40,632 nt of DNA, taken from a virus. The notes below the pieces were generated by a model. That model was not told the DNA's origin. It made no database searches and worked only from the letters and a program-made list of their open reading frames with translations. This document shows, piece by piece, positions 1-40,632 of the stretch. The stretch covers positions 1 through 40,632 of IMG/VR virus record IMGVR_UViG_3300023179_000226. One strand, written 5' to 3'. Position numbers and translations under genes: made by a program. The stretch's first letter is position 1, and each line of letters opens with the position of its first letter.

Positions 1-684
1 CCAACCTTCTCTGTATATCATTTGTATTCCGCCGTTATTGTTTTGTAAAATAAAACCGCCCGGGTCATTGTCCACATTACCAAGCACAGTGATAGGGTTT
101 AACGCACAGTTTCCAGATTCATCTTTTATAATTATTTTTCTACCAGGAAAGGCAATTGAATCTGGGAGAGTGATAGTGACAGCAGATACTGCGTTCACTC
201 CAACATAATAATCTTTTCTTGTAATAGTATAGTTGTTTGTAATTAATTTTACTGGAAAGTCTAAGTTTATTACATCTCCAGCACCACCACCTGGACCTGC
301 CATCGAAACTTTGGCTATCCATTGTTCTAAGAACTTAATCTTTTTTCTTATATCGTTAATATCTGATCCAACCATTGTTGGATCTGGCTGCTGAAAAGAT
401 TCTTCTCTAATTGAATCTTTCGTTATTTGTTCAACTGTTTTTGTTATCAGATCGGTCTTTTTTATAACTTCTTCTTTTATTTCTTCTAGTTTTTCTTCTT
501 TTATAACTACCTCTTCGGTTTTAACCGGTATGGTTTCAATAAAAGGTTTTTGCTTTAAAGATTCTGCTACCTCTTTTTGAAGTCGCTCGTACTCTTCTAC
601 TTCTTTTAATATGAGAGCATCGACCTGTTCATTTAAAGATTTAGCCCATTTTACCAAAAGCTGCTTTTCTTTAATACTTTTCAT
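1..684 (-). CDS. Virion fibre-like structural protein (3' end outside window)
   Basis: The frame stays open from the ATG at 684 to the window edge (228 codons), so the C-terminus is missing. Residues 1 to about 110 are rich in Lys, Glu and hydrophobic residues in a coiled-coil-like pattern (runs such as EEKLEEIKEEV). A Gly-rich hinge (GPGGGAGDV) follows. The last 80 residues resemble fibre tip domains, with TLPDS, KIIIKDESGN and NPITV patterns known from phage tail fibres and neck whiskers. A trimeric virion appendage is inferred. It lies 50 bp downstream of the ligase-like gene in the same leftward unit, probably under the late box at 2681. The start has only a weak ribosome site. Confidence 0.7.
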   Translation of the reverse strand, partial: MKSIKEKQLLVKWAKSLNEQVDALILKEVEEYERLQKEVAESLKQKPFIETIPVKTEEVVIKEEKLEEIKEEVIKKTDLITKTVEQITKDSIREESFQQPDPTMVGSDINDIRKKIKFLEQWIAKVSMAGPGGGAGDVINLDFPVKLITNNYTITRKDYYVGVNAVSAVTITLPDSIAFPGRKIIIKDESGNCALNPITVLGNVDNDPGGFILQNNNGGIQMIYREGW

Positions 685-734
685 GGATTTTCAGTTGCCT
701 TCACTATAAAATTCATGTGTGGCCGGTTGAGAAA

Positions 735-1922
735 TTATCTAGGTCTAGCTAAAAAATTAGCACGACTAAATTCTGCACGATCTACTAATTTGGTTGGTCT
801 ACCATCTCGTACTATGACAAAACCTTCAGGTTTAACTTTTTGACCATTGATTGTATGTTCGAACTTAGGTTTAGCTGAAAGAGCATGGACGAGCTGATTT
901 TTAGCAGCCTGTAAATGATGATGCATATTTAATATAGATTGAAATTTTTCTTGATGTTTATCTACATGTTTAAGTGATTCGTCCATAATATTAGTCTTAC
1001 GCTCCACTGCTGCAGCAGTCTTTACTCCTGCAATCTGTTTAAGGTGGTGGTTTTTAAGATGTTCCCGGTATCCTTCCACAGAAGGTTTAGTATTTTCTCT
1101 AACGGTTTTATTAATATAAGTCTTGAGATGTTGTTGGTGACCTTCTAAGACGTTGTAATGTTTTTTATCAAACTGCTTATATTCTTCTACAGCTTGATTA
1201 AGATGATGTTGATAGGTATGGGCTTGATTAGTAGTTAACTTAGCATGCTTAATATCATCTGTAGTATCTATAAGGTGAACGTCAGGATGCTCTTTGAAGT
1301 GAGATAGATCGGCTCCTACTTCTGCTTTTAGGTTTTTAAATTTATTACCTGTATAAGCAGTATGTACTGCAATTCCTAATTTAGAATTAGCTATCTTTTT
1401 ACCTTCTGCTGAACCTTTAGGTGTGGAGTAAGTAATGGTATTAGATTTAAAATGGTACTTACCCCTATCCTCCATGACGTCACCGTGAGGATTATCCTCA
1501 CTTTTAACACCACCAGAATGCATTAAATCACCCTGATAAACACCTGAAGGAGGTGTAACTTTAGGTAAATGTTCCAGCGCTGATTTTAACTTTTCAACCA
1601 AACCTGCAGAATGACCATGGTTTTGTTCTATGTCTTCGAACGTATAATTTAATTTAGGGTCTTTATTAAACGCAGACTTAGATGCAACAAAAAACTGACC
1701 ATTATCGGGATTATGGCCAAAGACAACACTAGGGCTTCCATCGTATTTAGTAGTAATTTTAGTTTTGTTTTTCTTACCCTGAAGCTGGTCTTTAACATCT
1801 TCCAGATTATGGAAGGCATGCGCAAAACCCTCGAAACCATCGTTGATAACATGATCCTCGGCGTGCTCTAGATGTTTAAGTTTTTCTTCCGACTCCAACA
1901 GAAAACCAGATAATTTAAGCAT
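735..1922 (-). CDS. Conserved phage protein with nucleotidyltransferase/ligase-like motifs
   Basis: 395 residues. It resembles a hypothetical protein common in T4-like cyanophages (from memory, probably the DUF6267 type). The sequence shows KYDG at 59-62 followed by SPSVVFG, like ligase motif I, where the lysine accepts AMP. YQGDL at 129-133 looks like motif III, EGFVIV at 366-371 like motif IV, and KLVDR at 378-382 like motif V. Between motifs III and IV lies a roughly 230-residue region rich in His, Lys and Gln with helical character, longer than usual for RNA or DNA ligases. A covalent nucleotidyltransferase role is inferred, not shown. The stop is followed 50 bp later by the fibre gene, and the start abuts the upstream nuclease-like gene (one shared base), so the two are probably co-translated. 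Confidence 0.7.
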   Translation of the reverse strand: MLKLSGFLLESEEKLKHLEHAEDHVINDGFEGFAHAFHNLEDVKDQLQGKKNKTKITTKYDGSPSVVFGHNPDNGQFFVASKSAFNKDPKLNYTFEDIEQNHGHSAGLVEKLKSALEHLPKVTPPSGVYQGDLMHSGGVKSEDNPHGDVMEDRGKYHFKSNTITYSTPKGSAEGKKIANSKLGIAVHTAYTGNKFKNLKAEVGADLSHFKEHPDVHLIDTTDDIKHAKLTTNQAHTYQHHLNQAVEEYKQFDKKHYNVLEGHQQHLKTYINKTVRENTKPSVEGYREHLKNHHLKQIAGVKTAAAVERKTNIMDESLKHVDKHQEKFQSILNMHHHLQAAKNQLVHALSAKPKFEHTINGQKVKPEGFVIVRDGRPTKLVDRAEFSRANFLARPR

Positions 1923-2662
1923 TACAATTTTACCTTAGGTTTAACCGTACCGCTAGTAAGTCTTTCAATCATAATATCTTTTTTTTCTACTTGTTTAATG
2001 GACTCTATTAACCCCAATTTAGGCCCCGAGCTATTATTAACAAAAATAATTTTATGGCCTTTGAAGTAGCTGTTGTAGGCAATATCTGCATAATTAGATT
2101 CAATGACGTTAAATTCCGCTGCTGCTTTCACTCTCATATTATTAACTATACTACCCGATATTTCCGTTTTTGACCCACCAAACTTATACTTGGTGGATAA
2201 CATAACTAAATCCATTATAATATCGGAAAGAGGAACGGTACCACCTAACTTAAAATCACTAGCCATATTGTCATTAGATACTTTGACCGCTTTCATTTCA
2301 TACCCTTGACCTCCTACCATAAGGTCAACCCCTGCGCTAGTACCACCACCAAGCTGGGCATTGTTAATTAAAAAAAATAAAGTAGCTTCACCCGGGCCTA
2401 TGCCTTTTAGATTATAACTATGTAATTTAGCGAACATAACCGGGCTAATACTTTTTAACTCTAAAATTAACCGGTTTAATTTATCTTTATTTACACCGTT
2501 TACTGTTTTGTTAATATCAAATTTAGGAAAAAAATGTTTATTAAACAAGTACTGTATTTCTTTCTTATAATCTAAGGTAGTAAAATCAGATGAGGTAAGA
2601 TTAAAGGAAGTAACTATTTCTGCTCGTCTAATAAAATCTAAATTTAGTTTTTCCACGTTCAT
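1922..2662 (-). CDS. Unknown protein with PD-(D/E)xK nuclease-like motif
   Basis: 246 residues, not recognised as a named family. The centre holds GIGPGEATLFFL (E92), then GVDLMVGG (D113) and YEMKAVKV (E122, K124). The E...D...ExK spacing with hydrophobic strands is what the PD-(D/E)xK nuclease fold shows, so nuclease activity is a reasonable guess. Signal peptide and membrane segments are absent. The stop shares one base with the start of the ligase-motif gene downstream, which argues for joint expression and a paired function. A GATAAATA late-type box lies about 20 bp before the start, after the terminator of the preceding gene, so this is probably the first gene of a late unit leading to the fibre gene. 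Confidence 0.6.
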   Translation of the reverse strand: MNVEKLNLDFIRRAEIVTSFNLTSSDFTTLDYKKEIQYLFNKHFFPKFDINKTVNGVNKDKLNRLILELKSISPVMFAKLHSYNLKGIGPGEATLFFLINNAQLGGGTSAGVDLMVGGQGYEMKAVKVSNDNMASDFKLGGTVPLSDIIMDLVMLSTKYKFGGSKTEISGSIVNNMRVKAAAEFNVIESNYADIAYNSYFKGHKIIFVNNSSGPKLGLIESIKQVEKKDIMIERLTSGTVKPKVKL

Positions 2663-2680
2663 AAATTTTTCCTTTTACTA

Positions 2681-2688
2681 TATTTATC
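2681..2688 (-). promoter_or_regulatory. Candidate late promoter box GATAAATA
   Basis: Read leftward the bases are GATAAATA, one mismatch from the T4 late -10 consensus TATAAATA. The box lies between the terminator at 2693-2718 and the start at 2662, which is where a promoter for the next unit is needed. No -35 element is expected for late promoters. Confidence 0.5.
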
Positions 2689-2692
2689 ACAA

Positions 2693-2718
2693 TAAAAAAC
2701 CCCGGACGAGCCGGGGTT
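2693..2718 (-). terminator. Rho-independent terminator
   Basis: Leftward reading gives AACCCCGG, a five-base loop, then CCGGGGTT and a run of six T. The GC-rich perfect stem followed by the T run is a textbook intrinsic terminator. It ends the transcript of the winged-helix gene at 2737. Confidence 0.9.
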
Positions 2719-2736
2719 GGAATAGTTTAACTAATT

Positions 2737-2985
2737 TTAGTTAAATACAGAACTGCCTTGCGCTGCAAAAGCAACCGCAACCATACGTCGGGAAGGTGTA
2801 CCCAAACGATAAGCAGTCTTACCGTTCTTGGCAGTGTTGCTATAGATAGCATGGCCTTGGGAGCGTAGCTCGGAAATTCGAGCTGAAATAGTACCTTCTG
2901 TGGTCTTGAACAGACCAGCCAGTTGCCCGGCAGTGAATTGACGGCCTGATTTCAGGGTTTTTAGAACACTAGTTTGAATTGACAT
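2737..2985 (-). CDS. Small winged-helix DNA-binding protein
   Basis: 82 residues from the ATG at 2985, chosen because GAGGAAA lies six bases upstream; an in-frame ATG at 2997 has no such site. Residues 1-50 (LKTLKSGRQFTAGQLAGLF, then TTEGTISARISELRSQG) form a helix-turn-helix with the TxxxISARIxEL recognition helix seen in winged-helix regulators, and the following YSN...AYRLG fits the wing. It probably binds DNA as a small regulator. Terminators flank it on both sides (2693-2718 and 3013-3047), so it is probably a monocistronic message; no convincing promoter was seen in the short gap. Confidence 0.75.
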   Translation of the reverse strand: MSIQTSVLKTLKSGRQFTAGQLAGLFKTTEGTISARISELRSQGHAIYSNTAKNGKTAYRLGTPSRRMVAVAFAAQGSSVFN

Positions 2986-3012
2986 AAGTTTCCTCATGAT
3001 AAAGTCCCCGCC

Positions 3013-3047
3013 AAAAAAATAATAAGCAGACGGCGGTCTTTCTGCTT
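3013..3047 (-). terminator. Rho-independent terminator
   Basis: In leftward reading AAGCAGA pairs with TCTGCTT around a ten-base loop, then ATTATTTTTTT follows. The stem is seven pairs. It sits just after the stop of the gene at 3056 and probably ends the long replication-region transcript. Confidence 0.75.
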
Positions 3048-3055
3048 GAACAATC

Positions 3056-3376
3056 TTAAGCCTCAGCTAGTTCTTTAATAGCTTGTAGCTCAAGATCAGA
3101 ATCATCTACAACAGGTTTAATTATATAAGCATTTTGCTTAGAAGGCCAGTGTTTCCTACCTAAAACTTCTTGAATATCTGATACGTAAGGTTTAAACATA
3201 TCTAAAGAGCAAAGATAGTCGCACGCCTGCTCTTTAGTCATAGGTTTTGGTAAATCGATAATGTTGATATCGATATCACCTTGTTTCTGAAGATTCTTGA
3301 TTCGCAAGACACGATCGGAGCACAAACGTACCTTAACTTTACCTTTAAACTTAGATATACCAGCGGCCACAATCAT
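3056..3376 (-). CDS. Hypothetical phage protein (106 aa)
   Basis: 106 residues, family not recognised. The first half is basic with short beta-like stretches (GKVKVRLCSDRVLRIKNL), the second half acidic, ending DDSDLELQAIKELAEA. Membrane and signal sequences are absent. GGGAG seven bases before the ATG supports the start. It is the last gene before the terminator at 3013-3047 and starts one base downstream of the preceding gene's stop, so it belongs to the same operon as the helicase genes. Its role is unknown. Confidence 0.65.
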   Translation of the reverse strand: MIVAAGISKFKGKVKVRLCSDRVLRIKNLQKQGDIDINIIDLPKPMTKEQACDYLCSLDMFKPYVSDIQEVLGRKHWPSKQNAYIIKPVVDDSDLELQAIKELAEA

Positions 3377-3377
3377 A

Positions 3378-3641
3378 CTATACTCCCAAACCTTGCCCTG
3401 CTAACATGTAATTATTTACTTTTACCACCATGTCTTGTTTTGACTTAGCTGTATTAATTAATTGTATAAACTTATCTTTTGTAGTTCGTTTACCAGTTGA
3501 CTGCTCAATAAGTTGTAAGCAAGTGATACGGAAATCTTGTAGCGTAACTTCTTTAGCCTCAAACTGACCGTAAAGAAACTTAAGACCTTCATTACCTAAA
3601 GTATCTTGCTTAATACGTGGTTTAGAACTAACTTGCGTCAT
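3378..3641 (-). CDS. Hypothetical phage protein (87 aa)
   Basis: 87 residues, mostly helical and basic (RIKQDTLGNEGLKFLYGQF, STGKRTTKDKFIQLINTAK). No known domain is recognised. An in-frame GTG precedes the ATG by one codon; the ATG at 3641 is preferred because GGAG lies at a better distance from it. It is co-directional and tightly spaced with the genes on both sides. The helical, charged composition would suit a small DNA- or protein-binding factor, but that is only a guess. Confidence 0.6.
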   Translation of the reverse strand: MTQVSSKPRIKQDTLGNEGLKFLYGQFEAKEVTLQDFRITCLQLIEQSTGKRTTKDKFIQLINTAKSKQDMVVKVNNYMLAGQGLGV

Positions 3642-3691
3642 CACTTTCTCCTATTAATAATCCATTATATAACATTTAAAGTTCAAATCCA

Positions 3692-3850
3692 CTAGTCTTC
3701 TAATTTACGTAAATCATCTATGGTAATCATACGCTTTTGTAACAGTAACTCAACTATTTCCTGCACGCCTTTTACTTTACCGGCGTTGTAGCACGCCCAG
3801 CATGTAAAAAGTAATAACACGATCTCAGTAATGTTAATCCAAGGAGGCAT
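3692..3850 (-). CDS. Small one-pass membrane protein (52 aa)
   Basis: 52 residues. It starts MPPWINITEIVLLLFTCWAC, a single hydrophobic segment (about residues 5-21), followed by a charged helical tail ending IDDLRKLED, with stop TAG. The ATG directly follows the stop of the HExxH gene, and GGAGC inside that gene's last codons serves as ribosome site. The tail suggests an inner-membrane peptide with a short cytoplasmic domain. No family was recognised. Confidence 0.6.
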   Translation of the reverse strand: MPPWINITEIVLLLFTCWACYNAGKVKGVQEIVELLLQKRMITIDDLRKLED

Positions 3851-4477
3851 TTAAGCTCCTAACCATTTATATGTTTTTTTAATAAGTTTTGAACGAATGA
3901 AATTCCAGTTACAATCATAAAATGTATGCAGATAATATTGGTAAGACCAAAGTTTTTTAAAGCGACCGGCATGTTTAAGTACTTCTAAAGAATTACGTTT
4001 CGGATAAAAAAACTTTATTTCCATGGCAATGTCGTGAGCATAAGCTTCGATTTCATCAGGATCAGATAAGTAAATTTTTTCTCTGTAATTTTTATCATAA
4101 AAGTTATATCGTATTCTTAATTTTTTATCAGGTTGATAATCTTTAAATTGCCATTGATGTTGATGTATAGCTTCGTGTTGACAGGTTTGTGAGATTGCAA
4201 ACTTAACTTTTTTCCATGACTTTTTAGTTATCTCAAAATGGTTATAATCTTTACTTACTAAAAGGTAAATAATCATTAAATCCTGTTCCGTATCATATAG
4301 CCCAGACACGGAAAGATCATGCTCACTAAAGTACGGTCGTTTTTTAATTTTAAACTTGAACCGTTCTGGCTTAAACACCCGGTTCAGTGTTCTTATTAAA
4401 TGACTATAGGTGTATACACCGATCAATTCATAGCGTACAGAGTCTAATATTTGGTTAATTTTAGACTCCAGGTACAT
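3851..4477 (-). CDS. Putative zinc metallopeptidase-like protein (HExxH)
   Basis: 208 residues. HEAIH at 101-105 in QTCQHEAIHQHQWQ is a zincin HExxH motif, and DEIEAYAHDI about 40 residues later gives candidate third ligands (E142 or E144). The layout resembles short SprT- or minigluzincin-type proteins, but the family is not recognised with certainty. Signal peptide is absent. It follows the helicase gene with a one-base gap, so it is made together with the replisome. Substrate unknown; a protease acting on host proteins or a structural zinc protein are both possible. Confidence 0.65.
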   Translation of the reverse strand: MYLESKINQILDSVRYELIGVYTYSHLIRTLNRVFKPERFKFKIKKRPYFSEHDLSVSGLYDTEQDLMIIYLLVSKDYNHFEITKKSWKKVKFAISQTCQHEAIHQHQWQFKDYQPDKKLRIRYNFYDKNYREKIYLSDPDEIEAYAHDIAMEIKFFYPKRNSLEVLKHAGRFKKLWSYQYYLHTFYDCNWNFIRSKLIKKTYKWLGA

Positions 4478-4478
4478 T

Positions 4479-5861
4479 CTAAACCTTGATAGCGCTAAAA
4501 TCTTTTTGCTTGAACACCTGGCTCATGTCAAATAAAGAGGGTGAATCTTCCTGACCGGAATCATCTATATTAGCTTGTGCACTGACTTCTAAGTCGTAAA
4601 GTCGCATTTTCTTTCGATCAACACCTATCATAAACCGCTTGTTAGAAGACAGGTCACTGTAACGATTTTTAAGCTGTTTAACCATCAGCTGATTTAACTG
4701 TTCGAGCTCTTCTGTACTTATTAGTGCAAACATAAAGTCTGCTGTCGCCGGCAACCCGAAAGATTCGGATGTATCGGTCAGCTCCACATCTGTGTTCGAA
4801 TAACCTGATCTTGTCGTCTGTGTCGCTGATACGATAGGTACGTTAAATTCTACAGCCAGACCTCGCAACTCTTCAGCTATGGCTTTAACATATGTATAAG
4901 AATTAACACTTCCACCCGGTTTAAAACGAGAAGACGAGCAAATATTTATGTAATCGATAAATATTATTTCTGGCTTGAAAGATTTTTTAAGTTGTAGTTC
5001 GTTTAGTAATGATTTAAAGTGACCAACGTGTGCAGACGCAGTAGGATATTCTTTAATAATAAGTTGACCGGTTGCTTTCTTTTTAAGTTTAGTAATTCTA
5101 CTGTCAAACAGACTTTTAGGTAAGTCTTTTATCTGATCAATATCCACATTCAATAAATTAGCATCAATACGTTCGGCAATTCGTTCCTCGGCCATCTCTA
5201 ACGTAATATACAGTACGTTTTTACCTTGTGCTATAGCACCAGCAGCCACATGACACATAAACAATGATTTCCCGACACCGGTTCCCGCTAAAGCAATATT
5301 CAACGTCTTATTAGGTAGCCCACCTTGAGTAATCTTATTGAATAAGTCAAGATCAAACGGCGTTCTAGATTCTACACGATGATAAAAGTCATATCGCGAG
5401 TCAGAGTCAATAAAATAATCATGTCCTACTGAATTATCAAAGCAGACCCCCAGCGCTTCTTGAAGTAAAGAAGGTATACCATCCTTAGATAGTTGCTTAT
5501 CTCTACCCTCCATGACTCCAATGGAACGCAAGATAGCATTATAAACTGCCTTGTCTTTACAAAAACGCTCTGTCTCATCTAAAAGCCAAGCTTCATTAGA
5601 TTCTTCAAATGACTTTAATTGAAAAAGTTGCTGGGTTACTTCTTGAAATATACCTTCCTGTAGAGAGGTATTTTCTATAGCAATAGAAAGAGCCTCCAAG
5701 GTAGGAGGTTTATTATATTTTAATATAAACTGATGTATCTGATTAAAAACAATTTTTTCGCTGTCTTCTAAAAAGTATTCTGCCTTGACAAACGGCAGGA
5801 CCTTACGCATATAGTCTTCATTATTCAGAAGGTTTTTTAGAATGACTGTCTCTATTCTCAT
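4479..5861 (-). CDS. 41: Replicative DNA helicase, T4 gp41/DnaB type
   Basis: 460 residues, close to T4 gp41 in length. This is the hexameric 5'-3' helicase that unwinds the fork and interacts with primase. The helical N-terminal domain (residues 1 to about 150) precedes a RecA-like core with Walker A GTGVGKS at 193-199, Walker B-like IIFIDYINI, and SATQTTRSGY near the sensor loop. It overlaps the 100-residue gene upstream by about 40 bases, and the uvsX-41 neighbourhood is as in T4-like phages. It ends with acidic and polar residues before MSQVFKQKDF. Identification is firm from motifs and context. Confidence 0.93.
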   Translation of the reverse strand: MRIETVILKNLLNNEDYMRKVLPFVKAEYFLEDSEKIVFNQIHQFILKYNKPPTLEALSIAIENTSLQEGIFQEVTQQLFQLKSFEESNEAWLLDETERFCKDKAVYNAILRSIGVMEGRDKQLSKDGIPSLLQEALGVCFDNSVGHDYFIDSDSRYDFYHRVESRTPFDLDLFNKITQGGLPNKTLNIALAGTGVGKSLFMCHVAAGAIAQGKNVLYITLEMAEERIAERIDANLLNVDIDQIKDLPKSLFDSRITKLKKKATGQLIIKEYPTASAHVGHFKSLLNELQLKKSFKPEIIFIDYINICSSSRFKPGGSVNSYTYVKAIAEELRGLAVEFNVPIVSATQTTRSGYSNTDVELTDTSESFGLPATADFMFALISTEELEQLNQLMVKQLKNRYSDLSSNKRFMIGVDRKKMRLYDLEVSAQANIDDSGQEDSPSLFDMSQVFKQKDFSAIKV

Positions 5862-6123
5862 GTTCTGTGATAGCTTCTTTAAGTATGTCGTTTAAAATAG
5901 ATTCTATAACAGCTTGAAACTCCGGGGTTTTTAAATCTTCTTCTTTTAAATGCTCAGGTAATCTAACTGTATGATAATCTAAATGACAATTTCCAGCCTC
6001 ATTCTCTTCTATTTTTATATCCATAATTTGAATGCAAACTTCTTTGAAGGGCCCGTCGATAATCTCAAACCCCCAATCTAGTTCTCCAACAAAGAATGGC
6101 TTAAATAAAGAATTACGTAGCAT
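5821..6123 (-). CDS. Hypothetical protein between uvsX and gene 41 (100 aa)
   Basis: 100 residues, acidic (EIIDGPFKEVCIQIMDIKIE, LPEHLKEEDLKTPEFQ) with a C-terminal charged tail. No domain is recognised. It overlaps the end of uvsX by 11 bases and the start of the helicase gene by 41 bases, so translation of the three is probably coupled. Small genes at this place are common in marine T4-like phages, and a helper role in recombination or helicase loading would fit, but nothing in the sequence proves it. Confidence 0.65.
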   Translation of the reverse strand: MLRNSLFKPFFVGELDWGFEIIDGPFKEVCIQIMDIKIEENEAGNCHLDYHTVRLPEHLKEEDLKTPEFQAVIESILNDILKEAITEHENRDSHSKKPSE

Positions 6124-7168
6124 TATATTCCTCTTCTAAATCTTCATCGGTTATATCATCTGCTGCCATTAATGATCCGCTAGACATCTTATAGGTTTTT
6201 TCAATGTAATCATGAAACTCTTTAGAAGATAAGATAGGCATCCAAAAGTCTTTATTGTAGGTATCTTTTAATCTAAATTTTTGATCTTGACCTGCTTTTG
6301 CATACCACCCATTAGACGGTTTAACTACAAACCCCCCCTCTAATGCCACCTCCATTAACCCCGACCACTTACTAATACCACCTTCATAAGTTACCTCGAC
6401 AGGTATCTTAGACTTTTCACGCACATAACGAGACTTCTCAACATTAATAATAAAGTTATATCCAACAATCTCAGTACCTTCTTTTTCTTGTTGACGACCA
6501 ATAATGTAAATATTATCGGCTGAATAGTAGACACCGGTACCGCCTGAAACAATAGCTTTCGGGAACATACCTATCTCCATGTAGGTATGATTAACCACGA
6601 TCATCGGTAAATTTTTAAGCGTTAGATGTGGAGTAACCATCCGAAAGAAAGACTTGAGTTGCTTGGCACGAGACATATCAGCTACCGATTTACCGTCAAT
6701 AGCATCTTCAACTTCTTTTCTACTAGCTAAATTACCTACGCTATCCACAATAATGATGACACGATCGCCGCGCTCAATATTATTAAGCTGGGCCATAGCA
6801 TCGTGCTTAAGTTGTTCGATGTCGGTGACTGGCGTGTGAACAACACGAGCAGTATCAATACCAAAGCTATCAAAGTAAGACTGAGGTGAACCAAACTCAG
6901 AATCGTAAAAAAGGATGACTGCATCATGGTACTTCTCCATATAGCTTTTAGCTAATAGTAATGCAAACGCGGTCTTAAAATGTTTAGAAGGACCTGCAAA
7001 AACAGTTAAACCGGGACTGAGCCCCCCATCCAAACGCCCAGATAACGCTACATTAACCATAGGTACAGCAGTCTGAATCATATCTTTAGTCTTAAAGAGT
7101 TTAGATTCAGATAATATATCTGTTTCTTTGATCGTGGTATTCTTTTTTATTTTATCTAATAAGTTCAT
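6113..7168 (-). CDS. uvsX: UvsX, RecA-like recombinase
   Basis: 351 residues from the ATG at 7168. AAGGAG sits five bases before it; a GTG two codons upstream would overlap that site. UvsX forms filaments on single-stranded DNA and drives strand exchange, recombination-dependent replication and repair. The Walker A is GPSKHFKT at about 59-66, matching the GPSKxFK form of T4 UvsX. VIIIVDSVGNL is the Walker B region and VVNHTY resembles the L2 loop boundary. The acidic tail DDITDEDLEEEYNAT is typical of RecA-family C-termini. It follows the polymerase gene's neighbourhood and precedes gene 41. Confidence 0.95.
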   Translation of the reverse strand: MNLLDKIKKNTTIKETDILSESKLFKTKDMIQTAVPMVNVALSGRLDGGLSPGLTVFAGPSKHFKTAFALLLAKSYMEKYHDAVILFYDSEFGSPQSYFDSFGIDTARVVHTPVTDIEQLKHDAMAQLNNIERGDRVIIIVDSVGNLASRKEVEDAIDGKSVADMSRAKQLKSFFRMVTPHLTLKNLPMIVVNHTYMEIGMFPKAIVSGGTGVYYSADNIYIIGRQQEKEGTEIVGYNFIINVEKSRYVREKSKIPVEVTYEGGISKWSGLMEVALEGGFVVKPSNGWYAKAGQDQKFRLKDTYNKDFWMPILSSKEFHDYIEKTYKMSSGSLMAADDITDEDLEEEYNAT

Positions 7169-7194
7169 ATTCACTCCTTCTAATCATTATATAA

Positions 7195-9705
7195 TCAACC
7201 AAACAAACCGTCCAGTGTAGCCGTCTCTTTTACCTTCCAACCTATACAATCTAACAGAGATGTTAAAGGTTCAAGAAATGACTTCTCAAACATAGTTTCA
7301 TAATCTACATACTCACGAAGTTTAAACTCTGGGGGTAGTTGACCGGAAAATGTAATGACATGAGTACCTAACGGGTTTGGTTCCTTCAAGTATATAAATT
7401 TTATCTTATCCCCTTCTTGTATCTTTTGATATTTTTTATTTAAATCCTTAGCATCGAGTAGATGGTTATAGATAAGTGCACCACGTACATGTATTGGTGT
7501 GCCTTTCCGAAAGATAGAATTAGGGTCACTGTACTCCTTTACCCCATTAACACCGCGAGGAAAGGCAATGTCCTCTGGCTCTAACATAGACCATTTCTTT
7601 TCGGTTTGTGATACATAATCCCTAAGTCTATCTTCATCTTCTCTTAAAGCAATACTTACTGCTTCTTTAAGTGCCTTTCTAACCGGTGCCGGGGTTGAGG
7701 ATCGTACGATTTCCATACCCAAAACTTTAAGCTTGGGTTCTTCGTAGCTAACTCCTTCAGAGTTATACACGTTAACAGCATACCTCTTCTTAGCAATCCA
7801 TACACCGCGGTCGGCAATGATTTCGCGCTTGAACTTAATCTTTTTCTGATAGGTATTGAGATACTCATTAAGCTGCTCACAAGCAGCATTAATAGTTGGT
7901 TCAATCTTACCCATACAATAACGATCCAATGCCTCCACCACTTCAGTTTTAGATTGTCCGCGTAAATTTTTAGCAACATAACTACCAAGAGTAATATAGG
8001 TGGAATCAGTATCGCTATAAAAAGAATAGTCGACTCCATGGGTGTTACATTCCTCATTGATAAAATCGGTTAATCGTTTGGCTACTGTTCTGATAATAAG
8101 CTGACCGGTCATCGTGATACCTTCAGCTACTCTAATATCGTAGTATCTAAAATAAACATTACCCATTGCACCGTAAAGTGAGTTCATTAGAATTTTAGAA
8201 GACATTTGCCTGGAGTTTAAACTGGCAATTTCATTTAAATGTACTGGGTCTTTAGTCTCTTCATATTTACTTTGCGCCAATAGCATTTGTTTTTTAGCCT
8301 GTTGACGAACGTCAAAATAATATTCAATTAACTCTGGGAATATACCTTTTCTATCTTTTCGAAAACACTGACCGTTGGCGGTCATAGTAACATCTTCGTC
8401 GTGTAACTTGGTAGTATCAAATTCACGTTCAATTAATTTAACGATGCTCTTTTCATCATCCGGTAAATATTTTTGACCATTAATAAGAGTTTCCGGAGAC
8501 ATATTCCAGGTCATAATAATAGAAGGGTACAGGCTTGTGGCATCAAAGGATACTACCCATTCATATTGGGCTGGTTTAGGCTCTTTAACAAACGCACCCA
8601 TAATCTGACGATCGTTTAAAGGGTCTACATGAGGGGGATTATGTACAATAATATTTTTCTTATTAAGGTAACTGTATAAGATACAATCCCAGGTACGTAC
8701 TGACGAAAAGATATCGATGTAGTTACACTTGGCGTCATACGCCATAGTCATTATTAGATTAATGATACGCAGCTTATCTTCTAAACGATCAACCAGCACT
8801 ACATCATGAATATTATAATCTACAAATAATTCCCAGTCTTTAGTATAAAACTCTTTAAATGACGTATATTGATGCTTTACTTTTTCATCATTAAGTTCCT
8901 CTTTCGCCACAGTATCTAACTTATAGTTTTCAACCATCTTGTAAGAAAATTTTCTATATAGATCCATAAAATCTAATATAGATATGCCAATCCACTCATA
9001 TGCTAATTGTGTTCTACCTCTTGCAAATGGTACTTCATGTTGACGAATAACACCCCAGGGTGAACATTCCTCTAGAGCCTCACTACCTAATACTCGAATG
9101 ATTCTAGACGACAAATATGCAATGTCAAACAACTGGCTGTTCCACCCGGTAATAACATCTGGGTAGTCCTCTTTAAGATGGTTAATAAACTTTCGCAACA
9201 AATCCATCTCATCAATACACTGAACATATTCAACATGAGATTGTTTGGGTAGGTAAGGACAGGTACCGAACGTGGTGATTTGCTTGGTATGGAAGTCTTG
9301 TACGGTAATGAGAAGAACTTGTTCTTGAGCCGAGCGAGGATCGGGAAACCCGTAGTCAGTAGAAGTTTCAATATCGATAGTTACAATCTTAACATGTTTG
9401 ATATTAAAATCAATGGTGTCAGGAAAAACTTTATTGATGAACTGATAAACAAAATTATAGTTTCCGTAGATTGGAAAGTTGCTAACATCTTGATACTTTT
9501 TAATAAAATCTCTTGCCTCACTGATAGACAAGAATTTCATCTTTTCAAGATTTTCACCCCAGAGTGATTTATATGGAGTTTGCTTACCGGTGCGTACAAA
9601 CAAAGCCGGTTCAAACGGTATTTTTTGTTTGATTCGCTTACCATCCTTGATACCCCGGAAAAGTATATTGTTACCACGCACTACAACATGAGTATAAAAG
9701 AGCAT
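7195..9705 (-). CDS. 43: DNA polymerase, family B (T4 gp43 type)
   Basis: 836 residues (T4 gp43 has 898). Exonuclease motif I is DIETSTD (D111, E113), and Exo II includes GWNSQLFDIAYL. Polymerase motif A is FDATSLYPSIIMTWN, motif B is KILMNSLYGAMGN, and motif C is YSDTDSTYI. Proofreading and polymerase residues all appear intact. The tail ends ATLDGLFG, a short hydrophobic end that probably binds the gp45 clamp. It copies phage DNA with the clamp and loader encoded at 13.6-16.3 kb. A glycosyltransferase gene lies directly upstream, separated by one base. Confidence 0.96.
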   Translation of the reverse strand: MLFYTHVVVRGNNILFRGIKDGKRIKQKIPFEPALFVRTGKQTPYKSLWGENLEKMKFLSISEARDFIKKYQDVSNFPIYGNYNFVYQFINKVFPDTIDFNIKHVKIVTIDIETSTDYGFPDPRSAQEQVLLITVQDFHTKQITTFGTCPYLPKQSHVEYVQCIDEMDLLRKFINHLKEDYPDVITGWNSQLFDIAYLSSRIIRVLGSEALEECSPWGVIRQHEVPFARGRTQLAYEWIGISILDFMDLYRKFSYKMVENYKLDTVAKEELNDEKVKHQYTSFKEFYTKDWELFVDYNIHDVVLVDRLEDKLRIINLIMTMAYDAKCNYIDIFSSVRTWDCILYSYLNKKNIIVHNPPHVDPLNDRQIMGAFVKEPKPAQYEWVVSFDATSLYPSIIMTWNMSPETLINGQKYLPDDEKSIVKLIEREFDTTKLHDEDVTMTANGQCFRKDRKGIFPELIEYYFDVRQQAKKQMLLAQSKYEETKDPVHLNEIASLNSRQMSSKILMNSLYGAMGNVYFRYYDIRVAEGITMTGQLIIRTVAKRLTDFINEECNTHGVDYSFYSDTDSTYITLGSYVAKNLRGQSKTEVVEALDRYCMGKIEPTINAACEQLNEYLNTYQKKIKFKREIIADRGVWIAKKRYAVNVYNSEGVSYEEPKLKVLGMEIVRSSTPAPVRKALKEAVSIALREDEDRLRDYVSQTEKKWSMLEPEDIAFPRGVNGVKEYSDPNSIFRKGTPIHVRGALIYNHLLDAKDLNKKYQKIQEGDKIKFIYLKEPNPLGTHVITFSGQLPPEFKLREYVDYETMFEKSFLEPLTSLLDCIGWKVKETATLDGLFG

Positions 9706-9706
9706 A

Positions 9707-10444
9707 CTATTTAACTTGTTGGTTCCAGGGGAAATTTCCTTGATATTTTTTATTCATAACTTCATTACCCTGTAGGAAAAAATCTTGTTGAACGGAACCT
9801 TCGTTACCACCAAGCCTATAGTTTAATGTATATTTGTTAGAGCATCCATAGTTTTTATGTTGAATTTGTTCTTTTACTATAGAATAAAAACGACGGTCAC
9901 CACCCCAACCCCAATGCCAGAGATGACCAACCATAGTCAGAAATGGACGGGTAAAGCAATAAGAGCTAGAATCTATTAGATACCCAGGCTTTTCTTCTGT
10001 ACTGAGCCATATAGGCCATCTACCTAATGATTCACAGTTATCATCACATACATATTCTTTTTCTTTAGTAAACACCTTTCTCAAACTGTACGCCCATTCA
10101 AAATTATATTTTTTACACTCCGTAACTAGACTCTCTACATGGTCTGGGTCATACCAATTATCTTGATCAAGAAAAAAAATGTAATCATGGTTTACTAAAT
10201 GCCCAAAAGCCGCCATAATTCTATGACCGTAAAATCCGTTACTCCCGGTATTGTATGGTAAGTAGCATGCTTTCACTCTAGGATGCTCAATAACTTTATC
10301 TACTATATGTTGAACATCCTGTTTAAATTCATCTCCATCGCAAACTAAAAGATGTTCTACTTCTATAGTTTGATTGAGCACGGAATGGATAGCATCTACA
10401 ACATCTTTTGACCCTGTTGTTGGGGTAACGACTAAAACACTCAT
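9707..10444 (-). CDS. Family 2-type glycosyltransferase
   Basis: 245 residues from the ATG at 10444, favoured over a GTG at 10456 that would lie inside the previous gene. The start MSVLVVTPTTGSKDVVDAIH, then SVLNQT and LVCDGDE, are the GT-A family 2 nucleotide-binding pattern. FFLDQDNWYDPDHVESL carries the DxD-like metal site, and HWGWGGDRRFY resembles the acceptor-side ED/GGDR region. It probably transfers a sugar to a glycan or protein. Its place inside the replication operon, away from the glycan cluster at 16-29 kb, is notable. Confidence 0.85.
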   Translation of the reverse strand: MSVLVVTPTTGSKDVVDAIHSVLNQTIEVEHLLVCDGDEFKQDVQHIVDKVIEHPRVKACYLPYNTGSNGFYGHRIMAAFGHLVNHDYIFFLDQDNWYDPDHVESLVTECKKYNFEWAYSLRKVFTKEKEYVCDDNCESLGRWPIWLSTEEKPGYLIDSSSYCFTRPFLTMVGHLWHWGWGGDRRFYSIVKEQIQHKNYGCSNKYTLNYRLGGNEGSVQQDFFLQGNEVMNKKYQGNFPWNQQVK

Positions 10445-10446
10445 AT

Positions 10447-11055
10447 TTAATCCCACAGGCTTTGATAGTATTTACCAAAAAGACGATACCCATTAGCTTT
10501 TCTATCTTGGTGTGCGTCTAAACCTTCTCGGTCAATTTTTACTTTAGAAAACTGCTCGTTTAATTTAACACCTCGGTCTACTTCTGACCAATCAAAAAAA
10601 TGAGCATCATCATCATAATTAAGCGCTTGCTTAAATGCCCAGATCATTTCATCTAAAACCCAATCCCACCGTTTGAAATGATTTTCATCCACATCCCAAT
10701 CATTTTCTTTAGCAGGAGCAGCAGTTGAACGCAGCTCTTCTGGTACATCTTCATCATCTACCAGCGGTGCACCATGCTTTTCTTGTTTAAGCTGCTTAAG
10801 CATCGGTACAATAATATGCGCCAGGGTATGATCCATAGACCATGTATCCCAGTAATCGATCTTGACGTAATTAATTTTAGGGTGAACAAAATCAAGAAAC
10901 TTCTGTAAACCTACACAGAAAGGTGCTAAACGGTCGGACCATTTAACAATAAACGGGTCGTCATAATCGATTTCTTTTTTCCAAAAGAAAACTTTCTCCA
11001 GTATGGTGTATGGAGAAAGCCAGTGATTACGATATTTGTTAATGTATATTTTCAT
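10447..11055 (-). CDS. Conserved T4-like phage protein of unknown function (202 aa)
   Basis: 202 residues. Aromatic and acidic-rich, with HWLSPYTI, YWDTWSMDHTLAHIIVPMLK, VDDEDVPEELR and FKRWDWVLDEMIWAFKQAL. I recognise this as a protein common in T4-like marine phages, without a known function. The conserved Asp/His/Trp pattern suggests a folded enzyme or nucleotide-binding protein, but no catalytic signature can be named. The stop lies two bases from the glycosyltransferase start. The region upstream holds the tRNA cluster. Confidence 0.75.
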   Translation of the reverse strand: MKIYINKYRNHWLSPYTILEKVFFWKKEIDYDDPFIVKWSDRLAPFCVGLQKFLDFVHPKINYVKIDYWDTWSMDHTLAHIIVPMLKQLKQEKHGAPLVDDEDVPEELRSTAAPAKENDWDVDENHFKRWDWVLDEMIWAFKQALNYDDDAHFFDWSEVDRGVKLNEQFSKVKIDREGLDAHQDRKANGYRLFGKYYQSLWD

Positions 11056-11078
11056 ATATTTTCATATAATTTAAAAAA

Positions 11079-11116
11079 TGGTGCCCCCTCTGTGAGTCGA
11101 ACACAGCACCACGTTA
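11079..11116 (-). tRNA. 3' part of an interrupted tRNA
   Basis: Leftward reading gives a T-arm CTGTG-TTCGACT-CACAG, then AGGGGGC, discriminator A and encoded CCA. These are the 3' acceptor strand and end of a tRNA. Directly upstream there is no 5' half; it is found at 11297-11337, and its GCCCCTT pairs with this AGGGGGC at all seven positions (one G-U). The complete tRNA at 11132-11205 lies between the parts. T-rich sequence follows the CCA, so the hairpin could also help termination. Confidence 0.6.
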
Positions 11117-11131
11117 GTTAAAGTTGTTTTA

Positions 11132-11205
11132 TGCGGCCACCTGGATTTGAACCAGGGACCCACCGGTTATGAGCCGGGCGCTGCTGACCTCTGAGCTATG
11201 ACCGC
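11132..11205 (-). tRNA. tRNA with anticodon CAT (Met or Ile2)
   Basis: 74 bases forming a cloverleaf: acceptor GCGGTCA/TGGCCGC, anticodon loop CTCATAA on a four- to five-pair stem, variable loop GGGTC, T-arm CCTGG-TTCAAAT-CCAGG, discriminator A. The D-stem has a C-C mismatch at its inner pair. CCA is not encoded. G1-C72 argues against initiator tRNA; elongator Met and lysidine-modified Ile2 cannot be told apart here. About 13 further flanking base pairs (GGTTGTTTT with AAAACAACTT) extend the acceptor stem. Confidence 0.92.
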
Positions 11206-11296
11206 ACAAAACAACCTTTTCGTATATCCGAAATTTCTTTTTTCTTGATTACTAATAATTTTTTGGGAAATTGGCTCCATTTATAAAAAACAAGTT

Positions 11297-11337
11297 TTTA
11301 GAGTCCGCTGCTCTAACCAAGCATGAGCTAAAGGGGC
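11297..11337 (-). tRNA. 5' part of an interrupted tRNA (anticodon loop reads CTA)
   Basis: Leftward reading gives GCCCCTT, TA, a D-stem GCTC/GAGC closing an 11-base loop with GG, then GCGGA and the loop CTCTAAA. With U33 fixed, the anticodon would be CTA, complementary to the UAG stop codon. No T-arm follows; instead comes T-rich DNA, the complete tRNA, and then the matching 3' part at 11079. The anticodon stem can form only about three pairs with the 3' part, so the gene may be dead, or spliced at a junction I cannot place. Confidence 0.6.
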
Positions 11338-11338
11338 G

Positions 11339-11662
11339 TTATCGCACACATGTGCGAACTTCGTTACGATACGAATTGGTAGCCGGGTCAAAGACCTGCA
11401 CTAAACACTGATAGTATTCTGGTTGTGTTACAGGTGGCGCAACATAAACTGGTGCTGATTGATAGGCATGAGCATTTGCAATAGCTGCACCAAGTATGAT
11501 ACCACCAAGTGCCGGGGCTATCCAGTGATTGCCGTGATGATGATAGTGATAATGCATGGGCTGAGGTGCGTAGCGATGACCGTAGCCGTATCGGTAACCA
11601 TGGGCATAAGCAGTACTGGTTATACCTAGAGACAGTACCAGAGCGATAGCAATTTTTTTCAT
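11339..11662 (-). CDS. Secreted His-rich protein, probably host-derived
   Basis: 107 residues from the ATG at 11662 (GGAG six bases upstream; an in-frame TTG lies two codons further). MKKIAIALVLSLGITSTAYA is a clear Sec signal peptide with an AxA-type cleavage site. The mature part is rich in His, Tyr and Gly (YRYGYGHRY, MHYHYHHHGNHW), then a hydrophobic Ala/Gly stretch (APALGGIILGAAIANAHA), and a C-terminus with two cysteines (YYQCLVQV, RTCVR). It resembles bacterial periplasmic proteins more than phage proteins. It has its own sigma70-type promoter at 11687-11715. Metal binding or envelope modification is possible. Confidence 0.75.
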   Translation of the reverse strand: MKKIAIALVLSLGITSTAYAHGYRYGYGHRYAPQPMHYHYHHHGNHWIAPALGGIILGAAIANAHAYQSAPVYVAPPVTQPEYYQCLVQVFDPATNSYRNEVRTCVR

Positions 11663-11686
11663 ACTCAACTCCTTATTGATGTTGGT

Positions 11687-11715
11687 ATTATATATTTATT
11701 GCGTTAAAAAATCAA
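11687..11715 (-). promoter_or_regulatory. Sigma70-type promoter for the His-rich secreted protein
   Basis: TTGATT at 11710-11715 and TATAAT at 11687-11692 are separated by 17 bases. The -10 is perfect and the -35 matches four of six. The start codon lies about 25 bases downstream of the -10. It probably allows host-polymerase expression independent of the surrounding operon. Confidence 0.7.
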
Positions 11716-11909
11716 GCCCTGATTATCTTACGTAATGCATCTTTACGCAAGAGGTGGGTTCTACCCGGGTATTCTTCTTTATAAACTTTTATAAAATCAA
11801 CACCATCTACAGTAATGACACTGCTGTAATCCTTGCATAACCAAACTTCATTATTAACAGGGTTTACTAGTTTAACTTCCTTAGATATTTTATGTACTGG
11901 GTGTTTCAT
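11712..11909 (-). CDS. Hypothetical protein (65 aa)
   Basis: 65 residues, basic at both ends (MKHPVHKISKEVKLVNPVNN, RTHLLRKDALRKIIRA). The middle looks like a small beta barrel (EVWLCKDYSSVITVDGVDFI). No family recognised. It overlaps the upstream gene by one base (ATGA-type junction) and its last bases contain the -35 of the promoter for the next gene. The pattern of short basic proteins in T4-like phages suggests a nucleic-acid or host-protein binder, but this is unproven. Confidence 0.65.
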   Translation of the reverse strand: MKHPVHKISKEVKLVNPVNNEVWLCKDYSSVITVDGVDFIKVYKEEYPGRTHLLRKDALRKIIRA

Positions 11910-12190
11910 TACATACCTGAAAGTTGAATACCTGTACCGAAAGCTGAGTTATATTGATTAAACAATTCTTTTACAGGATGGGCTATCCAAAGGACATGCT
12001 CTTCTTTTAAAAAAATAGTAGCGTCCTCTAAATGCATAGCAGCTGGAATAAGTGCCATCGCAGATGCTTCTGGGTTGTGGCGAGCTGGGACAATTTGAAG
12101 CATGCAAGGATTTTTCACCCCATACCTACCATCTACACTTAAATCACCTATTAATTGTTCACCGGTAATTAATTTTATAACTTGGATCAT
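11909..12190 (-). CDS. Sm-like small beta-barrel protein (93 aa)
   Basis: 93 residues. The start IQVIKLITGEQLIGDLSVDG resembles phage proteins with the Sm/Hfq-like beginning (V-K-L-x-x-G-E-x-I-G), followed by KNPCMLQIVP. Such proteins are widespread in marine T4-like phages, with unknown function. RNA binding is a fold-based inference only. It overlaps the gene upstream by 32 bases and the one downstream by one base, so it sits in a tight cistron. Confidence 0.65.
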   Translation of the reverse strand: MIQVIKLITGEQLIGDLSVDGRYGVKNPCMLQIVPARHNPEASAMALIPAAMHLEDATIFLKEEHVLWIAHPVKELFNQYNSAFGTGIQLSGM

Positions 12191-12362
12191 CTAATATTCT
12201 TTCAAGATAATTATGTGCGTCATTTTCATTATAAAACATTTTAATATGAGTTTCTAATGATTCTGGAGTGGTTAAAACAAATAAAATTTGATCATCGAAA
12301 GAGCTGGCTTTTAAAAGCCAGCTCCTTATCTTAAGCAACGGAAACGTACAAAAAAAAATCAC
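12159..12362 (-). CDS. Small hypothetical protein, start uncertain
   Basis: Up to 67 residues from a GTG at 12362. The C-terminal half (FVLTTPESLETHI, FYNENDAHNYLERIL) looks like real protein. The N-terminal part crosses a perfect 24-base palindrome (12301-12324), so the true start may be further inside; the only in-frame ATG is at 12239, giving 26 residues. No strong ribosome site was seen for either. NENDAHNYLERI recalls KNDAEHFMSQSIDRADFERR of the 47-residue protein upstream, suggesting related small proteins. Confidence 0.4.
   Translation of the reverse strand: MIFFCTFPLLKIRSWLLKASSFDDQILFVLTTPESLETHIKMFYNENDAHNYLERILDDPSYKINYR
12301..12324. terminator. Perfect 24-base palindrome (hairpin)
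   Basis: GAGCTGGCTTTTAAAAGCCAGCTC is self-complementary along its whole length. A hairpin could form on either strand. Leftward it is followed by TTTCG and rightward by CTTATC, so there is no convincing T run and termination would be inefficient. It may instead be a protein-binding site or a processing signal inside the small-gene operon. Confidence 0.45.
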
Positions 12363-12457
12363 AATCTTTTATTTTTTAAATAAATTTGTACTTTTTTATT
12401 AATTCTCATTTGCCTACCTTCAATTATACTACTAATAAGTTTCATAAAAATTTTCAT
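12359..12457 (-). CDS. Tiny basic protein (32 aa)
   Basis: 32 residues: MKIFMKLISSIIEGRQMRIN, then KKVQIYLKNKRL. It is an amphipathic basic helix, of a type seen among short phage peptides. It starts three bases after the end of the 47-residue gene and ends overlapping the possible start of the next gene. The ribosome site is weak. Function unknown; translation is only suggested by tight spacing. Confidence 0.45.
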   Translation of the reverse strand: MKIFMKLISSIIEGRQMRINKKVQIYLKNKRL

Positions 12458-12459
12458 AG

Positions 12460-12603
12460 TTATTTTTTATACTTTAAAATTTGTTCTCTTCGTTCAAAAT
12501 CTGCTCTATCAATAGATTGAGACATAAAATGTTCTGCATCATTTTTATGAGTATATTTTAAAGAATTAAACCACCTATAAATACAATTAATTATTTTCTT
12601 CAT
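12460..12603 (-). CDS. DUF3563-like small protein (47 aa)
   Basis: 47 residues: MKKIINCIYRWFNSLKYTHK, then NDAEHFMSQSIDRADFERRE and QILKYKK. The SQSxDxADFERRxQ segment matches the pattern YLSQAxDxADLERR of DUF3563 proteins, short proteins of proteobacteria and their phages. The start lies 17 bases inside the end of hsp20, so expression depends on that message. Function of the family is unknown. Confidence 0.6.
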   Translation of the reverse strand: MKKIINCIYRWFNSLKYTHKNDAEHFMSQSIDRADFERREQILKYKK

Positions 12604-13072
12604 TTTCTACTAATAATTCTTTTTTAGAAACTTTAGTAATATCTTTGTCTTTTACTTCAATCTTTTTAGGTTTCTTATGTTCCGGAATAATTTTTTCTAG
12701 AACTATTTTAAGCATACCGTTTAACATAGCTGCATCATTAATTTCTAAATGATCGTCAAGCAAAAATGTGCGTGTGAATGCCCTATTAGCAATTCCTTTA
12801 AACAAAAAATTATCAGTATCTTCTTGTGCTTTTCCTGAAATAATAAGCTTGTTATCTTCAAACACAACTTCAATATCAGATTTAGCAAAACCAGCAACTG
12901 CTAGTTCAATAATGTATTTGTTGTCTTCAATTTTTTTAATGTTATATGGGGGATAGTTGGGTATATTTTTAGTAATGTCGTCATGAAATTTTGACATGCG
13001 ATTGTAAGTATCATCAAAACCTACAAAAAATTTATCAAAGTCTTTAAAAGTAGAAGGAAGCATAAACGTCAT
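12587..13072 (-). CDS. hsp20: Small heat-shock protein Hsp20 (IbpA-like)
   Basis: 161 residues. The alpha-crystallin domain spans about residues 42-140: YPPYNIKKIEDNKYIIELAV at its start, AGFAKSDIEV, and a late IVLEKIIPE matching the I-x-I type C-terminal contact. Small Hsps bind unfolding proteins without ATP; phage copies are common in T4-like cyanophages and may assist capsid or tail assembly. AGGAG seven bases before the ATG supports the start. The 118-base gap to regA upstream may hold its promoter (TATAAT at 13175-13180, no good -35). Confidence 0.92.
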   Translation of the reverse strand: MTFMLPSTFKDFDKFFVGFDDTYNRMSKFHDDITKNIPNYPPYNIKKIEDNKYIIELAVAGFAKSDIEVVFEDNKLIISGKAQEDTDNFLFKGIANRAFTRTFLLDDHLEINDAAMLNGMLKIVLEKIIPEHKKPKKIEVKDKDITKVSKKELLVENEENN

Positions 13073-13190
13073 TTTAGTTCTCCTATTAAGCGAGTGATTA
13101 AATTACCAACCCTATTGGCGTTGGGGGCAGTTTAATTAGGATACCCAGCCTAGTTCCCATCCCAGGGATATTACATTATATATATATTTT

Positions 13191-13619
13191 TTAATAATTA
13201 TCCAGCTTTTTTTTACCAATGTTATATTTAGTCTGCAAATTCCACTCGTCTTTATCTTTAAATGCAATAATTTTTATCTGAGATAGAGGAGCAGCATCCC
13301 TTACTAAATCTGGGTTTACTATCTTAATTAAACCCCAATCAGATAATAATTTTGCGATGGTATTCCTTCTTTCAATATCATTATCCGTTAAATCTGCCTG
13401 CTTACCATCTAGTGCAAATAATTCTTTAAAGTGTACGATAAAATAATAACCTTGTTTGTGTAAGATATGACATGACTGGTATAGTACCTTATCCCTTCTG
13501 GACGCTACCCCAATACGCGTAAGCGTCTCTCTGACCTTTAAAAAATCGTCAGGTTGATTTAATAAAACCTCTAATGGCGCATACCCGGGTATGTCAATCT
13601 TGAAAAACTCGTTTGACAT
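13191..13619 (-). CDS. regA: RegA translational repressor
   Basis: 142 residues. FLKVRETLTRIG, KVLYQSCHILHKQGYYFIVHFKE, LLSDWGLIKIV and DEWNLQTKYNIG match T4 RegA closely. RegA binds mRNA near the start codons of early genes, including replication genes and itself, and blocks their translation. Compared with T4 it has about 16 extra N-terminal residues (MSNEFFKIDIPGYAPLEV). It overlaps the end of gene 62 by 26 bases, the conserved 44-62-regA order. Confidence 0.95.
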   Translation of the reverse strand: MSNEFFKIDIPGYAPLEVLLNQPDDFLKVRETLTRIGVASRRDKVLYQSCHILHKQGYYFIVHFKELFALDGKQADLTDNDIERRNTIAKLLSDWGLIKIVNPDLVRDAAPLSQIKIIAFKDKDEWNLQTKYNIGKKKLDNY

Positions 13620-14064
13620 GCTTCATTCCACCTTTTTCTAATTTTTGTTTTAATAGTTTTATTTGAGTATCCTCAAACAGAGATGCAACTTGGCGAGCTT
13701 TTTCTGTGCTGTAGCAATAATATTGCTTAATCATCTCTATCAACTCAATTTCCTGGGCCTTCATCCATTTACCGTAACGTTTTCTGGGCCTGATACTATT
13801 TATCAGAAAGTCGAACTGGAGTTTTTTTTCAATATGGGGTCTAGAATTCATCATGTTACAAGTAATAACAGTATCGGGGTGAAATGATAGACCACGGTTG
13901 ACCAGGTATGGAGGATACTGCTTTTCTGACCAGTCATCTACAATTAGATCTTCCTTACCATAATTAATAGAATTAAGAAAATCAAAAGGAGATATACCCG
14001 GAGGTTTGTAGTCTATCTCTACCTGCTCCTGCACATCACCAAAGATATCGTTAATGTTACTCAT
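13594..14064 (-). CDS. 62: Clamp loader small subunit gp62
   Basis: 156 residues. It lacks ATPase motifs, as expected for gp62, which joins four gp44 subunits and helps load the gp45 clamp. The conserved features are PFDFLNSINYGK near the N-terminus and FLINSIRPRKRYGKWMKA with YYCYSTEKARQVASLF near the C-terminus, like the KRYRKW and GYSTxKA segments of T4 gp62. ATG overlaps the gene 44 stop (ATGA), indicating coupled translation and fixed stoichiometry. It is shorter than T4's 187 residues. Confidence 0.93.
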   Translation of the reverse strand: MSNINDIFGDVQEQVEIDYKPPGISPFDFLNSINYGKEDLIVDDWSEKQYPPYLVNRGLSFHPDTVITCNMMNSRPHIEKKLQFDFLINSIRPRKRYGKWMKAQEIELIEMIKQYYCYSTEKARQVASLFEDTQIKLLKQKLEKGGMKHVKRVFQD

Positions 14065-15005
14065 TTAAGATTTACTGAAGCCATAATTTCTGTTAAGCAA
14101 GCTACTAAATTAATTTCATGATCGGCAACAAATGCTGCCTTGTATTGGTAGTCAGCAATAGTTAGCACTAGCTGAGGTACTTGATCAGTTAGTGGTAATA
14201 AAGTGTCATATATTTTTCTAAATAGAACTGCTGAATCAGTATCTAAGTTATTTACTACCCAAGCTCTCATCTTCTTCCAGTCTTTTTCGCGAAGTGATAG
14301 GACAAGATCTTGCATGTTAACATCTTCTAAGTTAACTAAAATACCTTCATCGATAACTCCGCGCTGAGAATAACGTTGCAGCTCATTTAAAGAGCGTCTA
14401 AAGTCCGGAAAGTATTTTTCGATTACCTTAGCAACTACTTTTGGATTAAACTCGATTTGTTCTTGTTTTAAAATAAGACTGGCTTGGCGATGAAAGTCCA
14501 TCGCCATTTTTATTTTTTCTTGCTTAAGTATTTTAAACTCAACTACCGCACACCTTGAATGTAAAGGTGCGATGATACGGTTCTTAAAGTTGCAGGTAAA
14601 TATAAACCTGCAGTTGATAGCAAACTCTTCGATAAACCCACGTAAAGCGGGCTGTGTAGAATTAGGGTTAAGATAATCAGCTTCATCTAAAATAACTACC
14701 TTGGTGTTACCTGTGAAGGAAATAGTGGATGCAAAAGAACGTATTTTAGTTCTCAGAACATCGATTCCTGACTCTTCTGAACCATTTATAATAATGTAAT
14801 CTGAGTTGAGTTCTTCACATAATGCTCGCGCCACTGTAGTCTTACCAGTACCAGCTGTACCACAAAGCAGCATGTTTTGAACTTCACCTGCCTTTACCAG
14901 ATTCTTAAAATAATCTTTAATATCAGATGGCAGGATACAATCATCAATAGTTTTAGGTCTATACCTTTCTGTCCAGATAAAATGACTAGATTCATTACCT
15001 ACCAT
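14061..15005 (-). CDS. 44: Clamp loader ATPase gp44
   Basis: 314 residues from the ATG at 15005 (GGAG eight bases upstream; a GTG at 15014 would overlap that site). An AAA+ ATPase that opens the gp45 clamp on DNA. ERYRPKTIDDCILP is the loader N-terminal box, Walker A is CGTAGTGKTTVA, Walker B is VVILDEADYLN, and SRC with LHSRCAVVEF contains the arginine finger. The start lies within the last codons of the GIY-YIG endonuclease gene, so its ribosome site overlaps that inserted gene. Confidence 0.95.
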   Translation of the reverse strand: MVGNESSHFIWTERYRPKTIDDCILPSDIKDYFKNLVKAGEVQNMLLCGTAGTGKTTVARALCEELNSDYIIINGSEESGIDVLRTKIRSFASTISFTGNTKVVILDEADYLNPNSTQPALRGFIEEFAINCRFIFTCNFKNRIIAPLHSRCAVVEFKILKQEKIKMAMDFHRQASLILKQEQIEFNPKVVAKVIEKYFPDFRRSLNELQRYSQRGVIDEGILVNLEDVNMQDLVLSLREKDWKKMRAWVVNNLDTDSAVLFRKIYDTLLPLTDQVPQLVLTIADYQYKAAFVADHEINLVACLTEIMASVNLK

Positions 15006-15543
15006 ATACTTCACTCCATGTTATACCTTTCTTTTTAAGAGAATAGTACGACTTTACATTATAAAATTTAAACATTTCATCAAAACCTTTAAAAGTATTA
15101 CCTTTAGAACATAGAAGAGTTTTCTTTTTTGCTTCACTGACCTTAGGTCTCTTACCGTATTTTCTACCCCAGTTCGGGCTTAATACCCCTTTCTTGCCGT
15201 AATTAGGATTACCTTTACCAATATAGCTACGACGGGCTTTCATGCCTTCTTTATAATTAGGACTATCTGCAGTACGACCACCGTCGCCCCCGCTAGTCAT
15301 ATTATACCGGGGATTGAGTTCCTTGATCCAGTATTGTTCGCGCACCTCATTAAGCTCTTCTTCACACTGTTCTAAAACTTCAATTGTAAAGTTTTCTATA
15401 CCGTATTTGCGCATGGCACGGTATAGATATGTATTGATACCGGTTCTTGCATTTCGCTTGTGAAAGTACCACCGCTTAGTATAGTTTATTGAATAACCGA
15501 CATAAATCTCAGAAGTTAATTTATTAGTTATCTTGTATATCAT
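14995..15543 (-). CDS. GIY-YIG homing endonuclease (Seg/I-TevI type)
   Basis: 182 residues. The GIY-YIG domain is at 1-90: MIYKITNKLTSEIYVGYS, then RWYFHKRN with the catalytic Arg/His region, YLYRAMRKYG and EQYWIKELNPRYNMTSGGDG. The C-terminal half has the modular DNA-binding motifs of this group (NPNYGKKG, SPNWGRK, SEAKKK, NTFKGFDEMFKFYNVKSYYS). It cuts DNA at a site in phages lacking it and so spreads by recombination. It is inserted between genes 45 and 44, which are adjacent in T4. A hairpin with a late box precedes the start. Confidence 0.9.
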   Translation of the reverse strand: MIYKITNKLTSEIYVGYSINYTKRWYFHKRNARTGINTYLYRAMRKYGIENFTIEVLEQCEEELNEVREQYWIKELNPRYNMTSGGDGGRTADSPNYKEGMKARRSYIGKGNPNYGKKGVLSPNWGRKYGKRPKVSEAKKKTLLCSKGNTFKGFDEMFKFYNVKSYYSLKKKGITWSEVYGR

Positions 15544-15551
15544 GCTTCGTC

Positions 15552-15584
15552 CCGGTCTATATTTTTCAATATTTATAAGACCGG
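15552..15584 (-). promoter_or_regulatory. RBS-sequestering hairpin before the homing endonuclease
   Basis: Leftward reading has CCGGTCTTATA pairing with TATAGACCGG (ten pairs, one bulged T). The 3' arm ends inside the CGGGA ribosome site of the endonuclease gene, eight bases before its ATG. Read-through transcripts from gene 45 would fold and hide that site. Confidence 0.7.
15570..15577 (-). promoter_or_regulatory. T4-type late promoter TATAAATA for the endonuclease gene
   Basis: The bases read TATAAATA leftward, a perfect late -10. It lies within the 5' arm and loop of the hairpin, so a late transcript would start beyond the 5' arm and leave the ribosome site open. Confidence 0.75.
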
Positions 15585-15608
15585 AACTTTTAATAATATA
15601 GAGTACCT

Positions 15609-16280
15609 TTAAACAACCGACCCGGGCTCACATGCAATCCAGTATTGTAGAGGTCTTGATTCGTGTTTGAAGTGCAAAAATTTAGCTTTACCGTTATTTG
15701 TTTTAGCTACTGACACCTCATAAGCATCAGCTACTATTTTAAAGTTCTCTACTGCAATAAACACATCAAAATTATCAAATGATGTACCTAAACTTTTTTT
15801 AAAGTTACTTGCAGTATCGTTTTTTCTATCGCTTACTGAAATCGTTACATTTTGATCTATATTAGTAATCGAAATAGAAGGTGCACCGGTAATAGCGGCT
15901 GCTTTCATGATCATCTGAGCATCTTCGGCCGTCATTTTAAACTTATAAACCGATGTATGTTGGATCTCACCACTCGGGGCGCCAGTAACAATTTCCGGAT
16001 TCGAATAGTAATATTCGAACCTACCGCAAGGACTTGTTACTGTAAGACATCGATCACCAAACTCTACATCCTGATTCTCAATTAGAGTAAGCATAGCTAG
16101 TAATGAATTAAGATCGTAAATTGCAAACTCATTCGGAATGGATTCTTTAATAGTAGCTTTAGCAAAGATATTTTTAAGATTGGAGATCGTGCTAATCGTA
16201 TCCCCTTGTTTGAATACTATATTAGTATTAATCGAGGCAAAGTTTTTTAACAATACTAAAGTTTCCTTACTGAACTTCAT
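15609..16280 (-). CDS. 45: Sliding clamp gp45
   Basis: 223 residues, the length expected for T4 gp45 (228). MKFSKETLVLLKNFASINT matches the T4 N-terminus, and AIYDLNSLLAMLTLI corresponds to AIYDLNGFLGILSLV. Three subunits form a ring that tethers gp43 to DNA and, in T4, activates late transcription with gp33/gp55. GAGG lies seven bases before the ATG. It heads the 45-(endonuclease)-44-62-regA block, just downstream of the glycan cluster. Confidence 0.95.
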   Translation of the reverse strand: MKFSKETLVLLKNFASINTNIVFKQGDTISTISNLKNIFAKATIKESIPNEFAIYDLNSLLAMLTLIENQDVEFGDRCLTVTSPCGRFEYYYSNPEIVTGAPSGEIQHTSVYKFKMTAEDAQMIMKAAAITGAPSISITNIDQNVTISVSDRKNDTASNFKKSLGTSFDNFDVFIAVENFKIVADAYEVSVAKTNNGKAKFLHFKHESRPLQYWIACEPGSVV

Positions 16281-16300
16281 ATAAACCTCACAAAATCATA

Positions 16301-17020
16301 TTATAGCAGCTTCAATGGGACTTCTCTACTGTACTTCTCCTCACAATATGTACGTTCTTTAACTTCTAGCTCTTTGAATTGAGGTTTAAGAAATGCTGAG
16401 TCATCGTGTTCTCTAAAACAGACCAATACATCGTTAATTAAAATAGGATCCCCAAAGTGATAATAGGAACGATAAAAATATTCCCCGTCTACAACCCATA
16501 GCAGATTTTCATCCATCTCTAAAGCACATTCACGACGAACGGCATAATTAGAAGGGTTACCTGTCGTGTTGTCGCCGTTTACGTATTTGTTTCCATACCA
16601 AGGTTTTCTAAAATCCCAAAATTTTGTACGGTCTTGATTGCAATGACCAAACCCTGCAATTAACCATTTACCGGGGTGATTACTAAACGCATAGTTAATC
16701 TTTTGCAGTGCATTGGAGTCAATAAAAAAATCATCCATGTACAGTAGTTTTACAATATCACCTTTTGCATGAGGTATGGCATGATTTACATTATTAGCAG
16801 CATTATTAATACCGCTAGTATTTTTTACATAGGTAATATTATAAACGTACCTGAATGTATCGATTATTTGTTTAAGATTGTCCCCTTCGCTTTGGTCAGA
16901 AAATACTAATTCAAAATCACGGTGAGACTGATAAAAAAATTGGGAACAAAATTCAACCAGAAACTTTTCAGATAGCTGATCTTTCATCGTGTAAATAGGG
17001 CACACAATAGAGATTTTCAT
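16301..17020 (-). CDS. Family 2 glycosyltransferase
   Basis: 239 residues. MKISIVCPIYTMKDQLSEKF and LVFSDQSEGDNLK are the GT-A nucleotide-binding N-terminus; GDIVKLLYMDDFFID carries the DxD-like metal site (MDD), and DGEYFYRSYYHFGDPILIND lies in the acceptor half. It probably adds a sugar to a phage- or host-made glycan. Four bases overlap with the GDPD-like gene upstream. The last gene of the glycan cluster, 20 bases before gene 45. Confidence 0.85.
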   Translation of the reverse strand: MKISIVCPIYTMKDQLSEKFLVEFCSQFFYQSHRDFELVFSDQSEGDNLKQIIDTFRYVYNITYVKNTSGINNAANNVNHAIPHAKGDIVKLLYMDDFFIDSNALQKINYAFSNHPGKWLIAGFGHCNQDRTKFWDFRKPWYGNKYVNGDNTTGNPSNYAVRRECALEMDENLLWVVDGEYFYRSYYHFGDPILINDVLVCFREHDDSAFLKPQFKELEVKERTYCEEKYSREVPLKLL

Positions 17021-17463
17021 ACCATTCCTTCAATGTAATCTACACAAAGCCCGGCTATAAATTTACTTTTATAAAATTCATAATTGACGTAAGGGGAAAA
17101 ATCTAAACAAATTTGATTAGAATAAAATTCCTGTACACCGGGGTATGACCAGATGAAGCGATTAGATGTAAGGGTAACCATATCATGCTCATGGTAAAAA
17201 TAATTCATGTCCCAAAATCTTAGTTTATTTACGCATGCAATATTTTTACAATGAACCCATAAAAATTTAGATCGATTAATTAAGAAAGAACTATGAATGG
17301 GGGTGGTAGGCTTGTCATGTCCTAAAAAGAATTCGTTGTTTTGATACCAAACATCTACCTCCACATCATAACCTAAACTAATTACAAAATCAATTTTGTC
17401 TGGGGTGTTTTCGTTATACGGTTCTGGCCCGTTTAAATTGCCTCGATGGGATATAATTTTCAT
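17017..17463 (-). CDS. Glycerophosphodiester phosphodiesterase-like protein
   Basis: 148 residues, about 100 shorter than bacterial GDPD enzymes. ISHRGNLNGPEPYNENTPD carries the HRG and ENT motifs, GYDVEVDVWYQN supplies the Glu and Asp metal ligands, and FFLGHDKPT the second His. These are the GDPD catalytic residues. The family splits glycerol phosphodiesters; short phage forms accompany glycan genes and may act on a polyol-phosphate or sugar phosphodiester. ATG overlaps the stop of the dehydrogenase gene upstream by one base. Confidence 0.75.
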   Translation of the reverse strand: MKIISHRGNLNGPEPYNENTPDKIDFVISLGYDVEVDVWYQNNEFFLGHDKPTTPIHSSFLINRSKFLWVHCKNIACVNKLRFWDMNYFYHEHDMVTLTSNRFIWSYPGVQEFYSNQICLDFSPYVNYEFYKSKFIAGLCVDYIEGMV

Positions 17464-18122
17464 TAAATAGTCTTAGGGGTACCTAGTGGTTGTACGTTAA
17501 GATATTGTTTCCAGGGCTGACCTACATCTATTCGCTTAAGCTTTCGAAACCCTCTCTTACGTATAATAATATTATCACCTGGGTTAAATTTACCATCAAT
17601 ACATTCTTGAATTACTTCTGCAACCTGAATGGTTGACAACCTAGTTCTAACATCTTCACCAGGGTAATCTTTTTCCCGCATTTTAGTATCTACACGCCCG
17701 GGGGAGATAGAGTATGCAGGGTATCCTTCCATTCCTAGGGATTGAACAAACGAAATAACACCAGACTTAGATGCAGAGTAACCACTATGTTCCGGCTTAC
17801 CATACATACCAGCTACTGATGCGATAAAAATCATTGGTCTAAACATACTTTGTGCTATAGATTCTCTAGCAATGAGATAGCTACCTATTAAATTTACTTC
17901 TATTTCTTCCTTCCATTTTTCAATATTAGAATTCTTAACTACCTGTACATGAGAAATACCTGCACAATTAATAATAACATCTGGGTTATATTTCTTTAAA
18001 ATATTACTAATTTGTTTTTCATCACGAACATCGCACTCTTCTTTTGAAATATTAACGGTGTCAGGGTATATTTGACTAACACCGTCCCCTATATCACTCT
18101 TTCCAAAAATAAGAATTTTCAT
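17463..18122 (-). CDS. Short-chain dehydrogenase/reductase (SDR)
   Basis: 219 residues. Rossmann start MKILIFGKSDIGDGVSQIYP (a degenerate glycine motif), NCAGISHV is the NNAG-like motif, IASVAGMYG holds the catalytic Ser, and YSASKSGVI is the YxxxK pair. SPGRVDTKM after strand six is typical of classical SDRs. It probably reduces or oxidises a nucleotide-sugar using NAD(P). Four bases overlap the nucleotidyltransferase gene. Confidence 0.85.
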   Translation of the reverse strand: MKILIFGKSDIGDGVSQIYPDTVNISKEECDVRDEKQISNILKKYNPDVIINCAGISHVQVVKNSNIEKWKEEIEVNLIGSYLIARESIAQSMFRPMIFIASVAGMYGKPEHSGYSASKSGVISFVQSLGMEGYPAYSISPGRVDTKMREKDYPGEDVRTRLSTIQVAEVIQECIDGKFNPGDNIIIRKRGFRKLKRIDVGQPWKQYLNVQPLGTPKTI

Positions 18123-18844
18123 AATATTACATCCCCATTTTCTACTTTATCTAAAAAGATTTTTAACTCGTACGGTGTTCCTAACATATGTTTTTTATTA
18201 ACATCAACCTCATAGACTGTAAGACGCTTACCATCACTAATCATTTCATTATAAGCCGGAGCAATATAAAATTCATTGTTAGTTCGAATATTTTTAGCAA
18301 TCATCATTATTACACTTTCTATGTAATCTATTCCTTTTGCATAATAATATATACCAGCACATGCTTTGTCAGAAATAACTACCTTTTCAGCTACTTCAAC
18401 TATTAACCCCTTTTTTACAAATGCATAACTGTGATGGGGGTTTGTTGAATTAAACACTACGGTTGAGCCATCATAATCTGATGCTTTACTAATAAAGTCA
18501 TCAAAATCCCATTCAAGATACTGATCGCAGTTCGCTATAACTAAAGGTAACTCATTATTAATGTTTTTCAAGGCCATTAGTGTAGTACATGCTGCGCCTT
18601 CAGTAACAAAATCTATAGGAATAACAACCCCCTTATCCTCTAAGTATTCTTGCAGTCCCTGATCTAGATGTTCTTGCAAGGCAATGAAGATAAATTTATA
18701 ATAGTAATTTTTAAGTGTGAGTGAGTCTATGACACGTTTGATCATAGGTACACCTACTACATCAATTAAAGGTTTTGGTTTATCGTAACCAGCTTCAACA
18801 AAACGCTGACCGAGCCCGGCCATAGGTATAACAATATTAATCAT
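18119..18844 (-). CDS. Sugar-phosphate nucleotidyltransferase
   Basis: 241 residues from the ATG at 18844, which gives the classical start MINIVIPMAGLGQRF; an ATG four codons upstream overlaps the previous stop (ATGA) and is an alternative. GxGxRF followed by YDKPKPLIDVVGVPMI is the NTP-binding signature, and ANCDQYLEWDF carries the metal-binding Asp. It joins a sugar-1-phosphate to a nucleotide, making the activated sugar used by the cluster's modifying enzymes and transferases. It lacks C-terminal hexapeptide repeats. Confidence 0.87.
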   Translation of the reverse strand: MINIVIPMAGLGQRFVEAGYDKPKPLIDVVGVPMIKRVIDSLTLKNYYYKFIFIALQEHLDQGLQEYLEDKGVVIPIDFVTEGAACTTLMALKNINNELPLVIANCDQYLEWDFDDFISKASDYDGSTVVFNSTNPHHSYAFVKKGLIVEVAEKVVISDKACAGIYYYAKGIDYIESVIMMIAKNIRTNNEFYIAPAYNEMISDGKRLTVYEVDVNKKHMLGTPYELKIFLDKVENGDVIL

Positions 18845-18852
18845 AGTATCTC

Positions 18853-19542
18853 TCATGGAAAGCGAGTTAAAATTTCCTCATTTACGGGGATAACGTTTCT
18901 AAGTCTGTCAGCATAATCTTTAGTACAACAATTAGTTAGCTCGTGACCGCTCAATTGATAATTATCATACATAAAGTGAATATTATGTTCCCCTAAATTA
19001 GGAGACAAAAAGATATAAAAGTTATGATTATGCTTACCTTCATGTCTCCAATCCCCGCGACTGGCATGAAGGTTTAAATCTTTAAATGCATTTTTAACGC
19101 CTGAGTGCAAAGATCTAGGCCAGGCAAAAAAAGTATCACCGACAAATTTTTCTCTTTCCCAGAAACCATTACCTTCTCTAGAAACAATATTAAACTTATT
19201 ATAATCTAGATTAAACTGTGATAACGGCTTATTAAAATGTACATCAAATCTGGTCATTATATAAAAATCTAAATCTTCATTATCAACAGAATCAATAGAA
19301 GATGAACGAGTACTTAATTGAGTAGCACCTTCATAAGGAATAATATTTACAGAAACCGGCTTGTACAGATCCTTCAACCCATCCATTAAATGATGATCAT
19401 AGGTTGTAATATAACAATTTACTTCATGAAATTCTTGAAGTGGTTCAATTAGATTTTTAAAAATATTAGGAAAGCAGTGTCTAAAATCTCTGTCTGATTT
19501 ATACCCATACGAGATACCTGCCATTAATAGCCCTATTTTCAT
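18853..19542 (-). CDS. Putative glycosyltransferase, unknown family
   Basis: 229 residues. MKIGLLMAGISYGYKSDRDF, EVNCYITTYDHHLMDGL and LDFYIMTRFDVHFNKPL resemble phage and bacterial proteins that look like GT-A enzymes, with RFDVHF as a possible metal site. TFFAWPRSLHSG and HNFYIFLSPN follow. The family cannot be named with certainty. Overlaps the preceding gene by four bases and lies between a nucleotidyltransferase and a glycosyltransferase gene. Confidence 0.65.
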   Translation of the reverse strand: MKIGLLMAGISYGYKSDRDFRHCFPNIFKNLIEPLQEFHEVNCYITTYDHHLMDGLKDLYKPVSVNIIPYEGATQLSTRSSSIDSVDNEDLDFYIMTRFDVHFNKPLSQFNLDYNKFNIVSREGNGFWEREKFVGDTFFAWPRSLHSGVKNAFKDLNLHASRGDWRHEGKHNHNFYIFLSPNLGEHNIHFMYDNYQLSGHELTNCCTKDYADRLRNVIPVNEEILTRFP

Positions 19543-20264
19543 ACAGTCTTCAGCATTAGTTCTTTTGAAAGATCTCTGGTTCTGGTTTTTAACTCAGCAA
19601 AGTCTTTAATTAGTTGATTGATGTCTGTAATATGTTCCCGACCAAACCCTTGAACACGATCACTATCAGGAATTTTAGTTTGTATTTGCAATTTGCGCTT
19701 AATTAAGCTACTGGAGAAAGGCGACCAGCCATACCAACATACTTGCAGGTCCTCGCAGTTATGAGTCTCATAATGCCTTCCTAGCGGATATTGTATTTGT
19801 TTTTTGTTATGAATGCAACGTGGGCGTCTAAGTCTGGTATTCCCATCTTTAAAGTGAATACCGTAATATCTCTGTTCTACCAGCGGTCTACCGACATCAA
19901 CTTCCTCTGTTTCATTAATATCTACCATGACATTACACGGTATAATTAATTCTTGCTCTGGGGTATCGTCAAGCACTGAATAATTACCTACTAAAAATTC
20001 CGTTACATTCAAAGTAACTTTCCATCCAGGAATTTGACGTTCGTACTTAACTACTTCTTCATCGCAACGTTTTGCATCAAACATATCATTAATAGAGTCT
20101 ACTACTACCCATTTAGGACATAAATCTTTTATAATTTCTACCGAACGGTCTGAAGACCCATAATTAATACAAACCCCCCAGTCAAACTTATCTTTATGGT
20201 AATTCAGCCACCAGGGTAATAAGTATTCTTCATTATAGAAATGAGTTAAAATAGTTTTACGCAT
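19539..20264 (-). CDS. Glycosyltransferase (GT-A, family 2/92-like)
   Basis: 241 residues. MRKTILTHFYNEEYLLPWWL is the N-terminal pattern of glycosyltransferases that begin with HFYNEE and LPWWLxHH. CINYGSSDRSVEII fits the nucleotide-binding strand; the metal motif is replaced by LIIPCNVMVDINE. A His/Cys-rich segment (RCIHNKKQ, HYETHNCEDLQVCWYGW) lies in the middle. Acceptor unknown. It overlaps the methyltransferase gene by eight bases. Confidence 0.75.
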   Translation of the reverse strand: MRKTILTHFYNEEYLLPWWLNYHKDKFDWGVCINYGSSDRSVEIIKDLCPKWVVVDSINDMFDAKRCDEEVVKYERQIPGWKVTLNVTEFLVGNYSVLDDTPEQELIIPCNVMVDINETEEVDVGRPLVEQRYYGIHFKDGNTRLRRPRCIHNKKQIQYPLGRHYETHNCEDLQVCWYGWSPFSSSLIKRKLQIQTKIPDSDRVQGFGREHITDINQLIKDFAELKTRTRDLSKELMLKTV

Positions 20265-21450
20265 TTAAGATTTCAACCTGAGAAAAATATTTTATGTACT
20301 GCACCGGAACTTTAGTCAATTTTTTAACCTTATCCTTTATCTCATTAAAAAAATTCCAAGCTAACGGAATAACAACAATAGGTTCAGTCTCATTAATTAA
20401 TGTTTCTGGAGGTAAAATAGGTATACGTGAACCTGGCGTAAACAAATTATGTTTGAGCGGATTATCATCTACAATGTAATCTAGTTTAAATTTGGAAAAA
20501 TTAATAAAGGTATTACCTTTGGCTGCTGCTCCATACCCTATTACTTTGTTAGTTTTCTGTAATTTTTCGACAACTTGGTTAGTCTCTTCCGCAATACGTT
20601 TACAATATAAGGCATAGCTAGCCATTCTTAATGGGGTAATTAAATCTTCGTATGAAGTAAACTGGGAAGAATTATCCGGTCCCCATTTTGATAATACAAA
20701 TACAAAGCTGTTACCATGTACTGGTGTTTTAATAACATCTTTAATATAAAGCCCGGCATGTCGAGCTAGGAACTGCATAGATCTTACCGAAAAAAAGGAA
20801 ATATGCTCATGGTAGATAGTATCGAATTGATTTTGCGCTATCATATCAGCTTGTGATGTCTGTATAAACAAATACCCTTTATGGGTCATTAACTTCTTGC
20901 AAATTTCTAAAAAATCTTTAGGATAAGAATTATGCGCAAATACATTTTGAGCAATTACGATATCAAATTTTTCAAAATAATCATTAAATTTTTTTATAGA
21001 TTCATTAGTTAAATAATCACAAACAACCGTATGTTTTTTTGAGCTGATATGGTAAAGATTCTCTGCAGGGTCAATACCATATGTTTCATATCCCTGCTCA
21101 TTATATGCATCCAGTTGACTACCATCATTACATGCAATATCTAAAACTCTCTTACCCGATGTATATCGTGCAGTAATACCAACAAAATCTTTAAAGTATT
21201 GTTTTAGGGTATTAGTGGTGCCGCTAACATATAGATAATTTTTAAATAAAAGATCTGGGTTAACAGCATGAGTTAATTGAATGTGTGTACATACCGGGCA
21301 ATAATTAATAGCTAAAGGGTAAACTTCTTCTGGTTCTTCTTTACTTTTAAGATAGCTATTGGCTAGCGGCTGATCGTTTAAGTTTAATACTTTTTGAAGC
21401 GAAGTATTCTCACAGCATAAGCATTTGTTTAAAACCTTAATCATACTCAT
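20257..21450 (-). CDS. SAM-dependent sugar C-methyltransferase-type protein
   Basis: 397 residues, the usual length for this family. N-terminal zinc-binding cysteines (CLCCENTSL, YCPVCTHIQL), the SAM motif VLDIACNDGSQLDAYNEQGY with GIDPAEN, IAQNVFAHN, and a C-terminal domain with VIGYGAAAKGNTFINF. This three-part layout is that of C-methyltransferases acting on nucleotide-linked deoxysugars (the NovU/TylC3 type), inferred by domain order. Start overlaps the upstream stop by 14 bases with GAGG nine bases before it. Substrate cannot be told. Confidence 0.85.
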   Translation of the reverse strand: MSMIKVLNKCLCCENTSLQKVLNLNDQPLANSYLKSKEEPEEVYPLAINYCPVCTHIQLTHAVNPDLLFKNYLYVSGTTNTLKQYFKDFVGITARYTSGKRVLDIACNDGSQLDAYNEQGYETYGIDPAENLYHISSKKHTVVCDYLTNESIKKFNDYFEKFDIVIAQNVFAHNSYPKDFLEICKKLMTHKGYLFIQTSQADMIAQNQFDTIYHEHISFFSVRSMQFLARHAGLYIKDVIKTPVHGNSFVFVLSKWGPDNSSQFTSYEDLITPLRMASYALYCKRIAEETNQVVEKLQKTNKVIGYGAAAKGNTFINFSKFKLDYIVDDNPLKHNLFTPGSRIPILPPETLINETEPIVVIPLAWNFFNEIKDKVKKLTKVPVQYIKYFSQVEILNA

Positions 21451-22159
21451 TTAATATTACCTCAAGTTCTTGTTTTGAGCGATCACTCCATCTTCTATGT
21501 GAACCTGCCACAAAATGTACACCCATCATTTGGTCATCATCTTTAAAAAAACAAGTACCATAATCTTGTGCGTCAGTTTTCCAATTATAAGTTTTAATTT
21601 TATTGTCTAGTATATATCGTCTAACTTTACTACCTACTTCTACAAACCCAGTAGACCTTCCTTCAATAACTTCTTTTTCAGTAATAGTCCATGATGCTGA
21701 ACGAGCTAAGTCTAAGCTATAATATGCACCAAAACAACATGGTATATTTTCAAAGTTTTTAGGGTTTATTTTCACCCATTGCTTGGTATCTCTACCGTCA
21801 TTATATTCACAACCTACTGCTTGATAACCTTGTTTAAATTTAGTATCTACATAATTTAACATAGAATTATTAAGAATAAAAAAATCGGAATCTATAATTC
21901 CTACGATTGATGACGTTGCATGTTGAAGACCGTAGTCAATCGCTCTACCATGCGATACACCGTCAAACATGGGTTTGCTATCTAATGGAAGAATCATATG
22001 TCTAGATTTGTTTGTTTTAATAGGTACTTTTTCATTATCAGGTGTATTATCAACTATAATTAATCGATATTGGTCTGAAAGTAGGCGTTTTTTAAAATTG
22101 TTTATTTGTAATTCTAAAAGATCGTAATTTCTGTAAATTACTATAATATGATCAATCAT
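21437..22159 (-). CDS. Glycosyltransferase (family 2-like)
   Basis: 240 residues. MIDHIIVIYRNYDLLELQIN, LIIVDNTPDNEK and VGIIDSDFFILNN give the GT-A fold start, nucleotide strand and DSD metal site. Then CEYNDGRDTKQWVKINPKN and CCFGAYYSLD. It probably transfers an activated sugar onto an acceptor. Only two bases separate it from the epimerase gene. Confidence 0.78.
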   Translation of the reverse strand: MIDHIIVIYRNYDLLELQINNFKKRLLSDQYRLIIVDNTPDNEKVPIKTNKSRHMILPLDSKPMFDGVSHGRAIDYGLQHATSSIVGIIDSDFFILNNSMLNYVDTKFKQGYQAVGCEYNDGRDTKQWVKINPKNFENIPCCFGAYYSLDLARSASWTITEKEVIEGRSTGFVEVGSKVRRYILDNKIKTYNWKTDAQDYGTCFFKDDDQMMGVHFVAGSHRRWSDRSKQELEVILNEYD

Positions 22160-22161
22160 GT

Positions 22162-23034
22162 TTATCTGCTATATTCAAAATACTCGTTTCTAATAACTAC
22201 TCTGGGAGACTCTTCATTATAACACTTAACAACACTTTGTACCACAGACTCAGGAGTACCTACAAAATCAAAGTTAAAAGTTTTTTTAAATTTTTCCGAA
22301 CTAATTGCAAAATTGTAAACCCCAGGTATATTATTTTTATCGATAATTTCTACACCAGTCTGTCTACTTACTTCTTGAGATATAGTGTGTACAGTGGTAT
22401 TAAAAGATGCAAGATTGTAAATACCCGAAGTGAATGGTTTAGATAAGATTGAATTAATAGCACGATAGAGATCATGAATGAAAAGTAGGGGTCTATGGAC
22501 ATGCTTGTTAGTCACATATATTTTTTTATATCTTAATGCGTTATACGTCATAGAGTTAATCATTAAGTCGCGTCGAATAACCGGAGAACCACCATTCACA
22601 GTTCCAAATCTTAACCCTATTAATTGACGACCTTGAGATATTTGTTGTAATGCAAAAAGATCTAAGGTAGATTTAGTTAAATCGTAATGATTTATAAAAT
22701 CTAAATTCAGATCATCTTCGGTTCCTATCTTAGTATTTTTATCACCATATACGGAGCTACTACTAGCATAGATAATTTTTTGTTCAGGTGTTGTTTTTTG
22801 TAAAAGATCCTTAAAGTTACTTACATTATTTAACCACGGTGATACGAGCGGTCCTATACACATTTGTACGCTAGAATGACCCGCTAGTAGTATTATATAC
22901 TCGAATTTTTTATAGAAAGAAGAATCTAATTTGTGGTAGTCCAATAATCTACTACCAATAGCTACAGAACCTGACAGATGTTTAGTAAGATATGACCCTA
23001 TATAGCCCTGACCGCCAATAATTAAAACACTCAT
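22162..23034 (-). CDS. NAD-dependent nucleotide-sugar epimerase/dehydratase
   Basis: 290 residues from the ATG at 23034, whose ATGA overlaps the aminotransferase stop; the reading frame is open further upstream but only this start gives MSVLIIGGQGYIGSYL, the GxxGYIG NAD-binding motif. Catalytic residues: SSSSVYGDK (Ser) and YDLTKSTLD (YxxxK). It belongs to the extended SDR group that changes the sugar part of nucleotide-sugars, such as 4,6-dehydratases and 4-epimerases. The exact reaction is not clear. Confidence 0.87.
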   Translation of the reverse strand: MSVLIIGGQGYIGSYLTKHLSGSVAIGSRLLDYHKLDSSFYKKFEYIILLAGHSSVQMCIGPLVSPWLNNVSNFKDLLQKTTPEQKIIYASSSSVYGDKNTKIGTEDDLNLDFINHYDLTKSTLDLFALQQISQGRQLIGLRFGTVNGGSPVIRRDLMINSMTYNALRYKKIYVTNKHVHRPLLFIHDLYRAINSILSKPFTSGIYNLASFNTTVHTISQEVSRQTGVEIIDKNNIPGVYNFAISSEKFKKTFNFDFVGTPESVVQSVVKCYNEESPRVVIRNEYFEYSR

Positions 23035-24107
23035 GCGGTATACTCGTTCAGTGCCTTTGTAATAGTATCTACATCCCATTGTGACAACCACCACCCATTA
23101 GGAATACAAATTTGCGTATTGGTAAACGAATCAACTCCCGGTAAAGATCCTTCATAAAAATGCTTGGTGGAATCATACTGATCATTTCTAAAATGCACCG
23201 GGCTGCTAGCTATCTTTTTATTTTCTAAATATTTAATAAAGTGTTCTTTGAGCCCTGCTTTAACATGCATACTATGTAACCAATATGAGCAGGTAGAGTC
23301 CCATTTAGGAATAGTAAGAAGTTCGTTATTAACATTCGCGCAGTAATATCTACTATTAATGCGACTCATATTGACAGATTGAGCAGCTTTTGGTAGATTT
23401 TCGATACCAATAGTAGCATTAACATCATTCATATGATATTTAAACCCTACATTAGTAATATTCTGTGTACATCTAAATGATTCGTTTTTAGTTCTATCTA
23501 AACCATACCAGCGCAGAATTCTTGCTTGTGATTCTTTACCAGGAGGGCAAACAAGAATACCACCATCTGCGGTAGTTAGAAACTTAATAGCTTGAAAACT
23601 ATAACAAATATAGTCCCCACGCTCTATGTATGACATCAGAAACGTATCCCAGCAATGGGCTGCATCTTCAATTACAGGGACTCCGAATGATTTGAGTGTC
23701 TTGTAATCTGCAAATCTACCACCCCAGTTAACTGCAACAATTGCTTTTGTTTTAGAGCTAATTAATTTTTTTACAGACTCCGGGTCAATTAAACCAGTGA
23801 TAGGGTCTATATCCGCCCAACGAATTCTAGCATGTCGGTGCATGATATGAACATTAGAAGCAAAGCAAGTCTGAGGGGTAGTAATTACTTCACTAAAACG
23901 ATCTACCCCGCATAACTCTAACGCTAGATCAATAGCAGATGTGCAAGAGTTAACCGTTACTGGGCGTGTTTTAGTTCTGAGCTCTAACCACAACAGATCT
24001 TCAAAATCTTCAACCTTAGAACCTTGCCCAATAAAACCTGACATAAGCGTTTTACCTACTGCTTCTGTCACCGTAGGGGACATGTTCACTTTAAATAACG
24101 GAATCAT
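23031..24107 (-). CDS. DegT/DnrJ-type sugar aminotransferase (PLP)
   Basis: 358 residues from the ATG at 24107 (GGAG seven bases upstream); the frame is open upstream but with no family match. MIPLFKVNMSPTVTEAVGKT and SGFIGQGSKVEDFE are the family N-terminus; VNSCTSAIDLALELCG binds the cofactor phosphate, VIEDAAHCWDT holds the cofactor-binding Asp, and SFQAIKFLTTADGG includes the PLP lysine. It probably adds an amino group to a keto-sugar made by the dehydratase-type protein encoded next. It overlaps the acetyltransferase gene by 17 bases. Confidence 0.9.
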   Translation of the reverse strand: MIPLFKVNMSPTVTEAVGKTLMSGFIGQGSKVEDFEDLLWLELRTKTRPVTVNSCTSAIDLALELCGVDRFSEVITTPQTCFASNVHIMHRHARIRWADIDPITGLIDPESVKKLISSKTKAIVAVNWGGRFADYKTLKSFGVPVIEDAAHCWDTFLMSYIERGDYICYSFQAIKFLTTADGGILVCPPGKESQARILRWYGLDRTKNESFRCTQNITNVGFKYHMNDVNATIGIENLPKAAQSVNMSRINSRYYCANVNNELLTIPKWDSTCSYWLHSMHVKAGLKEHFIKYLENKKIASSPVHFRNDQYDSTKHFYEGSLPGVDSFTNTQICIPNGWWLSQWDVDTITKALNEYTA

Positions 24108-24555
24108 ACTTATACTCCATTGTAAAAATTTTACCATTATCACTGTCAATAACGAAACCTAACTTTTCATAGGTTTTAAGGGCACGGGTATTACTTTTAA
24201 GTACTTCAAGCCTGATAGGTAGTTGTTTATTGCAATTATCAATTAAAAATTTAAATAATTGAGAACCAAGGCCTTTGTCACGATAATCTGGAAGCAAGCC
24301 CCCTGATAGTAAGTATTCACCTTCGTTTAAATGGATGAGACCATAACCTGCATCAACCACACATGCTCCATACTCTATAGCATACGCAATGTAAACCTCG
24401 TACTTTTTAAAAGCTGTTTTAAACCAGTGCCGTTGTTGTTCCGGTGAAATACTGTCTGTGCTGCGCGTCATAAAGGTTCTACATTCGTTGCGTATTACTC
24501 TAAGTATCTCAGCTTCACTAGGGGTAGTAACTCTTTTAAAGACTAAAGAGGTCAT
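24091..24555 (-). CDS. GNAT-family N-acetyltransferase
   Basis: 154 residues. VFKRVTTPSEAEILRVIRNE starts the fold, LLSGGLLPDYRDKGLGSQLF carries the acetyl-CoA motif (R-x-x-G-x-G/L), and VLKSNTRALKTYEKLGF is motif B. It acylates an amino group, and its place beside a sugar aminotransferase suggests the amino sugar as substrate. Four bases overlap with the GT4 gene upstream. Confidence 0.87.
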   Translation of the reverse strand: MTSLVFKRVTTPSEAEILRVIRNECRTFMTRSTDSISPEQQRHWFKTAFKKYEVYIAYAIEYGACVVDAGYGLIHLNEGEYLLSGGLLPDYRDKGLGSQLFKFLIDNCNKQLPIRLEVLKSNTRALKTYEKLGFVIDSDNGKIFTMEYKYDSVI

Positions 24556-25511
24556 AAAAATACTTCCTTAAATTTGTTCATCACCGGTGACGGTTTAAAG
24601 TTTATTACACGCTTGGTCCAATCTTCTTGCTTATTGTAAGCTCTGACTTGAAATAGCATATCTTTAAGATCTAAAGAGTCATTATACAATGTTCTGCTAT
24701 CTCTTAACATATCTAAATGGTTTCTGTCATGCCCATTATTCCAGGCCAACACAGGCTTATTTAAAGATAAAAACTCAGCAATAGACAAACCAAAACTTTC
24801 CCCGCGCTGCCTGGCATGAAGCATAGCATCACAGGTCTCTATAAAGTTTGATTTTTTCTGCGGGTCATGCAGTTCATTTATAAATTTTACTTGCGGGTGA
24901 TTAAGGAAGGGCTCTGTACCTACGAACAGAAATACAAATTGATCTGTTTCCCTAACAATATTTTCAATTACGGTCTTTACAAAAGGGATATCAAATGTAT
25001 AGTAACCCCCAATCCTGCCAATCACTGTTTGATCCTCTTTGATACCGAGGTGAGTTCTAAAGTTCTTGTTAGGTGTGGGTAAATTTACTATATGAGGGAC
25101 GAATGGTGACTTTCCGTTCGTCATATGCTTAGATAACCATTCAGAGATATATGCATAACAATCCCCATACGGCTCGTAAAACTGAAATACAGCATGAATG
25201 GTGGTTTTACAATTAGATGGTACATCTATAGTTTGTCTTTGACCGGAAGATATCATGTAAGTAGTATCTATTTTGAGTTGATCTACTTTTTTTTCTAAAT
25301 CTCCTGCTCGGTATCCCACTACCTGAAATTCTTTTTCTAGAGCCTCAATAACTGCAGGCTCATTACCCATGTCTTTTTCTATACCATTGGTCTTACAGTA
25401 GGCAATAACTGATTCATGCCCTAGAATTTCTTGATTATATCTGGCATAATCTGCAACTGCTACAGATGTACCACGATAGTTTAACGTGTTAACATGGAAT
25501 AGTATTTTCAT
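24552..25511 (-). CDS. Glycosyltransferase family 4-like (GT-B)
   Basis: 319 residues. MKILFHVNTLNYRGTSVAVA is the usual GT4 N-terminus with a donor-acceptor cleft GTS. The C-terminal half has VIGRIGGYY, FLFVGTEPFLNHPQVKFI and ARQRGESFGLSIAEFLSLNK, the E-x7-E motif that binds the nucleotide-sugar. A retaining transferase is expected. 14 bases separate it from the gene upstream. Confidence 0.85.
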   Translation of the reverse strand: MKILFHVNTLNYRGTSVAVADYARYNQEILGHESVIAYCKTNGIEKDMGNEPAVIEALEKEFQVVGYRAGDLEKKVDQLKIDTTYMISSGQRQTIDVPSNCKTTIHAVFQFYEPYGDCYAYISEWLSKHMTNGKSPFVPHIVNLPTPNKNFRTHLGIKEDQTVIGRIGGYYTFDIPFVKTVIENIVRETDQFVFLFVGTEPFLNHPQVKFINELHDPQKKSNFIETCDAMLHARQRGESFGLSIAEFLSLNKPVLAWNNGHDRNHLDMLRDSRTLYNDSLDLKDMLFQVRAYNKQEDWTKRVINFKPSPVMNKFKEVFL

Positions 25512-25525
25512 TATATAATATTACC

Positions 25526-26191
25526 TTAGTAATTAAACGTTGTAGCTGGTATAAAATCAGTAGTAGTAAATGTGCCTTGGATCACTTGATTACATACTTT
25601 AGTAAACAGCTCGATATTCTGAGCTGTGCGTGACTGGTAAAGATGAAATATTGAATTATCAAACACTGTTCCTATTCCATAATACCCTAAGTTACTCAAT
25701 GGCCATAGACCTTCCGAGGGCTCACTATAAAAGTATGTAGGCATTAATGCTCTATATCTAAGCCCTTTTTCTTCCGCTAAATAAGAAATTTCTTCCGCCG
25801 TATCTGACCGATAAGTTTCTGTAAAAGAAGGCTGGCCTAGCAGCTGATAGGCTTTTTTACTTATACAATAAAACCCGGGTGCAGCATAGATATGACTTTT
25901 TGGAGGAATATGATTACTTACTTGTGCAATACCTACGAATGTTTGATACTTAAATGCATACTTAATGTAAGTATGAAAGGACATGTTCAACGGAATGCAA
26001 TCGGGCTCAAAAAAAACTACAACATCTGATCTAGCTTCTTTTAATACATGTTCCATCCAACGCCCATGATTGGTGCCATGAAGATGATGATAATTAACTG
26101 GTGTATTGCTGTAATGCATAACCCGTTTATGGGCCTCTAACATAACTGGATCTACATTATCCCAATGTAGAGAGTGAATTTCTATTTTCAT
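25526..26191 (-). CDS. Putative glycosyltransferase-like protein (221 aa)
   Basis: 221 residues. VVVFFEPDCIPLNMSFHTYI suggests a GT-A metal site (EPDC), and GFYCISKKAYQLLG and SDTAEEISYLAEEKG follow. The start MKIEIHSLHWDNVDPVMLEA does not match a family I recognise. It is separated by about 100 bases, holding tRNA-Leu, from the carbamoyltransferase gene upstream. A transferase is the best guess. Confidence 0.62.
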   Translation of the reverse strand: MKIEIHSLHWDNVDPVMLEAHKRVMHYSNTPVNYHHLHGTNHGRWMEHVLKEARSDVVVFFEPDCIPLNMSFHTYIKYAFKYQTFVGIAQVSNHIPPKSHIYAAPGFYCISKKAYQLLGQPSFTETYRSDTAEEISYLAEEKGLRYRALMPTYFYSEPSEGLWPLSNLGYYGIGTVFDNSIFHLYQSRTAQNIELFTKVCNQVIQGTFTTTDFIPATTFNY

Positions 26192-26200
26192 TTTATTCCT

Positions 26201-26285
26201 TGGTACCCAGGACCGGACTCGAACCGGTACGCTGTTAAGCGAGAGATTTTAAGTCTCTTGTGTCTACCTATTCCACCACCAGGGT
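26201..26285 (-). tRNA. tRNA-Leu (anticodon TAA)
   Basis: 85 bases with a long variable arm (CGCTTAACAGCG), as in leucine tRNAs. Acceptor ACCCTGG/CCTGGGT has one T-T mismatch; anticodon loop CTTAAAA gives TAA (reads UUA); T-arm ACCGG-TTCGAGT-CCGGT; discriminator A and CCA encoded. UUA is a frequent Leu codon in AT-rich phage genes. It lies between two glycan genes in the same direction. Confidence 0.95.
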
Positions 26286-26292
26286 GTGTAAT

Positions 26293-27936
26293 TTAATTTA
26301 AGCTGGGATTTTTTACTAAAATATTATCATTAACAAAATATACATAATCTAATTTACTTCTATTTAACGTCTCTAATGCATCTTTTTTGGTTTGTACTAA
26401 AGGTTCCCCGGCGAGATTAAAACTAGTGTTTAAAAGCATAGGGCATTGTGTAATTTTAAAGAATAAAGTAAGTAATTGAAACAAAAATCCTTTGGAAACT
26501 GTTTGAACTCTACATGTACCGTCCACATGAATTATACCTGGGGCAATAGTTTTAGTAATTTGTAAACTATCAAAATTTAAAGTCATAAACTCACTACTTA
26601 AAAGACCTAAAGTTTCAAAATAATTTTTAAATTCTGACTCTAGTATAACACCAGCAAAGGGTCTGTACCATTCCCTTTTTTTAATTTCATTTACTAACTG
26701 TTTAGTATTTGAGTTTCGCGGATCAAATAAAATAGACCTATGCCCCAATGCCCTCGGCCCAGATTCTGGATGACCGTCAAAAATAGCTACACTTTTTTGA
26801 TTAATTAAAAGGTTACAAACTTCTTCGATACTTGAACTACTCCCCTGCTCTATACTCTCCCTGCTATCATAATAGTGATAAAATATATCATCAAAAAAAT
26901 ATACTGAGGGGGAAACGTTTAACTGTTTATTTTTAAGAATACAAGCCCCTATAGATGTACCGGTATCGTCTGAAACAGGCTCAAAATAAAACTGTAAGTC
27001 TGGGCAATTTTTTATATAAAAACTATTAGCTACTACGTTTAACCCATAACCACCAACAATACAAACCTTGTTAAGCCCTGTTTGATTAGTAAATTTTTTA
27101 ATTAAACGAAGCGCTTCTTTTTGTGTCTCTAACTGAACATGTTTTGCTTTGTCAGCATAAAATTTATAATTATCTTCTGTAACGTCAGCAATCTTATCTT
27201 CATCACCAAAGAAACAACTGGTTTCATTATTGTTCTTTAAATGTGAAAATAATTCACCTATTACATATCCGTTTTTAAAAATAGGCTCAAATTCGGTTTT
27301 TTCACTATAAGCTGACAGACCCATAGTCTTACCATTTTCTAACGGGCCTTGATTAATTAGTGTAGTAGCTGCTTCATATACTTTAACAATACTAAGTCTA
27401 TTACCTACATTTAAATGTACACCCGGGTAGAATTTTTCTAAGTCCTTGCTTAATGAATACCTGTCCTTCTCATTAAATGTCCAAAACGATTTGTATATTT
27501 CTTTTTGCTCCCTTCCCCTACAATAAAAAACAGATTCAGACTCTCTACATGTTGCTGTGTTATTTAAAAAAATTAAGGACCCGTCTCTATCTATAACAAA
27601 AACTAGCGCCTCATCAAATTTACTATTATTAAAAGCTAATGCTGCATGTAATGAGTGATGATTATGGGATGCATAGTTTTCCAACGGTATTTTAAATTTC
27701 TTTTCAATATAAACTTTGTAACCGTTTTCCAAGTTAGATATATTGGAAGGTGTAGTATACAAAAACCTGTCTATTTTACCGAAATTCAACGAATGATATA
27801 AGTCTAGCGCTAGGTAAGGATTTTTATCTCTTTTTTTCCTTGTAAGACGCTCTTCTTTTGCAAAGAATTCTAATTTACCGTTATTAATGGAACATACCGC
27901 AGCATCATGAGCAGTACTAAATGCCGCTATTCTCAT
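26293..27936 (-). CDS. Carbamoyltransferase (NodU/CmcH family)
   Basis: 547 residues, normal for the family. AAFSTAHDAAVCSINNGKLE with FFAKEERLTRKK begins the ASKHA-like ATP-using domain; SHNHHSLHAALAFNN supplies His ligands; VCIVGGYGLNVVANS, FEPVSDDTGTSIGA and ESGPRALGHRSILFDPR are typical of the C-terminal carbamoyl-transfer domain. It adds carbamoyl groups to a sugar hydroxyl, as in Nod factors and antibiotics. Found also in cyanophages. It overlaps the next upstream gene by 20 bases. Confidence 0.92.
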   Translation of the reverse strand: MRIAAFSTAHDAAVCSINNGKLEFFAKEERLTRKKRDKNPYLALDLYHSLNFGKIDRFLYTTPSNISNLENGYKVYIEKKFKIPLENYASHNHHSLHAALAFNNSKFDEALVFVIDRDGSLIFLNNTATCRESESVFYCRGREQKEIYKSFWTFNEKDRYSLSKDLEKFYPGVHLNVGNRLSIVKVYEAATTLINQGPLENGKTMGLSAYSEKTEFEPIFKNGYVIGELFSHLKNNNETSCFFGDEDKIADVTEDNYKFYADKAKHVQLETQKEALRLIKKFTNQTGLNKVCIVGGYGLNVVANSFYIKNCPDLQFYFEPVSDDTGTSIGACILKNKQLNVSPSVYFFDDIFYHYYDSRESIEQGSSSSIEEVCNLLINQKSVAIFDGHPESGPRALGHRSILFDPRNSNTKQLVNEIKKREWYRPFAGVILESEFKNYFETLGLLSSEFMTLNFDSLQITKTIAPGIIHVDGTCRVQTVSKGFLFQLLTLFFKITQCPMLLNTSFNLAGEPLVQTKKDALETLNRSKLDYVYFVNDNILVKNPSLN

Positions 27937-28678
27937 TAATCTCTTCCTTAATAGGTATATTATAATATTTGTTAAGAAGCAAGTTTGCTATAGCAATGTC
28001 TATCTTTTCTCTGTTAAAGGCACTCTTTATTCTAAAATGATCACAGTTACGACTGTCGGCTTTTTCTATTTCCTTTTCTATAATCTCAATATTATCATCT
28101 TTTAAATGTTCTAGCAAATGCATAGGATCAAGACTTGGATAATAAGGTCCTATTCCACATCTATTTAAAAAAAATTGTGAAAGAACAAGATCTTCCGGTA
28201 AGTCTTCTCTGATTAAAGAATTAGAACCTTTTAAAAGTACTTGTACTAGATCTCTGCTTAAAATTAAACCGGTTCCACCAATAAAAACCTCTGTCATAGT
28301 ACCGTGTATGCTTAACTTTCTTGCGCTACCCGTATACATTTTAGTAGTAGGTAAACTTTCTAATCGGTTCAATAATCTATCCAAAACCCAAAAAGTACTC
28401 AAATTAGTTCTTACAATAAAGTCATAACTAAAATTATTTTCTACATATTGAAACGCCTTCAAATTTTTTATCATCATACCCGGCCAAGGTTTTTCCTCTA
28501 AATCACGTAAAATTAAGTCGTAAGGTTCGGCATTAAACCTAGCTGATGAACCGTATAGTAAAAAAAATTTAAAATTAGGATTAGCGTAGATGTACTTGGT
28601 GTAAATTTTTCTTAATTCTCGATACAGTGGCTTATTATAAGAGGCTAGAACAAGAATGATGGCTTTAAAATGAGGCAT
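27917..28678 (-). CDS. Putative glycosyltransferase, paralogue A
   Basis: 253 residues. FKAIILVLASYNKPLYREL, FFLLYGSSARFNAEPYDLIL, YDFIVRTNLSTFWVLDRL, FIGGTGLILSRDLVQVLL, and the end SRNCDHFRIKSAFNREKIDI line up with the protein encoded next to it. A GT-A-like fold with a replaced DxD (RTNLSTFW) is possible; family unknown. It overlaps the carbamoyltransferase gene by 20 bases and its twin by 14. Confidence 0.68.
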   Translation of the reverse strand: MPHFKAIILVLASYNKPLYRELRKIYTKYIYANPNFKFFLLYGSSARFNAEPYDLILRDLEEKPWPGMMIKNLKAFQYVENNFSYDFIVRTNLSTFWVLDRLLNRLESLPTTKMYTGSARKLSIHGTMTEVFIGGTGLILSRDLVQVLLKGSNSLIREDLPEDLVLSQFFLNRCGIGPYYPSLDPMHLLEHLKDDNIEIIEKEIEKADSRNCDHFRIKSAFNREKIDIAIANLLLNKYYNIPIKEEINENSGI

Positions 28679-29480
28679 GGTAAATTTCTTTTAAAAGGGT
28701 TTTTAAAATAATTTTATCTATATTTCTATTTCCTTTATTCTTCACTCTGAAATGATCCATATTCTTAGATTGCGACCAATAGAGCTTATCATAAAATGCA
28801 TTAAGTGAAAAATTATTGTTCATAAACATATCCACTGCAAAGCTAGTAAGAGCAGGCGGTAAAGGTAATACTTTACAATACTTTTCAATAGCTGTACAAA
28901 TGGACACATCTTCCATATCTAAAATTACGCGTGTATCAATAATAGCTTGCGAATGAGGAATAATTCCTTGAATTAAATCTCTACTTATAATCATATCATA
29001 ACCTGCAACATAAAAATAAGGTATATGGAATGAATGATTAGGGGTAGAGCATATTTCCTCTACTTGCTTTCTACTGATAAACGAACCTGTTAAGCATTTT
29101 TTTCGTGGTAGTGTATCTAATCTTTTTTCTAACTTACTAAGATCCCAAAATGTACTTAAATTAGTTCTAACTAAAAAATCATAATTAAAATTTTTCTCTA
29201 TATCCTGCATAGCTAGGAGTGTTTTGGTAATCATTCCAGGGTAATTATTTTCTTCTACATGTTTATAGACTAGATCATAAGGTTGCGGGGTTATTTTAGA
29301 ATTACCATACACATAAAGTACTTTAAGGTTTGGGTTATAGGTATGGTAAGATTCCCATACTTGCTTAAAGTATGGGAACATAGGCTTCCAATCAGGTAAT
29401 ATTCTAGTAGTAGCCCAATGGGTGTTGGCTAGACAATCATCGTCAGATGCCAACACCAATATAATAGCTTTATAATGCAT
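28665..29480 (-). CDS. Putative glycosyltransferase, paralogue B
   Basis: 271 residues. YKAIILVLASDDDCLA, LKVLYVYGNSKITPQPYDLV, YDFLVRTNLSTFWDLSKLEK, YVAGYDMIISRDLIQGII and SKNMDHFRVKNKGNRNIDKI match paralogue A segment by segment. The N-terminus has about 20 extra residues (HWATTRILPDWKPMFPYFK). ATGA overlaps the stop of the DUF932 gene, tying the cluster to that gene and probably to its promoter at 30486-30514. Confidence 0.68.
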   Translation of the reverse strand: MHYKAIILVLASDDDCLANTHWATTRILPDWKPMFPYFKQVWESYHTYNPNLKVLYVYGNSKITPQPYDLVYKHVEENNYPGMITKTLLAMQDIEKNFNYDFLVRTNLSTFWDLSKLEKRLDTLPRKKCLTGSFISRKQVEEICSTPNHSFHIPYFYVAGYDMIISRDLIQGIIPHSQAIIDTRVILDMEDVSICTAIEKYCKVLPLPPALTSFAVDMFMNNNFSLNAFYDKLYWSQSKNMDHFRVKNKGNRNIDKIILKTLLKEIYHASF

Positions 29481-30457
29481 CAGGCTACTTCAGCATACTC
29501 CAACGCCATCTCTAAAGCTTGTTCCTTTTTAACACGGTTTAAACCATACCATGCAGAACTGAGACGTGAATCTTGTGAGCGACCTAGCTTATGATCTACC
29601 ATATACGTTACTGCATTAAAGGCCTGCCACCAAGACCCTTCGGCAAACTTTGCTCCGGGCTGAGTATGAATGACTGCTAAAGCTTCTTCAGCCTGTCGAC
29701 CTACTGGAAGTTTACGTAGATCTAACTTCTTGCTTTCATCCTTAGTAAACGAAGGAAACACTCGATTAAAATATTCTACCAACGTTTCTTTTTGGTATTT
29801 CTTACGACCTAAAAACAAAGCCTGCTCACGATATTCCTTCAAACGCTCTTTAGCAATACCTAAAGTAGCCTTTACTTGATCACCGTTAAATTTTGCACGA
29901 TGATTAACCTTAACGGCATACTTAGTTTTAGCATCTAGCGCTATTGTATGAGTATTGTTGCATACCACCCGTACAGGGGTAAAACGAATGTCGATAGAAC
30001 GGCCAAACTCATGAGGATTACTAAACAGTAGATGTCCTTCAACTTTATCTCCTCCAAAGATTTCAAACGAGTCTTTGATCTGTGCCATCGCCCACACCAT
30101 CTTACCGTGTCGTAGGGAACCAGCCGTGTGCATCTCCATATCCCCAGCTTTCACAAAATCATCAAAAAACTGAAAAGCTTCGATGTTCTGTACTGGGTTC
30201 CAGTTTTCAGAAATGACCGTAAGAACCTTACGATCGGTGGAGCGTACTAGGGCACGAGCATTCGTCAGTACGTTACTACCACCATCTTGAAAGAACAGAG
30301 GATGTTTTTCAACCGTCCAGTCAAGACCGGCAGCTTGAAGCATTTGCTCGGGGGATACATCAGCTGGAACCCGTTTACCTAGTCCATGCCAGGGTGTCTC
30401 ACCCACATATGCCATGGAAGCCGTGCCATCTTGTGCAATTTCAAGTTCGTGCGCCAT
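29480..30457 (-). CDS. DUF932 phage/plasmid-like protein (TIGR03299 type)
   Basis: 325 residues. GETPWHGLGKRVP, the central VVCNNTHTIALDAKTKYAVK region with KVNHRAKF, WQAFNAVTYMVDHKLGRSQD and LSSAWYGLNRVKK identify the DUF932 family, found in phages and plasmids, function unknown. It has a sigma70-like promoter 29 bases upstream (30486-30514), so early expression is likely. AAGGAAA precedes the ATG at seven bases. Its stop overlaps the first glycan gene, so it may start that operon. Confidence 0.87.
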   Translation of the reverse strand: MAHELEIAQDGTASMAYVGETPWHGLGKRVPADVSPEQMLQAAGLDWTVEKHPLFFQDGGSNVLTNARALVRSTDRKVLTVISENWNPVQNIEAFQFFDDFVKAGDMEMHTAGSLRHGKMVWAMAQIKDSFEIFGGDKVEGHLLFSNPHEFGRSIDIRFTPVRVVCNNTHTIALDAKTKYAVKVNHRAKFNGDQVKATLGIAKERLKEYREQALFLGRKKYQKETLVEYFNRVFPSFTKDESKKLDLRKLPVGRQAEEALAVIHTQPGAKFAEGSWWQAFNAVTYMVDHKLGRSQDSRLSSAWYGLNRVKKEQALEMALEYAEVA

Positions 30458-30485
30458 ATGATTTCCTTATTAAGTTAATAAAAAC

Positions 30486-30514
30486 ATTTTAAAGTATTTT
30501 CAGGAAAATATCAA
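30486..30514 (-). promoter_or_regulatory. Sigma70-type promoter before DUF932 and the glycan cluster
   Basis: TTGATA at 30509-30514 and TAAAAT at 30486-30491, 17 bases apart. The spacer begins with TTTTCCTGAAAATA, part of an inverted repeat TATTTTC/GAAAATA that may be an operator. A related arrangement occurs at 31367-31394. Confidence 0.6.
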
Positions 30515-30765
30515 CTGTTGAAAATTTTAGAGTAACGCTCTAATTTTTTCTGCTTACTTAATATCATTTGAGGTAATTCCTGGGGCTGGTACTGAACCAC
30601 CTGGTGGGATTCTACCAAATCCAGCATACACCGTAGGTCGGCTAGTTCTTGTTTCAGGGCCTGGTGATTGTGCTCCAGGCCAAACCGCTTAATCTTACTT
30701 ACGGCCACGATGACCTCAGCACATTCTTCAGCCAGTATCGTTAGAATTTCTTCATGCTTATTCAT
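30511..30765 (-). CDS. MazG-like nucleotide pyrophosphohydrolase
   Basis: 84 residues. ILAEECAEVIVAVSKIKRFG and LKQELADLRCMLDLV give the EExxE and ExxD metal motifs (E14, E17, E40, D43) of the all-alpha NTP pyrophosphatases. Single-domain phage MazG proteins hydrolyse NTPs or (p)ppGpp-like nucleotides; the substrate is not known here. Overlaps the ArfA-like gene by eight bases with AAGG upstream. The promoter of the next gene lies at its 3' end. Confidence 0.85.
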   Translation of the reverse strand: MNKHEEILTILAEECAEVIVAVSKIKRFGLEHNHQALKQELADLRCMLDLVESHQVVQYQPQELPQMILSKQKKLERYSKIFNS

Positions 30766-30874
30766 AGCCAGCCTTTTTATGTTTGGGTTGGCGCTGGTAA
30801 CGCGTTTTCATGCGTTCTACTCGCATCTTATACTTTGGACTTCTGACGTCCTTAGCTATTGGATTCCTGCTCAT
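30758..30874 (-). CDS. ArfA-like short basic peptide (38 aa)
   Basis: 38 residues from the ATG at 30874, preceded by a perfect GGAGGAG five bases upstream; the longer open frame upstream is not needed. Sequence MSRNPIAKDVRSPKYKMRVE, then RMKTRYQRQPKHKKAGYE. The SPKYKMRVE...K..Y.R..KHKK order resembles the DPLFRQRVE...KGKGSYxRKxKH core of ArfA, the alternative ribosome-rescue factor. This is a motif-based inference; the family of small phage proteins beginning MxRNPxAK is otherwise uncharacterised. The start lies within the end of the metalloprotein gene. Confidence 0.55.
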   Translation of the reverse strand: MSRNPIAKDVRSPKYKMRVERMKTRYQRQPKHKKAGYE

Positions 30875-31346
30875 ACCACTCCTCCATATCTTGACACACC
30901 CAGTCGGTAAGCATTCCCTGACGATCGTATGCCTCCTGCTCCCACGGTTGGTTGCGGTAAGCGGCAAACGTGGTACCGCGATTATTGCTTTTTACACCAT
31001 TCCAAAAATAATACCACTTACCCTTAACCAGGTCTACTTCCAAACGCTTTTCATGAAACTGTTCGGCGTGAACCATTTCATGGGCTAGGATTTCTATGGC
31101 CTTACGCCAGGGTAGATTGTAACTGAGCTCCACCGTACTAGTCCTAGACCTGTAAACTCCTAGCATTCCTCCTTTAAACGACGTAATGCGAACGGCCAAA
31201 TTAGGAGGTACATTCAGGTAGTGCTTAAAGGCGTCTATAGTACGATTAACCACAGTAGCTACGTCTAGTGCTTTGTTACGTTTACGTCCAGCTAGCACAC
31301 TCTGGGCTAAGTAAATACTACCGCCAATATGTTTGTCTGTTTTCAT
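30852..31346 (-). CDS. SprT-like metallopeptidase-fold protein
   Basis: 164 residues. AIEILAHEMVHAEQFHEKR includes HEMVH (H89, E90, H93), the zinc-binding HExxH helix, and PWEQEAYDRQ (E136/E138) gives a third ligand. Length and layout match SprT-like phage proteins; activity is not proven. AAGGAAGAT directly before the ATG supports the start. Its promoter is at 31367-31394. It overlaps the ArfA-like gene by 23 bases. Confidence 0.77.
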   Translation of the reverse strand: MKTDKHIGGSIYLAQSVLAGRKRNKALDVATVVNRTIDAFKHYLNVPPNLAVRITSFKGGMLGVYRSRTSTVELSYNLPWRKAIEILAHEMVHAEQFHEKRLEVDLVKGKWYYFWNGVKSNNRGTTFAAYRNQPWEQEAYDRQGMLTDWVCQDMEEWYEQESNS

Positions 31347-31366
31347 ATCTTCCTTACAATGATTAC

Positions 31367-31394
31367 ATTATAATAGCCTGAGGAAAATAATCAA
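31367..31394 (-). promoter_or_regulatory. Sigma70-type promoter before the SprT-like gene
   Basis: TTGATT at 31389-31394 and TATAAT at 31367-31372, 16 bases apart. The spacer starts with ATTTTCCT, the same block as in the promoter at 30486-30514. The start codon is about 20 bases from the -10. Confidence 0.65.
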
Positions 31395-31422
31395 TTATGT
31401 CGTTACTTACTTTAGGTTTCAT

Positions 31423-31545
31423 TCACAATGAATGATAAAGAATGTAGGAAGCAGTAACTAGCATCACTACCCATTCTAAAAACGTAAATTGAGTAATCCA
31501 GGGAAAAATCCTGGGATGGTAATACCAGCGGACTAATTTAGTCAT
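31423..31545 (-). CDS. Tiny membrane protein (40 aa)
   Basis: 40 residues: MTKLVRWYYHPRIFPWITQF, then TFLEWVVMLVTASYILYHSL. The second half is one membrane helix with a positively charged N-terminal flank (cytoplasmic N-terminus expected). The ATG overlaps the end of the preceding gene by eight bases, a sign of coupled translation. No family recognised; small inner-membrane peptides of this kind are common in phages. Confidence 0.6.
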   Translation of the reverse strand: MTKLVRWYYHPRIFPWITQFTFLEWVVMLVTASYILYHSL

Positions 31546-31870
31546 CGTTCTCTACTATCTTAAGATTGATACGGCGTTCGGCAGCTTGAACTTCTCGACG
31601 CATGATATCAACATTCTCTTCACGTCTTTTAGACTCATTTAGTAAATGAGTCACATCCTCCTGTACTTCCTCCAGCGACACATACTCGGTCGCCAAGGCT
31701 AGAACCATTAATGCATGTAACTGTGTCTGATGCAACTTGATATTGTCTATATCATCAAAGCAAACGTCAAACCCTTCACCATTCCACCATTCTGCAAAAT
31801 GCATCGATGTGGGTTGTAACCCATCTTTTTCAATGATGCCTACTAGGCCGTTACGACGTATGTCCATCAT
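31538..31870 (-). CDS. Hypothetical protein with C-terminal coiled coil (110 aa)
   Basis: 110 residues from the ATG at 31870 (GGGAA seven bases upstream; the open frame continues nine codons further). MMDIRRNGLVGIIEKDGLQP, MHFAEWWNGEGFDVCFDD, then a long helix ALATEYVSLEEVQEDVTHLL with many Glu/Arg residues (KRREENVDIMRREVQAAERR). No family recognised. First leftward gene after the divergent promoter region, so an early gene is likely. Confidence 0.65.
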   Translation of the reverse strand: MMDIRRNGLVGIIEKDGLQPTSMHFAEWWNGEGFDVCFDDIDNIKLHQTQLHALMVLALATEYVSLEEVQEDVTHLLNESKRREENVDIMRREVQAAERRINLKIVENDD

Positions 31871-31901
31871 AGTATTTTCCCATAAATATAACAACAAGCT
31901 T

Positions 31902-31930
31902 ATTTTAGACTATATAAATAATTATTGCAA
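31902..31930 (-). promoter_or_regulatory. Leftward sigma70-like promoter
   Basis: TTGCAA at 31925-31930 and TAAAAT at 31902-31907 with a 17-base spacer, reading leftward towards the gene at 31870. Its spacer contains the rightward late box at 31913-31920. Confidence 0.55.
31913..31920 (+). promoter_or_regulatory. Rightward late promoter TATAAATA
   Basis: A perfect T4 late -10 box, about 57 bases before the first rightward gene. A second box, CATAAATA, is at 31881-31888. It would serve all rightward genes to 35267. Confidence 0.75.
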
Positions 31931-31976
31931 TTAATTTTTTTATTGAACGTCCAATTACCCTCATCAGGAAAATTAC

Positions 31977-32792
31977 ATGGGTGCAACAATTTATTTAAGG
32001 ACCTCGAAAGGTTCCGCTCTTACTACATCAGAACTAGATGGGAATTTTTCTAACTTAAATTCTTTCACCACTACTGTAAATGGTAACGTCGGTCTTTTAA
32101 ATCAACTTACAACCACCGGTAATACTAGTAACCTGGTAGGTGCAGTCAATCATGTAAATGCTGACACCGGGGTGACAGCATCTACCTATGGTAACTTAAT
32201 TAATATACCGTCGTTTGTAGTTAATAGTAAGGGTAGAATTACTAGTGCTTCTAATGTGGAAATCACTGCATATGTTGGATTTACTAGCCAACTTACAACC
32301 ACCGGTAATACTAGTAACCTGGTAGGTGCAGTCAATCATGTAAATGCTGACACCGGGGTGACAGCATCTACCTATGGTAACTTAATTAATATACCGTCGT
32401 TTGTAGTTAATAGTAAGGGTAGAATTACTAGTGCTTCTAATGTGGAAATCGGTACGTTAGCATTAACTAATCCTTTTCATCCTAATGTTAAGTTTACCGG
32501 AAATATTACAGAAACTAGCACCTTTATTACTACATCTCGACTTACCGCCACCAACGGTACTATTTTAACTCGGCATCTGTCAGGAACGACGGCCTTTACA
32601 GATAACTTAACCGATGGACAGTCCGTAACCTTGCTGTTACATGGTGCTAGTACCTACGCTGTTACCTGGCCGGGGATGACCTGGATCAGTTCTTCCGGAA
32701 ATACTGCACCTACACTAACTAATAGAGCCGGGTTTACCTTTTTCAAACAAGGTTCTAATTTATTTGGAATATATTTGGGAAGTTATTTATGA
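31977..32792 (+). CDS. Virion fibre-type protein with duplicated 62-residue repeat
   Basis: 271 residues. MGATIYLRTSKGSALTTSEL and DGNFSNLN resemble the N-terminus of phage structural proteins with many beta strands. Two copies of a repeat (QLTTTGNTSNLVGAVNHVNA onward) are 100% identical in DNA over 162 bases. The C-terminus (GQSVTLLLHGASTYAVTWP, GFTFFKQGSNLFGIYLGS) resembles the ends of fibre and whisker proteins. AGGA seven bases before the ATG. First gene of the late rightward unit; overlaps the next by four bases. Confidence 0.75.
   Translation: MGATIYLRTSKGSALTTSELDGNFSNLNSFTTTVNGNVGLLNQLTTTGNTSNLVGAVNHVNADTGVTASTYGNLINIPSFVVNSKGRITSASNVEITAYVGFTSQLTTTGNTSNLVGAVNHVNADTGVTASTYGNLINIPSFVVNSKGRITSASNVEIGTLALTNPFHPNVKFTGNITETSTFITTSRLTATNGTILTRHLSGTTAFTDNLTDGQSVTLLLHGASTYAVTWPGMTWISSSGNTAPTLTNRAGFTFFKQGSNLFGIYLGSYL
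32103..32264 (+). repeat. 162-bp exact direct repeat, copy 1
   Basis: Identical by eye to 32289-32450 with a period of 186 bases (62 codons), inside the fibre-type gene. The reading frame is kept. Confidence 0.95.
32289..32450 (+). repeat. 162-bp exact direct repeat, copy 2
   Basis: Second copy of the 162-base repeat. No synonymous differences were seen, indicating a recent duplication or gene conversion. Confidence 0.95.
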
Positions 32793-33460
32793 GTTTTTTA
32801 ATAAGAAAAGCAGGTGTTCAAAAATCTTTTAATACAACCTGGAGTACTTCCTGGCAGACTTCCTTTACTCAGTCACAGAATACTACCTGGACAACTAGTT
32901 GGATATCGTATACTTATGCGACCAACAATACCAGTTATTCATCTTACTATAACTATAGAAACACCTACGTAACTAATCTAACTTCGCAGTTAATAGGCTG
33001 CAGTTGGGTTACTAATCAAGAAAGTTCGCAGGTTTTTTTAAGAAACTCTTCTGGCTGTGTTCCTTCAGGAAACTGTACTCAGATAGAAAGTGACGGCACA
33101 TGGTTTAGTAATTGCCCTAACACTTACTGCTCTTATAATATTAATTCTGTATGTGGGCCCAGTACTAACTGCTCGCTTTTATGTTATGGTAATAATAATT
33201 GCTACCGATATGAGATTACTTATTATAATAATGAAACCGTAGCAGTTTACTCTACTGTCTATAATAATACTTCATATTCCAGTTGCTCGTATAACTATTT
33301 TTATACATCATACTACACTACTGTTGCAGATTCTGCATGGGTGACTAACCAGACTACTGTAGTGGTATCTTCTACTAATAAAAGTAGAGGTACTAGCGTA
33401 AATACTTCATGGACTGTATATAACAACACCAGCCAAAATACAACCCTAATAACCAATTAA
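32789..33460 (+). CDS. Ser/Thr/Asn/Tyr-rich protein of the virion operon
   Basis: 223 residues dominated by S, T, N, Y and W with about a dozen Cys. Segments such as TNNTSYSSYYNY, YNNTSYSSCSYNYFYTSYYT and WVTNQ recur, showing internal repetition. More than a dozen N-x-S/T sequons occur. Charged residues are few after the N-terminus MSFLIRKAGVQKSF. No family recognised. Its place between a fibre-type protein and a tail-assembly-like protein suggests a virion surface protein; the beta-rich composition would suit an adhesin. ATGA overlap with the previous gene. Confidence 0.75.
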   Translation: MSFLIRKAGVQKSFNTTWSTSWQTSFTQSQNTTWTTSWISYTYATNNTSYSSYYNYRNTYVTNLTSQLIGCSWVTNQESSQVFLRNSSGCVPSGNCTQIESDGTWFSNCPNTYCSYNINSVCGPSTNCSLLCYGNNNCYRYEITYYNNETVAVYSTVYNNTSYSSCSYNYFYTSYYTTVADSAWVTNQTTVVVSSTNKSRGTSVNTSWTVYNNTSQNTTLITN

Positions 33461-33469
33461 AGGAATGTA

Positions 33470-33961
33470 ATGTTTTACGCCAAGATTATTGATAACGTCC
33501 CGGTCGAGTTTCCTATAGAAGAGAAAGATTTAAGACAAACGTTAAATTATATTTCTCTGCCTAGTACTATTCTACCAGAAATGCTGCAAGGTACTGGGTT
33601 TGTATGCGTAAGCACAGCAGGTACAGTAATAACTAATAACGTAACCCATCAGACTGTATTGACTGGTGTAGAGCCAGATGATAATAACCCAGGTTATTGG
33701 AAGCCTATATTCAGCACCATGGTGCCTGAGCTTACATTAAACGAAAAGAGAATACAAGCACAACTGGCACGTTTAAGACAAATAAGAGTCGAAAAATTTA
33801 AAGAATTAGATGCATTAGTAGCAAGAGCTACGAGGGAAACAAGATTGGGTATTACCCCTACTATACCCATAGAAGATCTGGATCATTATGGGCAAGCGCT
33901 AGCTAATATTACTATTCAAGATAATCCATTTGAACCTCTATGGCCAAATTTACCAGGATAA
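33470..33961 (+). CDS. Tail-fibre-assembly-like protein
   Basis: 163 residues. MFYAKIIDNVPVEFPIEEKD begins like tail fibre partners that read the phage's own numbering of fibre residues; LNEKRIQAQLARLRQIRVEK, FKELDALVARATRE and IEDLDHYGQALANITIQDNP with FEPLWPN match C-terminal segments of tail fibre assembly and related proteins. It may act as a chaperone or as an attached domain of the fibre. AAGGAATGT upstream of the ATG supports the start. Confidence 0.65.
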   Translation: MFYAKIIDNVPVEFPIEEKDLRQTLNYISLPSTILPEMLQGTGFVCVSTAGTVITNNVTHQTVLTGVEPDDNNPGYWKPIFSTMVPELTLNEKRIQAQLARLRQIRVEKFKELDALVARATRETRLGITPTIPIEDLDHYGQALANITIQDNPFEPLWPNLPG

Positions 33962-33967
33962 TATAAA

Positions 33968-34318
33968 ATGATTGAATGGGAGCCTTTATCCGAGCAACCT
34001 GCACCACCCTGGGCTAACGCATCTCACCGTGTTAGCCTAGACGATATTAATTACAAAAAAACTACGGTTATAGATTTGTATACGCCTATGAAAGAAGATG
34101 GTAATGTATTAGTCAGGCATAGGCCCCCGGTACCTTCTGAAGTGGCCGTAGAGCCAAAAGATCCGCGGGCTGCTATAGCTATTAGAATTGAAACCTGTAA
34201 AGCTTGCCCCGAATTAAATGCACTTAATTTCTGCCGGCAGTGTGGATGCTTCATGCCAGCTAAAGTTAGAATAAAAAGTGTGTCCTGCCCTATAGGAAAA
34301 TGGGGTAGAGAAACTTAA
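33968..34318 (+). CDS. Protein with C-terminal four-cysteine zinc motif
   Basis: 116 residues. CKACPELNALNFCRQCGCFM and KSVSCPIGKW form a cluster of cysteines like that of DUF6171-type phage proteins, a probable zinc ribbon. The N-terminal half is polar and Pro-rich (WEPLSEQPAPPWANASHRVS, VRHRPPVPSEVAVEP). Function unknown; position in the fibre operon suggests a virion or assembly role. Confidence 0.68.
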   Translation: MIEWEPLSEQPAPPWANASHRVSLDDINYKKTTVIDLYTPMKEDGNVLVRHRPPVPSEVAVEPKDPRAAIAIRIETCKACPELNALNFCRQCGCFMPAKVRIKSVSCPIGKWGRET

Positions 34319-34337
34319 TTTTTTTTTGGAATACATT

Positions 34338-35267
34338 ATGAAATTTGCCAAGCAATTGATGAGTGATCAAACCGCTCAGACAGAAAAACTGGGAGCATTA
34401 GTTACCCGCTCGATGCGTAATTCGTGGGCGGAAAGTGTAGAGCCTCTCATTCGTAAACACTCCCCATACCCTATCTCCTATGATGTTCAGTCTCTCAATG
34501 GGATGTTGACGGATTTAAAATTCTCCGAATACACATACACTGAATTTTTAGGGGGGGTCTGGGTACACACCCAGTGTCAGGAAATTAATTGTAGATTACT
34601 ACAAGCGGCGTCCGAAACGTCACACCCCAGTCTTCTCCCCGAACAATTACATTCAGTATTAGGAGAAGAACTGGGTGATAAGTACTTATTGAACGGTGAT
34701 CTGGGAGAATGGACTCGAGCAAGAAGGATTGTATTTATGCCCGGGCATAATCTTCTTAACGTAGCCAGTGAGGAGATCATTTCCAGGCTTATTTTTGAAC
34801 ATGACGACATTTATATTAAGTTACACCCTCTTACTTTGGAAGATATTGTCGAAAATATAGCCAAACGTTATGGGTGGAATAAAATTATTCCAAGAGAGTT
34901 ATCCGGGTTTAAGTTATTACAGCAATGTGATGAAGTTTACACCACATCGGCATCTGAAATGGCATTTTCTGGTGTGCTTTTAGGTAAGTCTGTCTACAAC
35001 GTATCTAATTTTACCTGGGAGGGGTATGGTGGGTATCTTCCCCTCTTCAGACTAATGTTTAAACATTCTGACTTAATAAAGAATCAAGCTATAATACACA
35101 ATCTTATACAGTGTCCGTGGTCGGGACTGATTTTTCCACACCAACAGGATGTGGAAGAGCGTGTGGTGCAGTATTATCAAAAGACTTTGGAGTTAAGAAA
35201 CTTTTTCAAGCCTCTATCTCCCCCTTTCCGTCCTAGAACGGGAGTGTCAACTGTAAATCCGAGTTAG
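34338..35267 (+). CDS. GT-B-like protein (capsule-polysaccharide-synthesis type)
   Basis: 309 residues from the ATG at 34338 (GGA about nine bases upstream; a TTG four codons earlier is less likely). FMPGHNLLNVASEEIISRLI, IYIKLHPLTLEDIVENIAKR and VYTTSASEMAFSGVLLGKSV resemble the HP and S/T-S-x-E motifs of KpsC/KpsS, polysialyl- and glycerophosphotransferases. A sugar or polyol-phosphate transferase is inferred. It is the last rightward gene, and its end overlaps the convergent oxygenase gene by 35 bases. Confidence 0.68.
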   Translation: MKFAKQLMSDQTAQTEKLGALVTRSMRNSWAESVEPLIRKHSPYPISYDVQSLNGMLTDLKFSEYTYTEFLGGVWVHTQCQEINCRLLQAASETSHPSLLPEQLHSVLGEELGDKYLLNGDLGEWTRARRIVFMPGHNLLNVASEEIISRLIFEHDDIYIKLHPLTLEDIVENIAKRYGWNKIIPRELSGFKLLQQCDEVYTTSASEMAFSGVLLGKSVYNVSNFTWEGYGGYLPLFRLMFKHSDLIKNQAIIHNLIQCPWSGLIFPHQQDVEERVVQYYQKTLELRNFFKPLSPPFRPRTGVSTVNPS

Positions 35268-35898
35268 TATCGGGGGTTTCAGCTGGTTTTTTACCCGGTT
35301 TTTCAAATATTAAACGAAACGGATAGATAAACCAGCCGGTTACAATCATTTTTTCCTCTACCGGCGCCGGACAACCACGATGAATGTGTGTTATACCCGC
35401 CGGCCACACCAAAGTAAGGCCGCGTTTAGGTTTAACTTTAATTTTTTGGTATAAAAACTCAGTTTCCCCACCTTCCTGCACAGTATTCAGATAGGTCATA
35501 AAGACAAAAGCTCGTAAAAACTTGTTATCCTCCGGTCCGTGCGTTTCAGGATGCCATCTACTATAATATTTACCAGGTTCGTAATGTTGTACATTAAATG
35601 GAGTACTACTTCTAATATAGCCTACCGATTTTTTTGTTGGAAGTGTGTAGGGGTACAATCGGCAGTACTGTAAAAACAGCCATTCCAGGGCCTGGGTATA
35701 CCTGGTTACTAGAGAGGGGTCTAGAAGTTGTGATCCCAGGATAGTATAGCCTCTAAAATCTGCATTAGAGGGTCTATACAGATGTTTCATATGCCTGGTA
35801 TTTAAAAATTCTTCTACGATATCATCGGGCATGGTAGAACTAAGAATAAAGGATTCTGATCCATAAGAATCCGGTATTTTTTTAAGTTTATAACTCAT
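35233..35898 (-). CDS. 2OG-Fe(II) oxygenase (prolyl-hydroxylase-like)
   Basis: 221 residues. NVQHYEPGKYYSRWHPETHG, FVFMTYLNTVQEGGETEFLY and VWPAGITHIHRGCPAP, with EEKMIVTGWF, form the jelly-roll oxygenase core. The iron ligands appear to be HPE (rather than HxD) and the later His; K in EEKM may bind 2-oxoglutarate. Such proteins are frequent in cyanophages; the substrate is unknown. Its 3' end overlaps the rightward gene tail to tail. Confidence 0.83.
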   Translation of the reverse strand: MSYKLKKIPDSYGSESFILSSTMPDDIVEEFLNTRHMKHLYRPSNADFRGYTILGSQLLDPSLVTRYTQALEWLFLQYCRLYPYTLPTKKSVGYIRSSTPFNVQHYEPGKYYSRWHPETHGPEDNKFLRAFVFMTYLNTVQEGGETEFLYQKIKVKPKRGLTLVWPAGITHIHRGCPAPVEEKMIVTGWFIYPFRLIFEKPGKKPAETPDTNSDLQLTLPF

Positions 35899-36617
35899 GT
35901 GATCGACATAAAAAACACCAGCGTCAGTCGTCCTTCCGGTTGCCCGGTATGAATGCTAGTTACCCCATGCCAATATCTTGAATCAAAGGCAATCATGCGA
36001 TTAAACCGATGGTTAAATGTCTGGGTTTCAGTAAATTGATCAAAATGCCTGGCTAATTTTTGATCAAAACCTTCTATTTTTTTTCGTTGATGATTTAAAT
36101 AGTACGGTCTTTTAATATCTACTGCGGTATATACGGATTCTATACTCGGTTTAACCTGGAATAAGGAGGTTCCGCATTCGGCTCTAGCATGCTCATTCAA
36201 AAAAACAATGCCGGTTAAATGTATCTGGCCTAGTTTAGTCATGGTATAGTCATGATGAATAAAGCCTCGATTAAGAATCGAGTCGACCTGATCATCGAAC
36301 GGGCGCATGATCTGAAAACTAGCTGTAATATCAACCTTTTTCTTACCGAGACTCTGTGAGTAGGTTATTCTACCTGTCTTAACTAGTAAATTCATTAGAT
36401 AGTCCATGAAGGGTCGAGCAGTATCCGGTAAAGGATCCGTTCTCTCCCCCGGCCAATTACCTACCGTACAGAACTTAAAATTCTGTTCTAAAGCAAACTT
36501 ACGTATATCATACGGGTCGTCAAAAAAATTATCGATACACATAGATGAAAGTAGAGGTTCGTTCCGTAATCCAGCAGAACTAAACGAGTCTTTGATCAAA
36601 TCTGAATGATTTAACAT
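35895..36617 (-). CDS. DUF6445-type oxygenase-like protein
   Basis: 240 residues. IDNFFDDPYDIRKFALEQNF with GNWPGERTDPLPDTA are the recognisable start of this cyanophage family; GFIHHDYTMTK supplies HxD, and SRYWHGVTSIHTGQPEGRLT holds the distal His and Arg. An Fe(II)/2OG fold is inferred. ATG lies two bases before the next gene. Together with the adjacent oxygenase it may hydroxylate a virion or host protein. Confidence 0.77.
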   Translation of the reverse strand: MLNHSDLIKDSFSSAGLRNEPLLSSMCIDNFFDDPYDIRKFALEQNFKFCTVGNWPGERTDPLPDTARPFMDYLMNLLVKTGRITYSQSLGKKKVDITASFQIMRPFDDQVDSILNRGFIHHDYTMTKLGQIHLTGIVFLNEHARAECGTSLFQVKPSIESVYTAVDIKRPYYLNHQRKKIEGFDQKLARHFDQFTETQTFNHRFNRMIAFDSRYWHGVTSIHTGQPEGRLTLVFFMSIT

Positions 36618-36618
36618 A

Positions 36619-36804
36619 TTAAGCTCGAAATTGTTGACGAATCATAACACCGATAGATTGCCCATGTGAATGAATATGATCCACTTTGGAACAACATAGC
36701 TCAATGACCTCACGAATGAGTTCTTCATACCCGGCGGCTTCCCAAAACGGTTCACCAGGTACAGTATATAGGTGTTTTTTGGCTAGTTGTTCGATAGAAT
36801 ACAT
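36619..36804 (-). CDS. Hypothetical protein (61 aa)
   Basis: 61 residues: MYSIEQLAKKHLYTVPGEPF then WEAAGYEELIREVIELCCSK, mostly helical with a Cys pair. GGAG five bases before the ATG is strong. No family recognised. One base from the oxygenase gene downstream. Confidence 0.65.
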   Translation of the reverse strand: MYSIEQLAKKHLYTVPGEPFWEAAGYEELIREVIELCCSKVDHIHSHGQSIGVMIRQQFRA

Positions 36805-36813
36805 GTAGACTCC

Positions 36814-36951
36814 TTATGTGCATATTAAACGATGAACGACGATATTTTCTACACCTAACGCTAGATAGGCATGCATGAGAAGAAGGTCAAATAGATCAGG
36901 TTCACCATAAAAGAGAAATAATAGTAAGATAGTACCTAGTATGTATCTCAT
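36814..36951 (-). CDS. Tiny membrane protein candidate (45 aa)
   Basis: 45 residues: MRYILGTILLLFLFYGEPDL, then FDLLLMHAYLALGVENIVVH and RLICT. Two hydrophobic segments separated by an acidic turn; a short double-spanning peptide is possible. It ends nine bases before the next gene's start. There is no clear ribosome site, so translation is uncertain. Confidence 0.45.
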   Translation of the reverse strand: MRYILGTILLLFLFYGEPDLFDLLLMHAYLALGVENIVVHRLICT

Positions 36952-36963
36952 GATGTATGTATG

Positions 36964-37027
36964 TTAGAAAGAACTTGGCTTAGAAAGAACTTGGCTTAGA
37001 AAGAACTTGGCTTAGAAAGAACTTGGC
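36964..37027. repeat. Tandem array A, 16 bp x 4
   Basis: Unit TTAGAAAGAACTTGGC repeated four times without change. The last unit runs into the first copy of a 21-bp repeat (37023-37043). Non-coding in all frames that I could support. The stretch 36952-37402 holds no clear gene; it contains this array, array B, a promoter, a junction structure and array C. Confidence 0.95.
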
Positions 37028-37043
37028 GCGCGGGAAAATTTTT
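37023..37043. repeat. 21-bp direct repeat, copy 1
   Basis: TTGGCGCGCGGGAAAATTTT plus one T occurs here and at 37166-37186, bracketing array B. It contains the palindromes GCGCGC and AAAATTTT. Confidence 0.92.
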
Positions 37044-37054
37044 TTGTACGGCTC

Positions 37055-37165
37055 TCTGTTTAGCTTTAGCTCTGTTTAGCACTAGCTCTGTTTAGCTTTA
37101 GCTCTGTTTAGCTTTAGCTCTGTTTAGCTTTAGCTCTGTTTAGCTTTAGCTCTGTTTAGCTCTTT
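37055..37165. repeat. Tandem array B, 16 bp x about 6.6
   Basis: Unit TCTGTTTAGCTTTAGC in six full copies; the second is TCTGTTTAGCACTAGC. A partial seventh copy runs into the second 21-bp repeat. Iteron-like spacing. Confidence 0.93.
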
Positions 37166-37186
37166 TTGGCGCGCGGGAAAATTTTT
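37166..37186. repeat. 21-bp direct repeat, copy 2
   Basis: Exact copy of 37023-37043, 143 bases further on, at the end of array B. Confidence 0.92.
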
Positions 37187-37252
37187 ATTTATAAAGAACG
37201 TTACTGGCCTGAAACTGGGTTATATAGCGTAACTATACTTTTTTTGAATTCT

Positions 37253-37280
37253 TTGACACACTAGTCTATATCACTATAAA
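37253..37280 (+). promoter_or_regulatory. Rightward sigma70-type promoter in non-coding DNA
   Basis: TTGACA (consensus) at 37253-37258 and TATAAA at 37275-37280, 16 bases apart. No rightward protein gene follows; the transcript would enter the junction structure at 37306-37357, then run antisense to the AAA+ gene. Confidence 0.55.
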
Positions 37281-37305
37281 ACCTATCACATTAGTTCCTA
37301 TACTC

Positions 37306-37357
37306 AGGGGCACCATCGATGGTTGTTTAAGAGTAGGCGGTACTCGCCACTCCCCCT
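37306..37357 (+). ncRNA. Predicted three-way-junction structured element
   Basis: Closing stem AGGGG (37306-37310) with CCCCT (37353-37357). First arm ACCATCGATGGT (37312-37323). Second arm GAGTaGGCG with CGCCACTC around GTACT (37331-37352, one bulge). Together the arms fill the junction almost exactly. It may be a small RNA made from the promoter at 37253, a DNA site, or a regulatory end of the AAA+ message. No family recognised. Confidence 0.4.
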
Positions 37358-37365
37358 GTACGTGC

Positions 37366-37414
37366 TACGAACCCTGCCAGGTCCTACGAACCCTGCCAGG
37401 TCCTACGAACCCTG
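37366..37414. repeat. Tandem array C, 19 bp x 2.6, spanning a stop codon
   Basis: Unit TACGAACCCTGCCAGGTCC twice, then TACGAACCCTG. The innermost copy contains the last codons and TAG stop of the AAA+ gene. Confidence 0.92.
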
Positions 37415-38284
37415 AGTCAGGACGTATTTGGCTAGATCTTGCCACTGACCGCCTCTGGCGGCGATCTTAGCTACCTGAATCAAGCTTCTCAGAGAAAGAT
37501 TCGGTATCATTCCTGTATTGGATTTCAGGAAGGTAAGAGCAGCTGTCTTAGCCACATCCGACACATCAGGTAAGAACTCATCGGATAAAGCAATCACTTC
37601 CATACGTTCGATCTTCTGATCTTCGGTCATGCTCAGGTCCACGCACATCGAACGCGTTCTAATGGCCTGGTCAATCTTCTCCATCGGCATATTGCTGACA
37701 AAGATCACACGACCAGTAAACTCAAACGACTTAGGTAGATCCTCATCACGCATATCGGCCATCCAGGAGATGTAGCGCTTGGAATAGCTATCTAAGGCAC
37801 CCTTGAGGAGGTTCCGGGCTACATCGTCTTTGAGGATCGAGTCACAATCATCAAACACAATAGTCATGCCATTGGATTCAAACAACGTACGATACAGACC
37901 CTTGGCCGTACTGAAGCCCTTGATCACACGATAGGACTTGGACAGATTGATCTTGGTACCTACCTGGAACTGAGCAAGATCGGTGATGTTGGTGAAACCG
38001 GCGGTCTCCAGACTTTTGAGAACAGTGTAAGATTTACCTAGACCGCCTTCACCGGTGATCACACACGAGGCCATCGTACCATCGGCTACCATAGAAACCA
38101 TCTGTTCGAGGAACGAAAAACGGGTGTTGATGCCAAACGACGACACCGATGTTGGAGCCTTATAGGCGGGATCAACCGATGACATCTCAGCCACTTTACG
38201 CTTGACGTAGTACTCTGAGGTGGACTTCACGACAGCCTTACCGTTAACGTAACCGACGAATTTACCGTGTTCGAACTGAATCAT
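37403..38284 (-). CDS. AAA+ ATPase
   Basis: 293 residues. Walker A GEGGLGKSY at 78-86, Walker B TIVFDDCDS at 141-149, FTGRVIFVSNMPMEKID as sensor region and RTRSM as arginine finger. An N-terminal region (MIQFEHGKFVGYVNGKAVVK) of about 60 residues precedes the core. It may load or remodel nucleoprotein; no exact family named. It has a sigma70-type promoter with palindromes (38306-38356) and AGGAAG nine bases before the ATG. Local base composition is richer in GC than most of the window. Its end lies in array C. Confidence 0.83.
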   Translation of the reverse strand: MIQFEHGKFVGYVNGKAVVKSTSEYYVKRKVAEMSSVDPAYKAPTSVSSFGINTRFSFLEQMVSMVADGTMASCVITGEGGLGKSYTVLKSLETAGFTNITDLAQFQVGTKINLSKSYRVIKGFSTAKGLYRTLFESNGMTIVFDDCDSILKDDVARNLLKGALDSYSKRYISWMADMRDEDLPKSFEFTGRVIFVSNMPMEKIDQAIRTRSMCVDLSMTEDQKIERMEVIALSDEFLPDVSDVAKTAALTFLKSNTGMIPNLSLRSLIQVAKIAARGGQWQDLAKYVLTQGS

Positions 38285-38305
38285 TGAATCTTCCTGAATG
38301 TCTTA

Positions 38306-38315
38306 ACTGATCAGT
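38306..38315. promoter_or_regulatory. Palindrome at the transcription start of the AAA+ gene
   Basis: ACTGATCAGT is a perfect ten-base palindrome about seven bases after the -10 of the promoter at 38318-38346, where transcription should start. It may be an operator. Confidence 0.45.
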
Positions 38316-38317
38316 CT

Positions 38318-38346
38318 ATTATAGGCCCAACTAGTACCTGACGCAA
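38318..38346 (-). promoter_or_regulatory. Sigma70-type promoter for the AAA+ gene
   Basis: TTGCGT at 38341-38346 and TATAAT at 38318-38323 with a 17-base spacer; start codon 34 bases downstream of the -10. Confidence 0.65.
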
Positions 38347-38356
38347 CCGTACGGTT
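38345..38356. promoter_or_regulatory. Palindrome overlapping the -35 of the AAA+ promoter
   Basis: AACCGTACGGTT, a perfect 12-base palindrome that shares two bases with the -35. Operator candidate. Confidence 0.45.
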
Positions 38357-38357
38357 A

Positions 38358-38747
38358 TTACTGACCCAATCCAGCAAACGGCGAAACTACTGCACCAGAC
38401 TGACGAAGACCGGCAATCACAGCATCGATCTCGGCGATCTTGGCGGCAGCCTTAGCCGGGGACGTCTCCGTCACGGGATTGACCTTGCGAGCCTTACGGG
38501 GAAGTGCCGTTCCTACACGAACACCCATGGCGTTGGCATCGGCTTGATCCTGCTTTTGCTGATCGCGATCGACGGTGATCTTGGTGCCCAGGGCTTTGGT
38601 AGCCTTGGTAAAGTATACAAAAGCGTTAGCACGCGTCACATTCAACGCATCCTGAATCGATTGAATCATGTCGCCCTTACGAACGCCGGCATCGAGGCCA
38701 ATACGAACGAGGTCGGTGGCACGCTGAAGATTGGTTTCTTTTTTCAT
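38358..38747 (-). CDS. Basic, helical hypothetical protein (129 aa)
   Basis: 129 residues from the ATG at 38747, preceded by AGGAAAC at a good distance. MKKETNLQRATDLVRIGLDA, GVRKGDMIQSIQDALNVTRA and NAFVYFTKATKALG resemble a helix-turn-helix-like unit; the rest is Lys/Ala-rich (VGTALPRKARKVNP, SPAKAAAKIAEID), ending VVSPFAGLGQ. DNA binding is possible. The same frame is open upstream to 39008 (see the next entry). GC-rich relative to the window. Confidence 0.68.
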   Translation of the reverse strand: MKKETNLQRATDLVRIGLDAGVRKGDMIQSIQDALNVTRANAFVYFTKATKALGTKITVDRDQQKQDQADANAMGVRVGTALPRKARKVNPVTETSPAKAAAKIAEIDAVIAGLRQSGAVVSPFAGLGQ

Positions 38748-39008
38748 ACTGTTTCCTTGTGAAGTGATGTGTGTGTTCTCAACTGATGTATACATTGTAG
38801 GCGCACCAGTAGAACATGCCACTGGTTTGTTACGGTCTGCTAACTCTTTGATTTTATTGGGTTTAATGTCCGTACGACTGGTATGGGTACCTAACTCATT
38901 GATTTCATTGGACTTATCAAACCCGGGGTAGATCGACGTGAGTTCCCGGGTTGGGTCCATGAGCCAGGCATTGTAATGATCTAACTTGGCTTTGTAATTA
39001 AGAATCAT
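38748..39008 (-). other. In-frame open extension upstream of the 129-aa protein
   Basis: 87 codons without a stop, from an ATG at 39008 located two bases after the stop of the gene at 39011, running into the 129-residue protein. It contains two related segments (KSNEINELG and KPNKIKELA). There is no ribosome site at 39008. It may be an N-terminal domain of a 216-residue protein with an internal start, or the remains of a fusion. Confidence 0.4.
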
Positions 39009-39010
39009 TC

Positions 39011-39283
39011 TTATCGACCGGTCCTGGCCATGTCTTCGAACATGGCGTACTTGGCACAATTCAACAACTGACCAATCCTAATATCACGGATCTGGGTGGC
39101 AGGGAACTTGAGGAGTTCGTGGATGTCAGACATCATGCTGGCGGCCAACTGAGCCGGCGATGAATGCATGCCGACCAGGTGATCCAGGTCGACCTTAGGC
39201 ATACCGAAGGTATTCATATGGTGCTGGCGACGGTCGAGTTCGGCGGCGATGGCGGTGTTTGCTACGGTGCTGTCTTCTTTCAT
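39011..39283 (-). CDS. Hypothetical protein (90 aa)
   Basis: 90 residues from the ATG at 39283, chosen for AGGA seven bases upstream and the promoter 34 bases further; the open frame extends upstream without support. MKEDSTVANTAIAAELDRRQ then HHMNTFGMPKVDLDHLVGMH, and a helical C-terminus (SPAQLAASMMSDIHELLKFP, TQIRDIRIGQLLNCAKYAMF). No family recognised. A consensus promoter suggests strong early expression. Confidence 0.62.
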   Translation of the reverse strand: MKEDSTVANTAIAAELDRRQHHMNTFGMPKVDLDHLVGMHSSPAQLAASMMSDIHELLKFPATQIRDIRIGQLLNCAKYAMFEDMARTGR

Positions 39284-39316
39284 GGTGTGTCCTGGGTGTG
39301 TGTTTGTCATGTTCGT

Positions 39317-39345
39317 ATAATAGCAAAAAGATTGTGGTCTGTCAA
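39317..39345 (-). promoter_or_regulatory. Strong sigma70-type promoter
   Basis: TTGACA (consensus) at 39340-39345 and TATTAT at 39317-39322 with the optimal 17-base spacer. It drives the gene at 39283 leftward and lies just after the stop-side of the next gene upstream. Confidence 0.75.
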
Positions 39346-39354
39346 CCTGTAGGG

Positions 39355-39570
39355 TTATTCCTGCCAAGCTCGCTTTTGGCATTCTTGCCAGGTCTTTGCG
39401 ATCCATTCTTGGAACTGCTTCTCTGTGATTGGTGTGGCCATAGCCTCTTCAACTACAAAGTCCTTATGAACAATAAAAGACCCTGCACCGTGTGCTGTGG
39501 GTGCCAGTTCGATTATGTCACCTTGGGTGCTGATCACAAAGTATTCAGCACCTTTGTATATGGATTTCAT
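39355..39570 (-). CDS. Hypothetical protein (71 aa)
   Basis: 71 residues: MKSIYKGAEYFVISTQGDII, ELAPTAHGAGSFIVHKDFVV, EEAMATPITEKQFQEWIAKT, then WQECQKRAWQE. A small beta-rich half and a helical tail. No family recognised. GGAGAAG upstream of the ATG, though spacing is long. Confidence 0.6.
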   Translation of the reverse strand: MKSIYKGAEYFVISTQGDIIELAPTAHGAGSFIVHKDFVVEEAMATPITEKQFQEWIAKTWQECQKRAWQE

Positions 39571-39905
39571 ACCTGCTTCTCCGTTGTTTCATTCATCATA
39601 CGTATCATGATAGGGGGACCAGTAAAAAGTGCAACTTTACGCCGTAACCCGCTAAATCATTGATTTTTATAGGAAAATTACCGGAGCAGCCCGTATGGGT
39701 AAAAGTGTGTGAAAAACCTGTTTGGCCCAGTGAAAATGTGTGAAAATACTGCAAATTTCTGCATGTTTGTACTAAAATTTTACCGATTTTCCTGACCCAT
39801 TTCCCTATCAATGTAGAATAACTATTTCCTACATCATCTACAAATTCTATAATTAATAACGATGATTAATCATATAACCTTATGAATACTAAAGCTAACA
39901 GTGAT
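39571..39905. other. Non-coding stretch with short repeats
   Basis: No convincing gene. A 10-base direct repeat TGTGTGAAAA occurs at 39706-39715 and 39737-39746, and AGGAAAAT (39671-39678) is repeated inverted as ATTTTCCT at 39786-39793. A hairpin TGTAGAAT/ATT..CTACA lies at about 39812-39833. It may be a regulatory or replication site. Confidence 0.4.
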
Positions 39906-40052
39906 AGCGTTCAGCTATCTACCGATAGCCTACAGCTAAAAGCGTTCAGCTAAAAGCGTTCAGCTAAAAGCCTACAGCTAAAAGCGTTCAGCTAAAAGCG
40001 TTCAGCTAAAAGCGTTCAGCTAAAAGCCTACAGCTAAAAGCGTTCAGCTATC
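39906..40052. repeat. Tandem array D, 14 bp x 9 (plus one separate unit)
   Basis: Unit AGCGTTCAGCTAAA in nine copies from 39927 to 40052, three of them AGCCTACAGCTAAA (39927, 39969, 40025). A separate copy starts at 39906. The rightmost unit holds the stop-codon end of the gene at 40034. Confidence 0.95.
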
Positions 40053-40258
40053 TCCTCTGCCATCTGCTTGACCAATCTAAATGCACATTCCTTAGCATTC
40101 GTATACGCATAGTCATCACTCAGACTATTGAATCCTTGATAAAACATCCATGCATGATTACTATGCAATCTTTGTTCTACCACGATATCGTAAGCATCCT
40201 TGAACGGATTTCCACCCGATACCACCCTTACCAAGCCTAGATCAGTCACGATTCTCAC
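40034..40258 (-). CDS. Hypothetical protein (74 aa)
   Basis: 74 residues from a GTG at 40258 (GGGAG seven bases upstream). RIVTDLGLVRVVSGGNPFKD, VEQRLHSNHAWMFYQGFNSL, then a helical end (ECAFRLVKQMAEEIAERF). No family recognised. The GTGA start overlaps the stop of the 27-residue gene; its own end is copied in array D. Confidence 0.6.
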   Translation of the reverse strand: MRIVTDLGLVRVVSGGNPFKDAYDIVVEQRLHSNHAWMFYQGFNSLSDDYAYTNAKECAFRLVKQMAEEIAERF

Positions 40259-40338
40259 ACTATCACTCCCATTCCTATCATGATAAACAATGCCAAACTC
40301 ATTAATGCCATCGCGATCGCCACATGTAAGTCATTCAT
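40255..40338 (-). CDS. Tiny membrane peptide (27 aa)
   Basis: 27 residues: MNDLHVAIAMALMSLALFIM, then IGMGVIV. Almost all hydrophobic, a single membrane helix. It overlaps the previous gene (eight bases) and the next (GTGA), which supports translation. Function unknown. Confidence 0.5.
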   Translation of the reverse strand: MNDLHVAIAMALMSLALFIMIGMGVIV

Positions 40339-40480
40339 AGCTATATGCACCCCACCTATCCATCTCATGTTGCCAATATTCCATCATCATATCTTCCCAG
40401 GCCTGATCCACAATACTATCGTGATGTTCTTGACCCAGGATTTGTAACTCTTCATTGATCGTCTTGAGTATTCGTTCCAT
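40331..40480 (-). CDS. Small acidic hypothetical protein (49 aa)
   Basis: 49 residues: MERILKTINEELQILGQEHH, then DSIVDQAWEDMMMEYWQHEM and DRWGAYSYE. Helical, acidic. GGAG six bases before the ATG supports the start. No family recognised. Confidence 0.62.
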   Translation of the reverse strand: MERILKTINEELQILGQEHHDSIVDQAWEDMMMEYWQHEMDRWGAYSYE

Positions 40481-40535
40481 GTCTTTCTCCTATACGTACA
40501 TATTAAAGTCACCAGAGAAAAAGGCCAATAATGCG

Positions 40536-40632
40536 TTACGTAAAGTGTTTCAGCAGATCTTCCCTGGCTTCTTCCGATATAGCACCCACATGTTCATGAA
40601 TCCAATCGGCACTTTCATGGACGATGAGCTGA
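40536..40632 (-). CDS. C-terminal end of a gene truncated by the window edge
   Basis: 31 codons are visible: QLIVHESADWIHEHVGAISE, then EAREDLLKHFT, with stop TAA. The start lies outside the window. Helical and acidic; family not recognisable from this part. Confidence 0.45.
   Translation of the reverse strand, partial: QLIVHESADWIHEHVGAISEEAREDLLKHFT

Follow-up and report, generated by a model that had tools for sequence, protein, structure and literature searches.

Introns and inteins allow homing nucleases to enter important genes because they splice themselves out. In engineered home-and-rescue gene drives, the nuclease that destroys a wild-type gene is accompanied by a diverged but functional copy of it; the element considered here would differ from such drives in being natural and phage-borne, with a tRNA as the predicted rescued gene. 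The closest described phage systems are the free-standing homing endonuclease genes of T4-like phages, especially segB, which have in common with this element an intronless phage nuclease gene, an association with tRNAs, a late promoter and an RNA hairpin over the ribosome-binding site (PMC2988022, PMC13096335). SegB is, however, a GIY-YIG enzyme whose gene is listed between the tRNA-Arg and tRNA-Ile genes (PMC2988022, PMC13096335), whereas the element encodes a PD-(D/E)XK-like nuclease, lies within an anticodon loop and is fused to a complete replacement tRNA. I-Ssp6803I, from the group I intron of a cyanobacterial tRNA-fMet (Bonocora and Shub 2001, as cited in PMC3984707; placed among the PD-(D/E)XK enzymes by a reference in PMC3943268), offers a second likeness, namely a PD-(D/E)XK nuclease whose target is a CAU tRNA gene at its anticodon region; in that case self-splicing of the intron preserves tRNA function, whereas in our element no intron was found and a second tRNA apparently substitutes. 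According to one review, every phage group I intron known at the time lay in a protein gene, although phages have many tRNA genes (PMC3984707); an invader of the tRNA anticodon loop would therefore fill a gap. A literature search of open-licence papers returned no description of the arrangement.

The window analysed here is the whole 40,632-nt stretch of IMG/VR virus record IMGVR_UViG_3300023179_000226. Its contig is T4-like, as seen from neighbouring proteins with matches to the DNA polymerase and DnaB-like helicase families of phages and from regA-like DNA close by. Elsewhere in the window a second tRNA, a tRNA-Leu (TAA) at 26201-26285, directly adjoins a gene of the Nol-like carbamoyltransferase family (26293-27936). 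The feature under study occupies the minus strand from 11337 to 11079, where a tRNA 5' half is followed by a complete tRNA-CAT and then by a tRNA 3' half (Table 1). The likely reading, in our view, is that a homing endonuclease element, of a kind that breaks the tRNA it targets and brings a replacement with it, has decayed here. With more reserve, we incline on balance to regard the element as a natural home-and-rescue system, in which a homing nuclease would destroy the phage's single tRNA-CAT (probably tRNA-Ile2) and a diverged cargo tRNA-CAT, which supplies the nuclease stop codon and sits in an extended covarying helix, would take the place of the target.

A sequence-only reading of the window had reported the nested arrangement, and that observation is real: a complete tRNA-CAT lies within a broken tRNA. 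The inner tRNA is the only one recognised by ARAGORN and Rfam between 11337 and 11079 (Rfam E 1e-9), the 13-pair stem described below it forms at 13 of 13 positions with two G-U pairs, and the outer acceptor strands, GCCCCTT and AGGGGGC, pair at seven of seven with one G-U. The limits given for the outer halves needed revision. The 5' half, D-arm included, is genuine but stops at 11301, which is C34 of the lost CAT anticodon, and not at 11297, the TAAA at 11300-11297 belonging to the insert; the 3' half has the T-arm and CCA attributed to it but begins only at about position 44 (11111), not at 11116, and the 3' strand of the anticodon stem is absent from it. The cause of the arrangement, overlooked in that reading, is seen directly 5' of the inner tRNA, where 77 bases are C-terminal codons of a nuclease gene whose TAG stop is U8-A9-G10 of the inner tRNA itself; gene and inner tRNA together make up a mobile element that is widespread.

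Table 1. Features of the nested tRNA locus and its neighbours, in window coordinates.
Feature	Coordinates	Strand	Basis or comparison
Outer tRNA 5' half, positions 1-34, GCCCCTTTAGCTCATGCTTGGTTAGAGCAGCGGACTC	11301..11337	-	Identical in L090; intact counterpart in L005
5' end of insert: remnant of hairpin leader, late-promoter-like TATAAAT at 11285-11279	11279..11300	-	Aligns to L090 leader CTTGTTTTTATAAATAACAAAAACAAGGAG
Nuclease-gene remnant: last 28 codons, KWSQFPKKLLVIKKKEISDIRKGCFVRS, and stop TAG	11196..11282	-	Alignment to 168-aa L090 ORF
Extended stem, 5' arm, AAGGTTGTTTTGT, doubling as codons of the nuclease C-terminus	11206..11218	-	Covariation, 23 sequences
Inner (cargo) tRNA-CAT, complete, without encoded CCA	11132..11205	-	ARAGORN; Rfam RF00005, 56.5 bits
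Extended stem, 3' arm, ATAAAACAACTTT; first base is the discriminator base	11120..11132	-	Covariation, 23 sequences
Outer tRNA 3' half, positions ~44-76: variable loop, T-arm, acceptor strand, CCA	11079..11111	-	Alignments
Small upstream ORF ending ..CVR*, marker of the syntenic site	11339..11668	-	Similar neighbour beside intact tRNA in L005, L006, L012
Downstream ORF, phrog_11543, marker of the syntenic site	10447..11055	-	Synteny

Three related loci (L005, L006 and L012; about 80% identity in the downstream protein) have an uninterrupted tRNA-CAT at the syntenic site, between a like upstream ORF end and the downstream gene, and the two halves in the window are therefore remnants of a single ancestral gene, with inserted DNA between them. 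L005 thus serves as the empty-site counterpart of the window, and one of the two explanations offered by the sequence-only reading, an insertion that broke the outer gene, is borne out by this intact ancestral tRNA and by the precise point of insertion. The full insertion is found in L090 and L087, in genomic surroundings unlike those of the window; L090 has the same two halves around it. In both, the 5' half runs to C34 and is followed by a leader and by an ORF (168 or 208 aa) whose TAG stop is positions 8-10 of the cargo tRNA; then come the complete tRNA-CAT, the extended stem's second arm and, last, the outer 3' half. The L090 leader upstream of the nuclease gene is late-promoter-like. Alignment of the window to L090 shows a deletion that spares only the beginning of the leader and the nuclease's final 28 codons; L003 has a larger deletion by the same alignment, the inner tRNA being intact in both. 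L083 and L092 have the same tRNA and stem without a full nuclease gene, with no recognised outer halves adjoining, so that in four cases the cargo tRNA has been retained despite decay of the nuclease. The window feature is almost certainly a decayed insertion of this nuclease-plus-tRNA family. Two other loci deserve mention. L093 has an intact tRNA (7850-7926), apparently in the place syntenic to the window's, with an acceptor like that of the window's outer tRNA and a body like that of the inner one, and by its sequence looks as if the two had recombined. In L097, a 368-kb contig, a tRNA-like stretch at about 2740-3000 has extra bases between its 5' and 3' halves upstream of a cargo-type nuclease, and is possibly another decayed insertion.

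Viral contigs and named phages together yielded 93 loci, among them 71 distinct cores; these were picked by similarity to the L090 nuclease, and the frequencies that follow are therefore not unbiased for the family. A tRNA-CAT starts at or near the nuclease stop in 60 of the 71 distinct copies, and in 36 its first base lies nine bases ahead of the final base of the stop codon, which in 33 of those 36 is a TAG forming U8-A9-G10. A tRNA-CAT 5' half (at least 8 bits) lies upstream in 32/71 as compared to 1/326 control windows, and a 3' half downstream in 16/71 as compared to 3/326; an exact-pattern search for the outer 5' half had found no match. Where both halves are kept (14 loci), 97 of the 98 acceptor-strand positions of the outer tRNA are paired, whereas halves re-paired between loci give a mean of 75.3 pairs and 97 was reached in none of 100,000 permutations. 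A chance arrangement of halves is ruled out by this test together with the intact L005 tRNA and the L090 halves. The insert begins directly after C34, and TAAATA or TATAAAT occurs at most 45 nt from the junction in 28 of 29 cases (4.9% of control windows). In three of the four leaders examined, the promoter-like motif is part of a hairpin (z about -4) that adjoins or covers the ribosome-binding site, an arrangement known from I-TevI, segB and mobE (PMC2988022).

Filled and empty sites occur in named phages as well. The Acinetobacter phage Apostate has a 666-bp insertion at C34|A35, and its joined flanks match without gaps, at 98.2-98.5%, those of Stupor, Abraxas and Konradin, which have a tRNA-Ile gene there; DLP2 has the insertion and DLP1 lacks it, and PhaxI is filled where SFP10 and ST-W77 are empty at the matching site. 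The PhaxI outer 5' half is trimmed to about position 26 and its outer 3' end reduced to TCACCA, and a new complete tRNA-CAT follows the nuclease. Deletion of the element is an unlikely origin for the empty sites, since the tRNA in them is exactly restored. A free-standing homing endonuclease element is recognised by a nuclease gene present or absent at one site among close relatives, by the lack of a surrounding intron or intein (here by Rfam at eight loci, with the ORF filling the insert) and by a recognisable catalytic domain, and this family has all three; it likely moves by homing. It might instead be supposed that the nuclease gene and tRNAs are mere neighbours in a recombination-shuffled cluster, with no mobile unit, for phage tRNA clusters are frequently rearranged and recognisable halves are absent in some members. 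The junction after C34 nevertheless recurs precisely, sister phages about 98% identical differ by the presence or absence of the insertion, and the overlap of stop codon and tRNA is fixed, which makes such mere neighbourhood extremely improbable. Next to the target tRNA in Acinetobacter Lazarusvirus phages lies a tRNA with a CTA anticodon, annotated as tRNA-Pyl (L105, 1213-1287; L197, 252-326), a possible amber suppressor.

Alternatively, the outer tRNA might be functional, with the insert removed as an intron by self-splicing or a phage RNA ligase and the inner tRNA a by-product. The outer halves do retain acceptor, D-arm and T-arm, and a perfect tRNA would be regained in the clean-split members by linking C34 to A35. 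Against this, the 3' strand of the anticodon stem is gone in the window, L003, L090 and L087, so that these halves cannot join as a proper tRNA, and outer halves have decayed to varying degrees in many members. Moreover, the clean-split ORF reaches or nearly reaches the 3' exon, and in full-length relatives a nuclease frame that nearly fills the insert leaves no room for a ribozyme core. Rfam returned no group I or group II intron at its gathering thresholds in the window and eight family loci, and no group I intron within E 5 in the window stretch; weak matches, among them RAGATH-7 with 21 bits (cut-off 112), were taken as chance. The other explanation of the sequence-only reading, a tRNA nested in a tRNA intron, is thus not upheld, and removal of the insert as an intron seems highly improbable. 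A group I intron was rejected on the missing core and the improper exon joining, and an archaeal-type tRNA intron or split tRNA was rejected because the window halves together form no complete anticodon stem.

The stem below the cargo tRNA was assessed by a column-wise covariation test rather than by pairing across loci; cargo leaders and trailers of different loci also pair highly in the stem subtype, because the sequences are alike. Of the cells given by 23 sequences and the 13 extra pairs, 95.7% are paired, as compared to at most 54.5% for slid arms, and there are 14 double changes in four pairs, a number of such cells reached in 0 of 500 shuffles. The 5' arm consists of nuclease codons, yet the non-coding 3' arm co-varies with it, which suggests that the pairing itself is kept. 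Cargo tRNAs of the stem subtype have no CCA, and their ends are buried in a helix of 20 bp that may hinder RNase P. As a guess, the extended helix could decide whether nuclease mRNA or mature tRNA results, because a cut by RNase P at the 5' end of the tRNA would remove the nuclease stop.

In gene content, the cargo replaces the target. A pattern search of whole records, which can miss unusual tRNAs such as one low-scoring candidate in CkP1, found a single CAT tRNA, the cargo, in each of PhaxI, cp19 and Kuja (matches outside tRNAs aside), one, the resident, in SFP10, one in Stupor, the empty sister, and none in Apostate and AsFcp_1, which have the insert and no cargo. Clean insertions without cargo occur in these last two, in CkP1 and probably in L124. 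The resident target is probably a lysidine-type tRNA-Ile2; in an early comparison each tRNA-encoding T4-like genome had a CAU tRNA with isoleucine signature, which was thought important (PMC1524935). Cargo-tRNA distances follow those of the nuclease (Mantel r 0.25, p 0.004; with 60 loci r 0.27, p 0.0005) and outer-half distances do not (r -0.06, p 0.67), which argues that the cargo is part of the moving unit and the outer half part of the target, the correlations being modest. The no-cargo forms group together in the nuclease tree (two changes), and the stem subtype requires about ten changes and was thus acquired or lost on several occasions. The D-arm motif GAGC[AG] is present in 25/31 outer halves, 17/27 other CAT tRNAs and 5/60 cargo tRNAs, a contrast only suggestive of cargo tRNAs recoded to escape cutting, since the outer halves came from an ordinary-tRNA profile and the sequences are related.

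These data bear on whether the element might home without any rescue, the cargo being a hitch-hiker or a homology arm for transfer. Such a role would suit the abundance of tRNAs in phage tRNA clusters, the modest cargo-nuclease correlation, the lack of CCA in stem-subtype cargo and the no-cargo clade, which persists and tolerates tRNA loss, so that rescue is not needed everywhere. It would leave unaccounted for the cargo anticodon, CAT as in the usual target in 60/71 copies, the cargo being the sole CAT tRNA of PhaxI, cp19 and Kuja in the pattern search, and the survival of cargo beyond the nuclease in the window, L003, L083 and L092. We regard homing without rescue as unlikely, and the best reading of the gene-content data is that the cargo would rescue the broken tRNA.

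The architecture, the exact insertion point, the empty sites, the conservation, the covariation and the cargo's replacement of the target in gene content are all seen in the sequences; from them we infer DNA cleavage, homing and cargo tRNA function, and the home-and-rescue reading would combine these as follows. The element comprises a PD-(D/E)XK nuclease gene, a short leader before it, in which a late-promoter-like motif occurs together with a hairpin over the ribosome-binding site, and a fused cargo tRNA-CAT after it; it is set exactly after C34 in the anticodon loop of the resident phage tRNA-CAT. In co-infecting phages, tRNA-CAT genes without an interruption would be cut at the anticodon by the nuclease, repair of the break would copy the element in and destroy the target tRNA, and the cargo would take over, so that, as we propose, the carrier bears no cost from the loss. 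A later deletion in the window removed the nuclease but spared the cargo, so that one tRNA now lies nested within a broken one. Where introns and inteins solve the problem of invading an important gene by splicing, this element seems to solve it differently, by bringing along a spare copy of the gene that it breaks. If this is true, home-and-rescue gene drives would have a natural counterpart, the odd split and nested tRNAs met in annotated phage genomes would be explained, and there would be one reason for the gain and swapping of tRNA genes by phages. The sister phages with and without the element make the hypothesis directly testable.

With regard to the nuclease itself, PHROG endonuclease families match the inserted ORF, which in named phages is annotated as hypothetical, endonuclease or endodeoxyribonuclease I. 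A profile built from 15 members and run against solved structures matched T7 endonuclease I (E 6.6e-5), so the nuclease domain is shared with the PD-(D/E)XK resolvases; the element differs in that most members add an N-terminal C2H2-like finger and in its insertion in tRNA genes. This match required the alignment profile, as a single nuclease query in phmmer gave no clear match (best E 0.0019, to a protein called probable uracil-DNA glycosylase). The residues E, PD and ExK are invariant across members (E..PD..ExK). An AlphaFold model (mean pLDDT 87.7, pTM 0.56) gave no Foldseek fold match at E <= 0.001, and the domain of the homing endonuclease I-Bth0305I ranked second, weakly (probability 0.99 but E 0.026, target TM 0.52). 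The protein is probably a free-standing homing endonuclease of the PD-(D/E)XK type. A host origin was considered and set aside, as a scan of bacterial and archaeal genome contigs with the nuclease alignment, using a narrow pattern, found no relative. Weak relatives occur in the very large Prevotella Lak phages (records MK250020-MK250028). Finally, in phage IME341 (L106, 1354-2062 of the locus) a no-cargo relative continues in frame into a tRNA-Arg (TCT), its TAA stop lying in the anticodon loop of that tRNA and a possible 5' half upstream; judging from this layout, the nuclease family may there have been retargeted to another tRNA.
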